Below are positions 1 to 57,773 of a DNA stretch of 57,773 nucleotides, piece after piece. Numbering within the stretch: position 1 is the first letter of the stretch; every line of letters starts with the position of its first letter. The position numbers and the translations under genes are program-made. Below the pieces are notes generated by a model. It ran no database searches, was not told where the DNA came from, and worked only from the letters and a program-made list of their open reading frames with translations. Source of the DNA: Bacteroidota bacterium (lineage in GTDB: Bacteria > Bacteroidota > Bacteroidia > SXHM01); the NCBI GenBank assembly GCA_947479755.1, contig CANKAM010000021.1, forward strand, positions 1 to 57,773, read 5' to 3'.

Positions 1-109
1 AAAAAAAGCGGAAAAAAAAAAAAACAAACAAAAAAAAAAAACCGTGCTCGGCCCCCCCATTGGCCCGCCGCCTCTCTCTTTTTATTTCTTCCCTTTGTTG
101 GGAAATTTA
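1..109. other. Low-complexity window edge
   Basis: The first 40 bases are almost pure A, followed by a C-rich stretch (seven C in a row near 51-58) and a CT/T-rich stretch. No reading frame or hairpin of interest is seen. The composition is unlike anything else in the window and may be a contig edge or an assembly artefact. Confidence 0.6.
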
Positions 110-406
110 CTAATTCTTAGCTGTAATTTTTTCGTCAGCTACTGCAACAAAAGCAGTTTTATTTAAAATCACATAGTCGTATGGCTTGCCTAAATCAACA
201 TTGTTCTGTTTGGCAACTACTTCAAGACTAGCAAGCTCACGCTCCAAGGCAAGGATTTCTGAATTAATAGCAGCAACACTTTGTTTAGAGTAACTTACTT
301 TTTCTGTTTTAACAGACGACTGAGCGTTTGCATCAGAGTTTGAAAAGATTGCTAACGAAAAAATCGCTGCAACAATAATAGCTGGTGTAAGATTTATATT
401 TTTCAT
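110..406 (-). CDS. Small secreted protein of unknown function
   Basis: A 98-residue protein that I do not recognise. Residues 1-28 form a typical signal peptide (KN, hydrophobic core IIVAAIFSLAIFS, then NSDANAQ with an AxA-like cleavage site). The mature part is only about 70 residues and includes a probable helical segment around residues 46-66 (NSEILALERELASLEVVAKQ). It is therefore likely periplasmic or exported. It is transcribed divergently from thrS, with about 195 bases between the two starts. The start codon is the first ATG in the frame and fits the signal peptide. No enzymatic motif or cysteine is present. Confidence 0.65.
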   Translation of the reverse strand: MKNINLTPAIIVAAIFSLAIFSNSDANAQSSVKTEKVSYSKQSVAAINSEILALERELASLEVVAKQNNVDLGKPYDYVILNKTAFVAVADEKITAKN

Positions 407-568
407 TTTTAAGTTTTTTAGATTTTAAATACACCCACCTTAACGCCTGCTTTCAAACTAAGGTTATATTTTTCTCCCGCTAATCGATTAACACCCAATT
501 GTTGATAACCACAAAAACAGTTCATTGATAAAATTGAGCAACATCATAAAATATCAGCATTCCATTAA

Positions 569-576
569 TATCTTTG
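569..576 (+). promoter_or_regulatory. -7 box of the thrS operon promoter
   Basis: TATCTTTG matches the Bacteroidota consensus TAnnTTTG and lies 24 bases before the thrS ATG. No clear -33 TTG at the usual spacing is seen. Confidence 0.6.
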
Positions 577-600
577 CACCCCTCTGAAAAATAGATTGCT

Positions 601-2529
601 ATGATAAAAATTACACTTCCCGATGGCTCTGTCAGGGAATATGAAAAAGGAACTTCTTCATTAGATGTTGCAAAAAGCATTAGTGAAGGATTGGCGCGCA
701 ATGTGCTTGCAGCCAAAGTAAATGGCGAGGTGCGTGATGCTTTGCGTCCTATTAATGAAGATTCAAATCTGGTTTTACTGACGGGAAAAGACGAAGAATC
801 TATGCCTGTTTTATGGCATTCGTCTGCTCACTTAATGGCGGAAGCGTTGGAAGCATTGTATCCCGGAACTAAATTTGGTATTGGTCCTCCGGTTGAAAAA
901 GGTTTTTATTACGATATTGATATGGGTGGGAAATCTTTATCTACCGAAGATTTCAAGAAGATAGAGGATAAGATGACTGAGTTGGCTGCTCAGAAAAATC
1001 AGTTTATTCGCAAAGCAGTTTCAAAGGCAGATGCCCTAAAATACTTTGAAGAGAAAGGTGATGAATACAAACTTGACCTTTTAAAAGACTTAGATGACGG
1101 AACAATTACCTTTTACACACAAGGCAATTTCACTGACTTATGCCGTGGTCCGCATATTCCGGATACAGGTTTTATAAAAGCGATAAAACTCACCAAAGTT
1201 GCCGGAGCATACTGGCGCGGAGATGAAACAAAAAAACAATTAACCCGCGTTTACGGTGTTACTTTCCTTAAACAACAGGATTTAAAAGATTATTTAGTTC
1301 TGTTGGAAGAAGCGCAGAAACGCGACCATCGTAAACTTGGAAAAGAACTGGAACTGTTTACCTTCTCAGAAAAAGTGGGAATGGGACTTCCGTTGTGGCT
1401 TCCGAAAGGTGCTGCGTTGCGTGAGCGATTAGAAAATTTTCTGAAGAAAGCACAGATAAAAGCAGGATATCAACCTGTGATAACACCGCATATCGGGCAT
1501 AAAAACCTGTATATCACTTCAGGGCATTACGAGAAATACGGAAAAGATTCATTTCAGCCAATCAAAACCCCGCAGGAAGGTGAAGAGTTTTTTCTGAAAC
1601 CAATGAACTGTCCACATCACTGCGAGATTTATAAATCAAAACCACGCTCCTACAAAGACCTGCCTGTTCGTTTGGCAGAATTTGGAACTGTTTACCGCTA
1701 CGAACAAAGCGGTGAATTGCATGGCCTGACACGAGTTCGAGGGTTTACCCAGGATGATGCACACTTATTTTGTCGTCCAGACCAGGTGAAAGAAGAATTT
1801 GTAAAAGTTATAGACCTTGTGCTTTATGTTTTCAGGGCTTTGGATTTTCAGAATTTTACGGCACAAATTTCACTGCGTGATCCGGAAAACAAATCCAAAT
1901 ATATTGGATCAGACGAGAATTGGGAAAAAGCCGAAAGGGCAATTATTGAAGCCTCAGCAGAACGTAATTTAACAACCACCGTTGAGTTGGGTGAAGCTGC
2001 TTTCTATGGCCCAAAGTTGGATTTCATGGTGAAAGATGCCATCGGACGAAGCTGGCAATTAGGAACAATCCAGGTAGATTATAACCTGCCTGAACGTTTT
2101 GAGTTAGAATACACCGGCAGCGATAACCAGAAACACCGCCCGGTAATGATACACCGCGCACCTTTTGGCAGTCTAGAACGCTTTGTTGCAGTGTTGATTG
2201 AACACTGTGCAGGCAACTTTCCGTTGTGGTTGACTCCGGAACAGGTAATCATCCTTCCCATCAGCGAGAAATACAACGACTACGCAAAAAATATTTCTCA
2301 ATTACTAAATAATTACGATATTCGCAGCCTCTTTGACGAAAGGAACGAAAAAATAGGACGAAAAATCAGAGAGGCAGAACTTCGGAAAGTGCCGTATATG
2401 CTGGTGGTTGGAGAGGAAGAGATGAACGAAAATACGGTTTCGGCACGAAAACACGGTCAAGGCGATATTGGTAAATTTACCGTAGAAACCTTTGCCGAAT
2501 TGATTAAAAAAGAAACAGAACTGAATTAA
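601..2529 (+). CDS. thrS: Threonine--tRNA ligase
   Basis: Cytosolic class II aminoacyl-tRNA synthetase that charges tRNA-Thr. The 642 residues match the usual bacterial length. Domain order: TGS domain (about 1-60); editing (SAD) domain with H73/H77 in HSSAH and C181/H185 in CRGPH; catalytic core with the zinc ligand C337 in MNCPHHC, motif 2 around [15 protein letters not shown] (about 358-371), H388 in DDAHLF and motif 3 in [10 protein letters not shown]-terminal anticodon-binding domain from about residue 540. All editing and zinc residues are present, so it should be fully active. It is the first gene of the conserved thrS-infC-rpmI-rplT order. The start is the ATG 24 bases after a -7 box; no Shine-Dalgarno is seen, as is usual in this phylum. 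No T-box leader is visible. Confidence 0.98.
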
Positions 2530-2550
2530 TAACTTAAATTTTTAAATAGT

Positions 2551-3117
2551 ATCGCTATAATACCTACATCCCGACCACCTTTTGTGCGAGGCCAAAGGCC
2601 GCCTAAGAAAGAGGATTTGCACAACATAAATGAAAGGATAAGAGCATCAGAAGTTCGAGTAGTTGGAGAAGGCATTGAGCCGGCCGTCTACCCTATTTCA
2701 AAAGCACTGGCTTTAGCAAAAGAAGCCGGTCTTGATTTGGTGGAAATATCACCAAATGCTGTGCCTCCGGTATGTAAAATTATAGACTATAAAAAGTTTT
2801 TATATGAACAGAAAAAGAAACAGAAAGAGATAAAATCTAAACAATCAAAAGTAGTTGTAAAGGAGATACGCTTCGGACCAAATACAGATGAACATGATTT
2901 TAACTTTAAACTGAAACACGCAATAAAATTCCTTGAAGAAGGCGCTAAAGTAAGGGCTTTCGTATTTTTCAGGGGACGTTCAATAGTATATAAAGAGCAA
3001 GGTGAAATCCTGCTTTTGAAATTTGCGAGCGGATTAGAAGAGTATGCAAAAGTAGAGATGATGCCGAAGCTGGAAGGAAAGAGGATGTTTATAATGGTTT
3101 CACCGAAGAAAAAATAA
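2551..3117 (+). CDS. infC: Translation initiation factor IF-3 (probable AUC start)
   Basis: IF-3 binds the 30S subunit and enforces start-codon and initiator-tRNA selection. The body is unmistakable: [19 protein letters not shown], the lysine-rich linker [34 protein letters not shown] and a final SPKKK. No ATG exists between the upstream in-frame stops (2527-2532) and the conserved part. A GTG at 2584 would give 177 residues, but an ATC at 2551 reads [11 protein letters not shown] and gives 188 residues with the Pro/Arg-rich N-terminus common in related IF-3s. IF-3 genes in other bacteria use AUU/AUC/AUA starts for autoregulation, so ATC at 2551 is preferred here by inference. The gene lies 21 bases after thrS and is part of that operon. 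Confidence 0.93.
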
Positions 3118-3149
3118 AGAGTAACAATTAACAATTAAATAGCAAGACG

Positions 3150-3350
3150 ATGCCGAAAATGAAAACACACTCCGGTGCTAAGAAAAGATTTTCTTTCACA
3201 GGAACAGGTAAAGTAAAAAGGAAACATGCTTTCAAAAGCCATATCCTGACCAAAAAATCTACAAAAAGAAAACGTAACCTGACTAACGATACAATAGTTA
3301 GCACCGCAGATATCAGCAAGGTGAAATTTATGTTAACAGTAGGAAAATAA
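3150..3350 (+). CDS. rpmI: 50S ribosomal protein L35
   Basis: A 66-residue basic protein of the usual L35 length, starting [14 protein letters not shown] and containing the conserved [12 protein letters not shown] block. It is a structural component of the large ribosomal subunit. It starts 32 bases after infC and precedes rplT, the canonical order in which L20 often represses this operon by binding its mRNA. No such binding structure can be asserted here. Confidence 0.98.
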
Positions 3351-3432
3351 TACAATTCAATTAATTATAAACCCGGCAAAGAGCATATAAGTTTCCCTAC
3401 AAGGAACGCTCAAGCCAAAAAACAAAAACAAC

Positions 3433-3777
3433 ATGCCACGTTCGGTTAACGCAGTCGCTTCAAGAGCAAGAAGGAAAAAAATTCTCAAACAAACCCGCGG
3501 ATATTGGGGAGCAAGAGGTAACGTATTAACAGTTGCCAAAAACACATTAGAAAAAGGTCTTGGTTATGCATACCGCGATCGTAAAACCAAAAAACGCAAC
3601 TTCCGTGCTCTTTGGATACAACGTATCAATGCCGGAGCAAGATTAGAAGGTCTTTCTTACTCAGAATTAATGGGTAAAATACATGCAAAAGGGCTTACCA
3701 TCAACCGTAAGGTGCTTGCTGATTTAGCCACAAATCAACCTGAGGCTTTTAAAGCGGTGCTTGCTTCAGTAAAATAG
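3433..3777 (+). CDS. rplT: 50S ribosomal protein L20
   Basis: A 114-residue protein with the L20 hallmarks: the N-terminus [44 protein letters not shown] and the C-terminal globular part ending in a lysine. It is needed for early 50S assembly and in other bacteria is the autogenous repressor of the infC-rpmI-rplT transcript. An 82-base spacer separates it from rpmI. A strong terminator follows 24 bases after its stop, ending the operon. Confidence 0.98.
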
Positions 3778-3800
3778 ATTTAAGCAAATACTACAAACAA

Positions 3801-3830
3801 AAAAGAGAACCAAATAGGTTCTCTTTTTTT
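3801..3830 (+). terminator. Intrinsic terminator of thrS-infC-rpmI-rplT
   Basis: An 8-bp stem AGAGAACC/GGTTCTCT (3804-3811 with 3817-3824) with loop AAATA. The stem is preceded by A residues and followed by seven T, so it can be extended and may also work for the convergent gene on the minus strand. Confidence 0.88.
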
Positions 3831-3848
3831 GTTTATATAAATTTAGAA

Positions 3849-4583
3849 TTAGTTACTTTTCTTAAAAACCATTCTTACAAAGTAGGTGTCGAAATTCAAA
3901 ACCAATTCAAGCCCAATGTCCATGCGACCCGGATCGGTTTTATGGCGAACGTTATAGAAACCGAAATATCTGTCTTTATCGCCTCTTTTTATTCCAGGAA
4001 AATCTTCAGTTACAAACCATTTTTGCGGATGACAAGGAGCTAATTCTTTTTTTAATTTTTCTAAAGTGAGAACAGCTTCGTTGTAGTCCTGTGTTTTTAT
4101 AAAAAGCTGCTCACACTTAATATTAGTTTCCGCTTCCAGTAAGGTTGCTTTTAATGCGCCCGGGATCTTTTCATTGCATTCGCTTACTTTGTAAACTAAT
4201 TCATTCAAAAACTTTCCTTTCAGCGATTTGAAATTATCTTTCATGCTGCTGCTTATTTTGCCGAATGAAGTGCAAAAAGCTGATGTGGTGGCTTTTGAAA
4301 CTGAAAGAATTAATAGCTCATGTTCTTTGCCTTCAACAGAACGTGAATTTAATTCACTTTCTTCAACGGTACTTAAAACATGACCATATGTTTCGGGATA
4401 ATCAAACCATTTATACATATTTTTTCCATTCACATTCAGCTTGGCGGTGCTTGTTCCATGTATATCAGTGGACATGCTAAGTGGAATAATATCCTGTGAT
4501 TGCGAGGAAAGCTGCGCCAAAGCAGAAGAAGTGCTCAGTAAAAATAAGACAAAAATAAAAATATGGAAAACCTTATATTTCAT
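3849..4583 (-). CDS. Secreted protein of unknown function
   Basis: 244 residues from the ATG at 4583. A longer open frame runs to 4685, but only the 4583 start places a clear signal peptide at the N-terminus (MKYKVFHIFIFVLFLLSTSSALAQ). The mature protein has no repeat or membrane segment. It contains four spaced cysteines (in SAFCTSF, VSECNE, IKCEQ and APCHPQ) and a C-terminal beta-rich stretch ending DTYFVRMVFKKSN. I do not recognise the family. It is convergent with rplT and divergent from the SRPBCC gene, whose -7 box lies about 80 bases upstream on the other strand. Likely periplasmic or surface; function unknown. Confidence 0.7.
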   Translation of the reverse strand: MKYKVFHIFIFVLFLLSTSSALAQLSSQSQDIIPLSMSTDIHGTSTAKLNVNGKNMYKWFDYPETYGHVLSTVEESELNSRSVEGKEHELLILSVSKATTSAFCTSFGKISSSMKDNFKSLKGKFLNELVYKVSECNEKIPGALKATLLEAETNIKCEQLFIKTQDYNEAVLTLEKLKKELAPCHPQKWFVTEDFPGIKRGDKDRYFGFYNVRHKTDPGRMDIGLELVLNFDTYFVRMVFKKSN

Positions 4584-4664
4584 TTCTAAATCAGAAATTT
4601 GAAGTAAATATAAAACAGTTTGGACTAAAACAAGATTAAAGATTATTATTTTCTGTTGAAATAG

Positions 4665-4672
4665 TATTTTTG
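4665..4672 (+). promoter_or_regulatory. -7 box upstream of the SRPBCC gene
   Basis: TATTTTTG fits TAnnTTTG and ends 30 bases before the ATG at 4703. It overlaps the TTG that would open the longer version of this frame, which argues for the ATG start. Confidence 0.5.
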
Positions 4673-4702
4673 AATAACAATTCAATCATCAAGCCAAAAT
4701 TC

Positions 4703-5101
4703 ATGAAAACAAAATCGTTCCAACAAAAAGTAATTTTTAAAGCATCACCCGAAGATGTATATAATGCTTTAATGGATTCAAAAACACATTCAGCATTTAC
4801 AGGTAGTAAAGCTGTGATAGGCAAAAAAGTGGGCGATAAATTTTCTGCTTACGAGGGTTACATCAACGGGGAAAACATAGAACTCGTTCCTGGAAAAAAG
4901 ATTGTGCAAACATGGAAAGCTACAGATGATGGCTGGCCGGAAGGCAATTATTCAACTATTGAATTTCTTTTCAAAAAAACAAAAGACGGAACGGAATTAC
5001 AATTCACTCATACCGATATTCCGGCAACCGTGAAAGCTGATTACGCAGAAGGTTGGGAAGATTATTACTGGCAGCCGATGAAGGCATTGCTGGAAAAGTA
5101 A
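4703..5101 (+). CDS. SRPBCC (AHA1/START-like) domain protein
   Basis: 132 residues forming a single SRPBCC domain of the AHSA1 type. Visible features are the N-terminal strand FQQKVIFKASPEDVYNALMD, the SAFTGSKAVI segment, GDKFSAYEGYINGENIELVPGKKIVQTWK, the strand STIEFLFKKTKDGTELQFTHTDIP and a C-terminal helix with the EGWEDYYWQPM signature common in this family. Such domains form a helix-grip hydrophobic pocket; the ligand or partner cannot be predicted. Likely cytosolic and monocistronic. The start is the ATG after the -7 box, not the TTG at 4670. Confidence 0.85.
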   Translation: MKTKSFQQKVIFKASPEDVYNALMDSKTHSAFTGSKAVIGKKVGDKFSAYEGYINGENIELVPGKKIVQTWKATDDGWPEGNYSTIEFLFKKTKDGTELQFTHTDIPATVKADYAEGWEDYYWQPMKALLEK

Positions 5102-5106
5102 TTTTT

Positions 5107-5171
5107 ACCGCAGGACGCAAAGGCGCAAAGATTTCTCTGTTCCCTCTCCTTTGGAGAGGGTTAGGGTGAGG
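5107..5171. repeat. Dispersed intergenic repeat with GGAGAGGG hairpin
   Basis: Contains a GACGCAAAGGCGCAAAG stretch and then a perfect hairpin CCCTCTCC-TTT-GGAGAGGG (5142-5160) followed by TTAGGGTGAGG. Both motifs belong to short repeats widely scattered in Bacteroidota and other genomes. A relative of the hairpin lies at 24030-24051. It sits directly upstream of the rlmD promoter. Confidence 0.7.
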
Positions 5172-5179
5172 CTTTTTAA

Positions 5180-5187
5180 TACTTTTG
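5180..5187 (+). promoter_or_regulatory. -7 box of rlmD
   Basis: TACTTTTG fits TAnnTTTG and ends only 6 bases before the ATG at 5194. The transcript should therefore begin at or next to the start codon (leaderless). Confidence 0.65.
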
Positions 5188-5193
5188 CCGCCC

Positions 5194-6621
5194 ATGCGAG
5201 CAAAAAAGAAAGATTTACCCATCATGGAAAAGGTTTCCATAACCGAAGCTGCTGCTGAAGGCAAAGCTTTAGCAAGAGTGGAAAACATGGTGGTGTTTGT
5301 TGACAATGCAGTTCCCGGTGATGTGGCTGATTTACAAGTAACTCGCAAAAAGAGCAATTACCGTGAAGCGCACGCCATTCATTTTCATGTGTTGTCGGAT
5401 AAGCGAACAGAGCCTGCCTGCAGTCATTTCGGAGTTTGTGGTGGTTGTAAATGGCAGAACATGAAATATGAACAACAACTCTTTTACAAACAAAAACAAG
5501 TAAAGGATAATTTGGAAAGACTTGCTAAAGTTCCATTGCCTGAAATCTTTCAAATTCTTGGTTCTGAAAACGAATACTATTACCGCAATAAATTAGAGTA
5601 TACATTTTCGCATCGCGGCTGGATGACTGAGGAAGAAATAAAATCAGGTGAAAACTTTGGTGACCGCCCTGCTCTTGGCTTTCATATTCCCGGCATGTTT
5701 GATAAAATTCTAGATATTAAGAAGTGCTTTCTGCAGCCTGAACCTTCCAATGCTGTTCGTGATGCAGTAAAAAAATATGCAGTTGAAAACGATTTGGAGT
5801 TTTTCAATACCCGCGACCAGACAGGCTTTTTGCGCAACATTATTATTCGCAACACATCAACCGGTGAACTGATGGTGAATGTAATTTTTGCAAAAGAAGA
5901 CCAGGAGAAAAGAGAAGGGCTTCTAAGTTTTCTTTCAGCTTCTTTCCCTGAAATATCATCGCTGCTTTATGTGATTAACACCAAACGCAACGATACCATT
6001 AATGATTTAGATGTTCACAGTTTTAAAGGACCGGATTTTATAATGGAAGAAATGACTGCGTTTGAATCGGAGACAAAACTGAAATTCAAAATCGGTGCAA
6101 AATCTTTTTTTCAAACCAACACACAACAGGCTTATCGTCTTTACAAAATAGCTGGAGAATTTGCCGAATTGAAATCTACAGACTTGGTTTATGACCTTTA
6201 TACAGGCACAGGAACCATTGCTTGCTTTGTTGCTGGTAAGGCTAAAAAGGTAGTGGGCATTGAGTATGTGCCTTCGGCAATTGAAGATGCAAATGAAAAT
6301 GCATCGCTTAATAATATTACCAACACTTCATTTTTTGCAGGCGATATGAAGGATGTGCTTTCTTCTGATTTTGTTACTGAAAACGGCAAGCCTGATGTAA
6401 TTATTACCGACCCTCCACGTGCCGGTATGCACGAAGATGTGGTGAAAAGGATTCTTGAAATCGAGCCAAGAAGAATTGTTTATGTCAGCTGCAATCCTGC
6501 AACACAGGCGCGTGATATTGCATGGCTTTCTGAAAAATACGATGTAGAAAAAGTGCAGCCAGTAGATATGTTTCCGCATACACACCATGTTGAAAATGTG
6601 GTAGCACTTGTAAGGAGATGA
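5194..6621 (+). CDS. rlmD: 23S rRNA (uracil-C5)-methyltransferase RlmD-like
   Basis: A 475-residue SAM-dependent RNA m5U methyltransferase of the RlmD/TrmA family. It has an N-terminal TRAM-like strand region, an iron-sulfur cluster motif in CSHFGVCGGCKWQ with a further cysteine in DIKKCF, a SAM-binding motif YDLYTGTGTIACF, the DPPRAGMH motif and the catalytic cysteine in VSCNPATQARD. The role is 5-methyluridine formation in 23S rRNA; the exact uridine is inferred from the family. The open frame can be extended to a TTG at 5185, but that codon lies inside the -7 box, so the ATG at 5194 (MRAKKKDLP) is chosen. The KKK-rich start matches related proteins. Confidence 0.93.
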   Translation: MRAKKKDLPIMEKVSITEAAAEGKALARVENMVVFVDNAVPGDVADLQVTRKKSNYREAHAIHFHVLSDKRTEPACSHFGVCGGCKWQNMKYEQQLFYKQKQVKDNLERLAKVPLPEIFQILGSENEYYYRNKLEYTFSHRGWMTEEEIKSGENFGDRPALGFHIPGMFDKILDIKKCFLQPEPSNAVRDAVKKYAVENDLEFFNTRDQTGFLRNIIIRNTSTGELMVNVIFAKEDQEKREGLLSFLSASFPEISSLLYVINTKRNDTINDLDVHSFKGPDFIMEEMTAFESETKLKFKIGAKSFFQTNTQQAYRLYKIAGEFAELKSTDLVYDLYTGTGTIACFVAGKAKKVVGIEYVPSAIEDANENASLNNITNTSFFAGDMKDVLSSDFVTENGKPDVIITDPPRAGMHEDVVKRILEIEPRRIVYVSCNPATQARDIAWLSEKYDVEKVQPVDMFPHTHHVENVVALVRR

Positions 6622-6629
6622 TTCCTGAT

Positions 6630-6637
6630 TACATTTG
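6630..6637 (+). promoter_or_regulatory. -7 box of the TPR membrane protein gene
   Basis: TACATTTG fits TAnnTTTG, 18 bases before the ATG at 6656 and just after rlmD. Confidence 0.6.
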
Positions 6638-6655
6638 CACCCCTAAATTTTAACA

Positions 6656-7174
6656 ATGAAACACCTTCGTCATTTATATCTTGTAGTAGCTGGGCTAATT
6701 TTAGCGCTTGCAGTATGGCAATTTGCTAAAGTGCATATCGGCAATGGAATTCTATTAGTTCTGCTTACAGGCGTTCCTGTTTTTTTCTGGTTTATAAGCC
6801 CAATAAATTTATTGGCATTCTGGTACATCCGAAAATCAAATATGGAAAAAGCACAAAAAGTTTTGACTTGGCAGAAACATCCAGAGGGATTGCGGAAAAA
6901 TCAGGAAGCATATTACTATTACCTTAATGGTTTGGCTGCAACACAAAGCCGCAGCACAGGAAGCGCAGAGAGCTATTTTAAGAAGGCAATCTCCATAGGA
7001 TTAGGTTTAAAACAAGACGAAGCAGTTGCTAAATTAAATCTTGCTGCTATTTACATTTCTCAACGCAAAAAACGCCTTGCCATCAATATGCTCAGTGAAG
7101 CTAAAAAAGCTGACGAGCACAACCTGATGAAGGAGCAGTTTAAAATGGTGGAGATGGGGTTGAAAAGAATTTAG
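6656..7174 (+). CDS. Membrane-anchored TPR-like protein
   Basis: 172 residues. Two hydrophobic segments near the N-terminus (about 8-25 and 31-58, including GILLVLLTGVPVFFWF) anchor the protein in the inner membrane. The rest reads as helical tetratricopeptide-type repeats (EAYYYYLNGLAATQSRSTGSAESYFKKA, then EAVAKLNLAAIYISQRKK). Such proteins usually serve as assembly scaffolds; the partner is unknown. It has its own -7 box and lies between two methyltransferase genes with no functional link apparent. Confidence 0.7.
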   Translation: MKHLRHLYLVVAGLILALAVWQFAKVHIGNGILLVLLTGVPVFFWFISPINLLAFWYIRKSNMEKAQKVLTWQKHPEGLRKNQEAYYYYLNGLAATQSRSTGSAESYFKKAISIGLGLKQDEAVAKLNLAAIYISQRKKRLAINMLSEAKKADEHNLMKEQFKMVEMGLKRI

Positions 7175-7231
7175 TTTGGAAAGTTTAGAAGGTTTGGAAA
7201 GTTCAAAACCTATTACCGATAACTAATTACC

Positions 7232-7978
7232 TTGTCCACATTCAAAGACCACTTTTCCAGTCAATCTTCAGATTATTCTAAATACAGACCTGATTATCCT
7301 CAGGAACTTTATGATTTTATTCTTTCTGAAGTAAAAGAGAAACAAACCGCATGGGATTGCGGAACTGGAAACGGACAGGCAGCAGTTGTCCTTTCTCAGT
7401 ATTTTGAAAAGATTTATGCTACCGACCCGAGCGCAGAACAAATAAAAAACGCAATACAAAAAAGCAATATCGAATATAGCGTTGCTTCTGCTGAAAATTC
7501 AAATCTTCCTGCGAATTCTGTTAATCTGATAACTGTTGCGCAGGCGCTTCATTGGTTCGACTTTACTAAGTTCTTCGCTGAAGTAAAAAGGGTTGCAAAG
7601 CCAGATACTTTATTGTCAGTCTGGAGTTATGAGCTGTGTAAAGTTGATGAAGAAACTGATAAAATTTTCATGCGGTTCTATCGCAATATTCTAGAAGATT
7701 ATTGGGCACCTGAACGCAAGCATGTGGAGAATGCTTATAGTGATATTCCTTTCCCTTTCAAAGAAGTGAAAGAGCAAATATTCTACATGAAAAAGCAATG
7801 GGACTTGCAGGATTTCATGGGCTACCTCTCCACATGGTCGGCTGTGCAAAAATACATTAAAATAAACGGCACTAATCCTTTGGAATTAGTTGCATCAGAT
7901 TTTGAAAAAGCTTGGATTAATCCTACTGCTGTTAAGGAAGTTAGCTTTCCCATTACAGTTAAAACCGGCAGGATTTAG
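7232..7978 (+). CDS. Class I SAM-dependent methyltransferase (TTG start)
   Basis: 248 residues with a Methyltransf_11-like fold. The N-terminus STFKDHFSSQSSDYSKYRPDYP is typical of the family. SAM motif I is AWDCGTGNGQAAV, the acidic residue after the second strand is in YATDPSAEQ, and motif IV/post-I is ITVAQALHWFD. The substrate is unknown. An in-frame stop at 7220 and the lack of any ATG before the conserved N-terminus leave TTG at 7232 as the only reasonable start. The 57 bases upstream hold direct repeats of GTTTGGAAAG but no clear terminator. Confidence 0.85.
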   Translation: MSTFKDHFSSQSSDYSKYRPDYPQELYDFILSEVKEKQTAWDCGTGNGQAAVVLSQYFEKIYATDPSAEQIKNAIQKSNIEYSVASAENSNLPANSVNLITVAQALHWFDFTKFFAEVKRVAKPDTLLSVWSYELCKVDEETDKIFMRFYRNILEDYWAPERKHVENAYSDIPFPFKEVKEQIFYMKKQWDLQDFMGYLSTWSAVQKYIKINGTNPLELVASDFEKAWINPTAVKEVSFPITVKTGRI

Positions 7979-7996
7979 AACTATTCGACAATTGCC

Positions 7997-8027
7997 TTGT
8001 TAAGTATTTCAAAATGTGCTACTTTTG
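7997..8027 (+). promoter_or_regulatory. Promoter of ahcY
   Basis: TTG at 7997-7999, a 20-base spacer, then TACTTTTG at 8020-8027. This is a near-perfect Bacteroidota housekeeping promoter. The leader is then about 30 bases and contains no recognisable SAH riboswitch. Confidence 0.8.
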
Positions 8028-8059
8028 CACGCTTATTAAAAAACAAATATTAAAAAATT

Positions 8060-9379
8060 ATGTCAACAAAATCAGTGGAACAATTTGTAAAATACAAAGT
8101 GAAAGACATTTCCCTCGCTGAATGGGGAAGAAAAGAAATAAGATTAGCAGAAGATGAGATGCCGGGATTAATGGCACTTCGCTCAGAGTTTGGCAAAACC
8201 AAACCTTTGCAAGGCGCACGCATTGCAGGTTGCCTGCACATGACTATTCAAACTGCTGTTTTGATTGAAACATTGGTTGAACTGGGTGCTGAAGTTACCT
8301 GGTCATCATGCAACATTTTTTCTACGCAAGACCACGCTGCTGCTGCAATCGCTGCTGCAGGCATTTCGGTTTATGCCTGGAAAGGGATGAACGAACAGGA
8401 ATTTGACTGGTGTATTGAACAAACTTTGTTTTTCGGTGAAGAACAACAACCGTTGAACATGATTTTGGATGACGGTGGCGATTTAACCAACATGGTTTTC
8501 GACCGTTACCCTGAGTTGATCAAAAACATCAAAGGACTTTCTGAAGAAACAACCACAGGTGTTCACCGCTTGTATGAGCGTATGGAAAAAGGAACACTTC
8601 CTATTCCTGCCATCAACGTAAACGACTCAGTTACCAAATCTAAATTTGATAATAAATACGGCTGCCGCGAATCATTGGTTGATGCTATCCGCAGAGCAAC
8701 TGACTTAATGCTGGCAGGGAAAGTGGCTGTTGTAGCCGGTTTTGGTGATGTTGGAAAAGGTTCTGCAGAATCATTGAAGGAAGCTAAAGTTCGTGTAATT
8801 GTTACAGAAATTGACCCTATCTGCGCTTTACAGGCTGCAATGGAAGGTTATGAAGTAAAGAAATTTGCTGATGCCGTAAAAGAAGCTGACATCATTGTTA
8901 CTGCTACCGGAAACAAAGACATCGTAAAAGGTGAGCATTTCAAATCAATGAAAAACAATGCTATCGTTTGCAATATTGGTCACTTTGATAATGAGATTGA
9001 CATGAAATGGCTGAACGATAATTACGGAAAAACAAAAGACGTTATCAAACCTCAGGTTGATAAATATACTGTTGATGGTAAAGATGTAATCATCCTTGCT
9101 GAAGGCCGTTTAGTAAACCTTGGTTGTGCAATGGGCCATCCTTCTTTTGTGATGTCAAATTCGTTCACCAACCAAACATTAGCGCAACTTGAACTTTGGA
9201 CTAACACCAGCAAATACGAGAACAAAGTTTACACATTGCCTAAAGAACTGGATGAAAAAGTAGCACGTCTGCACCTTTCTAAAATCGGTGTTGAGATTGA
9301 TGTGTTAACCGATGACCAGGCTAAATACATTGGCGTAAAAGCTTCAGGTCCTTACAAACCTGAATACTACCGTTACTAA
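8060..9379 (+). CDS. ahcY: Adenosylhomocysteinase
   Basis: 439 residues. Hydrolyses S-adenosylhomocysteine to adenosine and homocysteine, removing the inhibitory by-product of methyl transfer. Hallmarks are the N-terminal substrate domain ([31 protein letters not shown]), the NAD-binding glycine motif [24 protein letters not shown] and [15 protein letters not shown], with the conserved C-terminus reading KPEYYRY where most members have KPDHYRY. It works with MetK (13402-14655, minus strand) in the activated methyl cycle, but the two genes are not co-transcribed. It is flanked by its own promoter and terminator, so it is a single-gene unit. Confidence 0.98.
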
Positions 9380-9392
9380 TATTTTGAAACAG

Positions 9393-9429
9393 AAAAAGAA
9401 AAGTCCTGCCCTGCGGGACTTTTCTTTTT
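9393..9429 (+). terminator. Intrinsic terminator of ahcY
   Basis: A long stem of AAAAAGAAAAGTCC (9393-9406) with GGACTTTTCTTTTT (9416-9429) and loop TGCCCTGCG. The T run directly runs into the next gene's -7 box. Confidence 0.88.
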
Positions 9430-9436
9430 ATATTTG
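9429..9436 (+). promoter_or_regulatory. -7 box of the DUF4290 gene
   Basis: TATATTTG fits TAnnTTTG and shares its first base with the end of the ahcY terminator. The resulting leader is about 52 bases. Confidence 0.5.
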
Positions 9437-9493
9437 CAGGAAACATCTCTGATTTAGATTCTATAAGCTAAATCACCCAATCACTAAATAAGC

Positions 9494-10150
9494 ATGGAAT
9501 ACAACACCGAAAGACCAAAAATGGCTATTCCCGAATACGGGCGAAATGTGCAACGCATGATAGAATTTGCCATTTCTGTAAAAGACCGCGATGAACGCAA
9601 CCGTGTGGCTCGTGCTATTATTTCGGTGATGGGACAATTAAATCCTCATCTGCGTGATGTAACAGACTTTAAACACAAACTCTGGGATCACTTATTTATC
9701 ATAGCTGATTTTAAATTGGATGTTGATTCTCCCTACCCTATTCCTAATGCGGCAACTTTTCAAACCAAGCCCGACAAAGTAAGTTACCCCGACAACAGAA
9801 TCAGATATCGCCATTACGGAAAAATTCTTGAGAAAATCATACAGAAAGCAATTGAGTTTGAAGAAGGCGATGAGAAAAGGGTGTTGACTGAAATGATTGC
9901 CAATTCAATGAAAAAATCTTACCTCACATGGAACAGAGATTCTGTAACGGATGATGTAATAATTGAGCAGTTAAAAGAACTCTCAAAAGGTCAACTGAAG
10001 CTGGATCCAACTACTAAACTGGTTCAGGCAAGTGACATACCTGTTGTGCGCCAGCAACAGAATAATAATAACAAGAACAACAAAAATCGGAACCGTAACA
10101 ACCGCCACCGCAATAATAATAATCGCAACAGGGGCGGAAAGAAAATGTAA
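9494..10150 (+). CDS. DUF4290 domain-containing protein
   Basis: 218 residues of a conserved Bacteroidota family of unknown function. The family core covers residues 1-175 (MEYNTERPKMAIPEYGRNVQ, VMGQLNPHLRDV, KHKLWDHLFIIADF, IRYRHYGKILEKII). The last 35 residues are a low-complexity tail built only of N, K, R, H, G and Q, which suggests nucleic-acid or ribosome binding by a disordered extension. This tail is often the most variable part of the family. No enzymatic motif is seen. It is transcribed alone and ends in a bidirectional terminator shared with the tRNA. Confidence 0.88.
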   Translation: MEYNTERPKMAIPEYGRNVQRMIEFAISVKDRDERNRVARAIISVMGQLNPHLRDVTDFKHKLWDHLFIIADFKLDVDSPYPIPNAATFQTKPDKVSYPDNRIRYRHYGKILEKIIQKAIEFEEGDEKRVLTEMIANSMKKSYLTWNRDSVTDDVIIEQLKELSKGQLKLDPTTKLVQASDIPVVRQQQNNNNKNNKNRNRNNRHRNNNNRNRGGKKM

Positions 10151-10180
10151 ATCGGTTTGCATAATTCAAACAGAACCAAA

Positions 10181-10213
10181 AAAGAAAAACCCGCTCGGAA
10201 CGAACGGGTTTTC
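10181..10213. terminator. Bidirectional terminator between the DUF4290 gene and tRNA
   Basis: Stem AAAACCCG (10186-10193) with CGGGTTTT (10205-10212), plus an inner TCG/CGA after one mismatch. T residues follow on the plus strand, and a T-rich tail follows on the minus strand immediately after the tRNA 3' end. Confidence 0.8.
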
Positions 10214-10216
10214 TAG

Positions 10217-10289
10217 TAGCGGGGGCAGGACTCGAACCTACGGCCTTCGGGTTATGAGCCCGACGAGCTACCAACTGCTCCACCCCGCA
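10217..10289 (-). tRNA. Initiator tRNA-fMet (CAT anticodon)
   Basis: Reads as a complete 73-nt cloverleaf: acceptor TGCGGGG/CCCCGCT, D arm GAGC/GCTC, anticodon stem TCGGG/CCCGA with loop CTCATAA (anticodon CAT), T arm GTAGG/CCTGC with TTCGAGT, discriminator A. Two features identify the initiator. The first acceptor pair is a mismatch (T1 opposite T72), and the anticodon stem has three consecutive G:C pairs next to the loop. The CCA end is not encoded (CTA follows). It is a lone tRNA, oriented opposite to its neighbours. Confidence 0.96.
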
Positions 10290-10342
10290 ATATATCTTCA
10301 AAATTTCTGCGGATTAACCCTAGCAGAATTGGTTGTTTGGTT

Positions 10343-10371
10343 TTGAAACGGGGTGCGAAGATATAATTTTG
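10343..10371 (+). promoter_or_regulatory. Promoter of era
   Basis: TTG at 10343-10345, an 18-base spacer, then TAATTTTG at 10364-10371. It lies between the divergent tRNA and the ATG at 10399. Confidence 0.6.
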
Positions 10372-10398
10372 TTTCTTTGGTTCACAAAAAAAATAAAA

Positions 10399-11289
10399 AT
10401 GACACATAAAACTGGATTTGTAAATATTATCGGGAAGCCAAATGCGGGAAAATCCACATTGACTAATGCGCTGGTTGGCGAAAAGATTTCAATCATAACT
10501 GCAAAAGCACAAACCACCCGCCATCGTATTATGGGAATTATCAGCGATAAAGATTATCAGGTTGTGTTTTCTGATACTCCGGGAATTATTGCCCCACATT
10601 ACAAAATGCATGAAGGCATGATGCAGTTTGTGGATACTTCGTTTAAAGATGCTGATGTGATTGTTTATGTAAGTCCGGGAGATGAAGATGAAAACAGGGA
10701 TGAAAAGTTTTCGGAAACCATTGCTCGGCTTGAGAAAATGGAGGTTCCTGTTATCGTTGTAATAAATAAAATTGACTTACTGGATAATCTAAAGTTAGAA
10801 GCAAAAGCTGATTTCTGGAAGCAAAAACTTCCTAAAGCAGAAATAATTCCCGTTTCGGCTTCGGAGAAATTCAATACTGATTATTTGCTAAAAAGAATAA
10901 AAGAATTATTGCCTGAAGGACCTGCATTTTTTCCTGAAGACCAATTGACGGATAAATCGGAGCGCTTTATTGCAGCTGAGATTATTCGTGAAAAGATATT
11001 GAGATATTACGAGAAGGAAATTCCTTATTCAGTAGATGTGCATATTGAAAGCTTCAAGGATGAACCAACCATTATAAGGATAACATCTGTTATTTATGTG
11101 GAGCGAGAAAGCCAGAAAATGATTTTAATCGGACATGGCGGCAAATCAATCAAGGGAATGGGAATGGCCGCTAGAAAGGATATGGAAAAATTTTTTGCGA
11201 AAAAAATTTTTCTGGAGACAACAGTGAAAGTGAAGAAAGACTGGCGCAACGATGAGAATTATCTGAAGACTCACGGGTATCTGGAGTAA
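10399..11289 (+). CDS. era: GTPase Era
   Basis: 296 residues. A ribosome-associated GTPase needed for 16S rRNA maturation and 30S assembly. The G domain has G1 GKPNAGKST, switch residues TTRHRIMG, G3 DTPG and G4 NKID. A C-terminal KH RNA-binding domain follows (RESQKMILIGHGGKSIKGMG, FLETTVKVKKDWR). The open frame runs back to 10333, but that part overlaps the promoter, so the ATG at 10399 (MTHKTGFVNIIG) is used. It is followed by the related GTPase gene der, an arrangement common in Bacteroidota. Confidence 0.96.
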   Translation: MTHKTGFVNIIGKPNAGKSTLTNALVGEKISIITAKAQTTRHRIMGIISDKDYQVVFSDTPGIIAPHYKMHEGMMQFVDTSFKDADVIVYVSPGDEDENRDEKFSETIARLEKMEVPVIVVINKIDLLDNLKLEAKADFWKQKLPKAEIIPVSASEKFNTDYLLKRIKELLPEGPAFFPEDQLTDKSERFIAAEIIREKILRYYEKEIPYSVDVHIESFKDEPTIIRITSVIYVERESQKMILIGHGGKSIKGMGMAARKDMEKFFAKKIFLETTVKVKKDWRNDENYLKTHGYLE

Positions 11290-11344
11290 CGGTACCCCTC
11301 TTAATCTACCCAAAGGGGAGAAATTTAGACTATCTTCGCGCCCT

Positions 11345-11360
11345 CCCGATAACTATCGGG
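11345..11360. repeat. Perfect 16-bp palindrome before der
   Basis: CCCGATA-AC-TATCGGG, a perfect inverted repeat of 7-bp arms, 11 bases before the der ATG. A TATCTTCG near 11332 is a weak -7 candidate, which would place the palindrome in the leader. Similar CCCGATA palindromes recur in Bacteroidota genomes. Confidence 0.6.
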
Positions 11361-11370
11361 ATAAAAAAAG

Positions 11371-12678
11371 ATGGGAAATTTAGTAGCAATAGTAGGGAGA
11401 CCAAACGTAGGGAAATCGACATTATTTAACCGACTGACTGACAGCCGCAACGCCATTGTGGATGAAACAGCAGGCGTTACACGCGACCGCACCTACGGAA
11501 AAGGTGAATGGAACGGAAAGAAATTTTCAGTAATTGACACAGGCGGTTATGTTATCGGTTCGGATGATGTTTTTGAAGGAGAAATACGCAAACAAGTAAA
11601 TGTTGCCCTGGAAGAGGCAAACATTATTCTGTTTTTGGTGGATGTAAAAAGCGGTATCATGGAAGATGATCAGCGAGTGGCTACTCTTCTGAGAAAAACA
11701 AGCAAAAAGGTTTTTCTTGTTGTGAATAAAGTGGATAACCATGCACTGCAAAATGATGCTACTGAATTTTATTCATTGGGGCTTGGTGAGATTTATAACA
11801 TCTCTTCTATCAACGGAAGCGGCACAGGCGAATTGCTTGACGACATGACAAAAGTTATGGAGGTTGATGAGGAAAAAGAGGAAAACGAGCTTCCCAAATT
11901 TGCAATTGTGGGCAGACCGAATGTTGGAAAATCATCTCTGACCAATGCGCTGCTTGGTGTGGAAAGAAATATAGTTACTGATATTGCAGGAACTACACGT
12001 GATGCCATTCACAGCCATTACAAGGCTTACGGAAAGGATTTTATTTTAGTGGACACTGCAGGTATCCGCAAGAAAGGAAAGGTGGAAGAAGGACTGGAAT
12101 ATTATTCGGTAATGCGCTCAGTTAGGGCGATTGAGAATTGTGATGTATGTTTACTGATGCTGGATGCAGAACATGGTTTTGAGGCACAGGACATGAATAT
12201 TTTCGGGCTTGCCCAAAAGAACCACCGGGGAATTGTAATTCTGGTAAACAAATGGGATTTGGTGGAGAAAGATACTTCGACCATGAAGAAGGTTGAAGAT
12301 GAAATTCGTGCGAAATTGGCACCTTTCAAAGATGTTCCGATACTTTTTATTTCTGCACTGAACAAACAACGGATTATGAAAGCGGTGGAAACTGCTATTG
12401 AGGTGTATGAAAACCGCACGAAGAAAATCCCAACGCGTGTGCTGAATGAGTTTATTATTCCGGTTATTGAAAGTTATCCTCCACCATCAACCAAAGGCAA
12501 AAGTGTGAAGATTAAGTTTGCTCAGCAACTGCCTACACATGCTCCTACTTTTGCGTTTTATTCTAATCTGCCGCAGTATATTCCTGAATCGTATTCACGG
12601 TTTATTGAGAACAGAATGCGCGAGCACTTTAACTTTACGGGAGTGCCGATACAGATTTTTTTCAGGAAGAAGGTTTAA
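11371..12678 (+). CDS. der: GTPase Der (EngA)
   Basis: 435 residues. An essential double GTPase for 50S subunit assembly. Two tandem G domains are present: the first with GRPNVGKST (about 8-16), DTGGY and NKVD; the second with GRPNVGKSS (about 180-188), [10 protein letters not shown] and NKWDLV. A C-terminal KH-like domain ends in [11 protein letters not shown]. All nucleotide-binding motifs are intact. The gene lies 81 bases after era, with a palindrome in the gap. Confidence 0.97.
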
Positions 12679-12682
12679 TTTT

Positions 12683-12765
12683 TTTACCACTAAGGGCACA
12701 AGACCACTAAGTTTTTTTATCAGCCTGTATCATACCCTTAGTGCACTTGTGCCCTTAGTGGTAAA
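12683..12765. repeat. 20-bp perfect inverted repeat between convergent genes
   Basis: Arms at 12683-12702 and 12746-12765 are exact reverse complements (core ACCACTAAGGGCACAAG). Next to the left arm a second ACCACTAAG follows, which can pair with CTTAGTG before the right arm. It belongs to the 'accactaagggcacaag' type of dispersed repeat and lies 4 bases after der and 3 bases before the stop of the convergent gene, so it may also act as a terminator for both. Confidence 0.85.
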
Positions 12766-12768
12766 TTC

Positions 12769-13314
12769 TTACTCCTTCCCTTTATCTCCTACAAACTGCT
12801 GTTCTTTATTTTTAAAGAGAACATTAAACGTAGTAAGACTTCCGTAAATGCGGGTGATGTATTGCTGAAGATTTACTTTATCCTCATCAGAAAGCTTTTC
12901 GTTGCTGTTTATGTTTTGCTCCAGAACACGCATACGATCACGCAGCATTACAATTTTGTGAAAGAAAGTTTCAATTGGAATTTCTTTTGGCTTTTGAGAA
13001 GGGTCGGCAGGCTGTAATAACAGTGTGCCACCGCTCCAGCGGTCGCCAAGGGGAACTACCTCTCCTATTCCATTCCATTTGCGCAGAACACGTTCTACGG
13101 CTTTTTCAATTTCATCAGCATCAATGTCCGTGTCTTCATCTTCCACATTCTTTGGTCCCAGAATTTCCAGTCCTGCAAATTTCTTGGAGACATCCACTAT
13201 TCCGCGCGAGTCAAAGTTGATTACATAATGATATTCGGCAACGTGCTCCACTTTTCCAATTCCAAATTGCGGATGCTTTACTTTAGTTCCTGCTGATACT
13301 ATTCTGTCTTCCAT
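12769..13314 (-). CDS. Protein with UvrD/PcrA C-terminal Tudor-like domain
   Basis: 181 residues. The N-terminal 50 residues (AGTKVKHPQFGIGKVEHVAEYHYVINFDSRG...) resemble the small Tudor-like domain at the end of UvrD/PcrA helicases, which binds RNA polymerase. No helicase domain is present. The middle is acidic (VEDEDTDIDADEIEKAVERVL) and the C-terminal third is helical (FFHKIVMLRDRMRVLEQNINSNE). A conserved Bacteroidota protein of unknown role; interaction with the transcription machinery is only an inference. It is encoded just downstream of metK on the same strand, with a terminator between them, so it is probably a separate unit. Confidence 0.65.
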   Translation of the reverse strand: MEDRIVSAGTKVKHPQFGIGKVEHVAEYHYVINFDSRGIVDVSKKFAGLEILGPKNVEDEDTDIDADEIEKAVERVLRKWNGIGEVVPLGDRWSGGTLLLQPADPSQKPKEIPIETFFHKIVMLRDRMRVLEQNINSNEKLSDEDKVNLQQYITRIYGSLTTFNVLFKNKEQQFVGDKGKE

Positions 13315-13345
13315 TTTTTAATAGATTTAGTTTTGTTTATTAAAA

Positions 13346-13379
13346 CAAAAATCCCGGATAAAAGGTTTCATCCGGGATT
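13346..13379 (-). terminator. Terminator of metK
   Basis: On the minus strand, stem ATCCCGGAT/ATCCGGGAT (13351-13359 with 13370-13378), followed by TTTTTGTTTT. It lies about 25 bases after the metK stop. Confidence 0.88.
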
Positions 13380-13401
13380 CTGTTTTCACTGTAATATTGC
13401 T

Positions 13402-14655
13402 TTATTTCAGACCGAACGCTTTTTTTACTTTGGCAACATAGTCCAATTTTTCCCATGTAAACAATTCCACTTTCATTGTTTTTGTTTTGCCGTCAGGAGA
13501 TTTGAATGTTTTGGTAACGATTTCGTTTTTGCGACCCATGTGTCCGTAAGCAGCGGTTTCGCTGTAGATAGGAGTACGCAGTTTAAAACGTGTTTCAATA
13601 AAATATGGACGCATGTCAAAAATATCTTCTACAATTTTCGCAATCTGACCGTCATTCTTTTTAACTTTTGCTGTGCCGTAGGTGTTGATGTAAATACCCA
13701 TTGGCTTAGCAACACCAATTGCATAAGAAACCTGCACCAATACTTCATCGGCAACACCAGCAGCTACTAAGTTTTTAGCAATGTGACGGGTAGCATAAGC
13801 TGCCGAGCGGTCAACTTTTGAAGGATCTTTTCCTGAGAAAGCACCACCACCGTGAGCTCCTTTTCCTCCATACGTATCCACAATAATTTTACGTCCTGTT
13901 AAACCTGTATCGCCATGCGGACCGCCAATTACAAACTTACCTGTTGGATTGATGTGGTAAGCAATTTTATTATTGAACAGGTGAGCGTATTTAGGATATT
14001 TCTTTTTAACACGCGGAATTAAAATCTCAATCATATCCTTTTTGATTTTTGCGAGCATTTTTGCTTCAGCGTCAAAATCATCGTGCTGTGTTGAAACCAC
14101 GATGGCATCAATACGCACCGGAACATTGTTATCATTGTATTCCAATGTCACCTGCGATTTTGCATCAGGACGAAGGTATTTAATCTCTTTATTTTCTCTG
14201 CGCAATGCAGCAAGTTCCAACAAAATTCCGTGAGCCAAATCAAGAGCCAGCGGCATGTAGTTGTCTGTTTCTTTGGTTGCATAACCAAACATCATTCCCT
14301 GGTCACCTGCACCTTGTTCTTCTTTCTTTTTGCGTTCAACACCTTGATTAATGTCTGATGATTGCTCGTGAATTGCTGAAAGCACACCACATGAATTTGC
14401 TTCAAACATATACTCACTTTTTGTGTAACCTATTTTCTTGATTACATCGCGGGCAATGGTTTGAACATCTAAATACGCTTTTGATTTTACCTCTCCGGCA
14501 AGAACAACCTGACCTGTTGTTACTAATGTTTCGCAGGCAACTTTTGATTGCGGATCGAAGGCAAGAAAATTGTCTATTAATGCGTCTGAAATCTGGTCTG
14601 CAACTTTATCGGGATGTCCTTCCGATACTGATTCTGATGTAAATAAATAAGCCAT
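13402..14655 (-). CDS. metK: S-adenosylmethionine synthetase
   Basis: 417 residues. Makes SAM from methionine and ATP in the cytosol. Family signatures: the N-terminal [20 protein letters not shown] with the catalytic histidine in [16 protein letters not shown], the [12 protein letters not shown] hexapeptide region, [21 protein letters not shown], and [20 protein letters not shown] with the ATP-binding lysines. The protein is about 30 residues longer than the E. coli enzyme, as is usual in Bacteroidota. The leader of about 140 bases starts with a SAM-II-like riboswitch directly after a consensus -7 box, so expression is probably repressed by its own product. It is functionally paired with ahcY, which removes SAH. 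Confidence 0.98.
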
Positions 14656-14742
14656 GTTTTAAAATAGTTAATAGTTATAAGTTAATAGTTATTTGTTAAA
14701 CCTTGTAGGTAAATCTGAGGCAGGAAAGCCTGTAAAAGAAAT

Positions 14743-14789
14743 GGTTTTAGCATTTTTTTACGTGGTTGCAAGCAATCAAATCGTTCCAC
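14743..14789 (-). promoter_or_regulatory. SAM-II-type riboswitch in the metK leader
   Basis: Read on the minus strand, P1 is GTGG (14789-14786) with CCAC (14765-14762). The loop contains the conserved GATTTG (14782-14777) and GCTTGCA (from 14773). After P1 comes GTAAAAAAATGCTAAAACC, matching the SAM-II tail with GCTAAAA. The order GTGG..GATTTG..GCTTGCA.CCACGT.AAA..GCTAAAA is the SAM-II consensus as I know it; these riboswitches are best known from Alphaproteobacteria, with some in Bacteroidota. It begins about 10 bases after the -7 box and lies upstream of the gene for SAM synthesis. Downstream, ACCTACAAGGTTT could pair through GGTTT with the AAACC at the end of the aptamer, a possible expression platform (inference). 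Confidence 0.82.
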
Positions 14790-14798
14790 AAAGCGGGG

Positions 14799-14806
14799 CA
14801 AAAGTA
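14799..14806 (-). promoter_or_regulatory. -7 box of metK
   Basis: On the minus strand TACTTTTG, a perfect TAnnTTTG box. Transcription would start near 14794, a few bases before the riboswitch stem. Confidence 0.75.
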
Positions 14807-14832
14807 GAAATATTTACTGAACTGCAAATCTT

Positions 14833-15528
14833 TTAAACTCTTTGCAAAAACCAATCCCACAAAACATCTTTTGGTGGTGGCGCAACGATTACAATTTCTG
14901 CTTTTGAAACAGGGTGAATGAATTCTGTTTTACGTGAGTGAAGGTGAATGCTTGCATTATCGTTACTGCGCTGAAAGCCATATTTCAAATCACCTTTAAT
15001 AGGACAGCCGATGGCTGCAAGCTGTGCACGTATTTGATGATGCCTGCCGGTTTTAAGGTTTATTTCCAACAAATGATATTGGTCTGATGAAAGAAGAATT
15101 TTATAATCCAACTCTGCGCGCAATGAATCCGGAATTTCCTTTTCATAAGCCTTGGACATATTTTTCTGCTCATTCTTTTTAAGGTAATGAACGAGTGTTG
15201 CACTTTCATTTTTGGGACGATTTTTAACAACTGCCCAATATGTTTTTTTTATTGTTTTATCGCGCAACATTTCGTTTAAACGAACAAGCGCTTTTGATGT
15301 GCGTGCAAACATCACAACTCCACTAACAGGTCTGTCGAGGCGATGCGGAACACCTATAAATACTTCACCGGGTTTGTTGTATTTTTCTTTGACGTAATCT
15401 TTAACGAAATCACTCAAGGGCTTGTCACCCGTCTTGTCGCCCTGCACAATTTGTGAAGGTTTTTTGTTGAGGACAATGATGTGGTTGTCTTCGTAAAGAA
15501 CTTCAATCTGAGAATTAGTATTGCTCAC
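14833..15528 (-). CDS. RluA-family RNA pseudouridine synthase
   Basis: 231 residues. Isomerises uridine to pseudouridine in structured RNA. The catalytic aspartate is in [16 protein letters not shown], with the conserved [24 protein letters not shown] motif and a downstream [15 protein letters not shown]. It lacks an S4 domain, which is typical of the short RluA/TruC-like subgroup; the target RNA site is unknown. Its start lies 14 bases inside the end of panB, so the two are probably translationally coupled and co-transcribed. Confidence 0.9.
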
Positions 15529-16330
15529 TGTCGTTCGGGAAATCTTTCGCTTTCACATCTTTTACATAATTCTGAACAGCAGAAGTAATTACTTCATAAA
15601 GATTGGCATATCTGCGCAAAAAGCGCGGACTGAATTCGTTATTAATTCCAAGCATATCGTGCAGAACAAGAACCTGTCCGTCAACTCCGTTTCCCGCACC
15701 AATACCGATGATTGGGATAGTCAATTCCGATGCAACCTGTGCTGCAAGTTTGTACGGAATTTTTTCGAGCACAATAGCGAAACAGCCTGCTTCCTGAAGA
15801 ATATGCGCATCTTCAATCAATCGTTTTGCTTCTACTTCTTCTTTTGCACGAACGGTGTAAGTTCCGAATTTATAAATGGATTGCGGAGTTAAACCCAAGT
15901 GTCCCATTACCGGAATTCCGGCAGATAAAATGCGTTCAATTGATTCTTTTACTTCTCTCCCACCCTCTAATTTTACGGCATGCGCTTCTGCTTCTTTCAT
16001 AATGCGGATTGCAGAATTCAAAGCTTCTTTTGAATTTCCCTGATATGAACCAAAGGGTAAATCCACCACTACCAATGATCTGTTAGTTGCACGAATTACC
16101 GAACCAGCGTGATATATCATTTGGTCAAGCGTAATCGGCAATGTGGTTTCATGACCCGCCATAACATTAGAAGCCGAGTCGCCAACAAGAATTATATCAA
16201 TTCCTGCAGCGTCCACAATTCTTGCCATCGAGAAATCATACGCAGTAAGCATAGAGATTTTCTCGCCTTTCAACTTCATCTCCTGCAAAATATGCGTGGT
16301 GATTTTCTTTACTACTTTGTGAACTGACAT
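15515..16330 (-). CDS. panB: 3-methyl-2-oxobutanoate hydroxymethyltransferase
   Basis: 271 residues. First committed step of pantothenate/CoA synthesis: transfers a hydroxymethyl group from methylene-tetrahydrofolate to 2-oxoisovalerate. Typical TIM-barrel motifs: [35 protein letters not shown] with metal-binding D and [36 protein letters not shown] and [23 protein letters not shown]. No panC or panD is nearby. The gene lies 3 bases after the coiled-coil protein gene and overlaps the pseudouridine synthase gene by 14 bases, giving a three-gene minus-strand unit. Confidence 0.97.
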
Positions 16331-16333
16331 GGT

Positions 16334-17596
16334 TTATCCTTTTTTAATTGCTGTTCTTGTTTTAGCTGGTATTGGCTTGGCTTCAATTTTCTTTTCTGAT
16401 GTGGCAACCTTTGGTTGATCGGCAATTTTAATCGACTCTTCTTTTTTAGCCTGCACCTTTGCTATTTCAGGCTTCTGCTCTTCTTTTGTTGCAGGAATTG
16501 CTTCCTTTTTTGCCTGTATTTTTTTCTGCTGTTCAATTAAATCATTGACTTGTTTCAACTTCAAATCGTTGTATCTTTTGTTGGAAGCTGATAACGAGTC
16601 GCGAATTTCTTCAATGAACTTATTCAACTTTTTGTTTACCTCAGCCTGCTCTTTCACAGAATTGGAAAGTGTAAGAAAAACATCTTCATCCATTTCTTTA
16701 ATCACATCATTTTTGTAGGTGCGCAAACTATTTACTTCAATAGTTAATAGTTCGTTTTCCGATTCTATTCTTCTAACCTGTTCTTCCATAGTTGATACTT
16801 TCAGATCGGCTTGTTGTTTAATTAACTCAACATTATCCTGAGCAATCTGACGTTTCAGCTTTTCATTTTCTCCAAAAAGAAATTCTATTTTTTCTGATGG
16901 TGTTAATTCACCAAACTGACGATTGGCATGCACATCATCACTTACAGCTCGTGTTGCAAATACCTGAAAATAGTCAGCTTTAGCTTTCGTGTCGGCTCCT
17001 ATTAAAATCCCCATAGCTCCGGGAGCATAATCCTGAATAGTAGTAGTTGAAACATAATTTCCGTTGATGTAAAAATCCGTTACTCCGCCTGATGATTTTA
17101 CTTCCAGAAGATTATATGCGCCAGTTACATCTACAAATTTAGACTTCACCCAACCGGCATCCGTAACCTCACCCGTCAGAAATTTATAATAAGCTCCCGC
17201 CAATTGTTTAACACGAAACTTCTTGTCTTTGTTAATTTCAAAAACCAATGCACCTTTCCCATCACTCTGAATGTAAAAGATAATACCAATGGTTTGCTCT
17301 GGTGAAGTTGCAGGGCCTAATTTCAATGCAGCTTTTACCTGAAATTGTGTTAAATCATTTTTCCAGTTGGTAACCAAGGCATAAGGTTTGGTTTCATTCC
17401 TGCGGTGCATGAAATATTCACCTTTATCCAACACAAAAAGATTTTCGGTAGTGGTCAGGTAATCCCACTGATTAGTTTCTGCTGAAAAATCATCGGCAAA
17501 AACCTGCACAGAAAAGTTTTCATTTACTTGTTGCGCCTTTATTTTTAAAGCGAACAACAGTATAGATAAACCGAAAAAAAATCTTTTTAATTTCAT
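16334..17596 (-). CDS. Secreted protein with LamG/DUF1080-like domain and coiled coil
   Basis: 420 residues from the ATG at 17596; the TTG at 17608 would add four residues before an otherwise good signal peptide (MKLKRFFFGLSILLFALKIKAQ). Residues about 25-205 look like a concanavalin-type beta-sandwich (FADDFSAETNQWDYL, IGIIFYIQSDGKGALVFEINKDKKF, YNLLEVKSSGGVTDFYINGNYV, APGAMGILIGADTKAKADYFQVF), as in DUF1080/LamG. Residues about 235-350 are a long coiled coil. The last 60 residues are K/E/A/P-rich and disordered. Probably periplasmic or envelope-linked, binding sugar by the sandwich domain (inference). The link to panB is operonic only. Confidence 0.75.
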   Translation of the reverse strand: MKLKRFFFGLSILLFALKIKAQQVNENFSVQVFADDFSAETNQWDYLTTTENLFVLDKGEYFMHRRNETKPYALVTNWKNDLTQFQVKAALKLGPATSPEQTIGIIFYIQSDGKGALVFEINKDKKFRVKQLAGAYYKFLTGEVTDAGWVKSKFVDVTGAYNLLEVKSSGGVTDFYINGNYVSTTTIQDYAPGAMGILIGADTKAKADYFQVFATRAVSDDVHANRQFGELTPSEKIEFLFGENEKLKRQIAQDNVELIKQQADLKVSTMEEQVRRIESENELLTIEVNSLRTYKNDVIKEMDEDVFLTLSNSVKEQAEVNKKLNKFIEEIRDSLSASNKRYNDLKLKQVNDLIEQQKKIQAKKEAIPATKEEQKPEIAKVQAKKEESIKIADQPKVATSEKKIEAKPIPAKTRTAIKKG

Positions 17597-17605
17597 AATA
17601 ATATG

Positions 17606-17613
17606 CAAACCTA
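17606..17613 (-). promoter_or_regulatory. -7 box of the coiled-coil/panB unit
   Basis: On the minus strand TAGGTTTG fits TAnnTTTG, 9 bases before the ATG at 17596, so the leader would be very short. Confidence 0.5.
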
Positions 17614-17654
17614 AGTGAATTAGCCGAATAATCTTTTGCAGCTCTAAATTTTAC

Positions 17655-17662
17655 TATTTTTG
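17655..17662 (+). promoter_or_regulatory. -7 box of the SprB-repeat gene
   Basis: TATTTTTG fits TAnnTTTG. A TTG at 17636-17638 lies 16 bases before it, a little closer than usual. The leader is about 35 bases. Confidence 0.5.
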
Positions 17663-17701
17663 AACGCTTTGAACTGAATTCATCATAATCAAATTCAATA
17701 T

Positions 17702-20700
17702 ATGAATAACATTATTACCCGAAAACTTTTCGCGCTTTTTATAATTTCAACTCTTACTTTCTACGCAAATAAAAGTTACAGCCAGTGCGGTACTATTCCT
17801 GTTGTTGGTGATTTAATTATCTCTTCTGACCAACAACTTTCAGGCACATGGAACATCACCGGCCTGTTTCAAGTGGATGCAGGTGTAACACTTACCGTTA
17901 CACCTTATTCAACGAACGGTTGCGGTGAATTAATTATCAATGCGGCTTCTATAAACATTCAGGGAACAATCAATGCAGATTTAGCTGGATATACAGGCGG
18001 AAGTGGTGGTGCCGGAGCAACCACCGGAACCAATACAACTTACCTTGCAAACTGTGCTGATAAAGACAATTGCTATACCGTAACAGTAAGTGGAGGCACA
18101 CAAGGAACACCCGGGACCGGAACAGGAGCAGGAACCAACGGTGGAGTTGGTGGCTCAGGTGCAGGACCTAAACAGGCATGCGAAAATTTTGGTGATACTT
18201 ACGGAATGATAGGATCGGGCGGTGGTGCAGGTGCAGGAGGTGGCGGAAGCTACGGAGCAAATGCAAATGCAGGTGGCGCAGGTGGTGCAGGAACAGCAGG
18301 AGGAAGTTTTACAGGAATGAGTGTTTCAACCTGCTCATCACCAACTGCGGGACCTGCAGGAAGCGCAGGTGCAGCAGGAACAAGTTACGGAACACCAACA
18401 GGAAATGACATTGACATGGGAAGCGGTGGCGCAGGAGCAAGTGGTGGTGGAAAAAGCTATAATAACGGAGCCAACGGAAATGATGGCGGAACAGGAGGTG
18501 GGAAAATTGTATTGAATGCTACAGGAACATTAACCGTTGCAGGAACAATATCGGCTCAGGGAAGTGTTGGCGGAAGCGGTGGAAACGGGGGTGCAGGTGG
18601 AAAAACAGGTCGCTGCTGCGATGATGGTTGCGATGGTTGCGATGAAACTACTTATTCTGCCGGAGCAGGCGGTGGTGGCGGTGCAGGAGGCGGTTCTGGA
18701 GGTGGTATTTATTTATCAGCAACTGGTGATATGACTTTAACAGGAACCCTTCGTGCAGAAGGCGGCAATGGTGGTTTAGGCGGACAAGGCGGTGCAGGTG
18801 CAGCTCCTTGTAATTACGGAGGTTCATTTTTCTGCGGAAGCGGAAACAGCGGAGCAACAAACGCAGGCGCTAATGGCGCTATGGGCGGTGGCGGAAGTGG
18901 TGGCCGTGTAAAAGTATTTCAGAACCCATGCCGCAACAATGTGATTAATGCAAACGTGCTTTTGAGTGGTGGAAATGGAAATGGAGGTGCTGCAGCAACC
19001 GGAAGCGTACACTATGGAAACCTTCCGGGTATTGTAGCACCGACAGGTGCTGCTGTAGCTGCCAATATCAGCTGCTTTGGAGGTACTGACGGGACAGCAA
19101 CTGCAACGGCAACAGGTGGTCTTCCACCCTACACGTATCTGTGGGATGATGTAAATGCACAAACAACAGTTGTAGCAACCGGACTTTCTCAAGGAACTTA
19201 TAACGTAACCATTACTGATGATAATGGTTGCAGCGCAACAGCTACAACAACATTAACAGAACCAACGCTGCTTACAGCCAGTGCTTCGGTAGTTGCTAAT
19301 GCAACCTGCAACGGTGCTGCTGATGCAGTCGTTGATGTTACTGCTGGTGGCGGAACACCTAACTATTCTTACTTATGGGATGATGCCAATGCACAAACCA
19401 CTTCCAGCGCAACAGGATTGGGTGCAGGAACTTTTACTGTTACCGTTACTGATGACAATGGTTGTACAGAAACATCATCTGTTACCGTTAGCGAGCCTGC
19501 TGCATTGAGTGCTACTGCAGTTGTTGACAATGAGGTTTCCTGTAATGCAGGAGCAGACGGACAAGCTTCTGTTACCGTTACAGGCGGAACACCTAATTAC
19601 ATTTACGAGTGGGATGACTTACAATCAACAGCTACTGCAGTTAATCTTCCTGCGGGAACTATCAGCGTGCTTGTTACCGATGATGCGGGTTGCACCACTA
19701 CTGCTTCGGTTACTATTACCGAACCAACTGCTGTTGCAGGAACGGCTACAGAAATAGTTTCTATCCTTTGCAACGGAGGCGGCACAGCTTCGGCTTTGGC
19801 GAGCGGTACGGGCGGAACTCCGGGGTACACTTATCAGTGGGATGATAATGCTACAACAGCAAATGATACCGTGCTAAATCTTCCAGCAGGAACTTACACG
19901 GTAACAATAACGGACAACAACCAGTGCACAGGAACTGCAACAGTTACCATTAATGAACCAACTGTACTTACAGCAAGTGTTTCAGTTGACAGTGATGTTG
20001 CTTGCAACGGTGGTAACAACGGACAATTGACCGTAACACCAGTTGGGGGAACAGCACCATACATTTATTTATGGAACGACCAATTAGCACAAACAGGTCA
20101 AACGGCAGCAGGGCTTGAAGCAGGACTTTATGCCGTTACCGTTACGGATGATAACGGTTGCGAGGTAAACGTTTCAAACGTTCAGGTTGCTGAGCCAACT
20201 GCGTTGGACGTAACACTGAGTTCAACAACCAACGTTACCTGCAACGGTGATGATAACGGGCAGGCAACTATTAATGCTGCTGGTGGAACTCCTCCATATT
20301 TATATGATTGGAACGACCCAGCCAACCAAGCACTAGCTTCGGCAACAAACCTTGCTCCCGGCACATACGATGTAACGGTTACAGATGACAACGGTTGTAC
20401 ATTTAACTTATCAGGAATAACTATTACTGAACCTCCTGTTCTTGTGGCAGGTATTGCATCGTTCCAGAATGTGAACTGTAACGGAGGTACTGACGGACAG
20501 GCAACAGGCGGTGCATTGGGCGGAACAGGTCCTTACACCTATTTCTGGACACCTTCGGGTTCTACGGATGCAACCATCAGCAACCTGACAGCAGGTGAGT
20601 ATATTTTATTGGTTACCGATGCCAACGGTTGTACCGACTCGGAACTGGCTATTATCAATGAGCCGGTAAATCCTTTGGTTGCTAACTTTACGGCTGACCC

Positions 20701-21199
20701 TGATACGGGTTTGCAACCCTTTGTTATCACCTTTACCAATACCAGCGTTGGAGCAAGTTCTTATGAGTGGAGTTTTGGTGATGGCGAAACCTCAACGGAT
20801 GTAAACCCTACACACACCTATGTAGACTCAGGCTCATTTACTATTATACTGGTAGCTTACGATTCAATAACAGGTTGCACCGACACACTTTCGGTTACGG
20901 GCGGTGTATATGTTATACCTACTTCTATATTTGAAGTGCCGAATATCTTTACGCCTAATGGAGATGGCTTGAATGATATGTTTAACCCTAAATCGCGCAA
21001 CATTGTGCAGTTTGAAGGCGAGATATTTAACCGCTGGGGCGAGAAAGTATATGGCTGGACAATGCCACAAGGCGGATGGGATGGTCGCACACCAAGCGGA
21101 AACGTTGTTCCTGCCGGAACGTATTTCTATACGCTGAAAGCGGTGGGGGTTGATAACCTGAACTATGAACAGAAGGGTTCGGTTACGCTGGTGAGGTAA
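17702..21199 (+). CDS. T9SS type B cargo with glycine-rich domain, seven SprB repeats and PKD
   Basis: A 1165-residue cell-surface protein. Signal peptide 1-27 (ending NKSYSQC). Residues about 30-95 look like a beta-helix start. Residues about 95-420 are extremely glycine-rich, interrupted by cysteine clusters (CCDDGCDGCDE). Seven SprB repeats of about 75 residues follow (from about 455 to 985), each with a CNGG-type start, GGTPPYxYxWDD, LPAGTYxVTVTDDNGC and ending EP. A PKD domain (YEWSFGDGE) and the gliding-motility C-terminal domain (FTPNGDGLNDMF, FNRWGEKVY, GGWDG, GTYFYTLKA) complete it. The last domain directs export and surface attachment through T9SS. SprB is the gliding adhesin of Flavobacterium; this protein is shorter, and an adhesin role is inferred. 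Confidence 0.93.
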   Translation: MNNIITRKLFALFIISTLTFYANKSYSQCGTIPVVGDLIISSDQQLSGTWNITGLFQVDAGVTLTVTPYSTNGCGELIINAASINIQGTINADLAGYTGGSGGAGATTGTNTTYLANCADKDNCYTVTVSGGTQGTPGTGTGAGTNGGVGGSGAGPKQACENFGDTYGMIGSGGGAGAGGGGSYGANANAGGAGGAGTAGGSFTGMSVSTCSSPTAGPAGSAGAAGTSYGTPTGNDIDMGSGGAGASGGGKSYNNGANGNDGGTGGGKIVLNATGTLTVAGTISAQGSVGGSGGNGGAGGKTGRCCDDGCDGCDETTYSAGAGGGGGAGGGSGGGIYLSATGDMTLTGTLRAEGGNGGLGGQGGAGAAPCNYGGSFFCGSGNSGATNAGANGAMGGGGSGGRVKVFQNPCRNNVINANVLLSGGNGNGGAAATGSVHYGNLPGIVAPTGAAVAANISCFGGTDGTATATATGGLPPYTYLWDDVNAQTTVVATGLSQGTYNVTITDDNGCSATATTTLTEPTLLTASASVVANATCNGAADAVVDVTAGGGTPNYSYLWDDANAQTTSSATGLGAGTFTVTVTDDNGCTETSSVTVSEPAALSATAVVDNEVSCNAGADGQASVTVTGGTPNYIYEWDDLQSTATAVNLPAGTISVLVTDDAGCTTTASVTITEPTAVAGTATEIVSILCNGGGTASALASGTGGTPGYTYQWDDNATTANDTVLNLPAGTYTVTITDNNQCTGTATVTINEPTVLTASVSVDSDVACNGGNNGQLTVTPVGGTAPYIYLWNDQLAQTGQTAAGLEAGLYAVTVTDDNGCEVNVSNVQVAEPTALDVTLSSTTNVTCNGDDNGQATINAAGGTPPYLYDWNDPANQALASATNLAPGTYDVTVTDDNGCTFNLSGITITEPPVLVAGIASFQNVNCNGGTDGQATGGALGGTGPYTYFWTPSGSTDATISNLTAGEYILLVTDANGCTDSELAIINEPVNPLVANFTADPDTGLQPFVITFTNTSVGASSYEWSFGDGETSTDVNPTHTYVDSGSFTIILVAYDSITGCTDTLSVTGGVYVIPTSIFEVPNIFTPNGDGLNDMFNPKSRNIVQFEGEIFNRWGEKVYGWTMPQGGWDGRTPSGNVVPAGTYFYTLKAVGVDNLNYEQKGSVTLVR

Positions 21200-21205
21200 T
21201 ACTTC

Positions 21206-21240
21206 GGTGAGATTGCTTCGGGTGAAAGACCCTCGCAATG
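21206..21240. repeat. Dispersed repeat of the 'attgc...gcaatgac' type
   Basis: GAGATTGCTTCGGGTGAAAG followed by ACCCTCGCAATGAC forms a hairpin with arms ATTGC/GCAAT and GGGT/ACCC. It resembles a short repeat scattered in many Bacteroidota genomes and sits between the SprB-repeat gene and its terminator. Confidence 0.55.
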
Positions 21241-21244
21241 ACGG

Positions 21245-21281
21245 AAAATAGCCCCGACCTGAAGGTCGGGGCTATTTTTTT
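21245..21281. terminator. Bidirectional terminator between SprB-repeat gene and lnt
   Basis: A perfect 15-bp stem AAAATAGCCCCGACC/GGTCGGGGCTATTTT with loop TGAA and T tail. On the minus strand the stem contains the last codons and the TAG stop of lnt (21272-21274), so the hairpin is partly coding. Confidence 0.93.
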
Positions 21282-22888
21282 ATACGCTTGGGATTAAAGC
21301 GTTTTATAAATGCGTACACCAACAGCATCAGCGAAAGAATGCTCGCTATCCAGACAATGTAATCTCCGTGCTTGGTGTAGAAGGTTATCTCTTCGTTATA
21401 ATTGATAGTTCCTTTTATAACGGCCGGCACCCAGAATTTGGTGGGTTGTTCTATATCACCGCGCTGATTGATATAGCAGGATGTGCCGGTGTTGGAAGAG
21501 CGGGCAATGCTTCTGCGCGATTCAATAGCGCGCATGCGGGCATAGCTGCAATGCTGACGGTAGCCGGGTGTGTCTTTCCACCAGCCATCGTTGGTGATGA
21601 TGAAGATAAGACCTGCTCCATTCTTAATGTATTCACCGCAGTATTCACCGTAAATACTTTCGTAGCAGATGGCAGGGGCAATTTTTTTGTTGTCGCTATA
21701 AGAAACAAACACGCTGCGCTTGTCCTGCACACCAAGGCTTCCGGGCATACCGCCTAAGTCAATGGCGTATTTCTCTAAAGGCTTTAATAAGGAAGGGAAA
21801 GGCATTTTCTCAACACCGGGTACCAGTTTTGATTTATGATATAGCTGAATGGGATGCCCGTCTTGCATCTGCATTCCGGTGTTGTAGGCATCCCACGACA
21901 TGTTTTTCTTTTTGCGCCAGGGGCGGGCGGTGGAGGATGTCTTCTCGCCATTTTCATACATGCGGTACGATGATAATCCGAGTACAAATTTAAGGTTGGG
22001 ATAGTCTGCTAAGAACTGGCGGATGCGTTGTATACTGTTGCTGGTTTCTATCTTGTTTTCCCAGATGCCTTCAACCAAAGCGGTTTCGGGGCCTATGAGG
22101 TAATCGGTGGTGGAGTCTATCTTTTGTTTGGCGAGGGTTAGCATCTTTTCCAGTTGCTCGCTGGCGGTCATGCCGTCAAACTTTTCGTTGTAGGGGTCTA
22201 TGTTGGGTTGCACCACTACTATGTTTACGGGGTTGGCTTTCTCGGTATAGGTTTGATAGATATATAAGGAAAGGCAAATGGGTATTGCAATCCAAAGAAA
22301 AAGGAAATTTACTTTAGCCACCACAGGTTTATAATTGTGGAGCGTAATTGCATCTTTCAAAATCAGGAATACTACTATGTTACTTACAAACATCCACAGA
22401 TAGCCGCCAAACACTCCGGTGTATTCATACCATTGTATCCATTTGTAGTATTCGGAGAAGCCGTTGCCGAAGGTGAGCCAGGGCCATGATAAATCCCATT
22501 GTAGGTGGAAATATTCCCAGGCAATAAAGTACACTACTAATGAAGTATAGCCCGCTGTTTCACCTGTGTGTTTCTTTGTGAAATGAAAGAGCTGAAACAC
22601 CAGCGTTTGAAACAAAGCGTTAAGTGTAAAGGCAATGATGCCGCCAAAGGCCGAGGAATGATACACCCAATAAGTAGTGAGTACATTCCAGACAAGAAAG
22701 GTGATATAGGTATATGGGAATAATTTTATCCCTGAATACTTGTAGCCTTTTGCGGCAATGTTTTCTTCAACCCACAGAAGAGGAACCAATGCTACAAACA
22801 GCAGGGGCGCAAAGCCACCCGCAGGCCATGCTGCCGAAAGCAGCACAGCACTTAATAAGGAGAGACCGAGGTTTTGTAGTTTTTGCAA
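21272..22888 (-). CDS. lnt: Apolipoprotein N-acyltransferase
   Basis: 538 residues. The inner-membrane enzyme adds the third acyl chain to lipoproteins, which lets them move to the outer membrane. About six membrane segments occupy residues 1-210; the periplasmic carbon-nitrogen hydrolase domain follows with the catalytic triad E268 (GPETALVEG), K354 (HKSKLVPGVE) and C408 (PAICYESIYGEY). A C-terminal membrane segment is at about 505-530. The only reasonable start is a TTG at 22888: no ATG is available before the first membrane segment, and the -7 box is 8 bases upstream. Its substrates here would include the lipoproteins encoded at 26947, 49910 and 50616. Confidence 0.95.
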   Translation of the reverse strand: MQKLQNLGLSLLSAVLLSAAWPAGGFAPLLFVALVPLLWVEENIAAKGYKYSGIKLFPYTYITFLVWNVLTTYWVYHSSAFGGIIAFTLNALFQTLVFQLFHFTKKHTGETAGYTSLVVYFIAWEYFHLQWDLSWPWLTFGNGFSEYYKWIQWYEYTGVFGGYLWMFVSNIVVFLILKDAITLHNYKPVVAKVNFLFLWIAIPICLSLYIYQTYTEKANPVNIVVVQPNIDPYNEKFDGMTASEQLEKMLTLAKQKIDSTTDYLIGPETALVEGIWENKIETSNSIQRIRQFLADYPNLKFVLGLSSYRMYENGEKTSSTARPWRKKKNMSWDAYNTGMQMQDGHPIQLYHKSKLVPGVEKMPFPSLLKPLEKYAIDLGGMPGSLGVQDKRSVFVSYSDNKKIAPAICYESIYGEYCGEYIKNGAGLIFIITNDGWWKDTPGYRQHCSYARMRAIESRRSIARSSNTGTSCYINQRGDIEQPTKFWVPAVIKGTINYNEEITFYTKHGDYIVWIASILSLMLLVYAFIKRFNPKRIKK

Positions 22889-22896
22889 AGCGGGGG

Positions 22897-22904
22897 CAAA
22901 TGTA
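22897..22904 (-). promoter_or_regulatory. -7 box of lnt
   Basis: On the minus strand TACATTTG fits TAnnTTTG and ends 8 bases before the TTG start codon, so the mRNA has almost no leader. Confidence 0.6.
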
Positions 22905-22910
22905 GTATTT

Positions 22911-22971
22911 TGTCATGCCGAGTGTAGTCGAGGCGACTTAATAATGCCCTTCGACTACGCTCAGGGTGACA
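22911..22971. repeat. Imperfect inverted repeat 'TGTCAtgCCGAG...CTCAGGGTGACA'
   Basis: Arms of about 23 bases (22911-22933 and 22948-22971) contain GTAGTCGAGG and CCTTCGACTAC. This is the well-known 'cctTCGACTrCGCTCAGGgTGACA' dispersed repeat of Bacteroidota. It lies just upstream of the lnt promoter and 17 bases from the end of the YdcH-like gene. Confidence 0.75.
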
Positions 22972-22987
22972 ACACTGCCGCCCACTC

Positions 22988-23215
22988 CTACTTCAAGTAC
23001 TCGTAAAGCTGATCCTTAAGCTTAACGCGTTTCAGACGTAGGTCGTTAAGCACGGCATCAGTTGTTATTTCTGCACCGGTTTCAATGCGGTGGATGTCGT
23101 TATTAGCGGCATCGTAATCATCAAAAAGTTTGCGGAAGTGGTGGTCGCTTACTTTAAGGTTGTGGATTTTTTCTTTGTGTTGCGGGAACTCGTGTAATAA
23201 ATCGTGTTTTTCCAT
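22988..23215 (-). CDS. YdcH/DUF465-like small helical protein
   Basis: 75 residues from the ATG at 23215; a GTG at 23233 would add six residues (MKKLNP). MEKHDLLHEFPQHKEKIHNLK, then DHHFRKLFDDYDAANNDIHRIE, and the C-terminal basic helix LRLKRVKLKDQLYEYLK match the YdcH family: a short two-helix protein with the pattern H-LxxEFPxxxxxIxxLKxxxxHFxxLxxxYxxxxxxIxRIE. Function is unknown in general. It is encoded between the VWA protein gene and lnt on the same strand, but a terminator-like repeat precedes it. Confidence 0.88.
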   Translation of the reverse strand: MEKHDLLHEFPQHKEKIHNLKVSDHHFRKLFDDYDAANNDIHRIETGAEITTDAVLNDLRLKRVKLKDQLYEYLK

Positions 23216-23260
23216 GGGGTTTAGTTTTTTCACAAAGAAAAGCCTAAGTAAAAAATTTAA

Positions 23261-23300
23261 TTATGACAATTATCAAAGGAAGAATTGATAATTGTCATAA
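23261..23300 (-). terminator. A+T-rich perfect 16-bp inverted repeat, probable terminator of the VWA gene
   Basis: Arms TTATGACAATTATCAA (23261-23276) and TTGATAATTGTCATAA (23285-23300), loop of 8, followed on the minus strand by TTAAATTTTTTA. It lies 5 bases after the VWA gene's stop. The stem is A+T-rich for a terminator, so an operator for the next gene is also possible. Confidence 0.65.
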
Positions 23301-23305
23301 AATAA

Positions 23306-24550
23306 TTATTTCCTCTCCGAGTTCCGCTTAATCTCCTCTACCAACACATCTGTATTAGTGCTGCCGGGTAATATCTGCAAGAAGTTACCTTGTCCGCTTT
23401 CTGCCATCTTCTTCATCAGCTTCACGGCTTTTTCGTTTTGCCCGAAACCAACAATAGAGAGTTTGGTTCCTTTGGCAGCATTCAGTTTCACCATTTCGGT
23501 AAAGCTGCCCTCGGTAACATCGCCCTGATTAAACTCACCGTCCGTAGCAAGAAATAACTGGTTGTTGCCATCGGGTGTAAAATGCTCATCAAGGATTTCG
23601 TAAGCCGTGTTCATACCGCTTACCCCGTTGGTCCAGCCGTAGGGAATTAAGCTGTCGATGAGTGAGTATATCTCGTCTTTTTTATCGGCAGTGGTGGTGG
23701 GCAGCAACACCTCTGCACTTGCGGCATAGGTAATGATGGTAATTTTATCCACTCCGCGCAGCGCTTTTACCAACTCCTTAATAGCAGCCCTCAGCATCTC
23801 CATCTTTTTGTCGCGCTTCATTGAACCCGATTCATCAATCAGGAAGACTATGTTATTTACACCAAATTTATCACGCGAAAGTTCGGTGGGGTTATAAGTT
23901 ACGGTAACGGCAGTATCTGTGAGGGCGGTTGGCTGGTCGGGATTTGTAATCCCGACCTTAATAATATCTTCATCATATTGGTCATTAATATTGCTGACAA
24001 ACGTTTCGGCAGGTTGGGGTGTCTCTGCTCCCCTCTCCTTCAGGAGAGGGGTCGGGGGCGAGGTCTTTGTACTGTCAAACTTCTCAGGCAATCCATACCC
24101 GGCATTACTTGGCTTAGGAATAAAAACAATCTGTGGCTTGTCTTCTTCATCCGGCTTATGATTCCAAAACGATGGACAAGCAGTCAGCGCATTCTTGTAA
24201 AGTGATTTTATGTTTCCGCGAACGGTAAGCTCCATCGGGTCGTTGCTCTTGTCAATCCACACCGTTGCCTTTTTGGTGAAAGTGCCTGTTTCATTGGTAT
24301 AGAGATACACTTTTACCTCCGCTGATTCGCCCGGTTCAATCTTGCGTTTGGGAATTTCAACATACATCTCGCGCTGATAAAACATGGGTAGAAACATGAT
24401 CTTCTCCTTGCTGGTGTTAGTGAACTTAAATACTGCGGGTGGCGAGTTCCACTCCGTTACCGTGCCGTAGTCAAAGCTGCGGCTCTCCCACTTCACCTGC
24501 TGCGAAAAGGATAAAAGCGGAAGAAGAAATAAGATTACTATAATTCTCAT
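23306..24550 (-). CDS. DUF1573-like plus von Willebrand factor A domain secreted protein
   Basis: 414 residues from the ATG at 24550 with signal peptide MRIIVILFLLPLLSFSQQ. The longer frame to 24625 starts inside a repeat and would bury the signal. Residues 18-115 resemble DUF1573 (FDYGTVTEWNSPPAVFKFTNTSKEKI, EIPKRKIEPGESAEVKVYL). A linker follows that contains PPTPLLKERG, encoded by a dispersed hairpin repeat. Residues about 215-405 are a VWA domain with an intact MIDAS motif (FLIDESGSMKRD, the T in YGWTNGV and the D in ATDGEF), so metal-dependent protein binding is expected. Probably periplasmic or surface-exposed; partner unknown. Confidence 0.85.
   Translation of the reverse strand: MRIIVILFLLPLLSFSQQVKWESRSFDYGTVTEWNSPPAVFKFTNTSKEKIMFLPMFYQREMYVEIPKRKIEPGESAEVKVYLYTNETGTFTKKATVWIDKSNDPMELTVRGNIKSLYKNALTACPSFWNHKPDEEDKPQIVFIPKPSNAGYGLPEKFDSTKTSPPTPLLKERGAETPQPAETFVSNINDQYDEDIIKVGITNPDQPTALTDTAVTVTYNPTELSRDKFGVNNIVFLIDESGSMKRDKKMEMLRAAIKELVKALRGVDKITIITYAASAEVLLPTTTADKKDEIYSLIDSLIPYGWTNGVSGMNTAYEILDEHFTPDGNNQLFLATDGEFNQGDVTEGSFTEMVKLNAAKGTKLSIVGFGQNEKAVKLMKKMAESGQGNFLQILPGSTNTDVLVEEIKRNSERK
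24030..24051. repeat. Dispersed hairpin repeat embedded in the VWA gene
   Basis: CCCCTCTCCT (24030-24039) and AGGAGAGGGG (24042-24051) form a perfect 10-bp hairpin inside the coding region, followed by TCGGGGGCGAGG. On the minus strand it encodes the PPTPLLKERG peptide. It is related to the intergenic hairpin at 5142-5160. Confidence 0.85.
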
Positions 24551-24560
24551 AAACTGTGAT

Positions 24561-24643
24561 GGAACGCAGATGACGCGGATTAGGCTGATTGACGCTGATT
24601 TTAAAATCCGTTTATATCCGCTCAATCTGCGTCATCCGCGTTC
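24561..24643. repeat. Inverted repeat of the 'gatgacgcggatt' type
   Basis: GAACGCAGATGACGCGGATT (from 24562) and AATCTGCGTCATCCGCGTTC (24624-24643) are near-perfect inverted arms with two mismatches; the interior has further GACGCTGATT/ATCCG echoes. It is a dispersed-repeat type seen in many bacteria. It fills the gap just upstream of the VWA gene start, with the divergent C26 gene 106 bases away. Confidence 0.75.
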
Positions 24644-24749
24644 TATTAATTTAAACTCAAAAAAGATAAATATATTGTCGTTCGTGTAAAAGTAATGAAA
24701 TTCATCATCATCAATTAATCATTAATTTCGCCCCTTCAAAAATCAAACC

Positions 24750-25499
24750 ATGATAAAGATTGGTGTTTCAGCAGGTTTCCTCTATCCCGATGTAAACCGC
24801 ACCTCGCACGGAAAAAAGACGCTGACTTATTTTGAACGCGATATGTCGCGCTACCTTGCCCGCAAAGGCGTTATGCCCATCCTTATTCCCGACCTTGAAG
24901 GTGATAACCTGCTTGAGTTTTTAGGCGAAATGGATGGCTTTGTTTTTCAGGGAGGCGCTGATATTGCCCCCGAAACCTATGGGGAGCAACCCATACTTGA
25001 TGGCAAATGGAAAGGCGACCCCGAGCGCGATGCCTACGAACTGCGCATTATGGATTATGCCGTGAAGAATGATAAACCTGTTTTGGCAATCTGCCGCGGC
25101 TTTCAGTTAATGAATGTATATTTCGGAGGAACTTTGTATCAGGATTTACTCACACAGAAAAGCGATTCACTCAAGCACCGCGATGCCGAAGTGTATGACC
25201 GTGTTAATCACGAAGTGGTATTTACCAAAGGCGAACTGTTTGACAGAATGTTTGCCGGTGAACAAAATCCGCATGTAAACTCTGTTCACCACCAGGGCTT
25301 GAAAGATTTAGGCAAAGACCTGAAAATATTAGCCGTTTGTCCCAATGATAATATGGTAGAAGCCATCACCTACACCAAAGCCCCCGAGGGCAAAGTAATG
25401 GGCGTGCAATGGCACCCTGAGTTTTTCCACACCATAAAAGAACAACTGATAGATGCCGACAAGGTATATCTGCACTTTTTAAGTTTTATAAATAAATAG
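24750..25499 (+). CDS. Class I glutamine amidotransferase-like hydrolase (peptidase C26)
   Basis: 249 residues of the gamma-glutamyl-GABA hydrolase (PuuD) family. Nucleophile C115 in AICRGFQLMNVYFGG, catalytic H222 and E224 in VQWHPEF, and the oxyanion region FQGGADIAPETYGE. Cytosolic; it cleaves a gamma-glutamyl amide, and the true substrate is uncertain. An aldehyde dehydrogenase gene follows 38 bases downstream on the same strand. In putrescine breakdown PuuD acts after an aldehyde dehydrogenase (PuuC), so a shared amine-degradation role is possible but unproven, since no puuA, puuB or aminotransferase gene is present. TAATTTCG about 20 bases upstream is a one-mismatch -7 box. Confidence 0.88.
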   Translation: MIKIGVSAGFLYPDVNRTSHGKKTLTYFERDMSRYLARKGVMPILIPDLEGDNLLEFLGEMDGFVFQGGADIAPETYGEQPILDGKWKGDPERDAYELRIMDYAVKNDKPVLAICRGFQLMNVYFGGTLYQDLLTQKSDSLKHRDAEVYDRVNHEVVFTKGELFDRMFAGEQNPHVNSVHHQGLKDLGKDLKILAVCPNDNMVEAITYTKAPEGKVMGVQWHPEFFHTIKEQLIDADKVYLHFLSFINK

Positions 25500-25537
25500 C
25501 CAATTAGCCACAAGGCACATAGGATATAGCAAACAAC

Positions 25538-26899
25538 ATGAAAATACTAAACCCCGCCACCGAAGAAGTAATTACAGAAATAGCTGAAGACAGCGCACAA
25601 ACACTTCAAACAAAGTTTAACAAACTACACGCTGCACAACCTGCATGGGCTGCAAAGCCCATTGCTGAGCGCATTGCCTGCATCAAACGCTTCTCTGATT
25701 TACTGGCAGAAGAAAAAGATGAGCTGGCAAAAACGCTTACGCAGGAAATGGGAAAAACCCTTAACCAAAGCAACAACGAGTTGAACGGAGCGCGCACCCG
25801 CATCAAGTTCTTTGTGGAAAATTCAGAAAAGTATTTGGCAGATGAATGGCTTGTTACCGAAGGCGACACCAAAGAAAAAATAAGCTACGAAGCGCTGGGC
25901 GTTATCTGCAATATATCTGCATGGAACTACCCCTACTTAGTTGGCGTGAACGCATACGTCCCTGCATTGATAGCAGGCAACACCGTGTTATACAAACCAT
26001 CGGAATACACTACACTCACCGGCTTGCATGTAGAACGTTTGCTTAAAAAAGCAGGCGTTCCCGATGATGTTTTCCATGTTGGCATTGGCGCACGTGCTGT
26101 TGGTGAAGCTTTGCTGGCACTACCTTTCAATGGATACTTCTTCACCGGCTCCTACAAAACCGGAAAATACATTGCCGAGAAAGTAGCAGGCAAAATGGTT
26201 CCAGTTGGTTTGGAGTTAGGCGGCAAAGACCCGATGTATGTTGCCGATGACATTGCCGATATTGCTAAAGTGGCTGCCTCAGCTGTAGAAGGCGTTGTCT
26301 ATAACAACGGACAAAGCTGCTGCGCGGTAGAACGCATTTATGTACACGAAAATATCTTCGACAAGTTTGTGGAAGCCTACGTTGCCGAAAACAAAAGAAT
26401 GAAAGTAGGCAACCCAATGGACTCGCCTGATATTGGTGCCATGAGCCGCCCTGAGCAATTATCGTTTCTCGATGCACAGGTAAAAGATGCAGTAAACAAA
26501 GGAGCAATACTGTTGGACGGTGGACACATTGTTGAAGGCAAAGGATATTTCTTTCAGCCAACTGTTTTAACAAACGTAAACCACAACATGCGCATTATGA
26601 CCGAAGAAAGTTTTGGTCCCGTTGTAGGCATACAAAAAGTAAAAGATGATGAGGAAGCACTGCAACTGATGCAGGACACAGAATACGGATTGACTGCTGC
26701 TATCTACTCTTCAAACAAAGAGCGCGCAGAAAACATGATGCGCAAACTAAACACCGGAACGGTGTATTGGAACTGCTGCGACCGTGTTAGTCCTAACCTG
26801 CCCTGGAGCGGAAGAAAAAATTCGGGAATGGGAAGTACGCTTTCACACATTGGCATACGTGCATTTACACAACCGAAAGCCTACCACTTGCGCGGCTAA
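25538..26899 (+). CDS. NAD(P)-dependent aldehyde dehydrogenase
   Basis: 453 residues. Oxidises an aldehyde to the acid. Family motifs are complete: N130 in SAWNYPYLVG, KPSEYT for cofactor binding, FTGSYKTGK, general base E226 in LELGGKDP, nucleophile C261 in NNGQSCC, EESFGPVVG and the C-terminal SGMG. It is shorter than the roughly 480-residue average and close to the succinate-semialdehyde or bacterial betaine-type group. The substrate cannot be fixed from sequence. The gene lies 38 bases after the C26 hydrolase gene and is probably co-transcribed with it. Confidence 0.92.
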   Translation: MKILNPATEEVITEIAEDSAQTLQTKFNKLHAAQPAWAAKPIAERIACIKRFSDLLAEEKDELAKTLTQEMGKTLNQSNNELNGARTRIKFFVENSEKYLADEWLVTEGDTKEKISYEALGVICNISAWNYPYLVGVNAYVPALIAGNTVLYKPSEYTTLTGLHVERLLKKAGVPDDVFHVGIGARAVGEALLALPFNGYFFTGSYKTGKYIAEKVAGKMVPVGLELGGKDPMYVADDIADIAKVAASAVEGVVYNNGQSCCAVERIYVHENIFDKFVEAYVAENKRMKVGNPMDSPDIGAMSRPEQLSFLDAQVKDAVNKGAILLDGGHIVEGKGYFFQPTVLTNVNHNMRIMTEESFGPVVGIQKVKDDEEALQLMQDTEYGLTAAIYSSNKERAENMMRKLNTGTVYWNCCDRVSPNLPWSGRKNSGMGSTLSHIGIRAFTQPKAYHLRG

Positions 26900-26918
26900 A
26901 AACTGAAATCAATAAGTA

Positions 26919-26926
26919 TATATTTG
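26919..26926 (+). promoter_or_regulatory. -7 box of the beta-helix lipoprotein gene
   Basis: TATATTTG fits TAnnTTTG, 20 bases before the ATG at 26947. Confidence 0.55.
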
Positions 26927-26946
26927 TGCTAAACCAATTTCTATTT

Positions 26947-28158
26947 ATGAAAAAACTATTGCTCTTCATTACTGGTGTTGCTTTAATTACAGCCTGCACC
27001 AACCAAAAGAAAAACACAGCTATTCTTCCATCTGAAAACGATGACAAAACTGTTCAGGAAGCATTTATAAACGCAAAACCTGGTGACACCATTCGCTTTG
27101 GCGAAGGCGTATTTAAATTTCGCAATACAGTTTCATTGGAAGGAATTGACAGCGTAACAATCATAGGTGCGGGAATGGATAAAACCATTTTCTCCTTTGC
27201 AGGTCAAACCGAAGGTGCTCAGGGCGTTTATGCAAAAGCCAACAACTTTACTATTCAGGATATTGGTATTGAAGATGCAAAAGGCGATGGAATAAAAGTA
27301 CAGGCGAGTGAGAATGTAATTATTCGCAGAATACGCACCGAGTGGACAGGTGAGCCAGACAGCACCAACGGAGCTTACGGTTTATATCCTGTTCAGTGCA
27401 AAAATATATTGATGGAAGAATGCGTTTCCATTGGCGCTTCGGATGCAGGAATTTATCTGGGACAGAGCGAAAACGGAGTTGTGCGCAGAAACAGAGTGGA
27501 AAAGAATGTTGCCGGAATTGAGATTGAAAACACAAAATATGCTGACGTGTATGAAAATAAAGCCATCAACAACACAGGCGGAATTATGATTTTTGATTTG
27601 CCTGATTTACCAAAAAAGAATGGAACTAATATTCGTGTTTATAACAACGAAATAATTGGCAACAATCACTATAATTTTTCGGCAATGGGAATTTCAGTTT
27701 CTATGGTTCCTTCGGGTACGGGCTTGCTATTTATGGCTTGCCAGAATGTGGAAGCTTTTGGAAATATTGTAAAAGATAATAACACGGTGGCGCTTTCAAT
27801 TTTAAGTCTGAACACCATGGGAAGGCAAACAAATGACTCACTGTTTGACAAATTTCCATCTTCCATTTATGTGCACGACAATGTGATTGAGCGCAGCAAA
27901 AGCGTTCCCGACACCTCACGCCAATTCGGAAAAATGATGTATCAATTATTTGGCAATGATTTGCCTTTAGCAATAAGTGACGGAGATTTTAATCCTGCTT
28001 ATCTTGAAAACGGAAAAATGAAATCAGGAAAAGAAATTTGCGTGAAGAATAATGGCAACCTTACTTTCTACAACCTTGCTGCGAAAGCAAGCGGAATGCC
28101 TATATTTGACTGTGAAGGAGCTACACTTGAGGCTTTAAATATTTATCCTGAAAAATAA
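26947..28158 (+). CDS. Parallel beta-helix lipoprotein (TIGR03805-like)
   Basis: 403 residues from the ATG at 26947; the open frame starts at 26926 inside the -7 box. Lipoprotein signal LLFITGVALITAC with the lipid-modified cysteine at about residue 17. The rest is a right-handed parallel beta-helix of NosD/pectate-lyase type with regular turns (VTIIGAGMDKTIFSF, FTIQDIGIEDAKGDGIKV, VIIRRIRTEWTG, GIYLGQSENGVVRRNRVEKNVAGIEIEN, GGIMIFDLPDLP). It resembles a family that normally travels with a gene for a c-type cytochrome-like partner (from memory, TIGR03805/03806); no such neighbour is seen here. Probably outer-membrane-anchored; activity unknown. Confidence 0.83.
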   Translation: MKKLLLFITGVALITACTNQKKNTAILPSENDDKTVQEAFINAKPGDTIRFGEGVFKFRNTVSLEGIDSVTIIGAGMDKTIFSFAGQTEGAQGVYAKANNFTIQDIGIEDAKGDGIKVQASENVIIRRIRTEWTGEPDSTNGAYGLYPVQCKNILMEECVSIGASDAGIYLGQSENGVVRRNRVEKNVAGIEIENTKYADVYENKAINNTGGIMIFDLPDLPKKNGTNIRVYNNEIIGNNHYNFSAMGISVSMVPSGTGLLFMACQNVEAFGNIVKDNNTVALSILSLNTMGRQTNDSLFDKFPSSIYVHDNVIERSKSVPDTSRQFGKMMYQLFGNDLPLAISDGDFNPAYLENGKMKSGKEICVKNNGNLTFYNLAAKASGMPIFDCEGATLEALNIYPEK

Positions 28159-28162
28159 TTTC

Positions 28163-28750
28163 TCAGACAGTAGCAGTAATAATAGCTTTCATTGTAAAGA
28201 ATGAAAGTTCTTCATTAATTTTCTCAAACTCTGCCTGTACTTTATTGCCAGATTTGCGCAGAATATCAATCAAGCCCAAACCGGCACCGCCTTTTGGCGA
28301 AAAGCCTGTATTTACCATGGTGTCTTTATAAATTTCTTTCATACCCATTTTGTCAAGTTTATTCAACACATCAATTTTTTCCTTCAGCCAAGCTGCATTA
28401 TCATTATGTATTAGATTCCCTGTGGTGATAAATAAATGATCATCGCTTTTACCCAAGACCACTACAGAAGGTCGTTTCAAACTTTCTGCAGCAGAAATTT
28501 CGGTGTGATGACTGATATTTTGTAAGCATTCAACCAGTACGTTAAACACTTTTCTTTTCACTTTTTTATCTGCACCCGAAATGTTCAATCGTATTTCTGT
28601 AATAGATAAAATACTCTCTGAAGTCTTTGAATTCACAGCATCCTGATAAACAAAAAGCAACTCATGATCAGTCATTACCTGACTGATTTCAGCAATTTCT
28701 TTTGTAAGTGCTTTTGACTTTTTCACAGGAACATCAAGAATTTCAGGCAT
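28163..28750 (-). CDS. SiaB-family kinase-like protein (DUF6272)
   Basis: 195 residues from the ATG at 28750; a longer version to 28807 adds 19 residues. Similar to SiaB/DUF6272 proteins, which have an HATPase-type fold: VLVECLQNISHH resembles the N box and KGGAGLGLIDILRKSG the G box. In Pseudomonas SiaB phosphorylates SiaC and with the phosphatase SiaA controls c-di-GMP-linked aggregation. Neither a SiaC-like (DUF1987) nor a PP2C-type gene is seen nearby, so this copy is an orphan. It is convergent with the beta-helix gene, with only 4 bases between stops, and has about 300 bases upstream before the next divergent gene. Confidence 0.75.
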   Translation of the reverse strand: MPEILDVPVKKSKALTKEIAEISQVMTDHELLFVYQDAVNSKTSESILSITEIRLNISGADKKVKRKVFNVLVECLQNISHHTEISAAESLKRPSVVVLGKSDDHLFITTGNLIHNDNAAWLKEKIDVLNKLDKMGMKEIYKDTMVNTGFSPKGGAGLGLIDILRKSGNKVQAEFEKINEELSFFTMKAIITATV

Positions 28751-29047
28751 ATAATTAGTTGATTTGAAAGAACGACTTATAGAGGAAAAAGGATAATAAG
28801 GTTTCAAGGTAAAAAATCATTCGCCATTTTTTAGCTGCTAATCAGACGAATTAGCAAGAATTAAATTAGTGGTCACTCGTGTAATTAATGGCAACAATAA
28901 AATTCTGTATTTTTAACAATCAACAAAACTTTTCAACTGCCATAGTAATTTTAATCTCTATTAAATTTGACTTATTGTAATTAATACATACCTTTCGCCA
29001 ACTCAAGCAACCATGACAAAATCTTTTATCCCTCAAATATTAATTAC

Positions 29048-32000
29048 ATGGTAAAACGTTTATCCTTATTACTCTGCTGCTTCACTATTTTATTTTCTTC
29101 ATTTTCTCATCAGGCACTTTCACAATGCAATAATGCCGGATTTGAAAGCGGTAATTTCAACGGCTGGACCGGAACCTGGGAAGACACAGATAGCGAATGC
29201 CATGGCGGCTTACTCTTTGGATTGTGTATTGGCGCTACCGGACCGGACCCTTTTCACTATAATGGATTAAATCAGGGAGCCAACAATCAGGCAGCTAATG
29301 CACTTCCTGAAAACAATCATTTTATTATGACCGGGGGAAATGACCCGATTGCAGGTGCAGCAATACCTGTGGTTTTTCCAGGAGGAGGAAGTTATTCCAT
29401 GCGCTTGGGAAATGCTATTGCAGAAGATGGGGGTGAATCAATCAGCTATTCTTTTGTTGTAACACCCACCAACTGCAATTTCACTTATCACTATGCTGTA
29501 GTTATAAATGATGGCGGGCATCCGGCCAGCGAATCACCTTTTTTTCAGATACGAATGACTGATGGAAATGGCAACCCAATTGATTGCGCTACCTATGACG
29601 TAGATGCTACCACCGCCCCTACTATTGGTGGGTTCGTTACTTTACCGGGCGATGTTTTCTATAAACCATGGACATCCGTTTTTATTCCGTTAAATAATTA
29701 CATGGGGCAAAACGTAACCATACAATTCATTACCCGCGATTGTTTTGCCAGTGGCGGAAGCCATTATGCCTATGCTTACCTTGATGCCACTTGCGGTCCA
29801 CTTGAAATCATTTCTTCTTCACCAACGGTTTGCGGTGGACAAGATGTTACCTTAAGTGCGCCTATCGGAGCTGCAACTTATTCATGGACTGGCCCCGGTG
29901 TTACACCTCCCGGAAATACCCAACAAGCAACCATTACGCTTGCAGGAGCTTATACTGTAACCATGACAACTTTCGGGAATGTGCCCTGCACATTTTCACT
30001 GGATACCATTATTCCGGGAAGCCCCGGAAATCCTATAGCTAACTTCAGCGCAACATCAGCTTGCGCAGGTGACCCGATTCAGTTTACTGACCTTTCAACC
30101 CCAAACGGCTCCATCACACAATGGTGGTGGGATTTCAATGGTGATAATACTCCAGATGCCACAACCCAAAATCCGTCATTTGCATTTGGCTCAACAGGAA
30201 CGTATCCTGTGCGCTTATTAATTTCATGGCCTCCTTGTTTAGACGACACAATTATAAACGTTACGGTTATATCAAATCCAACTTCAACATTTACAGTAAC
30301 AACGCCTGTTTGCGCAGGAATATCATCTACCATAACTTACACAGGAAATGCGCCACCAAACGCAACTTATACATGGGATTTTGATGGCGGAACCATTGTT
30401 TCAGGAAGTGGACAAGGTCCTTATCAAATCAGTTGGCTAACGGGCGGAACAAAAGATATTACACTTACAGTTACTGTAGGTTCGTGCTCATCACCACTGA
30501 CCACTATGCAGGTTGTGGTCAATCCTTTTCCTCCTGTAACCGTTAGTCCGGATATAGATATCTGTATTGGCCAGAATACGACCTTGACAGCAGCAAATGC
30601 TACTACTTATGCATGGTCGCCAGCTACTGGCTTAAGCGCTGTCACTGGTGCAACGGTTACTGCAACTCCGGCTGTAACTACAACTTACACCGTTACAGGA
30701 ACATCGGCAGGTTGTAATGGAACAGCATCGGTTACAGTGACAGTAAATGCATATCCAAATGTTACCGTTGCTCCTCTTACAACTACTGTTTGCGCTGGTG
30801 TTACAACAACACTCACTGCAGCAGGAGCATCCGCATATACATGGTCACCAGCAACTGGCTTGAGTGCAACAACAGGAGCAAGTGTTGATGCAACGCCACT
30901 TGTTACCACTACCTATACAGTAACGGGAGATAACAACGGATGCACTGCAACAGCAACAGCCGATATTAACATTGACCCTACTCCTACTCTTGTTCTTAGC
31001 CCTGATGTAACTATTTGCGAAGGCGAAACAACTACATTAACAGCAGGCGGAACAGGCGCAAATTCATATTCATGGTCGCCTGGAACTGGATTAAGTGCTA
31101 CAACAGGAACAAGCGTAGATGCAACACCGGCTGCAACCATTACCTATACTATAACAGCTATAGGAAATGTTTGCAACTTTACAGGAACAATTGATGTAAC
31201 TGTAAATCCATATCCGGTTATAAATGTTTTGCCGGCAAGTGCTTCAATTTGTGAAGGAGAGACACAAACATTTACGGCAAGCGGAGCAAATACCTATGCT
31301 TGGTCTCCTGCAACAGGCTTGAGTGCAACAACAGGAGCAAGTGTTGATGCAAGTCCGGCAGCAACTACAACCTACGAAATTATAGGCTCAAATGCTGGTT
31401 GCAATGACACTATTGATGTAACACTTACAGTAAATCCTGTTCCTGTTACAACCGTTAGTTCTGATGTTACTATTTGCAGTGGCACTTCAACTCCATTAGT
31501 TGCAGGCGGAGCAACAACTTATGTCTGGTCGCCAACTACCGATTTAAGTTCGGGAACAAACCCTAATGTTACTGCAGATCCTAATACAACAATAACCTAT
31601 ACAGTAACAGGAACAAGTAACAACTGTTCTTCTTCCGCTGATGTAACCGTTAGAGTAAATCCTACACCTACCATAGGAATTCTTCCACTCACTTATTCTT
31701 ATTGTGAAGGTGGTTCTATTGATCTTGAAGCTTACGGAGCCGACACCTATGTTTGGTCGCCTGCAACGGGTTTGAGTGCAACTACAGGAAGCAATGTAAC
31801 CGCCAATCCAATAGTAACAACTACTTACACAATTACAGGAACATCTATTGGATGTCTGGATGATGAAACAATTACTATAACAGTTTATCCAAATCCTGTT
31901 GTTGATTTTTCGGCAAGCGATACAGTAGGCTGTCAACCGCTTTGTATTGATTTTACTAATAACAGTACTATTTCTTCAGGAAACATCACAAGTTATTTCT

Positions 32001-32677
32001 GGGAATTGGGTAACGGCACACAATCATTAACATCCTTCACCCATTGCTATAATGATATCGGAACTTTCACGGTTGAACTTACAGCAACCTCAGATCATAA
32101 CTGTGTTACCAAACTTACCAAACTGGATTACATTACCGTTAATCCTTTGCCGATAGCTAATTTCAATTTCACACCTCCAACAGCAAGCATTCTTGACCCT
32201 ACGATTCAGTTTGCTGACGAAAGCAATGGAGCAACAGAATGGTATTGGTATTTCGGTGACGGAGATTCAATAAACAATCTGATTACAACGCCTGAGCATG
32301 TTTACCCTACAACGCAACAGGGAACATACTCTGCGCGACTTTTAGTTGTAAATCAATTTGGCTGCACAGATGAAATTACACACGATGTAGTAATAACCCC
32401 GGTTGTAACACTCTACATTCCAAACGCATTTTCACCAAACAGCAATCGGAGAAACGACACCTTCTATGCTTATGGCGAAGGAATAGTTGAATTTGAAATG
32501 GTAATTTTCAACCGTTGGGGCGAATATGTTTTTCGCTCTCAGGACATAAACGTTGGCTGGGACGGAACCTTCAATGGCATTGAAGTTCCTAATGATGTGT
32601 ATGTTTATGCGGTGAATTATGTAGGCATAGACGACAGCAACGGAACCAAAAGAGGTATGGTGACTGTTGTGAAGTAA
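29048..32677 (+). CDS. T9SS type B cargo with PKD domains and six internal repeats
   Basis: A 1209-residue secreted surface protein. Signal peptide 1-26 (ending HQALSQC). Residues about 27-250 form a jelly-roll-like domain with a GLNQGANNQ loop and several cysteines. Next come two to three PKD-like units (WWWDFNGDNTPDATTQNPSFAF; YTWDFDGGTI), then six repeats of about 75 residues with CxGxxxTLTA, YxWSPATGLSATTGxxVxAxP and TTTYTVTG (about 495-955), two more PKD domains (YYFWELGNG-like and YWYFGDGD) and the gliding C-terminal domain (NAFSPNSNRRNDTF, FNRWGEYVF, VGWDG). Two repeats share an exact 37-base DNA stretch. Likely an adhesin or matrix protein (inference). No consensus -7 box is seen in the 240 bases upstream. 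Confidence 0.92.
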   Translation: MVKRLSLLLCCFTILFSSFSHQALSQCNNAGFESGNFNGWTGTWEDTDSECHGGLLFGLCIGATGPDPFHYNGLNQGANNQAANALPENNHFIMTGGNDPIAGAAIPVVFPGGGSYSMRLGNAIAEDGGESISYSFVVTPTNCNFTYHYAVVINDGGHPASESPFFQIRMTDGNGNPIDCATYDVDATTAPTIGGFVTLPGDVFYKPWTSVFIPLNNYMGQNVTIQFITRDCFASGGSHYAYAYLDATCGPLEIISSSPTVCGGQDVTLSAPIGAATYSWTGPGVTPPGNTQQATITLAGAYTVTMTTFGNVPCTFSLDTIIPGSPGNPIANFSATSACAGDPIQFTDLSTPNGSITQWWWDFNGDNTPDATTQNPSFAFGSTGTYPVRLLISWPPCLDDTIINVTVISNPTSTFTVTTPVCAGISSTITYTGNAPPNATYTWDFDGGTIVSGSGQGPYQISWLTGGTKDITLTVTVGSCSSPLTTMQVVVNPFPPVTVSPDIDICIGQNTTLTAANATTYAWSPATGLSAVTGATVTATPAVTTTYTVTGTSAGCNGTASVTVTVNAYPNVTVAPLTTTVCAGVTTTLTAAGASAYTWSPATGLSATTGASVDATPLVTTTYTVTGDNNGCTATATADINIDPTPTLVLSPDVTICEGETTTLTAGGTGANSYSWSPGTGLSATTGTSVDATPAATITYTITAIGNVCNFTGTIDVTVNPYPVINVLPASASICEGETQTFTASGANTYAWSPATGLSATTGASVDASPAATTTYEIIGSNAGCNDTIDVTLTVNPVPVTTVSSDVTICSGTSTPLVAGGATTYVWSPTTDLSSGTNPNVTADPNTTITYTVTGTSNNCSSSADVTVRVNPTPTIGILPLTYSYCEGGSIDLEAYGADTYVWSPATGLSATTGSNVTANPIVTTTYTITGTSIGCLDDETITITVYPNPVVDFSASDTVGCQPLCIDFTNNSTISSGNITSYFWELGNGTQSLTSFTHCYNDIGTFTVELTATSDHNCVTKLTKLDYITVNPLPIANFNFTPPTASILDPTIQFADESNGATEWYWYFGDGDSINNLITTPEHVYPTTQQGTYSARLLVVNQFGCTDEITHDVVITPVVTLYIPNAFSPNSNRRNDTFYAYGEGIVEFEMVIFNRWGEYVFRSQDINVGWDGTFNGIEVPNDVYVYAVNYVGIDDSNGTKRGMVTVVK

Positions 32678-32695
32678 TAGCTTTAACCAAACTGT

Positions 32696-32703
32696 TATCT
32701 TTG
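32696..32703 (+). promoter_or_regulatory. -7 box of the asnB operon
   Basis: TATCTTTG fits TAnnTTTG and ends 5 bases before the ATG at 32709; transcription would start at the start codon (leaderless). No separate terminator of the preceding gene lies between. Confidence 0.65.
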
Positions 32704-32708
32704 CAGCT

Positions 32709-34571
32709 ATGTGCGGAATAGCAGGCTACTTCTCCCCCGAAGAGCGTTTTAAAAAACAGGATTTAGAAACACTTACCACAGCGCTGGCTCATCGCGGACC
32801 CGATGCTGCCGGCTATTTCCTTGAAAATTCAGTTGGTCTTGGACACAGAAGACTTAGTATTATTGACCTTAGTGAAGCTGCTAACCAACCATTTTTTTCA
32901 CGAAATAATAGATATGTTCTAATTTTTAACGGTGAGATTTACAACTACAAAGAGATTGAAGCCGAACTAAAATTAGTCGACAAAAATTTTCTTCCTAAAA
33001 CCACTTCCGATACCGAAATAATCACTGAAGCATTTGCTGTTTGGGGAATTGATTTCGTTCATAAACTCAATGGTATGTTCACCATTGCAATTTATGACCG
33101 TGAAGAAAAATCACTTCTTCTTTTCCGCGACAGAATGGGAATTAAGCCTGTATATTATCACTACGATGGCAAAAACTTTGCTTTTGCTTCAGAGATAAAA
33201 GCGTTGACTAAAATTGGTCTTGATAAATCTCTTGATTTGAATGCCCTTAAGGATTATTTTTTTCTTGAATATATTCCGGGCGAACAAACGATTTTCAAAA
33301 GTATCCGAAAACTTTCTGCTGGTTTTTTTCTGAAAATATCAGAACATGGCCTAGAAAAAAAACAGTATTACGATATTGCCGACAAGTATCTTGAAAACAC
33401 CACGAATACTGAAGAATACTATAAGGAAGGATTTATTGAACACCTTAAGAAATCAGTAAAATACCAGAGCATCAGCGATGTTCCTATTGGTGCATTTTTA
33501 AGTGGCGGCACTGATTCCTCTTTAATATGCGCAGTTTTTCAGGAACAAAACATACAACCGGTAAATACATTTACTATTGGTTTTGATGTCAAGGAATTTG
33601 ACGAAACTGCTTATGCGGAAAAGGTTGCAGGAATTCTGAAAACAAATCATAGTCTCACTCATGTGGGAGAAAAAGAGGGGATGGAATTAGTGGAGCACTT
33701 GTGCGATTTCTATGACCAGCCATTTGCAGTACCTTCTGGAATTCCAAGCTATATTGTCTGCAAAAAAGCAAAGCAGCGTGTAACTGTAGGATTGAGCGGA
33801 GATGGCGGAGATGAACTTTTCATGGGTTATGGTTACTATAACTGGCACAAAAGAATTGAAAAAATAAATTCGATGGGCGGTTATCCAGCCCGAAAAATTG
33901 CTGCATCATTACTCGGGGTTCTCGACAACAGAAGTAAACGAGCTGCAAGGATTTTTGATTATCATGAAAACGACAACAGTTGGCTGCACATATGGAGTCA
34001 GGAACAATATATGTTTTCTGAAAAGGAAATAAAAAACTTATTTAATACCGAATACAAGCATTCTACTCTTAGCAATGAATGGAATAAAATAAGTGCAATG
34101 AATATTCAGCCATTTGAACAAATTGCATTGTTTGACATAAAAAATTATCTAGCAGATAATCTTTTATATAAAATGGATATTGCTTCAATGTCATCAAGCT
34201 TGGAGGTGCGTGTACCATATCTTGACCATAACTTAGTTGAATTTGCAGTGAATGTTCCATTAGAATACAAAATAAAGAACAGAGATCAGAAATACCTAAT
34301 GAAAAAAATATTAGAAAAGTATTTGCCCAATGATTTAATTTATAGAAAAAAATGGGGATTTCCTGCACCGATAGGAACATGGTTGCAGTCAGAAATGAGT
34401 TATATCATTGATAAATATTTGAACGAAGAAGAACTAAACAAACATCAACTTTTCAATTCTAACTTTGTAAAAAACTTAATCGACAAATTCAGAAATGGTG
34501 AAGATTTTCATTACAAAAGAATTTGGGCTTTGATAATATTTCAGATGTGGTATAATAAATACATTGAATGA
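32709..34571 (+). CDS. asnB: Asparagine synthase (glutamine-hydrolysing) type amidotransferase
   Basis: 620 residues. The N-terminal glutaminase starts with the processed nucleophile Cys2 (MCGIAGYFS) and has RGPDAAG, HRRLSIIDLS and FNGEIYNY. The C-terminal synthetase has the PP-loop FLSGGTDSSLI, LSGDGGDELFMGYGYY and a conserved SLEVRVPYLDHNLVEFA. Both half-reactions should be active. It heads four overlapping genes for surface-sugar modification, where AsnB-like enzymes often amidate sugar acids or related groups rather than making asparagine; the substrate is therefore uncertain. The last four bases (ATGA) overlap the next gene's start. Confidence 0.93.
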   Translation: MCGIAGYFSPEERFKKQDLETLTTALAHRGPDAAGYFLENSVGLGHRRLSIIDLSEAANQPFFSRNNRYVLIFNGEIYNYKEIEAELKLVDKNFLPKTTSDTEIITEAFAVWGIDFVHKLNGMFTIAIYDREEKSLLLFRDRMGIKPVYYHYDGKNFAFASEIKALTKIGLDKSLDLNALKDYFFLEYIPGEQTIFKSIRKLSAGFFLKISEHGLEKKQYYDIADKYLENTTNTEEYYKEGFIEHLKKSVKYQSISDVPIGAFLSGGTDSSLICAVFQEQNIQPVNTFTIGFDVKEFDETAYAEKVAGILKTNHSLTHVGEKEGMELVEHLCDFYDQPFAVPSGIPSYIVCKKAKQRVTVGLSGDGGDELFMGYGYYNWHKRIEKINSMGGYPARKIAASLLGVLDNRSKRAARIFDYHENDNSWLHIWSQEQYMFSEKEIKNLFNTEYKHSTLSNEWNKISAMNIQPFEQIALFDIKNYLADNLLYKMDIASMSSSLEVRVPYLDHNLVEFAVNVPLEYKIKNRDQKYLMKKILEKYLPNDLIYRKKWGFPAPIGTWLQSEMSYIIDKYLNEEELNKHQLFNSNFVKNLIDKFRNGEDFHYKRIWALIIFQMWYNKYIE

Positions 34572-34963
34572 AACTAAAACCTTACCTGATTTTATTTGAA
34601 CATATTGACAACGGAGAAAAAGGTATGTTTTCAATAGCAAACGTGTCAAAAATCCCATTTAACATAAAGCGTCTATTCTGGATATTTGAAGGGGAAGACA
34701 ATAGAATTGCAGGTGAACACGCTCATAGAAGTTCAGAACAAGTGCTTGTAGCTTTGCAAGGTGTGATTAAAATCTCAACAGAAAATGAAAAAGGTGAAAA
34801 AGAAGATTTTATACTTGATGAAAAAAATAAGGGACTTTTTATTCCATCATTATGTTGGAATAAAATTGAGTTCACAAATAATGCTGCCTTGTTGAGTTTT
34901 TCATCAATGGAATATGACCCTGCAGATTATATAAGGGATTATAAAGAATTTAAAAAACATTGA
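34568..34963 (+). CDS. FdtA/WxcM-like sugar 3,4-ketoisomerase (cupin)
   Basis: 131 residues, a single cupin domain of the FdtA/QdtA/WxcM type. Motifs: FWIFEGEDNRIAGEHAHRSSEQVLVALQG, carrying the conserved GEHAH and EQ, and the second half ILDEKNKGLFIPSLCW with an exposed tyrosine in SMEYDPADYI. Members convert dTDP-4-keto-6-deoxyglucose to the 3-keto sugar on the way to 3-amino sugars such as Fuc3N or Qui3N. No rmlA/rmlB or aminotransferase gene is in the window, so the precursor must come from elsewhere. It overlaps asnB by 4 bases and the acyltransferase by 4 bases. Confidence 0.87.
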   Translation: MKLKPYLILFEHIDNGEKGMFSIANVSKIPFNIKRLFWIFEGEDNRIAGEHAHRSSEQVLVALQGVIKISTENEKGEKEDFILDEKNKGLFIPSLCWNKIEFTNNAALLSFSSMEYDPADYIRDYKEFKKH

Positions 34964-35733
34964 AGTTTAACGGTAAAAATATCACATTAGGAAGGAATGT
35001 AAAACTTGGCAAAAATGTCAGGATTGGCGACAACACTGTTATTTATGACAACGTTGAAATTGCTGACAATACAACCATTTGTAATGATTGCATAATCGGA
35101 GAGCCAACAGCAGATTATTACACCAACAAGAAATACGAAAATTCGAAAACAAAAATTGGTGCAAACGCTCTGATACGAAGCCATTCAATTATTTATTCAT
35201 CCGTTGAAACCGGAACTGATTTCATTACAGGACACAGAGTTACAATCCGCGAAAAAAGCAAATTCGGAGATTACTGTATGATAGGAACCATGAGTGATAT
35301 TCAAGGTTATGTGAAGTTTGGAAATTACTGCCGACTACACAGCAACGTTCACATTTGTCAATATTCCAAAATAGGAAATTTTGTTTTCATCTACCCTTTT
35401 GTTGTTTTCACAAATGACCCTCACCCACCCTCCACTATTTGGAAGGGACCTGAAATTGGTGATTACACTCAGATTGCTGTAAGTTCTGTTATTAATTCCG
35501 GAGTAAAAATTGGCAGCAATTGCTTGGTTGCAGCCAACTCATTTATTAAATCAGACATGCCTGATTTTTCAGTATTTGGTGGAACTCCTGCAGAAAAAAT
35601 TTCCGACATAAGAAAAATAAAATCAAAACAACTATCGGGAATGCATTATCCATGGATGAAAAACTTCAGCACAGGGATGCCTTGGGAAAAGATTGGATTT
35701 GAAAACTGGCTAAAGAAAAAGGGAAATGACTAA
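34960..35733 (+). CDS. Left-handed beta-helix (hexapeptide) acyltransferase
   Basis: 257 residues. Repeated hexapeptide turns ([LIV]GxxVxI) run from residue 8 to about 205: LGRNVKLGKNVRIGDNTVIYDNVEIADNTTI..., IGANALIRSHSIIY, GYVKFGNYCRLHSNVHI, IGDYTQIAVSSVINSGVKIGSNCLV. The loop FTNDPHPPS and a trimer-type histidine region are seen. A helical tail ends the protein. Likely N- or O-acetylates the sugar made with the cupin enzyme (FdtC-like, inference). The start is a TTG whose last two bases plus A form the TGA stop of the cupin gene. No better ATG exists before the first repeat. Confidence 0.88.
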   Translation: MKFNGKNITLGRNVKLGKNVRIGDNTVIYDNVEIADNTTICNDCIIGEPTADYYTNKKYENSKTKIGANALIRSHSIIYSSVETGTDFITGHRVTIREKSKFGDYCMIGTMSDIQGYVKFGNYCRLHSNVHICQYSKIGNFVFIYPFVVFTNDPHPPSTIWKGPEIGDYTQIAVSSVINSGVKIGSNCLVAANSFIKSDMPDFSVFGGTPAEKISDIRKIKSKQLSGMHYPWMKNFSTGMPWEKIGFENWLKKKGND

Positions 35734-36409
35734 AATATCATTTGTCATTCCCTGCTTTAATAACGAAGTAAATATTGACGACCTTTTTATTGCTTTGCTT
35801 GAAAATGAAAAACAGTTTTCGGACGCTGACTTTGAATATGTTATGGTTGATGATGCTTCAAAAGATAAAACTTTTGAAGCATTGAAAAAATGGCAAAAAA
35901 AATACATTGATAAGGTAAAACTAAAGCAACTAACAAAAAATATTGGTTCTCACAAAGCTGTTTTCAAAGGTTTAAATTCAGTTACCGGAGATTGTGTGAT
36001 TGTAATGGCTGCAGATTTACAAGACCCGCCTGAGTTAAGTTATAAGATGTTTCAGGAATGGCAGAGTGGGAACAAACTTGTGCTGGCAATTAAAAATAAT
36101 CCACTACCTGCAGTTTCAAAAATATTCCATAATATAATGAGAACACTATTTGTCAAACAAGCACCAAAAGGATCTTTTGATTATGTTCTTTTTGACAGAT
36201 CACTTTTACCTGAGCTGCAAAAGTCATCCGTAAAAAATTGCAACATGTTTTATCGATTGGTAGATTTACAACCAGAATTTTCAATCTTGAGTTACACTAA
36301 AGAAAAAAGGCAAAAGGGCAAATCAGGGTGGAATTTTGAAAAAAAGTTTGTTTTCTTTTCAGAAAATCTACTCTACTATTGCATTTCTAAATTTGGAATT
36401 ATGAAATGA
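35726..36409 (+). CDS. Family 2 glycosyltransferase, short at the C-terminus
   Basis: 227 residues of the GT-A, DPM1/GtrB-like type. Motifs: FVIPCFNNEVNIDDL, VMVDDASKDKTF, GSHKAVFKGLN, AADLQDPPEL carrying the DxQD variant of the DXD motif, and a KEKRQKGKSGWNFEKK segment that in relatives precedes the membrane helices. The protein stops right there (SKFGIMK), so the usual two C-terminal membrane helices are absent. Either a soluble variant or a truncated gene. It overlaps the acyltransferase gene by 8 bases and is the last gene of the operon; only 20 bases separate its stop from the convergent gene. Confidence 0.85.
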   Translation: MTKISFVIPCFNNEVNIDDLFIALLENEKQFSDADFEYVMVDDASKDKTFEALKKWQKKYIDKVKLKQLTKNIGSHKAVFKGLNSVTGDCVIVMAADLQDPPELSYKMFQEWQSGNKLVLAIKNNPLPAVSKIFHNIMRTLFVKQAPKGSFDYVLFDRSLLPELQKSSVKNCNMFYRLVDLQPEFSILSYTKEKRQKGKSGWNFEKKFVFFSENLLYYCISKFGIMK

Positions 36410-36429
36410 GCGTATCAAAACATCTCAGA

Positions 36430-37779
36430 TTAGCCGCTCTTATTATCATTAACAATTTCCTGTTTTTCAAAATACTCCCTAATAATGTATAATGATGAAA
36501 GATAAAAAGGTATACAAGGAATTTTATATCTAACTAAAGCACCGAAATTAGAAGTTGATAGACCAATACCAAAGGCAAAGAAAATTGCAAAGGTTAGAGA
36601 AAAGAGTAGCAGCGGTTCTTTAAAAATATATTTCAACACTTTTATTGGCCCTACACGAAACAGAAAAACTAAAGTAAAGATTAACAAAAATGTGTTTTCA
36701 ATCCCTGAAATAAACATGACGGGATTTTTTGCTTCAAAAATAAATGGCCTGAATAATCCTGCCGTAACTGCCAGCGGAAATTTTGAAAATACACCACCTA
36801 TAGTTCCATCAAAGCCTCCAATATCAAAAGAATTACCCTGATAATAATCTTGTTTTAAATCGCTTTGACTTACAACTGCTTTGTTAAGCATATTGTCAAC
36901 AGATGAATATTGCTTAAGATCAGATGAAAGGGAACTTAGCACCAAAGTTCCTATTAGAAAGAAAGCTGCAATAACAACAGGTGCTGCTAACGCTTTAAAC
37001 ACCGGACTTTTAATTTTTTGAACACGTTTAAAACTAACCCAAACCAATGTACCCGGCAATAATGCAATAAAGATGTAAGGTTTAAATGATATCATAACGT
37101 AAGTTGTTGCTATTATCCAAAAAATATTGGGAACTATTTTTTCCCTCCTTACAAAAACCATATATATTGAATACGTAAACCAACAAGCTGCTGATAATGT
37201 GTACGTATCTTTCATAATACCAGAACCCCAAAAAAGTAAAGAGGGGAAAAATAAAATGGCAATTGCAAATTGCCTTTCAAGCCCAGGAAACTCTCTGGTA
37301 AACAATAAATATAACCGCCAAATTCCTGAATAAGAAAGGGTAGAAAGCAGCAATGTACAAGCGAAGTAACTTTGAATAGTCAATAAATACAATGGACTAG
37401 TAAATCGAATAGTTGAAAATGACTGTGCATCCTTCCAGTATTCAGGAAAACCTGTTGTGCTGTCAAAATAATAATAGTTTTGCATGGTAAGATTACCAGC
37501 CATAATATCAAGATAAACGGAAAAGTTTTTTGACATCATATTAACTAAAAAACCTGAAAACTTCCAATAAGCTGTAGAATCTCCTCCTTTGTAATAAAAA
37601 ATATAAATGCAACAGAAAACAAACCCTCCTAGTATTTTAGCTAACAGCCCTTTTACATAGTACTCATAAGCTATATTAGTTGCTATATTTCTATTTTTAA
37701 TTACAGTTGCAAAAGCATAGACAATGAGAAAATAAATCGGAAACAATATAAAATCCCAAACGGTAATAAAGTTATCCAT
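36430..37779 (-). CDS. Multi-pass inner-membrane protein of unknown function
   Basis: 449 residues with about ten to eleven hydrophobic segments (for example about 12-28, 50-65, 128-150, 168-182, 190-210, 218-240, 265-285, 345-400 and 405-430). Conserved-looking polar pieces are YKGGDSTAYWKFSG near the start and RFTSPLYLLTIQSYFA. The arrangement resembles polysaccharide polymerases or membrane glycosyltransferases of Bacteroidota surface-sugar systems, but I do not recognise a specific family and no catalytic motif is clear. It is encoded 16 bases after mltG on the same strand and may be in the dapF-GNAT-mltG operon. The gene is A+T-rich like the sugar operon it faces. Confidence 0.7.
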   Translation of the reverse strand: MDNFITVWDFILFPIYFLIVYAFATVIKNRNIATNIAYEYYVKGLLAKILGGFVFCCIYIFYYKGGDSTAYWKFSGFLVNMMSKNFSVYLDIMAGNLTMQNYYYFDSTTGFPEYWKDAQSFSTIRFTSPLYLLTIQSYFACTLLLSTLSYSGIWRLYLLFTREFPGLERQFAIAILFFPSLLFWGSGIMKDTYTLSAACWFTYSIYMVFVRREKIVPNIFWIIATTYVMISFKPYIFIALLPGTLVWVSFKRVQKIKSPVFKALAAPVVIAAFFLIGTLVLSSLSSDLKQYSSVDNMLNKAVVSQSDLKQDYYQGNSFDIGGFDGTIGGVFSKFPLAVTAGLFRPFIFEAKNPVMFISGIENTFLLIFTLVFLFRVGPIKVLKYIFKEPLLLFSLTFAIFFAFGIGLSTSNFGALVRYKIPCIPFYLSSLYIIREYFEKQEIVNDNKSG

Positions 37780-37795
37780 TTATAAAACTAAAATA

Positions 37796-38860
37796 TTAGT
37801 TCATTATCCTTCTCTTATTCAACTCTTGTTGAAACTTTCTTGCATTTACCAGATGTTGGTCATATGATTTTGCAAACACGTGTGTAAACGACATATCAGG
37901 GTTGGCGCAGAAATAAAGGTAATCATGTTTCTCGTAATTCAAAACGGCATCAATTGAACGCGTATCGGGAATGCAAATTGGACCGGGTGGTAAGCCCGCA
38001 TATTTATAAGTGTTATAAGGCGAATCAATGTCTTTGTGTATATTCAAGACTCTGGTGATATTGAAATTGCCAGAAGCAAAAACTAAGGTTGGGTCAGCTT
38101 GTAGCAACATCCCCTTTTTTAGTCGGTTCAAATAAACACCCGCAATAGTTGGCATTTCATAACGTTTGCGTGTTTCTTTTTCAACAATGGATGCAAGGAT
38201 TGCAACATCTGCTTGGGTTAATTTCAAAGCTTTTGCTTTTGCTATCTTTTCGTCTGTCCAGAATTTCTGATGCTCTTTTCTCATACGTTCAACAAACTGT
38301 TCTGCATTTGTATTCCAGTTAAATTCGTAGGTATTTGGGATAAAAAGTGTTCCTGCATTTTCGGTATTCAAACCGCACTTATTTAAAACAACTTCATCTT
38401 TAAAAATCGCTGAAAGCCGAGATGAATCTACCTCCAATTGCTTCCCAACCAGTGAAATAATTTCTTCTTTTCTTCTGATATTATTAATCACCAATTTAAC
38501 AGGAACCTGTTTTCCTGAGCGAAGCAAATTCACTAACTCATTATTACTCATTCCACCTTTAATCAAATATTTACCGGGATAAATTTTGTCTTTGTATTTC
38601 TTTCTTTCTGCTACCCATTCAAATGAATTGATGTCAACCACAATTCCTTTTTCGCTCAAAATATTTTTAACCTTATTTATATCTGAGCCAGTTGGAATAT
38701 AGATAAATGTTGACTTCTCCCCTTTTAATGAAACGTTGGGCTGATATATTATTTTGTAAAACTCCCAACCTGTGATGCCAGCACCGATAGTAAGAAGCAG
38801 AACAAAAATGACTACTACTTTTTTCAGGAAGGATGATTTTTCTTTTTTTTTTGCCGCCAT
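37796..38860 (-). CDS. mltG: Endolytic murein transglycosylase MltG
   Basis: 354 residues from the ATG at 38860 (MAAKKKEKSSFLKK); a GTG at 38869 would overlap the upstream stop as GTGA and add three residues. A single N-terminal membrane helix (VVVIFVLLLTIGAGITGWEFY), then a LysM-like region and the YceG domain with the catalytic glutamate in LASIVEKETRKRYEMPTIAGVYLNRLKKGMLLQADPT and the VLNIHKDIDSPYNTYKYAGLPPGPICIP motif. It cuts nascent glycan strands in the periplasm and so sets their length. Encoded with dapF, which provides the cell-wall amino acid; the pairing fits a cell-wall operon. Confidence 0.96.
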   Translation of the reverse strand: MAAKKKEKSSFLKKVVVIFVLLLTIGAGITGWEFYKIIYQPNVSLKGEKSTFIYIPTGSDINKVKNILSEKGIVVDINSFEWVAERKKYKDKIYPGKYLIKGGMSNNELVNLLRSGKQVPVKLVINNIRRKEEIISLVGKQLEVDSSRLSAIFKDEVVLNKCGLNTENAGTLFIPNTYEFNWNTNAEQFVERMRKEHQKFWTDEKIAKAKALKLTQADVAILASIVEKETRKRYEMPTIAGVYLNRLKKGMLLQADPTLVFASGNFNITRVLNIHKDIDSPYNTYKYAGLPPGPICIPDTRSIDAVLNYEKHDYLYFCANPDMSFTHVFAKSYDQHLVNARKFQQELNKRRIMN

Positions 38861-38865
38861 AAATT

Positions 38866-39387
38866 TCACTCGTTAAGCAATTGCAAAAAATGAACATCGC
38901 CCCAAGACTTTCCATTTTTCACCCACTTCATTTTTGTCCCTACAATTTTAAAATTGTGCTTCTGAAAAAGTGTAATGCTTCCTGTATTTTCAACTCCGAT
39001 ATCACAAAAAATTTGATTCAGGTTTAAGGTATTGAAAGCATATTTAATTAAAATATCAAGCGCTTCGCCTGCATAACCTTTTCTGCGGTATTCCGCTGCA
39101 GATATAAGAATACCGATACCTGCTCGCAGATGCAAAGGATTGAAATCGTACAAATCAATACAACCAATTGCATTTTTATTTTCTGTTTCAATAATGAGGC
39201 GTAATTGTTTGGTGGTGTAAATATCCAAATGTGCACTGGACAAGTATTGCTTAATTACTTCTTTTGAAAACGGAGTAATTGTGTTACTCACATGCCAAAC
39301 AGTGGTGTCGTTTTCCCATTCGTAAAGCAGATTTGCATCCGAAGGTTCAACAGCTCTTAGCTTTATTCTTTCTCCTTGTAAAATCAT
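38866..39387 (-). CDS. GNAT-family N-acetyltransferase (RimJ/RimL-like)
   Basis: 173 residues. An acetyl-CoA-dependent transferase: the N-terminal ERIKLRAVEPSDANLLYEWENDTTVWH is typical of the RimJ/RimL or SpeG group, with the acetyl-CoA loop in RKGYAGEALDILIKYAF and the C-terminal NTGSITLFQKHNFKIVG. The substrate could be a protein N-terminus, a polyamine or an amino sugar and cannot be decided. Its start codon directly follows the stop of dapF with no gap, and its stop overlaps or touches mltG, so the three are one operon. Confidence 0.92.
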   Translation of the reverse strand: MILQGERIKLRAVEPSDANLLYEWENDTTVWHVSNTITPFSKEVIKQYLSSAHLDIYTTKQLRLIIETENKNAIGCIDLYDFNPLHLRAGIGILISAAEYRRKGYAGEALDILIKYAFNTLNLNQIFCDIGVENTGSITLFQKHNFKIVGTKMKWVKNGKSWGDVHFLQLLNE

Positions 39388-40170
39388 CTATAATTCTATT
39401 TCTCCTTTAAAAACAAACTGCGCGAGACCTTCGAGCCATATATCTGTGAATGAATTTCCTTGCTGAGCTTTATATTTCACTTTCAAACTTCCTCCGGGAA
39501 CGACAATTGAACATTCTTCTTTTCCATTTACCAATCCTGCTGAAGCCACTGCCAAAGCAGATGCTGTTACTCCTGTTCCGCATGAAAGTGTTTCATCTTC
39601 CACACCGCGTTCATAGGTACGAACATTCAATACTCCATCTTTAAATTCTACAAAATTCACGTTGATGCCTTTTGCACCAAATGGTTCACTCCTTCTGATT
39701 TTTCGCCCTTCAATAAACACATCCACATCTGAAATTTTGTCAACAAACCTGACAAAATGAGGCGAACCTGTATCAAGAATAAAATCATTTACTGATTTTT
39801 CTATTGCCGAAACATCTTTCATTTTCAGGCTTACTATTCCGTTCTCAAAGATTTCAGCTTTGTGCTCACCATCAATGGCAATAAATTCTGCACTGTTTTT
39901 TACCACACCTAAAAATGCAGCAAATGCAACAATACAGCGGCCTCCGTTGCCACACATGGTACTTTCATTTCCATCGGAATTAAAATAGACCATATTAAAA
40001 TCATAGTCTTTTACGTTCTCTAATAAAATCAAACCATCTGCACCAATGCCAAATCTTCTGTCACAGAGTTTTTTAATACTCGGTAAATCAGGAACAAACT
40101 TTTTATCACGATTATCAATCATGATAAAATCATTGCCTGTTCCTTGGTATTTATAAAAAGTAATCATCAT
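39388..40170 (-). CDS. dapF: Diaminopimelate epimerase
   Basis: 260 residues. Interconverts LL- and meso-diaminopimelate for lysine and peptidoglycan synthesis. The two active-site cysteines are in MCGNGGRCIVAF and LSCGTGVTASALA, with the YKYQGTGNDFIMIDNRD start, GIGADGLILL and the substrate-binding YERGVEDETLSC. There are two successive ATGs at the start (40170 and 40167); either is possible. First gene of the dapF-GNAT-mltG unit. Confidence 0.97.
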   Translation of the reverse strand: MMITFYKYQGTGNDFIMIDNRDKKFVPDLPSIKKLCDRRFGIGADGLILLENVKDYDFNMVYFNSDGNESTMCGNGGRCIVAFAAFLGVVKNSAEFIAIDGEHKAEIFENGIVSLKMKDVSAIEKSVNDFILDTGSPHFVRFVDKISDVDVFIEGRKIRRSEPFGAKGINVNFVEFKDGVLNVRTYERGVEDETLSCGTGVTASALAVASAGLVNGKEECSIVVPGGSLKVKYKAQQGNSFTDIWLEGLAQFVFKGEIEL

Positions 40171-40234
40171 GCAATCCTTTTATTCATTAACAATTTTTAA
40201 GACTGACATCAGAACCCAACGGCACGCTTCTTGT

Positions 40235-40242
40235 TAATTTTG
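40235..40242 (+). promoter_or_regulatory. -7 box of the DegQ/HtrA gene
   Basis: TAATTTTG fits TAnnTTTG, 50 bases before the ATG at 40293. Confidence 0.5.
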
Positions 40243-40292
40243 TAATCACAAAAAATAAAGTCCAAAGTTAAACCTTAAAATAAATATAGCAC

Positions 40293-41744
40293 ATGAAAAA
40301 GTTCCTGAGTTTATTTATAGCTGCAATTGCCGGAGGCTTTGCATCGTTAAGTATTTACAATTATGTAAATCCGCAACAAACTGCTTATTACAGCACAGGC
40401 GAAATTCAAAAAGCCAAACCTGTAAACTTTGCAGTTACTCCACCGGAGGTTGGAATTGATTTTACAACTGCTGCTGAAATGTCGGTGCATGGTGTGGTAC
40501 ACGTGCAAACTATATATCAGCAGGAGGCAAACAATTCTTTTGATTTCTATGATCCATTTCGTAATTTCTTCCAAGGACATGGCGGTCAACAACAAAAATT
40601 TCAGCCACAGGTGGCAAGCGGTTCAGGAGTTATTATTTCTGAAGACGGATTTGTGGTAACCAATAATCACGTGGTGGAAGGAGCTGAACAGGTTGAAATA
40701 ACACTAAACGATAATAAAAAATATCAGGCTAAAGTGATTGGAACAGATCCCACAACTGACTTAGCCTTATTAAAAGTTGATGCACACGATTTACCTTATG
40801 TTACTTACGGAAACTCTGATGATTTAAAAGTGGGGCAATGGGTATTGGCAGTTGGAAACCCGTTTAATCTGACCTCAACCGTTACAGCCGGTATTGTGAG
40901 CGCAAAAGGTAGGAACATCAATATTAATCAAGAACAATTTGCGATTGAATCATTTATTCAGACCGATGCAGCGGTAAATCCCGGAAACAGCGGAGGTGCA
41001 TTGGTAAACAGCAGTGGTGAGCTTGTTGGGATTAACACCGCTATTGCTTCTCAAACAGGTTCGTATTCAGGTTATTCATTTGCCATTCCAGTGAATATTG
41101 CCCGCAAAGTAGTGGATGATTTAATGGAGTTTGGAGAAGTGCAACGTGCTTTTATTGGCGTGAGCATCAGAGATATAGACTCGCAATTAGCAGATGAGAA
41201 AAACATTTCAGTGCAGAAAGGTGTTTATGTTAACGGACTTACAGATGGAGGTGCAGCAGCAGAAGCAGGAATAATAGAAGGTGATATTATCACTCATATT
41301 GCAGACCATGCTTCAGACAATGTGCCGCAACTGCAGGAAATGGTAGCTCAATACCGCCCCGGAGATAAAATTCCGGTAACGGTTTTGAGAGATGGAAAAG
41401 AGAAAACGTTCAATGTCGTTCTTAGAAATAAAAATGGTGATACCGAACGGATCATAAAAGACCTGAGCCAAAACATCACTGTTCTGGGCGCAGATTTTGA
41501 GCCGGTGAGCAAGGAAGAAATGTCGAAATTGAAAATTGACAGGGGGATGAAAGTAATGGGGCTTACAGGCGGAAAACTGCGCAGTGCAGGAATAAAAGAA
41601 GGGTTTATCATCACCAAAATTGATGGCAAACCGATTAAAACAAAAGAAGATATCAGCCTGGCGCTGGAAAATAAAAAGGGAGGGGTTTTGATAGAAGGTA
41701 TTTATCCTAATGGCTTTAAAACATATTATGGTTTTGGTTTGTAA
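40293..41744 (+). CDS. Periplasmic serine protease of the HtrA/DegQ family
   Basis: 483 residues. N-terminal signal/anchor (FLSLFIAAIAGGFASLSIYNYV), trypsin-like protease with the triad H126 (NNHVVEG), D156 (TTDLALLK) and S233 (GNSGGALV), then two PDZ domains (about 285-375 and 385-480). It degrades or refolds misfolded envelope proteins, which fits the many secreted proteins in this region. A weak terminator follows before rpoD, so the protease is its own unit. Only single residues separate it from Do-type proteins; DegP versus DegQ cannot be told. Confidence 0.95.
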   Translation: MKKFLSLFIAAIAGGFASLSIYNYVNPQQTAYYSTGEIQKAKPVNFAVTPPEVGIDFTTAAEMSVHGVVHVQTIYQQEANNSFDFYDPFRNFFQGHGGQQQKFQPQVASGSGVIISEDGFVVTNNHVVEGAEQVEITLNDNKKYQAKVIGTDPTTDLALLKVDAHDLPYVTYGNSDDLKVGQWVLAVGNPFNLTSTVTAGIVSAKGRNININQEQFAIESFIQTDAAVNPGNSGGALVNSSGELVGINTAIASQTGSYSGYSFAIPVNIARKVVDDLMEFGEVQRAFIGVSIRDIDSQLADEKNISVQKGVYVNGLTDGGAAAEAGIIEGDIITHIADHASDNVPQLQEMVAQYRPGDKIPVTVLRDGKEKTFNVVLRNKNGDTERIIKDLSQNITVLGADFEPVSKEEMSKLKIDRGMKVMGLTGGKLRSAGIKEGFIITKIDGKPIKTKEDISLALENKKGGVLIEGIYPNGFKTYYGFGL

Positions 41745-41761
41745 ATTTCTGTTTTAAAGTC

Positions 41762-41799
41762 GGGAAAGGCTCTGCGAAAGTGGGGCCTTTCTCATTTTT
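41762..41799 (+). terminator. Probable terminator of the HtrA/DegQ gene
   Basis: A 9-bp stem GGGAAAGGC (41762-41770) with GCCTTTCTC (41785-41793), including one G:T pair, followed by ATTTTTA; the loop is long (14 bases). Confidence 0.65.
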
Positions 41800-41831
41800 A
41801 TCCTGTTTAAACATTAACCTTAATTTGGGTG

Positions 41832-41861
41832 TTGTATCATAAGTATATTTTTATACTTTTG
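41832..41861 (+). promoter_or_regulatory. Promoter of rpoD
   Basis: TTG at 41832-41834, a 19-base spacer, TACTTTTG at 41854-41861. A consensus promoter for the very sigma factor the gene encodes, so autoregulation is likely. The leader is about 68 bases. Confidence 0.8.
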
Positions 41862-41933
41862 TGCTCCCTAAAAAAGGATTTACAATCAGTTAACATAGTT
41901 CTTACCACAATTTAAAGCAAAGGAGATTTTTCA

Positions 41934-42797
41934 ATGAGGCAGCTAAAGATTACCAAATCGATTACCAACCGCGAAAGCCAGTCGTTAGACAAATATTTAC
42001 AGGAAATAGGACGTGAGGAACTTATCACCGCAGAAGAAGAGGTAATTTTAGCGAAGAAAATCCGTGATGGCGACCAGGCCGCTCTTGAGAAACTGACCAA
42101 AGCAAACTTACGATTTGTGGTTTCGGTTGCTAAACAATATCAGAATCAGGGATTAAGTCTTCCCGATTTGATTAACGAAGGAAATCTTGGATTGATTAAA
42201 GCAGCAACCCGCTTTGATGAAACCCGTGGTTTTAAATTTATCTCTTACGCTGTTTGGTGGATTCGTCAATCTATTTTGCAGGCATTGGCTGAGCAATCAC
42301 GTATTGTTCGTTTGCCGCTGAATCAGGTTGGTTCGCTAAACAAAATCAATAAAGCATTTTCAAAATTAGAACAGGAGTTTGAGCGTGCTCCCACAGCAGA
42401 GGAGTTGGCAAAACTTCTTGAAATCCCTGAAGATAAAGTAGCTGACACAATGCGCGTTTCTGGTCGTCACGTATCCATGGATGCGCCTTTCCAAGTTGGT
42501 GAAGACAATAACCTGCTGGATGTATTGGTAAACCCTGATGCACCAAAAACCGACAGCTTTTTGATGACCGAGTCATTGCAAAAAGAAATTGAGCGTTCGC
42601 TTTCAACTTTAACGGAAAGAGAAAGTGATGTGGTTCGTTTGTTCTTCGGTATCGGAATTCCGCACGGATTGACATTGGAAGAAATCGGGGCTAAATTTGA
42701 CTTAACCCGCGAGCGTGTTCGCCAGATCAAGGAGAAAGCTATCCGCAGACTGCGCCACACTTCAAGAAGCAAACACCTGAAAGCATACCTCGGCTAA
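41934..42797 (+). CDS. rpoD: Primary RNA polymerase sigma factor (Bacteroidota RpoD/SigA)
   Basis: 287 residues, the short primary sigma of this phylum without region 1.1. Region 1.2 ([21 protein letters not shown]), region 2 with [56 protein letters not shown] (regions 2.1-2.4), region 3 ([24 protein letters not shown]), and region 4 with the helix-turn-helix [28 protein letters not shown]. It recognises the TTG-N19-20-TAnnTTTG promoters seen throughout this window. The ATG is preceded by AAAGGAGATTTTTCA, one of the few Shine-Dalgarno-like sequences here. Confidence 0.97.
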
Positions 42798-42825
42798 TCT
42801 TAAAACCGAAATGATTATAAAAGCA

Positions 42826-42871
42826 GGCACAGATAAAACTGATTTTGGTTTTGTCTGTGCCTTCATATTTT
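42826..42871 (+). terminator. Terminator of rpoD
   Basis: A 14-bp stem, GGCACAGATAAAAC (42826-42839) with GTTTTGTCTGTGCC (42848-42861) including one G:T pair, loop TGATTTTG, then TTCATATTTT. Only 21 bases remain before the GAPDH start. Confidence 0.85.
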
Positions 42872-42891
42872 AATTAAAAATTTAAATAAAC

Positions 42892-44376
42892 ATGTCAACT
42901 GAAACAACTGCATCTGTAAACAGAACATCTAAAAAAGGCTACGAAGCCGAACTCAAAGAATGGATACGCTATGAGAAAGCCGCTACCGAACTGATTAAAA
43001 CAGTTTGCGATTTGTGGTTAGACAAAAGCGTGGAACTGATTGTTTTCAGACGCGAGCTTTATAACAAAAGCATCAGCGAAATTCTGGACATTCATGATTA
43101 TGCGAATAAAATTGTGCGCAAGCCCATTAGCATTATGGATACATTGCTAATTGCAAAAGAAATTGCAAAGCTTGACCTCTCCCCTGCCCGTATTGACTTG
43201 GGAAAACTTACCAACGAATGGATACAAGAAAAAACATCCTTTGAAAATGAAACCGCTTTTGTTACTAATAAACTAGGTAATTTCATTGGTAAAGAAAAAC
43301 GTGTATTGGAGCCTAAAGATGTGGTATTGTATGGTTTCGGAAGGATTGGAAGATTAGCTGCACGTGAACTAATTACCCAGGCAGGTAAAGGAGAACAATT
43401 GCGCCTTCGCGCTATCGTTACCCGCAGCAACAGCGATGCTGATATTATTAAACGTGCTGATTTGTTAAGAACAGACTCTGTTCATGGACCTTTTCCGGGA
43501 ACTATTGATGTTGACTCAGCAAATAAAGCGCTTATCATCAACGGGCATTATGTGCAGATGATTGCTGCCAATAATCCGGAGGATATTGATTATACGGCTC
43601 ACGGTATTGACAATGCTTTGGTAATTGACAACACGGGTGTTTCGCGCGACCGTGATGGATTGGGCAAACATCTGAAAGCAAAAGGTGTGGCTCAGGTTTT
43701 ATTGACTGCTCCGGGCAAAGGCGATATTCCAAACATTGTTCATGGGGTTAATCAGGAGAAGTTTGACATTAAGAAAGAGAACATTTTCTCTGCTGCTTCG
43801 TGCACAACCAACGCTATTGTTCCTGTTCTGAAAGTGATTGAGGACACATTGGGTATTCATCACGGACATATTGAAACCATCCACTCTTATACCAACGACC
43901 AAAACCTGTTGGACAACTATCACAAAAAATACCGCAGAGGTCGCTCTGCTGCATTGAACATGGTTATTACCGAAACCGGTGCAGGAAGCGCTATTACCAA
44001 AGTTATTCCGGGATTAAAAGGTAAGTTTACTGCAAACGCAGTGCGCGTACCAACGCCTAACGTTTCGCTGGCTATTTTAAATCTTACGGTAAACCGCGAA
44101 ACCAGCAAAGAAGAAGTGAACGCTATTTTGCGTGAGGCATCACTGAATGGTGATTTGGTAGAGCAAATTCAGTATTCATATTCCAACGAGTTGGTTTCTT
44201 CTGACATTGTTGGAAATCATTGCGCTTCGGTGGTTGACAGCCCTGCAACGCTTATTTCGGACGACAAGAAAAGCACTGTTATTTATGTATGGTATGATAA
44301 CGAGTATGGCTATACCCGTCAGGTTATCCGTCTTTCAAAATACCTTGCTGACGTTATTCGTTTGAGGTATTACTAA
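42892..44376 (+). CDS. Glyceraldehyde-3-phosphate dehydrogenase with N-terminal extension
   Basis: 494 residues. The catalytic part begins at about residue 140: Rossmann motif LYGFGRIGRLAAREL, nucleophile C304 in FSAASCTTNAIVPVL, H331 in IETIHSYTNDQ, and YDNEYGYTRQVIRLSKYL at the end. The first 140 residues form a helical extension with EAELKEWIRYEKAATELIKTVCDLWLDKSVELIVFRRELYN. Such long GAPDHs are a recognised group in Bacteroidota and some other bacteria; whether the extension changes cofactor preference or direction is not known to me. A GAPDH of normal length would be expected elsewhere. It is a single-gene unit between two terminators. Confidence 0.93.
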   Translation: MSTETTASVNRTSKKGYEAELKEWIRYEKAATELIKTVCDLWLDKSVELIVFRRELYNKSISEILDIHDYANKIVRKPISIMDTLLIAKEIAKLDLSPARIDLGKLTNEWIQEKTSFENETAFVTNKLGNFIGKEKRVLEPKDVVLYGFGRIGRLAARELITQAGKGEQLRLRAIVTRSNSDADIIKRADLLRTDSVHGPFPGTIDVDSANKALIINGHYVQMIAANNPEDIDYTAHGIDNALVIDNTGVSRDRDGLGKHLKAKGVAQVLLTAPGKGDIPNIVHGVNQEKFDIKKENIFSAASCTTNAIVPVLKVIEDTLGIHHGHIETIHSYTNDQNLLDNYHKKYRRGRSAALNMVITETGAGSAITKVIPGLKGKFTANAVRVPTPNVSLAILNLTVNRETSKEEVNAILREASLNGDLVEQIQYSYSNELVSSDIVGNHCASVVDSPATLISDDKKSTVIYVWYDNEYGYTRQVIRLSKYLADVIRLRYY

Positions 44377-44387
44377 AATGAAAAGAG

Positions 44388-44425
44388 AAAGAAACCCCTC
44401 GCCTAAGGCGAGGGGTTTCTTTTTT
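44388..44425 (+). terminator. Strong terminator of the GAPDH gene
   Basis: A 16-bp stem with arms AAAGAAACCCCTCGCC and GGCGAGGGGTTTCTTT (44388-44403 and 44407-44422), loop TAA, followed by T residues. The core (44395-44415) is identical to that of the terminator at 46145-46165. Confidence 0.95.
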
Positions 44426-44434
44426 ATAAAGGTG

Positions 44435-44442
44435 TATCTTTG
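44435..44442 (+). promoter_or_regulatory. -7 box of the toxin-antitoxin-like pair and rlmB
   Basis: TATCTTTG fits TAnnTTTG. It lies 12 bases after the GAPDH terminator stem and 11 bases before the ATG at 44454. Confidence 0.6.
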
Positions 44443-44453
44443 CCAACTATTAA

Positions 44454-44771
44454 ATGGCAGAGCACACAGCAGTATCGGTAAACAAGGTTACAATAAGGCT
44501 TACAGACGAGCGATGGTTTCATATCTCGGAAGGACATCCTGAAATGGCAGGTTTGTTTTTTGAAATACTGGAAACAATAAGCGCTCCGGACTTTATTGCA
44601 GCAGGCAACTCAGGTGAATTTATTGCTGTTAAAGCCATAAAGAATGAAAAGAATATAGTGGCAGTGTATAAAGAAACAGATAAGAAAGACGGTTTTGTAA
44701 TCACATCCTTTCTTACCAACAAAATTGCTTCAATTAAAAAACGAACAGTACTATGGGAAAAGCAGAAATAA
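44454..44771 (+). CDS. Small PBECR2-like nuclease-fold protein, candidate toxin
   Basis: 105 residues. The pattern RLTDERWFHISEGHPEM, followed by a helix (FFEILETISAPDFI), a beta hairpin (GEFIAVKAI), NIVAVYKETDKKDGFVITSF and a C-terminal strand ending VLW, resembles the PBECR2 group of BECR-fold (barnase-EndoU-colicin-RelE-like) small nucleases and the DUF4258-type proteins. The H in WFHI and the HPE are candidate active-site residues (inference). Cytosolic. Its last 19 bases overlap the next gene, which encodes a DUF2283 protein; proteins of that type are commonly found beside such small nucleases and may neutralise them. Toxicity is unproven. Confidence 0.65.
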   Translation: MAEHTAVSVNKVTIRLTDERWFHISEGHPEMAGLFFEILETISAPDFIAAGNSGEFIAVKAIKNEKNIVAVYKETDKKDGFVITSFLTNKIASIKKRTVLWEKQK

Positions 44772-44983
44772 ACGAGTTTATAAAATTAGTTCCTGCCTTT
44801 ATTAAGAGACCAAACATCTGGACTTCTTATGACACGGAGGCAGATGTGCTTTATATTGATTTCAAAAAACCTGCTCATGTTGACGATACCGAACTTACGG
44901 ATGACGATATTATTATCCGTTATGAGGGAAACGAAGTGGTGGGTATAACTGTGATGAACGCTAAGAAAAGAAATCTGAAATAA
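44753..44983 (+). CDS. DUF2283-like protein, candidate antitoxin or partner
   Basis: 76 residues. Segment WTSYDTEADVLYIDFKKPAHVDDTELTDDDIIIRYEGNEVVGITVMNAKKR is the DUF2283 pattern (YDxEADxLYI...D.IIIRYxGxEVVGxTVxNA). It has no DNA-binding motif that I can identify. The gene overlaps the upstream candidate toxin by 19 bases, and its start (ATGGGAAAAGCAGAA) reads out of frame inside that gene, so the two products are made from one transcript. Probably cytosolic; function in any toxin-antitoxin pair is inferred. Confidence 0.8.
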   Translation: MGKAEINEFIKLVPAFIKRPNIWTSYDTEADVLYIDFKKPAHVDDTELTDDDIIIRYEGNEVVGITVMNAKKRNLK

Positions 44984-44995
44984 AGCTACTGACTA

Positions 44996-45751
44996 ATGGA
45001 ACTATCACCAACACGCAAAACCGAGATTGTTTTCGGTATTCACCCGGTTATTGAAGCAATAAAATCGGGTAAAGAGATTGATAAAATTGTATTGCAGAAC
45101 GGGGTTAAAAGCCCGCAAATGGCAGATCTGCATCAGTTGATTAAAACAGCCAATATTCCTTTTCAATACGTTCCGCTGGAGCGCATTAACCGCATTACGT
45201 TTAAGAACCATCAGGGGGTAGTGGCTATTATGTCGCCTGTGGTTTACCATAAACTGGAGAACATTTTGCCCGAAATTTTTGAGCGTGGCGAAACGCCTCT
45301 TCTTGTTATTCTTGACGGCATAACCGATGTGGGAAACATGGGTGCTATTGTGCGTACAGCCGAATGTGCAGGCGTTCACGCCATTATTATTCCCGACAAA
45401 GGCTCGGCACAAATTAATTCACATTCTATTAAATCATCGGCAGGGGCTATGTTTAAAATACCCATTTGCCGTGCTTCGTCACTAAAAGAGGTGGTGCAAC
45501 TGCTGCGCAACAGCGGCCTGCAAGTAGTAGCCTGTACCGAAAAAACCAAAGACGCTTATACTACGGTTGATTATACCGTGCCCACCGCTTTTGTAATGGG
45601 CTCCGAAGAAACAGGTATCTCCAACGATATCCTGCGTAATGCCGATAAGCTGGTGGCTATTCCGCTGGCAGGCGAAATATCATCACTTAATGTATCGGTT
45701 TCGGCCGGGGTGGTATTGTATGAGGCGGTGAGGCAGCGGGGGAAGGGATAA
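44996..45751 (+). CDS. rlmB: 23S rRNA (guanosine-2'-O)-methyltransferase of the TrmH family
   Basis: 251 residues. A SPOUT-fold (trefoil-knot) 2'-O-methyltransferase. N-terminal RNA-binding domain starting TEIVFGIHPVIEAIKSGKEIDKIVLQNG; motif 1 LDGITDVGNMGAIVRTAECAG; motif 2 AFVMGSEETGIS; motif 3 IPLAGEISSLNVSVSAGVVLYE, which includes the knot. RlmB methylates G2251 of 23S rRNA in the ribosomal P loop; this assignment over other TrmH family members rests on overall pattern only. Lies 12 bases after the DUF2283 gene, so the housekeeping gene may be co-transcribed with the toxin-antitoxin-like pair. Confidence 0.9.
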   Translation: MELSPTRKTEIVFGIHPVIEAIKSGKEIDKIVLQNGVKSPQMADLHQLIKTANIPFQYVPLERINRITFKNHQGVVAIMSPVVYHKLENILPEIFERGETPLLVILDGITDVGNMGAIVRTAECAGVHAIIIPDKGSAQINSHSIKSSAGAMFKIPICRASSLKEVVQLLRNSGLQVVACTEKTKDAYTTVDYTVPTAFVMGSEETGISNDILRNADKLVAIPLAGEISSLNVSVSAGVVLYEAVRQRGKG

Positions 45752-45794
45752 TTACCCAAGAAATACCTTTTTAAAACAAAAAAATCGTTTCTGC

Positions 45795-46044
45795 TCACCT
45801 TGGCGTGTCTGGAAATAAGGAAACACGTGTCCTGACTCCAAAAACTTCGACAAGTTGAATTGAAACACTCGTTTCAATTCAAAGCCGTGCGTCAGGGTGG
45901 ATAAAAACGCGTGTTCTTATTCGCCTAAAAGCATGGCTACCTATAGGATCAGCCTGTCCGGATAGGAAACCCCATGCCAGGCTGAGGCAAAACAATTGTT
46001 TCATTTCAAAGCCACGCACCAAGGTGAGGCGAAACACATGTTTC
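45795..46044. repeat. Palindrome-rich non-coding element with about 42-nt spacing
   Basis: No gene in 45752-46196. The outer arms CTCACCTTGG-CGTG (45795-45808) and CACG-CA-CCAAGGTGAG (46013-46028) are inverted complements. Between and just beyond them six palindromic centres lie at about 45826 (ACACGTGT), 45868 (TTGAATTGAAAC/GTTTCAATTCAA with loop ACTC), 45909 (ACGCGT), 45953 (CCTAT/ATAGG within GCATGG/CCATGC), 45995 (AAACAATTGTTT) and 46037 (GAAACA/TGTTTC). The spacing is about 42 nt each. The arm 'TTTCaaTTCAAAGCC..GC..CA.GGTG' occurs twice directly (45872-45900, 46000-46025) and once inverted (45795-45830). Confidence 0.75.
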
Positions 46045-46133
46045 CGTTCACATCTTCAGCAACTTGGATATTAAAACGGCCTTTGAGAAATCAGAATACA
46101 ACACAACTACATAAAAATCAGCAAGTAACACAT

Positions 46134-46176
46134 AAAAAGAGAAGCCCCTCGCCTAAGGCGAGGGGCTTCTCTTTTT
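46134..46176. terminator. Very strong bidirectional terminator
   Basis: A perfect 20-bp stem (46134-46153 with 46157-46176), loop TAA, A run on one side and T run on the other. Serves the minus-strand lysyl oxidase-like gene (20 bases after its stop) and any plus-strand transcript from rlmB. Same 21-base core as the GAPDH terminator. Confidence 0.95.
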
Positions 46177-46196
46177 TAAATCAGCTAATCGCTCCC

Positions 46197-48029
46197 CTAC
46201 TCCATCTCCGAAATCTTCAGCGTAACACTTCTTTCGTTGCTAAGCAAACGCACCATATAAACACCGGCACTCATGCCGCTTGCCTTAGCACTGAAGTTGA
46301 GCTCATGGCTGCCTACACTTTCAACGCCATTTACCAACGTTGCTACTCTTTCGCCCACAATATTAAATACCTCTAATACAACAGGACTTTTACCGTCCGC
46401 GAAATAAGCAATGGTAGTTGCATTGCGGTAAGGATTAGGATAAGCCGCCAGTAAACTGGTACGCTGCTCATACGCATCGATGCCGGTGGTAAAGATGTTT
46501 ACATCATACGTAACGCTGTCCACATCACCGCTGCAATGGTTGGTAACATAAAGGGTAACATCATAATTGCCATCCACAGGGTAAACATGCGTTGGGTTTT
46601 GTGCAGATGAAGTAGTTCCGTCACCAAAATCCCAGTTGAAAATACCGTTTACATCGGGCGTGTTAAAAAAGTGAACCGTAGTACCGCTCACCGAATACGA
46701 GAACTGCGCCACAGGAGGCGTTGGCTCTGTTTGTTGGGTAAGCGTAATAGGAGCAACAACGGTGTTGTTGTTTTCATTGGTTTCTAAAAAATTGTTGTTG
46801 GGGTCGGTAGTGGAAACCACATAATAATCACCGTTGCAGATGTCTACTGGAAACTGAATGTCCATACCTTCCAGTCCCTGACTGTAAATATCAAGGTTGC
46901 CGGTATAAATACCCTGATCCTGACCGCAACCGCTCACAACACCAAAAGGTGCATTTGGAATTTCAGCCATGGTAAGCGTATCACCATTTTCCTGATCAAT
47001 ACACCAACCGTAATTGTTGCTGCAATCACCCAGATTAATCAGGCAGAAACTCACTTTTTGTCCTTCCGCAATCATATCCCAGTTCAGCGGATTAGGGTCG
47101 CCATTATCTCTGCGCACCGAAAACTGCGCCCAGTCATCCACATGCACGTGACCATGCGAAGGGTGATACGTCATCGTTCCGGCAGAGCGCGTATAAGAGC
47201 TCATTGTATTTCCTTCTCTGCGGTAAATAGTTTGATGAATACGTTGTTTAGGATAACTTAAATCAGGACACTGTGTAGTTGAGCACGGAACAGGTTGTGT
47301 TCCGCAAAAGCAAGAATCAACACCGTGAATTTCCATTGGCCCCCAGCCGATATTAGGAGTTGCATTACTCAAACGCATGTAGCCAACATACTCTGTATGC
47401 TCTGCTTCAATAATTGCGGCACTTGCTGTCATATCGGGAATAAGGTCGCAGGTATCACTGCCATCAGGACAAAGGCAGTTACCTGCATTTGCCAATCCGC
47501 ACGGACCCGGAGGCGGCAGTGGATCAGCAGGAGGGTTAGCCCCGAAGGTAATGCTGAAACTGTTTACAGTTCCCACATCGGCCCCAGCCAAATCCTGAAC
47601 ACACAACTGCCATGTTCCGTTAGGGTTCATACCTATATTATAAGCATTAAGACTTTGGTCAGGAATAAAGGTACCGGTAAAAGGGGCAAAGCCATTAGCA
47701 ACATAACCATCTTCAGCATCTTCTCTAAAACAGGTAGCAGTAAAATTATCTCCATCACCACCGCGTGTATTGGAAAGAATAGCTTCAAAACCAAGTGGTG
47801 AGCGTAGAGTTATGCGCAAGTCACCATCCCATGTATGAGTAATATCAATACAGGCAGTAGTAACTCCCCATGAAGCATTAGCAACAGTAGGCAAACCCGA
47901 AACAGTTAAATCAAAACAAACTTCGGCAGCAGGAGCATCAGGAATAGCGCCACCTGTATTATTTGTAAACGTTTGTGCCATTGCATTAGCAACAAACAAA
48001 ATAGATGCGAGGGTAAATAGTTTTTTCAT
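46197..48029 (-). CDS. Secreted lysyl oxidase-like protein with P-domain, PKD and T9SS type A tail
   Basis: 610 residues. Signal peptide 1-19 (VANAMAQ). Residues about 20-165 resemble a proprotein-convertase P-domain (ITHTWDGDLRITLRSPLGFEAILSNTRGGDGDNF, NPNGTWQLCVQDLAGADVG). A Cys/Pro-rich linker follows. Residues about 195-430 are a lysyl oxidase-type domain with the copper-binding HxHxH in HPSHGHVHVDDW (H292, H294, H296; H289 before it) and many cysteines. A PKD domain (FNWDFGDGTTSSAQNPTHVY, about 455-510) and a type A sorting domain (YPNPYRNATTIAYF ... GVYMVRLLS) end it. Exported across the outer membrane; might oxidise lysine side chains of surface proteins (inference). The lysine-tyrosyl cofactor residues cannot be fixed without alignment. 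Confidence 0.88.
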   Translation of the reverse strand: MKKLFTLASILFVANAMAQTFTNNTGGAIPDAPAAEVCFDLTVSGLPTVANASWGVTTACIDITHTWDGDLRITLRSPLGFEAILSNTRGGDGDNFTATCFREDAEDGYVANGFAPFTGTFIPDQSLNAYNIGMNPNGTWQLCVQDLAGADVGTVNSFSITFGANPPADPLPPPGPCGLANAGNCLCPDGSDTCDLIPDMTASAAIIEAEHTEYVGYMRLSNATPNIGWGPMEIHGVDSCFCGTQPVPCSTTQCPDLSYPKQRIHQTIYRREGNTMSSYTRSAGTMTYHPSHGHVHVDDWAQFSVRRDNGDPNPLNWDMIAEGQKVSFCLINLGDCSNNYGWCIDQENGDTLTMAEIPNAPFGVVSGCGQDQGIYTGNLDIYSQGLEGMDIQFPVDICNGDYYVVSTTDPNNNFLETNENNNTVVAPITLTQQTEPTPPVAQFSYSVSGTTVHFFNTPDVNGIFNWDFGDGTTSSAQNPTHVYPVDGNYDVTLYVTNHCSGDVDSVTYDVNIFTTGIDAYEQRTSLLAAYPNPYRNATTIAYFADGKSPVVLEVFNIVGERVATLVNGVESVGSHELNFSAKASGMSAGVYMVRLLSNERSVTLKISEME

Positions 48030-48186
48030 TAATTGTATTAAAGATTAGTAATCCGTTAAGTTTTTAACAGCGTGAATTTAGCAAGTATTTATTAAGCTAT
48101 TGCCTGTATGGGCAAAATATATTTACATTTATGGAAATTTTTCAGCAACACTAAAGCAACAGGTATAACATCAAACATCAACAATC

Positions 48187-49845
48187 ATGATAAAAAATTT
48201 ACTCCTTATCAGTTCACTGTTTCTTGTTCAAACATTCAGTGCTATAGCTCAGGAAGCCGAAACCAAGGCAACTCCGCAGGCTAAACTAAATCCTGAGAAG
48301 AAAGACGCATCACACAAACCCAAAATAGCTTTGGGTGCAGGCGTTTTCACCTACTTTGGTGAAGTGCGCGACAATAGTTTTTCGCATCTCTTTACCAGCA
48401 GCATGGGCTACGAACTCACTGTTTCACGCAACATATCCAACTCTTTCGGTGTTGATTTGAGAGTTATCTACGGTAATCTGAGTGTTAACGAACGCGGTGC
48501 AGGCAACAACTTCAATTTTAAATCAGAAGTATGGAACGGAAGTGCCAACCTTGTTTACAACTTCTCGGGTCTATACAAAAAACAACGCGTTATCCAACCC
48601 TTTATTTCTGCGGGAATAGCATACCTCAGCTTTAGTTCAAAAACAGATTTAATCAGTGCAACCGGAATACAATATCACTACTGGAATGATGGGACCATCC
48701 GCGACCTTGACCAAAGCGATGTAAATGCTGAGAACGCTGTTAAACTCCAACGCGACTACGAATACGAAACCGATTTACGCGAACAAAACCTGGATGGGTT
48801 AGGCAAATACAAACAGTTTGCCATCAGTGTTCCCTTGGGTGCAGGCTTTAATATTAAGGTGAGCGACCGTTTTGGCATGAAACTTTCAACAACCTACTTC
48901 CTCAACTTCACCGATTTGATTGATAATATTTCAGATGCCGGTGAAGGTGCACGCAAAGGCAACTCGGCAAACGATAATTTTATGTTCACCAGCATTGGGT
49001 TCAGCTATGCATTGTGGAGCGAAGAACCTTTTTCTTCAAAAAGTCACAAAAGTAAAGACGTTGAAAAATATAAACTACCCAAAGGTTATTACAACGATGC
49101 TGACTTAGGTGATGTGAGTGAACTTGACAAAATAGCACCTGCAACACCTGCAAAATCTAATTACGTTCAACCTACTGACGAAGAGTTTGAATCCATGAAA
49201 GCTTACAACCGCAAAAACGTGAACAACGCTGTTATGCAGGCAGAGGGAAGCTCAGGTGAAAAGGGCGGCAACTTCACCGTACAGGTTGGTGCATACGGAA
49301 GGAATGTTCCTCAGGAAATTCAGAAAAAAATAGACGGAATTGAGGGAGTGGTGCAAACAAAGGTAAATGACTCCATTACAATTTTCACTATTGGTTCTTA
49401 CGAGAAATTTGAAGACGCAGAAAAAATACAGAACCAGTTAATTCATGATGGGCTGAACGATGCATTCGGACTGAAAGAAAACAAGGTAAAAGAAGTAACA
49501 GCCAAATTAGACAAACTGATAAAATCAAATCCCCAGCTAAAAGAACTATATAAGAACACAATAGGAGCAGACGTACTTACCTTTAAAGTACAAACAGAAG
49601 AATACCGTGGCGAGTTTGATGTTGCAAAATTTGCAGATGTTATTTCTACTTACGGAATGCAAATGCAGACTACAACAGGGGGCTTAAAGATTTACACCTT
49701 CGGCTCGTTTGACAATTACAACGATGCTCAGAAACTGCAAAGTGAATTAACAAAGCGTGGCATAACTAAACTTAAAGTAAAATCATACCTGAACGAGAAA
49801 CCAATTTCAGTGGAAGATGCACTTGAGTTTTTCGAAAAAGAATAA
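48187..49845 (+). CDS. Outer-membrane beta-barrel protein with two SPOR-like C-terminal units
   Basis: 552 residues. Signal peptide 1-21 (FLVQTFSAIAQ). Residues about 48-290 show alternating amphipathic strands of a small barrel (ALGAGVFTYFGEVRD, LTVSRNISNSFGVDLRVIYG, WNGSANLVYNFSG, IQPFISAGIAYLSF, AISVPLGAGFNIKVSDRFGMKLSTTYFLNF, FMFTSIGFSYALW). The C-terminal part holds two SPOR-like units (about 358-425: FTVQVGAYGRN ... TIFTIGSYEKFEDAEKIQNQL; and about 458-535: LKIYTFGSFDNYNDAQKLQSEL). SPOR domains bind denuded peptidoglycan, so the protein may tie the outer membrane to the cell wall (inference). It is divergent from the lysyl oxidase-like gene. Confidence 0.85.
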   Translation: MIKNLLLISSLFLVQTFSAIAQEAETKATPQAKLNPEKKDASHKPKIALGAGVFTYFGEVRDNSFSHLFTSSMGYELTVSRNISNSFGVDLRVIYGNLSVNERGAGNNFNFKSEVWNGSANLVYNFSGLYKKQRVIQPFISAGIAYLSFSSKTDLISATGIQYHYWNDGTIRDLDQSDVNAENAVKLQRDYEYETDLREQNLDGLGKYKQFAISVPLGAGFNIKVSDRFGMKLSTTYFLNFTDLIDNISDAGEGARKGNSANDNFMFTSIGFSYALWSEEPFSSKSHKSKDVEKYKLPKGYYNDADLGDVSELDKIAPATPAKSNYVQPTDEEFESMKAYNRKNVNNAVMQAEGSSGEKGGNFTVQVGAYGRNVPQEIQKKIDGIEGVVQTKVNDSITIFTIGSYEKFEDAEKIQNQLIHDGLNDAFGLKENKVKEVTAKLDKLIKSNPQLKELYKNTIGADVLTFKVQTEEYRGEFDVAKFADVISTYGMQMQTTTGGLKIYTFGSFDNYNDAQKLQSELTKRGITKLKVKSYLNEKPISVEDALEFFEKE

Positions 49846-49884
49846 CAGATTTTTTTGACATTAATAATGCGTTAATATTTTTTA

Positions 49885-49892
49885 TAGGTTTG
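49885..49892 (+). promoter_or_regulatory. -7 box of the 49910 lipoprotein gene
   Basis: TAGGTTTG fits TAnnTTTG, 17 bases before the ATG at 49910. Confidence 0.55.
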
Positions 49893-49909
49893 TAAAAAAT
49901 CATTCGAAC

Positions 49910-50512
49910 ATGAAACACATTTTACTTTTTGTAATTATTTCGGCAGCAATTGTAGTTAATTCGGGTTGCGCTTCAAAGTTGATGTCGTTTGAAAAGCGCA
50001 GATACAACAAAGGCTACCATGTTGATTTTGCTGAGAAGAAAGACAAAAAAGGAAACACTATTGTTACTGAAAAATTCGCAACTATTGCTACACAAAAAAC
50101 AACTAAATTAATTTCGGCAAGCAACGAAAACACATACAGTCCGTTACCTGAATTAACTACCAGTTCAAAGTTTATTGAAGAGGAACCAGTAGTTGCTTCA
50201 GTTGAAAAACCAAAAAAAGAGAGAAACAAATTTTTCCAAAACCCAATACTTAAACATTTTACAGGTTCAAAATTTAAAGCCACAGCAAAGCACAGTTTAG
50301 ATAAATTAGTGATTAAGAAAAACACAGCCGGCACCAATCAAACCATGCAGTTTAACTTCTTCAAATTTCTGGGAGCAGTGATTGGCGGAGGATGTCTGCT
50401 TGCACTAGCCGTGATGCTATTTTCAAACTGGGCTTCCGTTACATTACTCATTACCTTTGTAAGCGGATGCATACTTGGATTGATTTTACTGATTGTTGGG
50501 GCAAACACCTAA
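49910..50512 (+). CDS. Lipoprotein with two C-terminal membrane segments, unknown function
   Basis: 200 residues. Lipoprotein signal with lipobox VNSGC (cysteine at about residue 20). The middle (about 30-140) is basic and disordered (EKRRYNKGYHVDFAEKKDKKG, KPKKERNKFFQNP). Two hydrophobic segments close the protein (about 148-168 FKFLGAVIGGGCLLALAVMLF and 173-195 VTLLITFVSGCILGLILLIVG). This architecture, a lipoprotein plus small hydrophobic tail, is frequent in Bacteroidota and unassigned. The combination of a lipobox and a double membrane anchor is unusual and may mean that it stays in the inner membrane. Monocistronic, closed by a terminator. Confidence 0.75.
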   Translation: MKHILLFVIISAAIVVNSGCASKLMSFEKRRYNKGYHVDFAEKKDKKGNTIVTEKFATIATQKTTKLISASNENTYSPLPELTTSSKFIEEEPVVASVEKPKKERNKFFQNPILKHFTGSKFKATAKHSLDKLVIKKNTAGTNQTMQFNFFKFLGAVIGGGCLLALAVMLFSNWASVTLLITFVSGCILGLILLIVGANT

Positions 50513-50535
50513 AACCTGAAAATATTTTCAATCAT

Positions 50536-50566
50536 AAAAAAGTCCCGAATTATTCGGGACTTTTTA
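50536..50566 (+). terminator. Intrinsic terminator after the 49910 lipoprotein gene
   Basis: Stem AAAAAGTCCCGAA with TTCGGGACTTTTT, loop TTA, followed by ATTTA. A clean rho-independent terminator. Confidence 0.9.
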
Positions 50567-50581
50567 TTTACAATATCCGAA

Positions 50582-50589
50582 TATCTTTG
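50582..50589 (+). promoter_or_regulatory. -7 box of the M49 peptidase gene
   Basis: TATCTTTG fits TAnnTTTG, 26 bases before the ATG at 50616. Confidence 0.6.
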
Positions 50590-50615
50590 TCACCCATTCA
50601 ATAATTTCTTATCAA

Positions 50616-52262
50616 ATGAAATCTATAAAACTTTTTACTGCCTGCTTACTGCTGTTTGCTATCTTCTCTTGCTCCAATAATCAGAAACCTGCTGAAGAAG
50701 CGGCAGCACCAGGCCCAAATGCAGAACGCTTGAAGATTTATGCTCCGGTAAAACTTACATCCGATCTCAGTCATTTGAGCGTTAACGAAAAGAAAATGAT
50801 TGTCCTTTTTATTGAAGCAGCTAAAGAGATGAATGAAGTTTTCAAAAAACAGGCGTATGGCAATTTAGATTCATTGCTTGCAACCATTACCGATTCAGCA
50901 ACACGCGAATTGGTAAAAATAAATTACGGACCTTGGGACAGACTAAATGGAGACAGCTCATTTGTTGCAGGCATTGGGGCAAAACCCGATGGTGCAAATT
51001 TTTATCCTGCCAACATGACAAAAGAAGAATTTGAAGCCTTTAAGTCTGATGATAAAAAGAGTCTTTACACCGTTTTGCGCAGAAACGAAAAAGGAGAGTT
51101 GATTACAGTTCCTTATCATGTGGCTTATAAGGAGCATGTTGAGAAAGCTGCTTCACTAATAAAACAATCAGCAGAACTTGCAGAAGATGCCGGGCTAAAA
51201 AAATATTTAACTCTGCGTGCCGAAGCATTACTTACTGATGATTACGCTGCCAGCGATTACGCCTGGCTTGACATGAAGTCAAACGGAATTGATATTGTTA
51301 TTGGTCCGATTGAAAGTTATGAGGATAAAATCTATGGTTACAAAGCCTCAAACGAAGCGTATGTTTTTATCAAAGACAAAGAGTGGAGTAAAAAACTAGA
51401 GCGTTATGTTTCCTTTCTTCCTGAGTTGCAGACTTCACTTCCTGTGGATGCAAAATACAAGAAAGAAAGTCCGGGCACAGATTCAGAACTGAATGCTTAC
51501 GATGTAGTGTACTATGCAGGGGATTGCAATGCAGGCAGCAAAACCATTGCAGTTAATCTTCCAAATGATGAGGAAATACAAGTAAAGAAAGGAACAAGAC
51601 GTTCTCAACTAAAAAATGCCATGCGCGCCAAGTTTGATAAAATTCTTGTGCCAATTGCAAATACATTGATTGCCAAAGACCAGCGCAAACACATTACGTT
51701 TGATGCGTTCTTTGGAAACACCATGTTCCATGAAGTGGCGCACGGATTGGGAATTAAACAAACCATTAACGGAAAAGGCACAGTACGTGAAGCCTTGAAA
51801 GACAAATTCTCAGCACTTGAAGAAGGCAAAGCTGATATTCTTGGGCTTTACATGGAAACCAAACTGTATGAGAAAGGTGAGATAAAGGAAGGTGAAGTAA
51901 TGGATACCTACGTAACTTTTCTTGCGGGTATTTTTCGTTCGGTACGATTTGGAGCAAGCAGCTCACATGGCAAAGCAAACATGTTACGCTTTAATTATTT
52001 TGCAGAAAAAGGAGCTTTTACGCGAGATGAAACCACTGGAACTTATCGAGTTGATTTTGAAAAAATGAAAGAAGCCATGAACTCGCTTTCTACACTCATC
52101 ATCACATTGCAAGGCAATGGTGATTATGATGGCGTTACAAAACTTATGGAGGAAAAAGGAAGCATTGGTCCTGACCTGCAAAAGGAATTAGATAAACTTT
52201 CAGGTCTTGGAATTCCGGTTGATATTGTTTTTGAACAAGGAACAGAAGAGCTGGGACTTTAA
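50616..52262 (+). CDS. Lipoprotein metallopeptidase of the M49 (dipeptidyl-peptidase III) type
   Basis: 548 residues. Lipoprotein signal ending LFAIFSC (cysteine 19), so it is anchored in the envelope. The catalytic zinc site is H372-E373-V-A-H376 in FHEVAHGLG, with the second motif EEGKADILG (about 402-410). The M49 family normally has a HELLGH hexapeptide (HExxxH); this protein carries a five-residue HExxH version instead. Substrate-binding pieces such as GPIESYEDKIYGYKASNEAYV and VVYYAGDCNAGSKTIAVNLPN are family-typical. It probably removes dipeptides or processes peptides in the periplasm. The signal peptide start fits the ATG at 50616. Confidence 0.9.
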   Translation: MKSIKLFTACLLLFAIFSCSNNQKPAEEAAAPGPNAERLKIYAPVKLTSDLSHLSVNEKKMIVLFIEAAKEMNEVFKKQAYGNLDSLLATITDSATRELVKINYGPWDRLNGDSSFVAGIGAKPDGANFYPANMTKEEFEAFKSDDKKSLYTVLRRNEKGELITVPYHVAYKEHVEKAASLIKQSAELAEDAGLKKYLTLRAEALLTDDYAASDYAWLDMKSNGIDIVIGPIESYEDKIYGYKASNEAYVFIKDKEWSKKLERYVSFLPELQTSLPVDAKYKKESPGTDSELNAYDVVYYAGDCNAGSKTIAVNLPNDEEIQVKKGTRRSQLKNAMRAKFDKILVPIANTLIAKDQRKHITFDAFFGNTMFHEVAHGLGIKQTINGKGTVREALKDKFSALEEGKADILGLYMETKLYEKGEIKEGEVMDTYVTFLAGIFRSVRFGASSSHGKANMLRFNYFAEKGAFTRDETTGTYRVDFEKMKEAMNSLSTLIITLQGNGDYDGVTKLMEEKGSIGPDLQKELDKLSGLGIPVDIVFEQGTEELGL

Positions 52263-52265
52263 CAC

Positions 52266-54911
52266 CTACAGCTTGACAAATTTTATCAATTCGCCCTTAT
52301 CTGTTTTGATAAAATATACACCTGAATTCAATTCAGATATGTTAAAGAATATAACATTATCTGAAGAAGAAATCAATTGCCCCAATGCATCGTAAATTAA
52401 TACAGATACTACTTTATTGAAGAATATTTTCTCAGTATTTTTTGCAGGGTTGGGATAAACCGCAAATTCCGGTGAATACTGAACATCAATTCCTACCGTT
52501 TGGTTATTTGAAAATCCGGGAGTTGTATAACTGAAATCAACCCAGGTTTCGTCTCCATCTGTTTGTCTTCCCCATGAGTGATCGGTAGTTAATTGTGGTC
52601 CGTAAATTACTGAATCAACTACGGTCTCGCCATCAGGTAAAATAAGGGCAAGCTCCTCCCCTGCCGAATTCAGTTTGAAGTTACCGTGCAAAACACCTTG
52701 TGGATTTTGTTCGTCTGCCCATATCATTAAAAATCCGTTGGCAGGAATAATAGTTCTGCTGTTTCCGCTTGCAAACCTGTATTTGGTTTTATTATTTAAG
52801 GAATCGGTTACATAATATCCATCTAAATCTACCGCAAAATTATTAGGGTTGTATATTTCAAACCAGTCATCATATTCATTGTATTCATCAGCTACATTAT
52901 TTGTGTTGGAAGCTGACAGTTCATTAATATACAGATGATGAAAAGGAATAAAATTGGGGTTAACTTCAAAAACAGCTGTAAATGAAGTGTCGGTATTTAC
53001 AACAACAACAGTATCAGGATTTGTAATACTTGTATTAAGCCAGTTTACAAAACGGTATCCCGGTCTAGCCATTGCCTTAATCGGAATTTCAATAGTTGTA
53101 AAATATTTTCCTGTCCATGGGTAAGCGGCACCAGATATTCCAACAGTGTTTTCATCAATAATTAAAGTGCTTAATTTCACTCTGCCGGCTGCAGTATCAG
53201 AAACGTTAACAGTAACATTAACAGTATCTGGTAGTGAAAAATAAGACATATAATGCTGACGTATTCTTGAAGGTCTTCTACTTATAAACGTTTGAAGTCC
53301 GCTATTTATAGAATTCCATTTGGCCAGCGATGGAAGCTCCAAAGCTCTGTTTGCAAGATTTGTAGAAACAGATGGATACTTCCAGCGGTTAACGTGTTCC
53401 ATCATTTCAGGAGTAATTTCATTGTTTGTACTGGCAGCAATTCCTGAAACTCGTGATGGTAGAAACTCAGTATTAAGTAGGTCTGCGCATCGGTTTATAA
53501 ATAAATTATTGAATTTATTACTCACCAAAAGTGAACGAAGAAGAAGTGTATAATTCCCGGTAGAAGGAGATACTGCTTTAGATAATGAATTATAGGTATG
53601 ATAAATTCCATTACAATCACCACCAAAGCCTGCATCAAGGTCATACATCATCCAGCGCCACCGGCCATCAAGGTTTACACCTGCATTAGGACTATATGAA
53701 GGTATACGCTTTCGCCAGAATTTTATATTGTTATGAGGCCAATCACCATTACCCAAGTATATTTCCGATGTCTGATAATCCACAAAATTTTCAATATCCA
53801 TCTGGGTGTTGATGTAATTGTAATTATTTGTATCAGTCATATCATTATTAACTGCAAAATTCCGCATGCTTAAATAATGCTGGTTATCACTAGGCAAACC
53901 ATCATCAACTATAGCGTCATAAACAAGTACCGCCACATCTGCATCGCTGACATTGTACTTATTTTCGAGATAATGTTCATCAAAAATGTCTTTGATGCTT
54001 TGTATTCCCCAATATTCGCCATTTATAAAAACGATAACATGACGTGTATACTGAACTTCAAAATTCATATTCTTCACAATTTGACCTGCAAGGTCATCTC
54101 TTGGATAGCAGTCTGGTCTATGCCCTCCATTGCGCAATAAAAAACTCTTGAATTCATTGGTGTTCTTATCAGTAAACAATGAGTAATCAAATGAATTAGA
54201 ACCATAGGATGACCGCGCAACAACTTTAAATGATTTTTGCGGGGCAATCTTCCCGCCACCTCCATGATTAATAATTCCGCAATTTTGTGAAAAACCAAGC
54301 GTACCATCAGATTCGAAGAACTCTATGTGAACTTCCCTTTCCGCATCTGGCATGTTATAATTTCCACCTTCAATTGTGTCATTACCGTAAACATAAATAC
54401 CTGTTTCATTTGAAAACAGGTTCACACTATCGGTAGTTAAAGAAATAACAGGAAGAGAGAACCTGCTGCTCATTAACGGATCAATAAAATAAGTGGCAAC
54501 AGTTGTAGGGCTTGAAAGATTATTATTTCCAAATGCCTTGGCTTTTAATACCGTTGATTTATATGTCTCTGTATAAGGTGGCAACCACCCACGGGTCTTT
54601 GCTTTTATTGAATCATATAAGTTGATTGGGTAATTAAAACCCGGATTAGTTGGAATTGTAGAATAATTATCTAATTCCCCTATTCTGCTTTTAATTAAAA
54701 TTGAATCTATATAGAGTTGAGAGGATTCTGTAGGCTCATCACCGTTAAGAGTATAACGGATAGCAACATTATCATCCGAAGAAATTATTGTAACATAAAT
54801 TGAATCAGCATAAAATCCTGCAGGTAATGAAAGTTGCAAAGCATTTAATTGCTGAGCATTAGCAAAAGCAGAGATGAATACAAAAAATAACGAAAAAATC
54901 CTAAATAACAT
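52266..54911 (-). CDS. CotH-kinase-like secreted protein with lamin-tail domain and T9SS tail
   Basis: 881 residues. Signal peptide 1-19 (SAFANAQ). Residues about 20-130 resemble a chitobiase/FN3-type C-terminal fold (VAIRYTLNGDEPTESSQLY). Residues about 150-560 are the CotH domain (FKVVARSSYGSNSFDYSLFTD, LLRNGGHRPDCYPRDDLAGQIVKN, INGEYWGIQSIKDIFDEHYL, WRWMMYDLDAGFGG). A FlxA-like or LTD/lamin-tail domain follows (YINELSASNTNNVADEYNEYDDWFEIYNPNNFAVDLDGY, about 675-790). The end is a type A T9SS sorting domain (AVYPNPAKNTEKIFF ... GVYFIKT). CotH in Bacillus is a kinase of spore-coat proteins; here a surface protein kinase is inferred. The stop is 3 bases from the convergent M49 gene's stop. 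Confidence 0.92.
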   Translation of the reverse strand: MLFRIFSLFFVFISAFANAQQLNALQLSLPAGFYADSIYVTIISSDDNVAIRYTLNGDEPTESSQLYIDSILIKSRIGELDNYSTIPTNPGFNYPINLYDSIKAKTRGWLPPYTETYKSTVLKAKAFGNNNLSSPTTVATYFIDPLMSSRFSLPVISLTTDSVNLFSNETGIYVYGNDTIEGGNYNMPDAEREVHIEFFESDGTLGFSQNCGIINHGGGGKIAPQKSFKVVARSSYGSNSFDYSLFTDKNTNEFKSFLLRNGGHRPDCYPRDDLAGQIVKNMNFEVQYTRHVIVFINGEYWGIQSIKDIFDEHYLENKYNVSDADVAVLVYDAIVDDGLPSDNQHYLSMRNFAVNNDMTDTNNYNYINTQMDIENFVDYQTSEIYLGNGDWPHNNIKFWRKRIPSYSPNAGVNLDGRWRWMMYDLDAGFGGDCNGIYHTYNSLSKAVSPSTGNYTLLLRSLLVSNKFNNLFINRCADLLNTEFLPSRVSGIAASTNNEITPEMMEHVNRWKYPSVSTNLANRALELPSLAKWNSINSGLQTFISRRPSRIRQHYMSYFSLPDTVNVTVNVSDTAAGRVKLSTLIIDENTVGISGAAYPWTGKYFTTIEIPIKAMARPGYRFVNWLNTSITNPDTVVVVNTDTSFTAVFEVNPNFIPFHHLYINELSASNTNNVADEYNEYDDWFEIYNPNNFAVDLDGYYVTDSLNNKTKYRFASGNSRTIIPANGFLMIWADEQNPQGVLHGNFKLNSAGEELALILPDGETVVDSVIYGPQLTTDHSWGRQTDGDETWVDFSYTTPGFSNNQTVGIDVQYSPEFAVYPNPAKNTEKIFFNKVVSVLIYDALGQLISSSDNVIFFNISELNSGVYFIKTDKGELIKFVKL

Positions 54912-54953
54912 TCGCGTATAAAGACAACAATACGAATGAAGAAACTTTTGGTT

Positions 54954-56261
54954 CTATAATTTTAAAGATTTAGCCTGCCTCGAAGACTTTTCAGGGTTCC
55001 AGCTATCTTCATAAGATCTTCTGAAGATTAATTCCTGAAGGTAAGCATAGGTTCTTACCAAACGCAAATAATATCCGAAATACAGTGCCATCAGTGGCAT
55101 GTAGAGCATAAAATATTCAGCTTTTACATTTTTGCGTTCGCGGAACAATGAAAATACTATGAACTTAAAATAGTTATTAATGGTGTAAAGAATAAAATTC
55201 ATAGGAATGATAAAAACCAAACGCGAAGTATAGTTCAGAACCATGTCAATTAAGTAGAAATACCATTTAAAGTTAAGCACTAAACTGTAGGTGATATTTT
55301 CAACAAAAGATACAAAATTGGATATACGGAATGATTCATTTGGATAGAATACATCACGGTGTTTCCTTACACGAAAACGGATCAGTGATTTATCCCAACG
55401 CAATCTTTGTTTGGTCAGTGCTTTAAATGTTACCGGAACATTGGTTTGACAAATAGCAGTTGGTTCAAAATGGATTTCATAACCCATTTTACGGACTTTA
55501 ACAGTAATATCTCCGTCAAGCCCCGGACCTATATCCCACCCTCCTACACTGTCAAGGGCGTCTTTTTTAAATGCACCAAATGCACCTGAAATAATCCTGT
55601 AAATACCTAACTGACTTTGAGAAATCCTTCCGATGGAAATAGTATCAGTATATTCAATTGCCTGAAGTGATGCGCATAAACTTTCTCTGTAATTACGAAC
55701 CTGAACATCGCCACCAACAGCTCCTAATTTTTCATTGTAATAAAAAGGCACAATAATATTTTCTACTGCATCCCTATCGTAGGAGCAATCGGCATCCATA
55801 TGGATGATATATTTTCCTGAAGAGTAACGTAATCCAAGATTTGCTGCAGAAGCTTTTCCTCCACGCACATCATTACTAAGAAAAATATCAATAAGCCCGT
55901 TCTTTTTTAAGCTATTGCAAATAGATTTGGTCTCGTCATCAGAGCCATCGTCAATAACAATAAGTTCAAAGTTTTGATACGTTTGCTCTTTAAGAGAGTT
56001 TGCCAGTTTAAAAATATGCTTCCCCTCATTTTTTCCGGGAACAATAATGGAAATAAGAGGCTTTTCTGCCCAAAAAAGATTGCGACCTTCTTTAACTCTC
56101 TTCTTGCGGAATACGGCAGTTATTTTCCACAATAAAACCGTTGTAAAATCGACAAGGAAAAAGCGAACAAATTCAAAAAAGAAAAAAAACCAAAATACCC
56201 GTACTAATTTTGACGGACTTACAGATGAAATATAATTAAAGAATTCATCCAAATACTCCAT
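54954..56261 (-). CDS. Processive family 2 glycosyltransferase (PgaC/HAS-like)
   Basis: 435 residues. One N-terminal membrane segment (VFWFFFFFEFVRFFLVDF), then a GT-A domain with ISIIVPGKNEGKHI, VIDDGSDDE, the DXD motif in HMDADCS (D156-D158), GPGLDGDITVKVRKMG, and the QxxRW motif Q285-W289 (KQRLRWDKS) that marks processive synthases of poly-GlcNAc, cellulose and hyaluronan. Three to four C-terminal membrane helices (about 310-400) follow. Likely makes an extracellular polysaccharide across the inner membrane; which one is not clear. The start codon overlaps by one base (TAATG) with the stop of the TackOD1 gene, so the two are translationally coupled. No downstream synthase partner gene (pgaB or pgaD) is seen. 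Confidence 0.92.
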   Translation of the reverse strand: MEYLDEFFNYISSVSPSKLVRVFWFFFFFEFVRFFLVDFTTVLLWKITAVFRKKRVKEGRNLFWAEKPLISIIVPGKNEGKHIFKLANSLKEQTYQNFELIVIDDGSDDETKSICNSLKKNGLIDIFLSNDVRGGKASAANLGLRYSSGKYIIHMDADCSYDRDAVENIIVPFYYNEKLGAVGGDVQVRNYRESLCASLQAIEYTDTISIGRISQSQLGIYRIISGAFGAFKKDALDSVGGWDIGPGLDGDITVKVRKMGYEIHFEPTAICQTNVPVTFKALTKQRLRWDKSLIRFRVRKHRDVFYPNESFRISNFVSFVENITYSLVLNFKWYFYLIDMVLNYTSRLVFIIPMNFILYTINNYFKFIVFSLFRERKNVKAEYFMLYMPLMALYFGYYLRLVRTYAYLQELIFRRSYEDSWNPEKSSRQAKSLKL

Positions 56262-57697
56262 TATGCAAAGAAGTCTTTCGAAAGCTCCTGTAACTGAACC
56301 TCTGCCTTTTTATTTGCATCAAGCATTTTTACTTTATATAGCAGATTGACTTTAAAGCTGTTAAAATTTTTCTTAATCAGATTTTCGGTAAGAGCAGTCA
56401 AATTCATCAACTTCTGCTCAGCATTTTCTGAAGTTGTATTGGTAAGCATCAGATAAAGGGTAGACGAACTTTCAAATGCGATTACATCGGAAGATTTTAT
56501 ATTTTCTCTTACCACAGCTACTAACTCTTCCAGCAGTTTGCGTTCACCTTTTTTGCCAATCTTATTATACAATTCAAAAATGTTTTCGAGGTGCACCAAA
56601 GCTATTGATGTTTTTTGCGCAGGAGACTCTTTTACTTTTTCCAATTCATAATGCAGCATAATTCTCAATGTCTGCATATTGATTGTACCAAAAATATCAT
56701 CTACCTCCAGACTTGAGGAAAGGAAACCGCTGGTTGCAGCAGAACGTCCTTTTCTGGTCAGTTTGTAAATGTTTACAGTTTTGGGAACTAAGTATTTTAC
56801 ATCAATATCGTCTTCGCAGGAAAGGCATTTAGATTTGATAAAAGCATCCTGATAATTCTGGTCGCAGTTGTTGCAATGGTGAATTACTGAAGGTTTATCG
56901 TAGTCAATACCTATATGGCGAAGTGTTTTATTACACTTAGGGCAGTTGAGTGAACTATCAATATTGTTTTGAAAATCAGAGATTGGTCCGATATACGCAC
57001 AAGGAAAGTGGTGAACCAAATCTTCGGATTTTGAATTGGCTGAATTACAATGCGGACAAACTTCGCGATAGCTTAAAGCACCGCTGTTACAATTATTGCA
57101 CAGGTAAACGCGCTCATAAAAATCAGGCCAGATAAGACCTTCGCGATCGGCCCATTCCAGAATTTCAAGTACCTGCGGCTCTTCAGTATTTGTAAAATTA
57201 ATTGATAATTCAGGATAGGTGTAACCGATACTTGAATTAAGGTCAACAATAGGCTTCAGGGTACGAATATCACGTGTGTACATGTAATTCAAAACCTTTT
57301 TCACCGTCTGCCCTTCAAAAGAAGGAATAAGTTGATTATCGAGTTGTGTGGTTTTTAAGAAAATGCGTTTTGCTACTTCTGACATAGAAACCACCTGATC
57401 ATAAGAAGTCATTAACCCATCGTGCATGTTATTCAATAACGGATCTTTGGTTTCTTTGAAATTAAGCAAAAATACAGGCTTGAGATAAAACTCAGGATTG
57501 TAGTGTGAGCGAATTTTCTTCAACACAATACGTGCATACTCCGGATCAGAAGCGTCCAGAATAAGAGCATCGTAACCCATGGTGTGGTCAATATTCAGGA
57601 TGCTGTTGGTAGTGTCTATTACGTAAAAGACAAGATTGTTGTAATTGATTTTATGGTCAACTACTTTTATGTTTTCGGTTGATGTATTCATTGCCAT
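56261..57697 (-). CDS. TackOD1 zinc-ribbon protein with degenerate GGDEF domain
   Basis: 478 residues. Residues about 10-115 look like a receiver-like (REC) fold (NLVFYVIDTT, YDALILDASDP, KPVFLLNF), with no obvious phospho-acceptor set. Residues about 195-300 carry five CxxC pairs (C200/C203, C214/C217, C252/C255, C275/C278, C291/C294) plus H229, H230 and C233, with HHFPCAYIGP, CPKCNKTLRHIGIDYDKPS: the TackOD1-type zinc-ribbon output domain. Residues about 360-475 have a GGDEF-like outline (SIALVHLENIFELYNKIG ... LLEELVAVVRENIKSSDVIAF), but the GGDEF motif is replaced by ESSSTLYL, so cyclase activity is unlikely. It may sense a ligand and control the coupled glycosyltransferase. The end of the window cuts the region just upstream of its start (76 bases, nothing recognised). 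Confidence 0.82.
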   Translation of the reverse strand: MAMNTSTENIKVVDHKINYNNLVFYVIDTTNSILNIDHTMGYDALILDASDPEYARIVLKKIRSHYNPEFYLKPVFLLNFKETKDPLLNNMHDGLMTSYDQVVSMSEVAKRIFLKTTQLDNQLIPSFEGQTVKKVLNYMYTRDIRTLKPIVDLNSSIGYTYPELSINFTNTEEPQVLEILEWADREGLIWPDFYERVYLCNNCNSGALSYREVCPHCNSANSKSEDLVHHFPCAYIGPISDFQNNIDSSLNCPKCNKTLRHIGIDYDKPSVIHHCNNCDQNYQDAFIKSKCLSCEDDIDVKYLVPKTVNIYKLTRKGRSAATSGFLSSSLEVDDIFGTINMQTLRIMLHYELEKVKESPAQKTSIALVHLENIFELYNKIGKKGERKLLEELVAVVRENIKSSDVIAFESSSTLYLMLTNTTSENAEQKLMNLTALTENLIKKNFNSFKVNLLYKVKMLDANKKAEVQLQELSKDFFA

Positions 57698-57773
57698 TTC
57701 CTTTTTCAGTATTTATATTTTGTAATGGTAACGCTCATTTTATAAAAGCCTCTCCAAAGCGCATAATCGTCTG

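Follow-up and report, generated by a model that had tools for sequence, protein, structure and literature searches.

What does a SAM-II riboswitch do to the gene that follows it in the Bacteroidota? Members of this phylum scarcely use Shine-Dalgarno sequences, and the mode of action of their riboswitches is therefore largely open. Here we address this question for a minus-strand element in front of metK in a 57,773-nucleotide stretch of DNA from a Bacteroidota bacterium (hereafter the window). A 2022 study of S. meliloti states that, prior to it, how the SAM-II class affects gene expression had gone unstudied (PMC9373788). Our literature search, conducted mostly outside subscription journals, found no published account of a SAM-II expression platform in Bacteroidota; since most subscription journals and supplements lay beyond its reach, the novelty of the platform described below is provisional.

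The aptamer and its gene

We searched the entire window against 4227 Rfam families and found a match to the covariance model RF01726, the long-loop type of SAM-II, at positions 14795-14737 (-), with a score of 64.4 bits (cut-off 44; E=3.8e-10). The match spans the full model (positions 1-60 of 60), and the 3.9 Mb genome holds no other SAM-II match. The P1 helix (GUGG 14789-14786 with CCAC 14765-14762) and the conserved GAUUUG, GCUUGCA and GCUAAA core are all present, with zero broken pairs in the RF01726 alignment. From the SAM-II structure, we take GCUAAA, which we located by reading the sequence (14746-14751, -), to be the 3' strand of the P2 pseudoknot. The pseudoknot sequences (UGC with GCA) are also found in the window, in a near-invariant region, and the RF01726 model gives the pseudoknot no score.

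A preliminary description of the locus, made from the letters alone, had quoted several strings that are indeed found on the minus strand: TACTTTTG at 14806-14799, GTGG at 14789-14786, GATTTG at 14782-14777, GCTTGCAACCAC ending at 14762 and GCTAAAACC at 14751-14743. Its central proposal, a SAM-II aptamer opening the metK transcript, is borne out by the covariance-model match, by the downstream gene, by the promoter motif and by conservation over hundreds of genomes. The family that it had implied was the wrong one. The alphaproteobacterial SAM-II model, RF00521, which it had put forward for scanning the element, gave no match over threshold (16.9 bits, cut-off 36), and the element belongs instead to RF01726, the Bacteroidetes and marine type. 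The RF00521 scan alone would wrongly have discarded the element, because its score lies under the cut-off whereas that of RF01726 is well above its own. Judged by the covariance model, the aptamer in the window is real and an ordinary member of a known family. Both the long-loop family (PMC2864571) and SAM-II in Bacteroides thetaiotaomicron (PMC1273637) have long been known. The window shares with the published long-loop type (RF01726; Bacteroidetes and marine, PMC2864571) the full-length match, metK downstream and a promoter at the aptamer edge, and its aptamer is undifferentiated from that type.

The gene behind the aptamer is a methionine/SAM gene, metK (13402-14655, -), identified by three Pfam domains (PF00438, PF02772 and PF02773) as encoding an S-adenosylmethionine synthetase of 417 aa. 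The consensus for the main sigma factor of Bacteroidota is TTTG / TAnnTTTG. Both elements can be read from the sequence on the minus strand, the -33-type TTTG at 14825-14828 and, 18 nt behind it, the -7-type TAnnTTTG box (TACTTTTG, 14799-14806). Such a box was mapped at -12 to -5 in F. psychrophilum (PMC9723704), and therefore transcription is predicted to start at ~14794, directly before P1. Among 145 non-redundant relatives, 123 have a TAnnTTTG box ahead of the aptamer, at a median of 12 nt before P1, compared to 3 for a control stretch.

The metK start codon lies 96 nt past the GCUAA of the aptamer and is preceded by an A/U-rich spacer (14656-14699, -) without a Shine-Dalgarno-like sequence near the start codon. 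At 14663-14699, this spacer, which abuts metK, contains a tandem repeat with a 14-nt unit (AGTTAATAGTTATA); relatives from the same genus have spacers that are similar but not the same. Upstream on the same strand are a pseudouridine synthase gene and panB. Elsewhere in the window, a tRNA gene at 10217-10289 (-) has CAU in its anticodon loop, as placed by alignment.

Having SAM-II before metK is ordinary in this phylum, as seen in most genomes of three sampled Bacteroidota groups: 139 of the 151 genomes of one related family, 196/295 of one order and 271/396 of another. All seven genomes of the genus have one copy each, and metK is the next gene at every locus with a readable downstream gene. 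The distance from GCUAA to the metK start codon in the leaders of relatives has quartiles of 74-88 nt. One relative (L203) has lost the long leader and starts metK only 13 nt past GCUAA; this could be a natural direct-masking variant.

A leader element complementary to the aptamer

The minimum-energy fold of the window RNA does not retain P1. Rather, it contains a 16-pair helix that starts at the predicted first base, in which GCUUUGUGG (14794-14786) pairs with CUACAAGGU (14708-14700) and GAUUUGA (14782-14776) pairs with UCAGAUU (14718-14712). The 5' strand of this predicted helix (14776-14794, -) overlaps P1 and the SAM-binding loop, and its 3' strand (14700-14718, -) is a candidate anti-aptamer element in the leader. 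Its pair probabilities are mostly 0.7-0.8. The window duplex has an energy of -18.7 kcal/mol, versus -10.4 for shuffles (p=0.0045), in a test that included the five-base 5' extension after the fold had been seen. Minus these five bases, which precede GUGG, the energy is -12.6 kcal/mol (p=0.067), and thus the extension matters. The switching helix AAACC/GGTTT suggested in the preliminary description is missing from the minimum-energy fold, where its GG pairs with the very start of the RNA as part of the 16-pair helix. In addition, the GCUAAA of the window pairs with the downstream leader less than in shuffles. The alternative fold also contains a predicted hairpin at 14732-14761 (-), formed by GUAAAAAAAUG (14761-14751) with CAUUUCUUUUAC (14743-14732) and seen in the minimum-energy fold only.

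We then followed the predicted fold of a growing window transcript. P1 had a probability of 0.87 at 45 nt, yielded to the alternative helix between 85 and 95 nt, and from 95 nt the latter was dominant (0.95); because the folding model includes neither pseudoknot nor ligand, it gives no quantitative measure of how the two folds balance. Within the genus, 85.7% of helix cells are paired, versus at most 52% with the partner strand slid. At columns 18/89 of the genus alignment, the window has a G-U pair, L002 a G-C pair and L007 an A-U pair. Just one pair of the helix changes on both of its sides, which in these few, similar sequences does not exceed the shuffle control.

Across the phylum, we examined 145 non-redundant metK leaders of Bacteroidota and found RNA complementary to the aptamer 5' half some 25-50 nt past the aptamer. 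The mean pairing energy of the two is -16.1 kcal/mol, whereas dinucleotide shuffles reach -11.6 and reversed leaders -11.3 (p~1e-22); when the leader segment was shortened and the aptamers were shuffled instead, the control gave -10.6 against -15.2 kcal/mol observed. No excess of pairing with the aptamer is seen for the DNA ahead of the promoter, and the excess for metK coding DNA is slight (0.6-0.8 kcal/mol, versus 4.4 for the leader). Placed side by side, the leaders contain pieces such as GCAAUC, GUCAAAUC and UUUUUCCUC, which are reverse-complementary to GAUUGC, GAUUUGAC and GAGGAAAAA in the aptamer. A leader is also fitted better by its own aptamer than by others of the same type (p=5e-12). 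In 90 reciprocal swaps between nearest relatives, which are not fully independent, own pairs won 64:19 (p=2e-9), and 33:11 among close pairs. We read this as co-variation of the aptamer 5' half with the leader element.

In 144 relatives, folded without pseudoknot or SAM, completion of the leader takes the probability of P1 from 0.85 down to 0.02, compared to 0.22 with shuffled leaders. The probability that the leader element is unpaired is 0.36 for the free fold and 0.57 when the aptamer is locked. In several genera (L008, L026, L029, L132 and others) a near-perfect complement of GCUAAA (CUUUAGC-like) lies 10-25 nt downstream and may form a second switching hairpin. A GCUAAA-UUUAGC hairpin as a general switch was rejected; it occurs in some genera, and the longest such helix is overall no longer than in shuffles.

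Could the complementarity be a by-product, with the aptamer working in another way, such as through the AAACC/GGTTT helix? Some pairing is expected between a purine-rich aptamer 5' half and a pyrimidine-rich leader, and the long downstream GCUAAA complement of some other genera would suit such a reading. However, dinucleotide shuffles that keep composition, as well as reversed leaders, fall short of the observed pairing, and the co-variation of aptamer and leader argues further against a by-product, which we thus consider quite improbable.

We propose that aptamer and anti-aptamer form an OFF switch on metK, with a probability of about 0.7, a figure that excludes the Rho step discussed below. 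By homology, the metK mRNA opens with a SAM-II aptamer, and the statistics and co-variation show that its leader carries an anti-aptamer complementary to the aptamer 5' half. At low SAM, this element, made some 40 nt after the aptamer, would invade P1 and the GAUUUG loop, and the resulting long helix, running from the first transcribed nucleotide onward, would allow metK to be expressed. At high SAM, the ligand would bind first and lock P1 and the pseudoknot, the pyrimidine-rich, G-poor leader would stay single-stranded and metK would be off. That SAM binds and represses metK is what we infer from the riboswitch class and the gene. We give even odds to the broader proposal that Bacteroidota metK riboswitches share a conserved platform in which a leader anti-aptamer competes with SAM for the aptamer 5' half and the output works without an intrinsic terminator and without masking of a Shine-Dalgarno sequence. 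Such an anti-aptamer would offer a reason for the 60-90 nt that separate the aptamer from the gene, and its co-varying positions are the exact bases to mutate for settling the output.

Candidate outputs

The two textbook outputs, intrinsic termination and start-codon masking, are not supported for Bacteroidota leaders. Intrinsic termination would be the output expected from alphaproteobacterial SAM-II loci, where a strong hairpin with a U-run is usual (88% of 78 loci at ≤-6 kcal/mol and 87% at -9). In Bacteroidota leaders these frequencies are 2% and 0%, respectively, and none was seen by eye in the leader of the window, making this route highly improbable.

The proposed switch may alternatively act on translation, with one fold favoring ribosome landing upstream of metK or with SAM hiding a landing site within the aptamer, at its A-rich AAAAAAAUG, and so acting on initiation from a distance. 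Such control has been proposed for S. meliloti metA, whose start codon is governed by a site in the SAM-II aptamer 74 nt away (PMC9373788), and the GCUAA-AUG spacing in Bacteroidota has quartiles of 74-88 nt. The start of metK just 13 nt past GCUAA in L203 would also fit, and translation stays alive as an output because the gap from the helix end to the metK start codon has a median of 31 nt (quartiles 27-35). Nonetheless, the predicted accessibility of the start region does not change from one fold to the other (0.545 vs 0.533, p=0.10), the freed leader pairs with early metK no more than controls do, and the start codon has no Shine-Dalgarno-like sequence. A translational output is thus possible but rather unlikely. 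As specific candidates, masking of the metK start and base-pairing between the leader and the first part of the metK coding RNA were both rejected, since neither differed from controls.

A third output would be mRNA stability, whereby the 5' end of the RNA is buried in the ligand-free helix and SAM exposes the leader to nucleases. The start of the helix at the predicted first nucleotide suits this idea. Effects of SAM-II on RNA stability were reported in S. meliloti, but there the mRNA was stabilized rather than destabilized at high SAM (PMC9373788), and we regard this output as improbable.

We also considered that SAM may govern a leader ORF starting at an NUG within the aptamer (MLKPFLLQAFLPQIYLQGLTNNY in the window), the translation of which would in turn govern metK. 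This triplet, at the aptamer 3' end (14753-14751 in the window), is AUG, GUG or UUG in 205 of 209 leaders and never CUG (AUG 160, GUG 31, UUG 14, AAG 3, CUG 0; one row was misparsed). However, the other frame without a built-in stop is just as open (z of 4.0 against shuffles, vs 3.1 for the frame of the NUG), the peptide is conserved in neither length nor sequence, and the U of NUG is probably fixed by its pairing partner in P2, the A of GCA. With frame openness unexceptional and the peptide not kept, a leader ORF from the in-aptamer AUG was rejected, and control of metK through it is the least probable of these routes. In L023 the in-aptamer AUG is in frame with metK.

For the output step alone, our tentative best guess is that Rho ends transcription prematurely on the leader when the proposed OFF switch has freed it. 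We favor this output because intrinsic terminators are absent and predicted start-codon accessibility is unchanged. Rho is encoded in the genome. The pyrimidine-rich leader is no independent sign of Rho, since its composition follows from complementarity to the aptamer, and it was therefore rejected as a stand-alone Rho signature.

Relation to other riboswitches

Sequence comparisons well support viewing the conserved anti-aptamer leader as a variant of the known SAM-II arrangement. The alphaproteobacterial SAM-II (RF00521; metA/metZ; PMC1273637, PMC9373788) shares with the window the GAUUUG, GCUUGCA and GCUAAA motifs, the P1/P2 plan and a promoter just before P1. In contrast, the window scores below the cut-off of that family (16.9 of 36 bits) and has a long, terminator-free anti-aptamer leader, whereas the alphaproteobacterial loci mostly have intrinsic terminators. 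Pairing between aptamer and leader in alphaproteobacteria is stronger than in shuffles (p~1e-6) but similar to that of reversed leaders (-28.9 vs -28.2). We attribute it to G+C-rich palindromic terminators, because reversed leaders pair equally.

Among the translational SAM-II and SAM-V riboswitches (Sargasso Sea metX; PMC6061858), SAM-II has a pseudoknot fold of the same kind. There, a Shine-Dalgarno sequence adjoins the aptamer, whereas in the window 96 nt separate the aptamer from the start codon and no Shine-Dalgarno sequence was found within or beside the aptamer 3' end or near the start codon (14751-14656). The proposed logic, with a ligand-bound fold exposing the leader to Rho, is like that of the Rho-dependent OFF riboswitches ribB and mgtA of E. 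coli and Salmonella (cited in PMC12121620); those have other aptamers and belong to another phylum, and a role of Rho at metK is putative.

The genome of the window also has a SAM-I riboswitch (L071 2315-2417, corresponding to C52:17314-17416; 83 bits), located before metH, the B12-dependent methionine synthase gene. SAM-I and SAM-II occur together in all seven genomes of the genus and in four of the six other genomes tested, whereas a 2007 survey found both in zero species (PMC2258182). This looks like a division of labor, with SAM-I for methionine synthesis and SAM-II for metK. In one genome (G113, C111:118716-119565) the two riboswitches are ~0.7 kb apart on opposite strands, and in another (G302, C3:115703-117293) SAM-I lies ~1.4 kb behind SAM-II, close to the end of metK.
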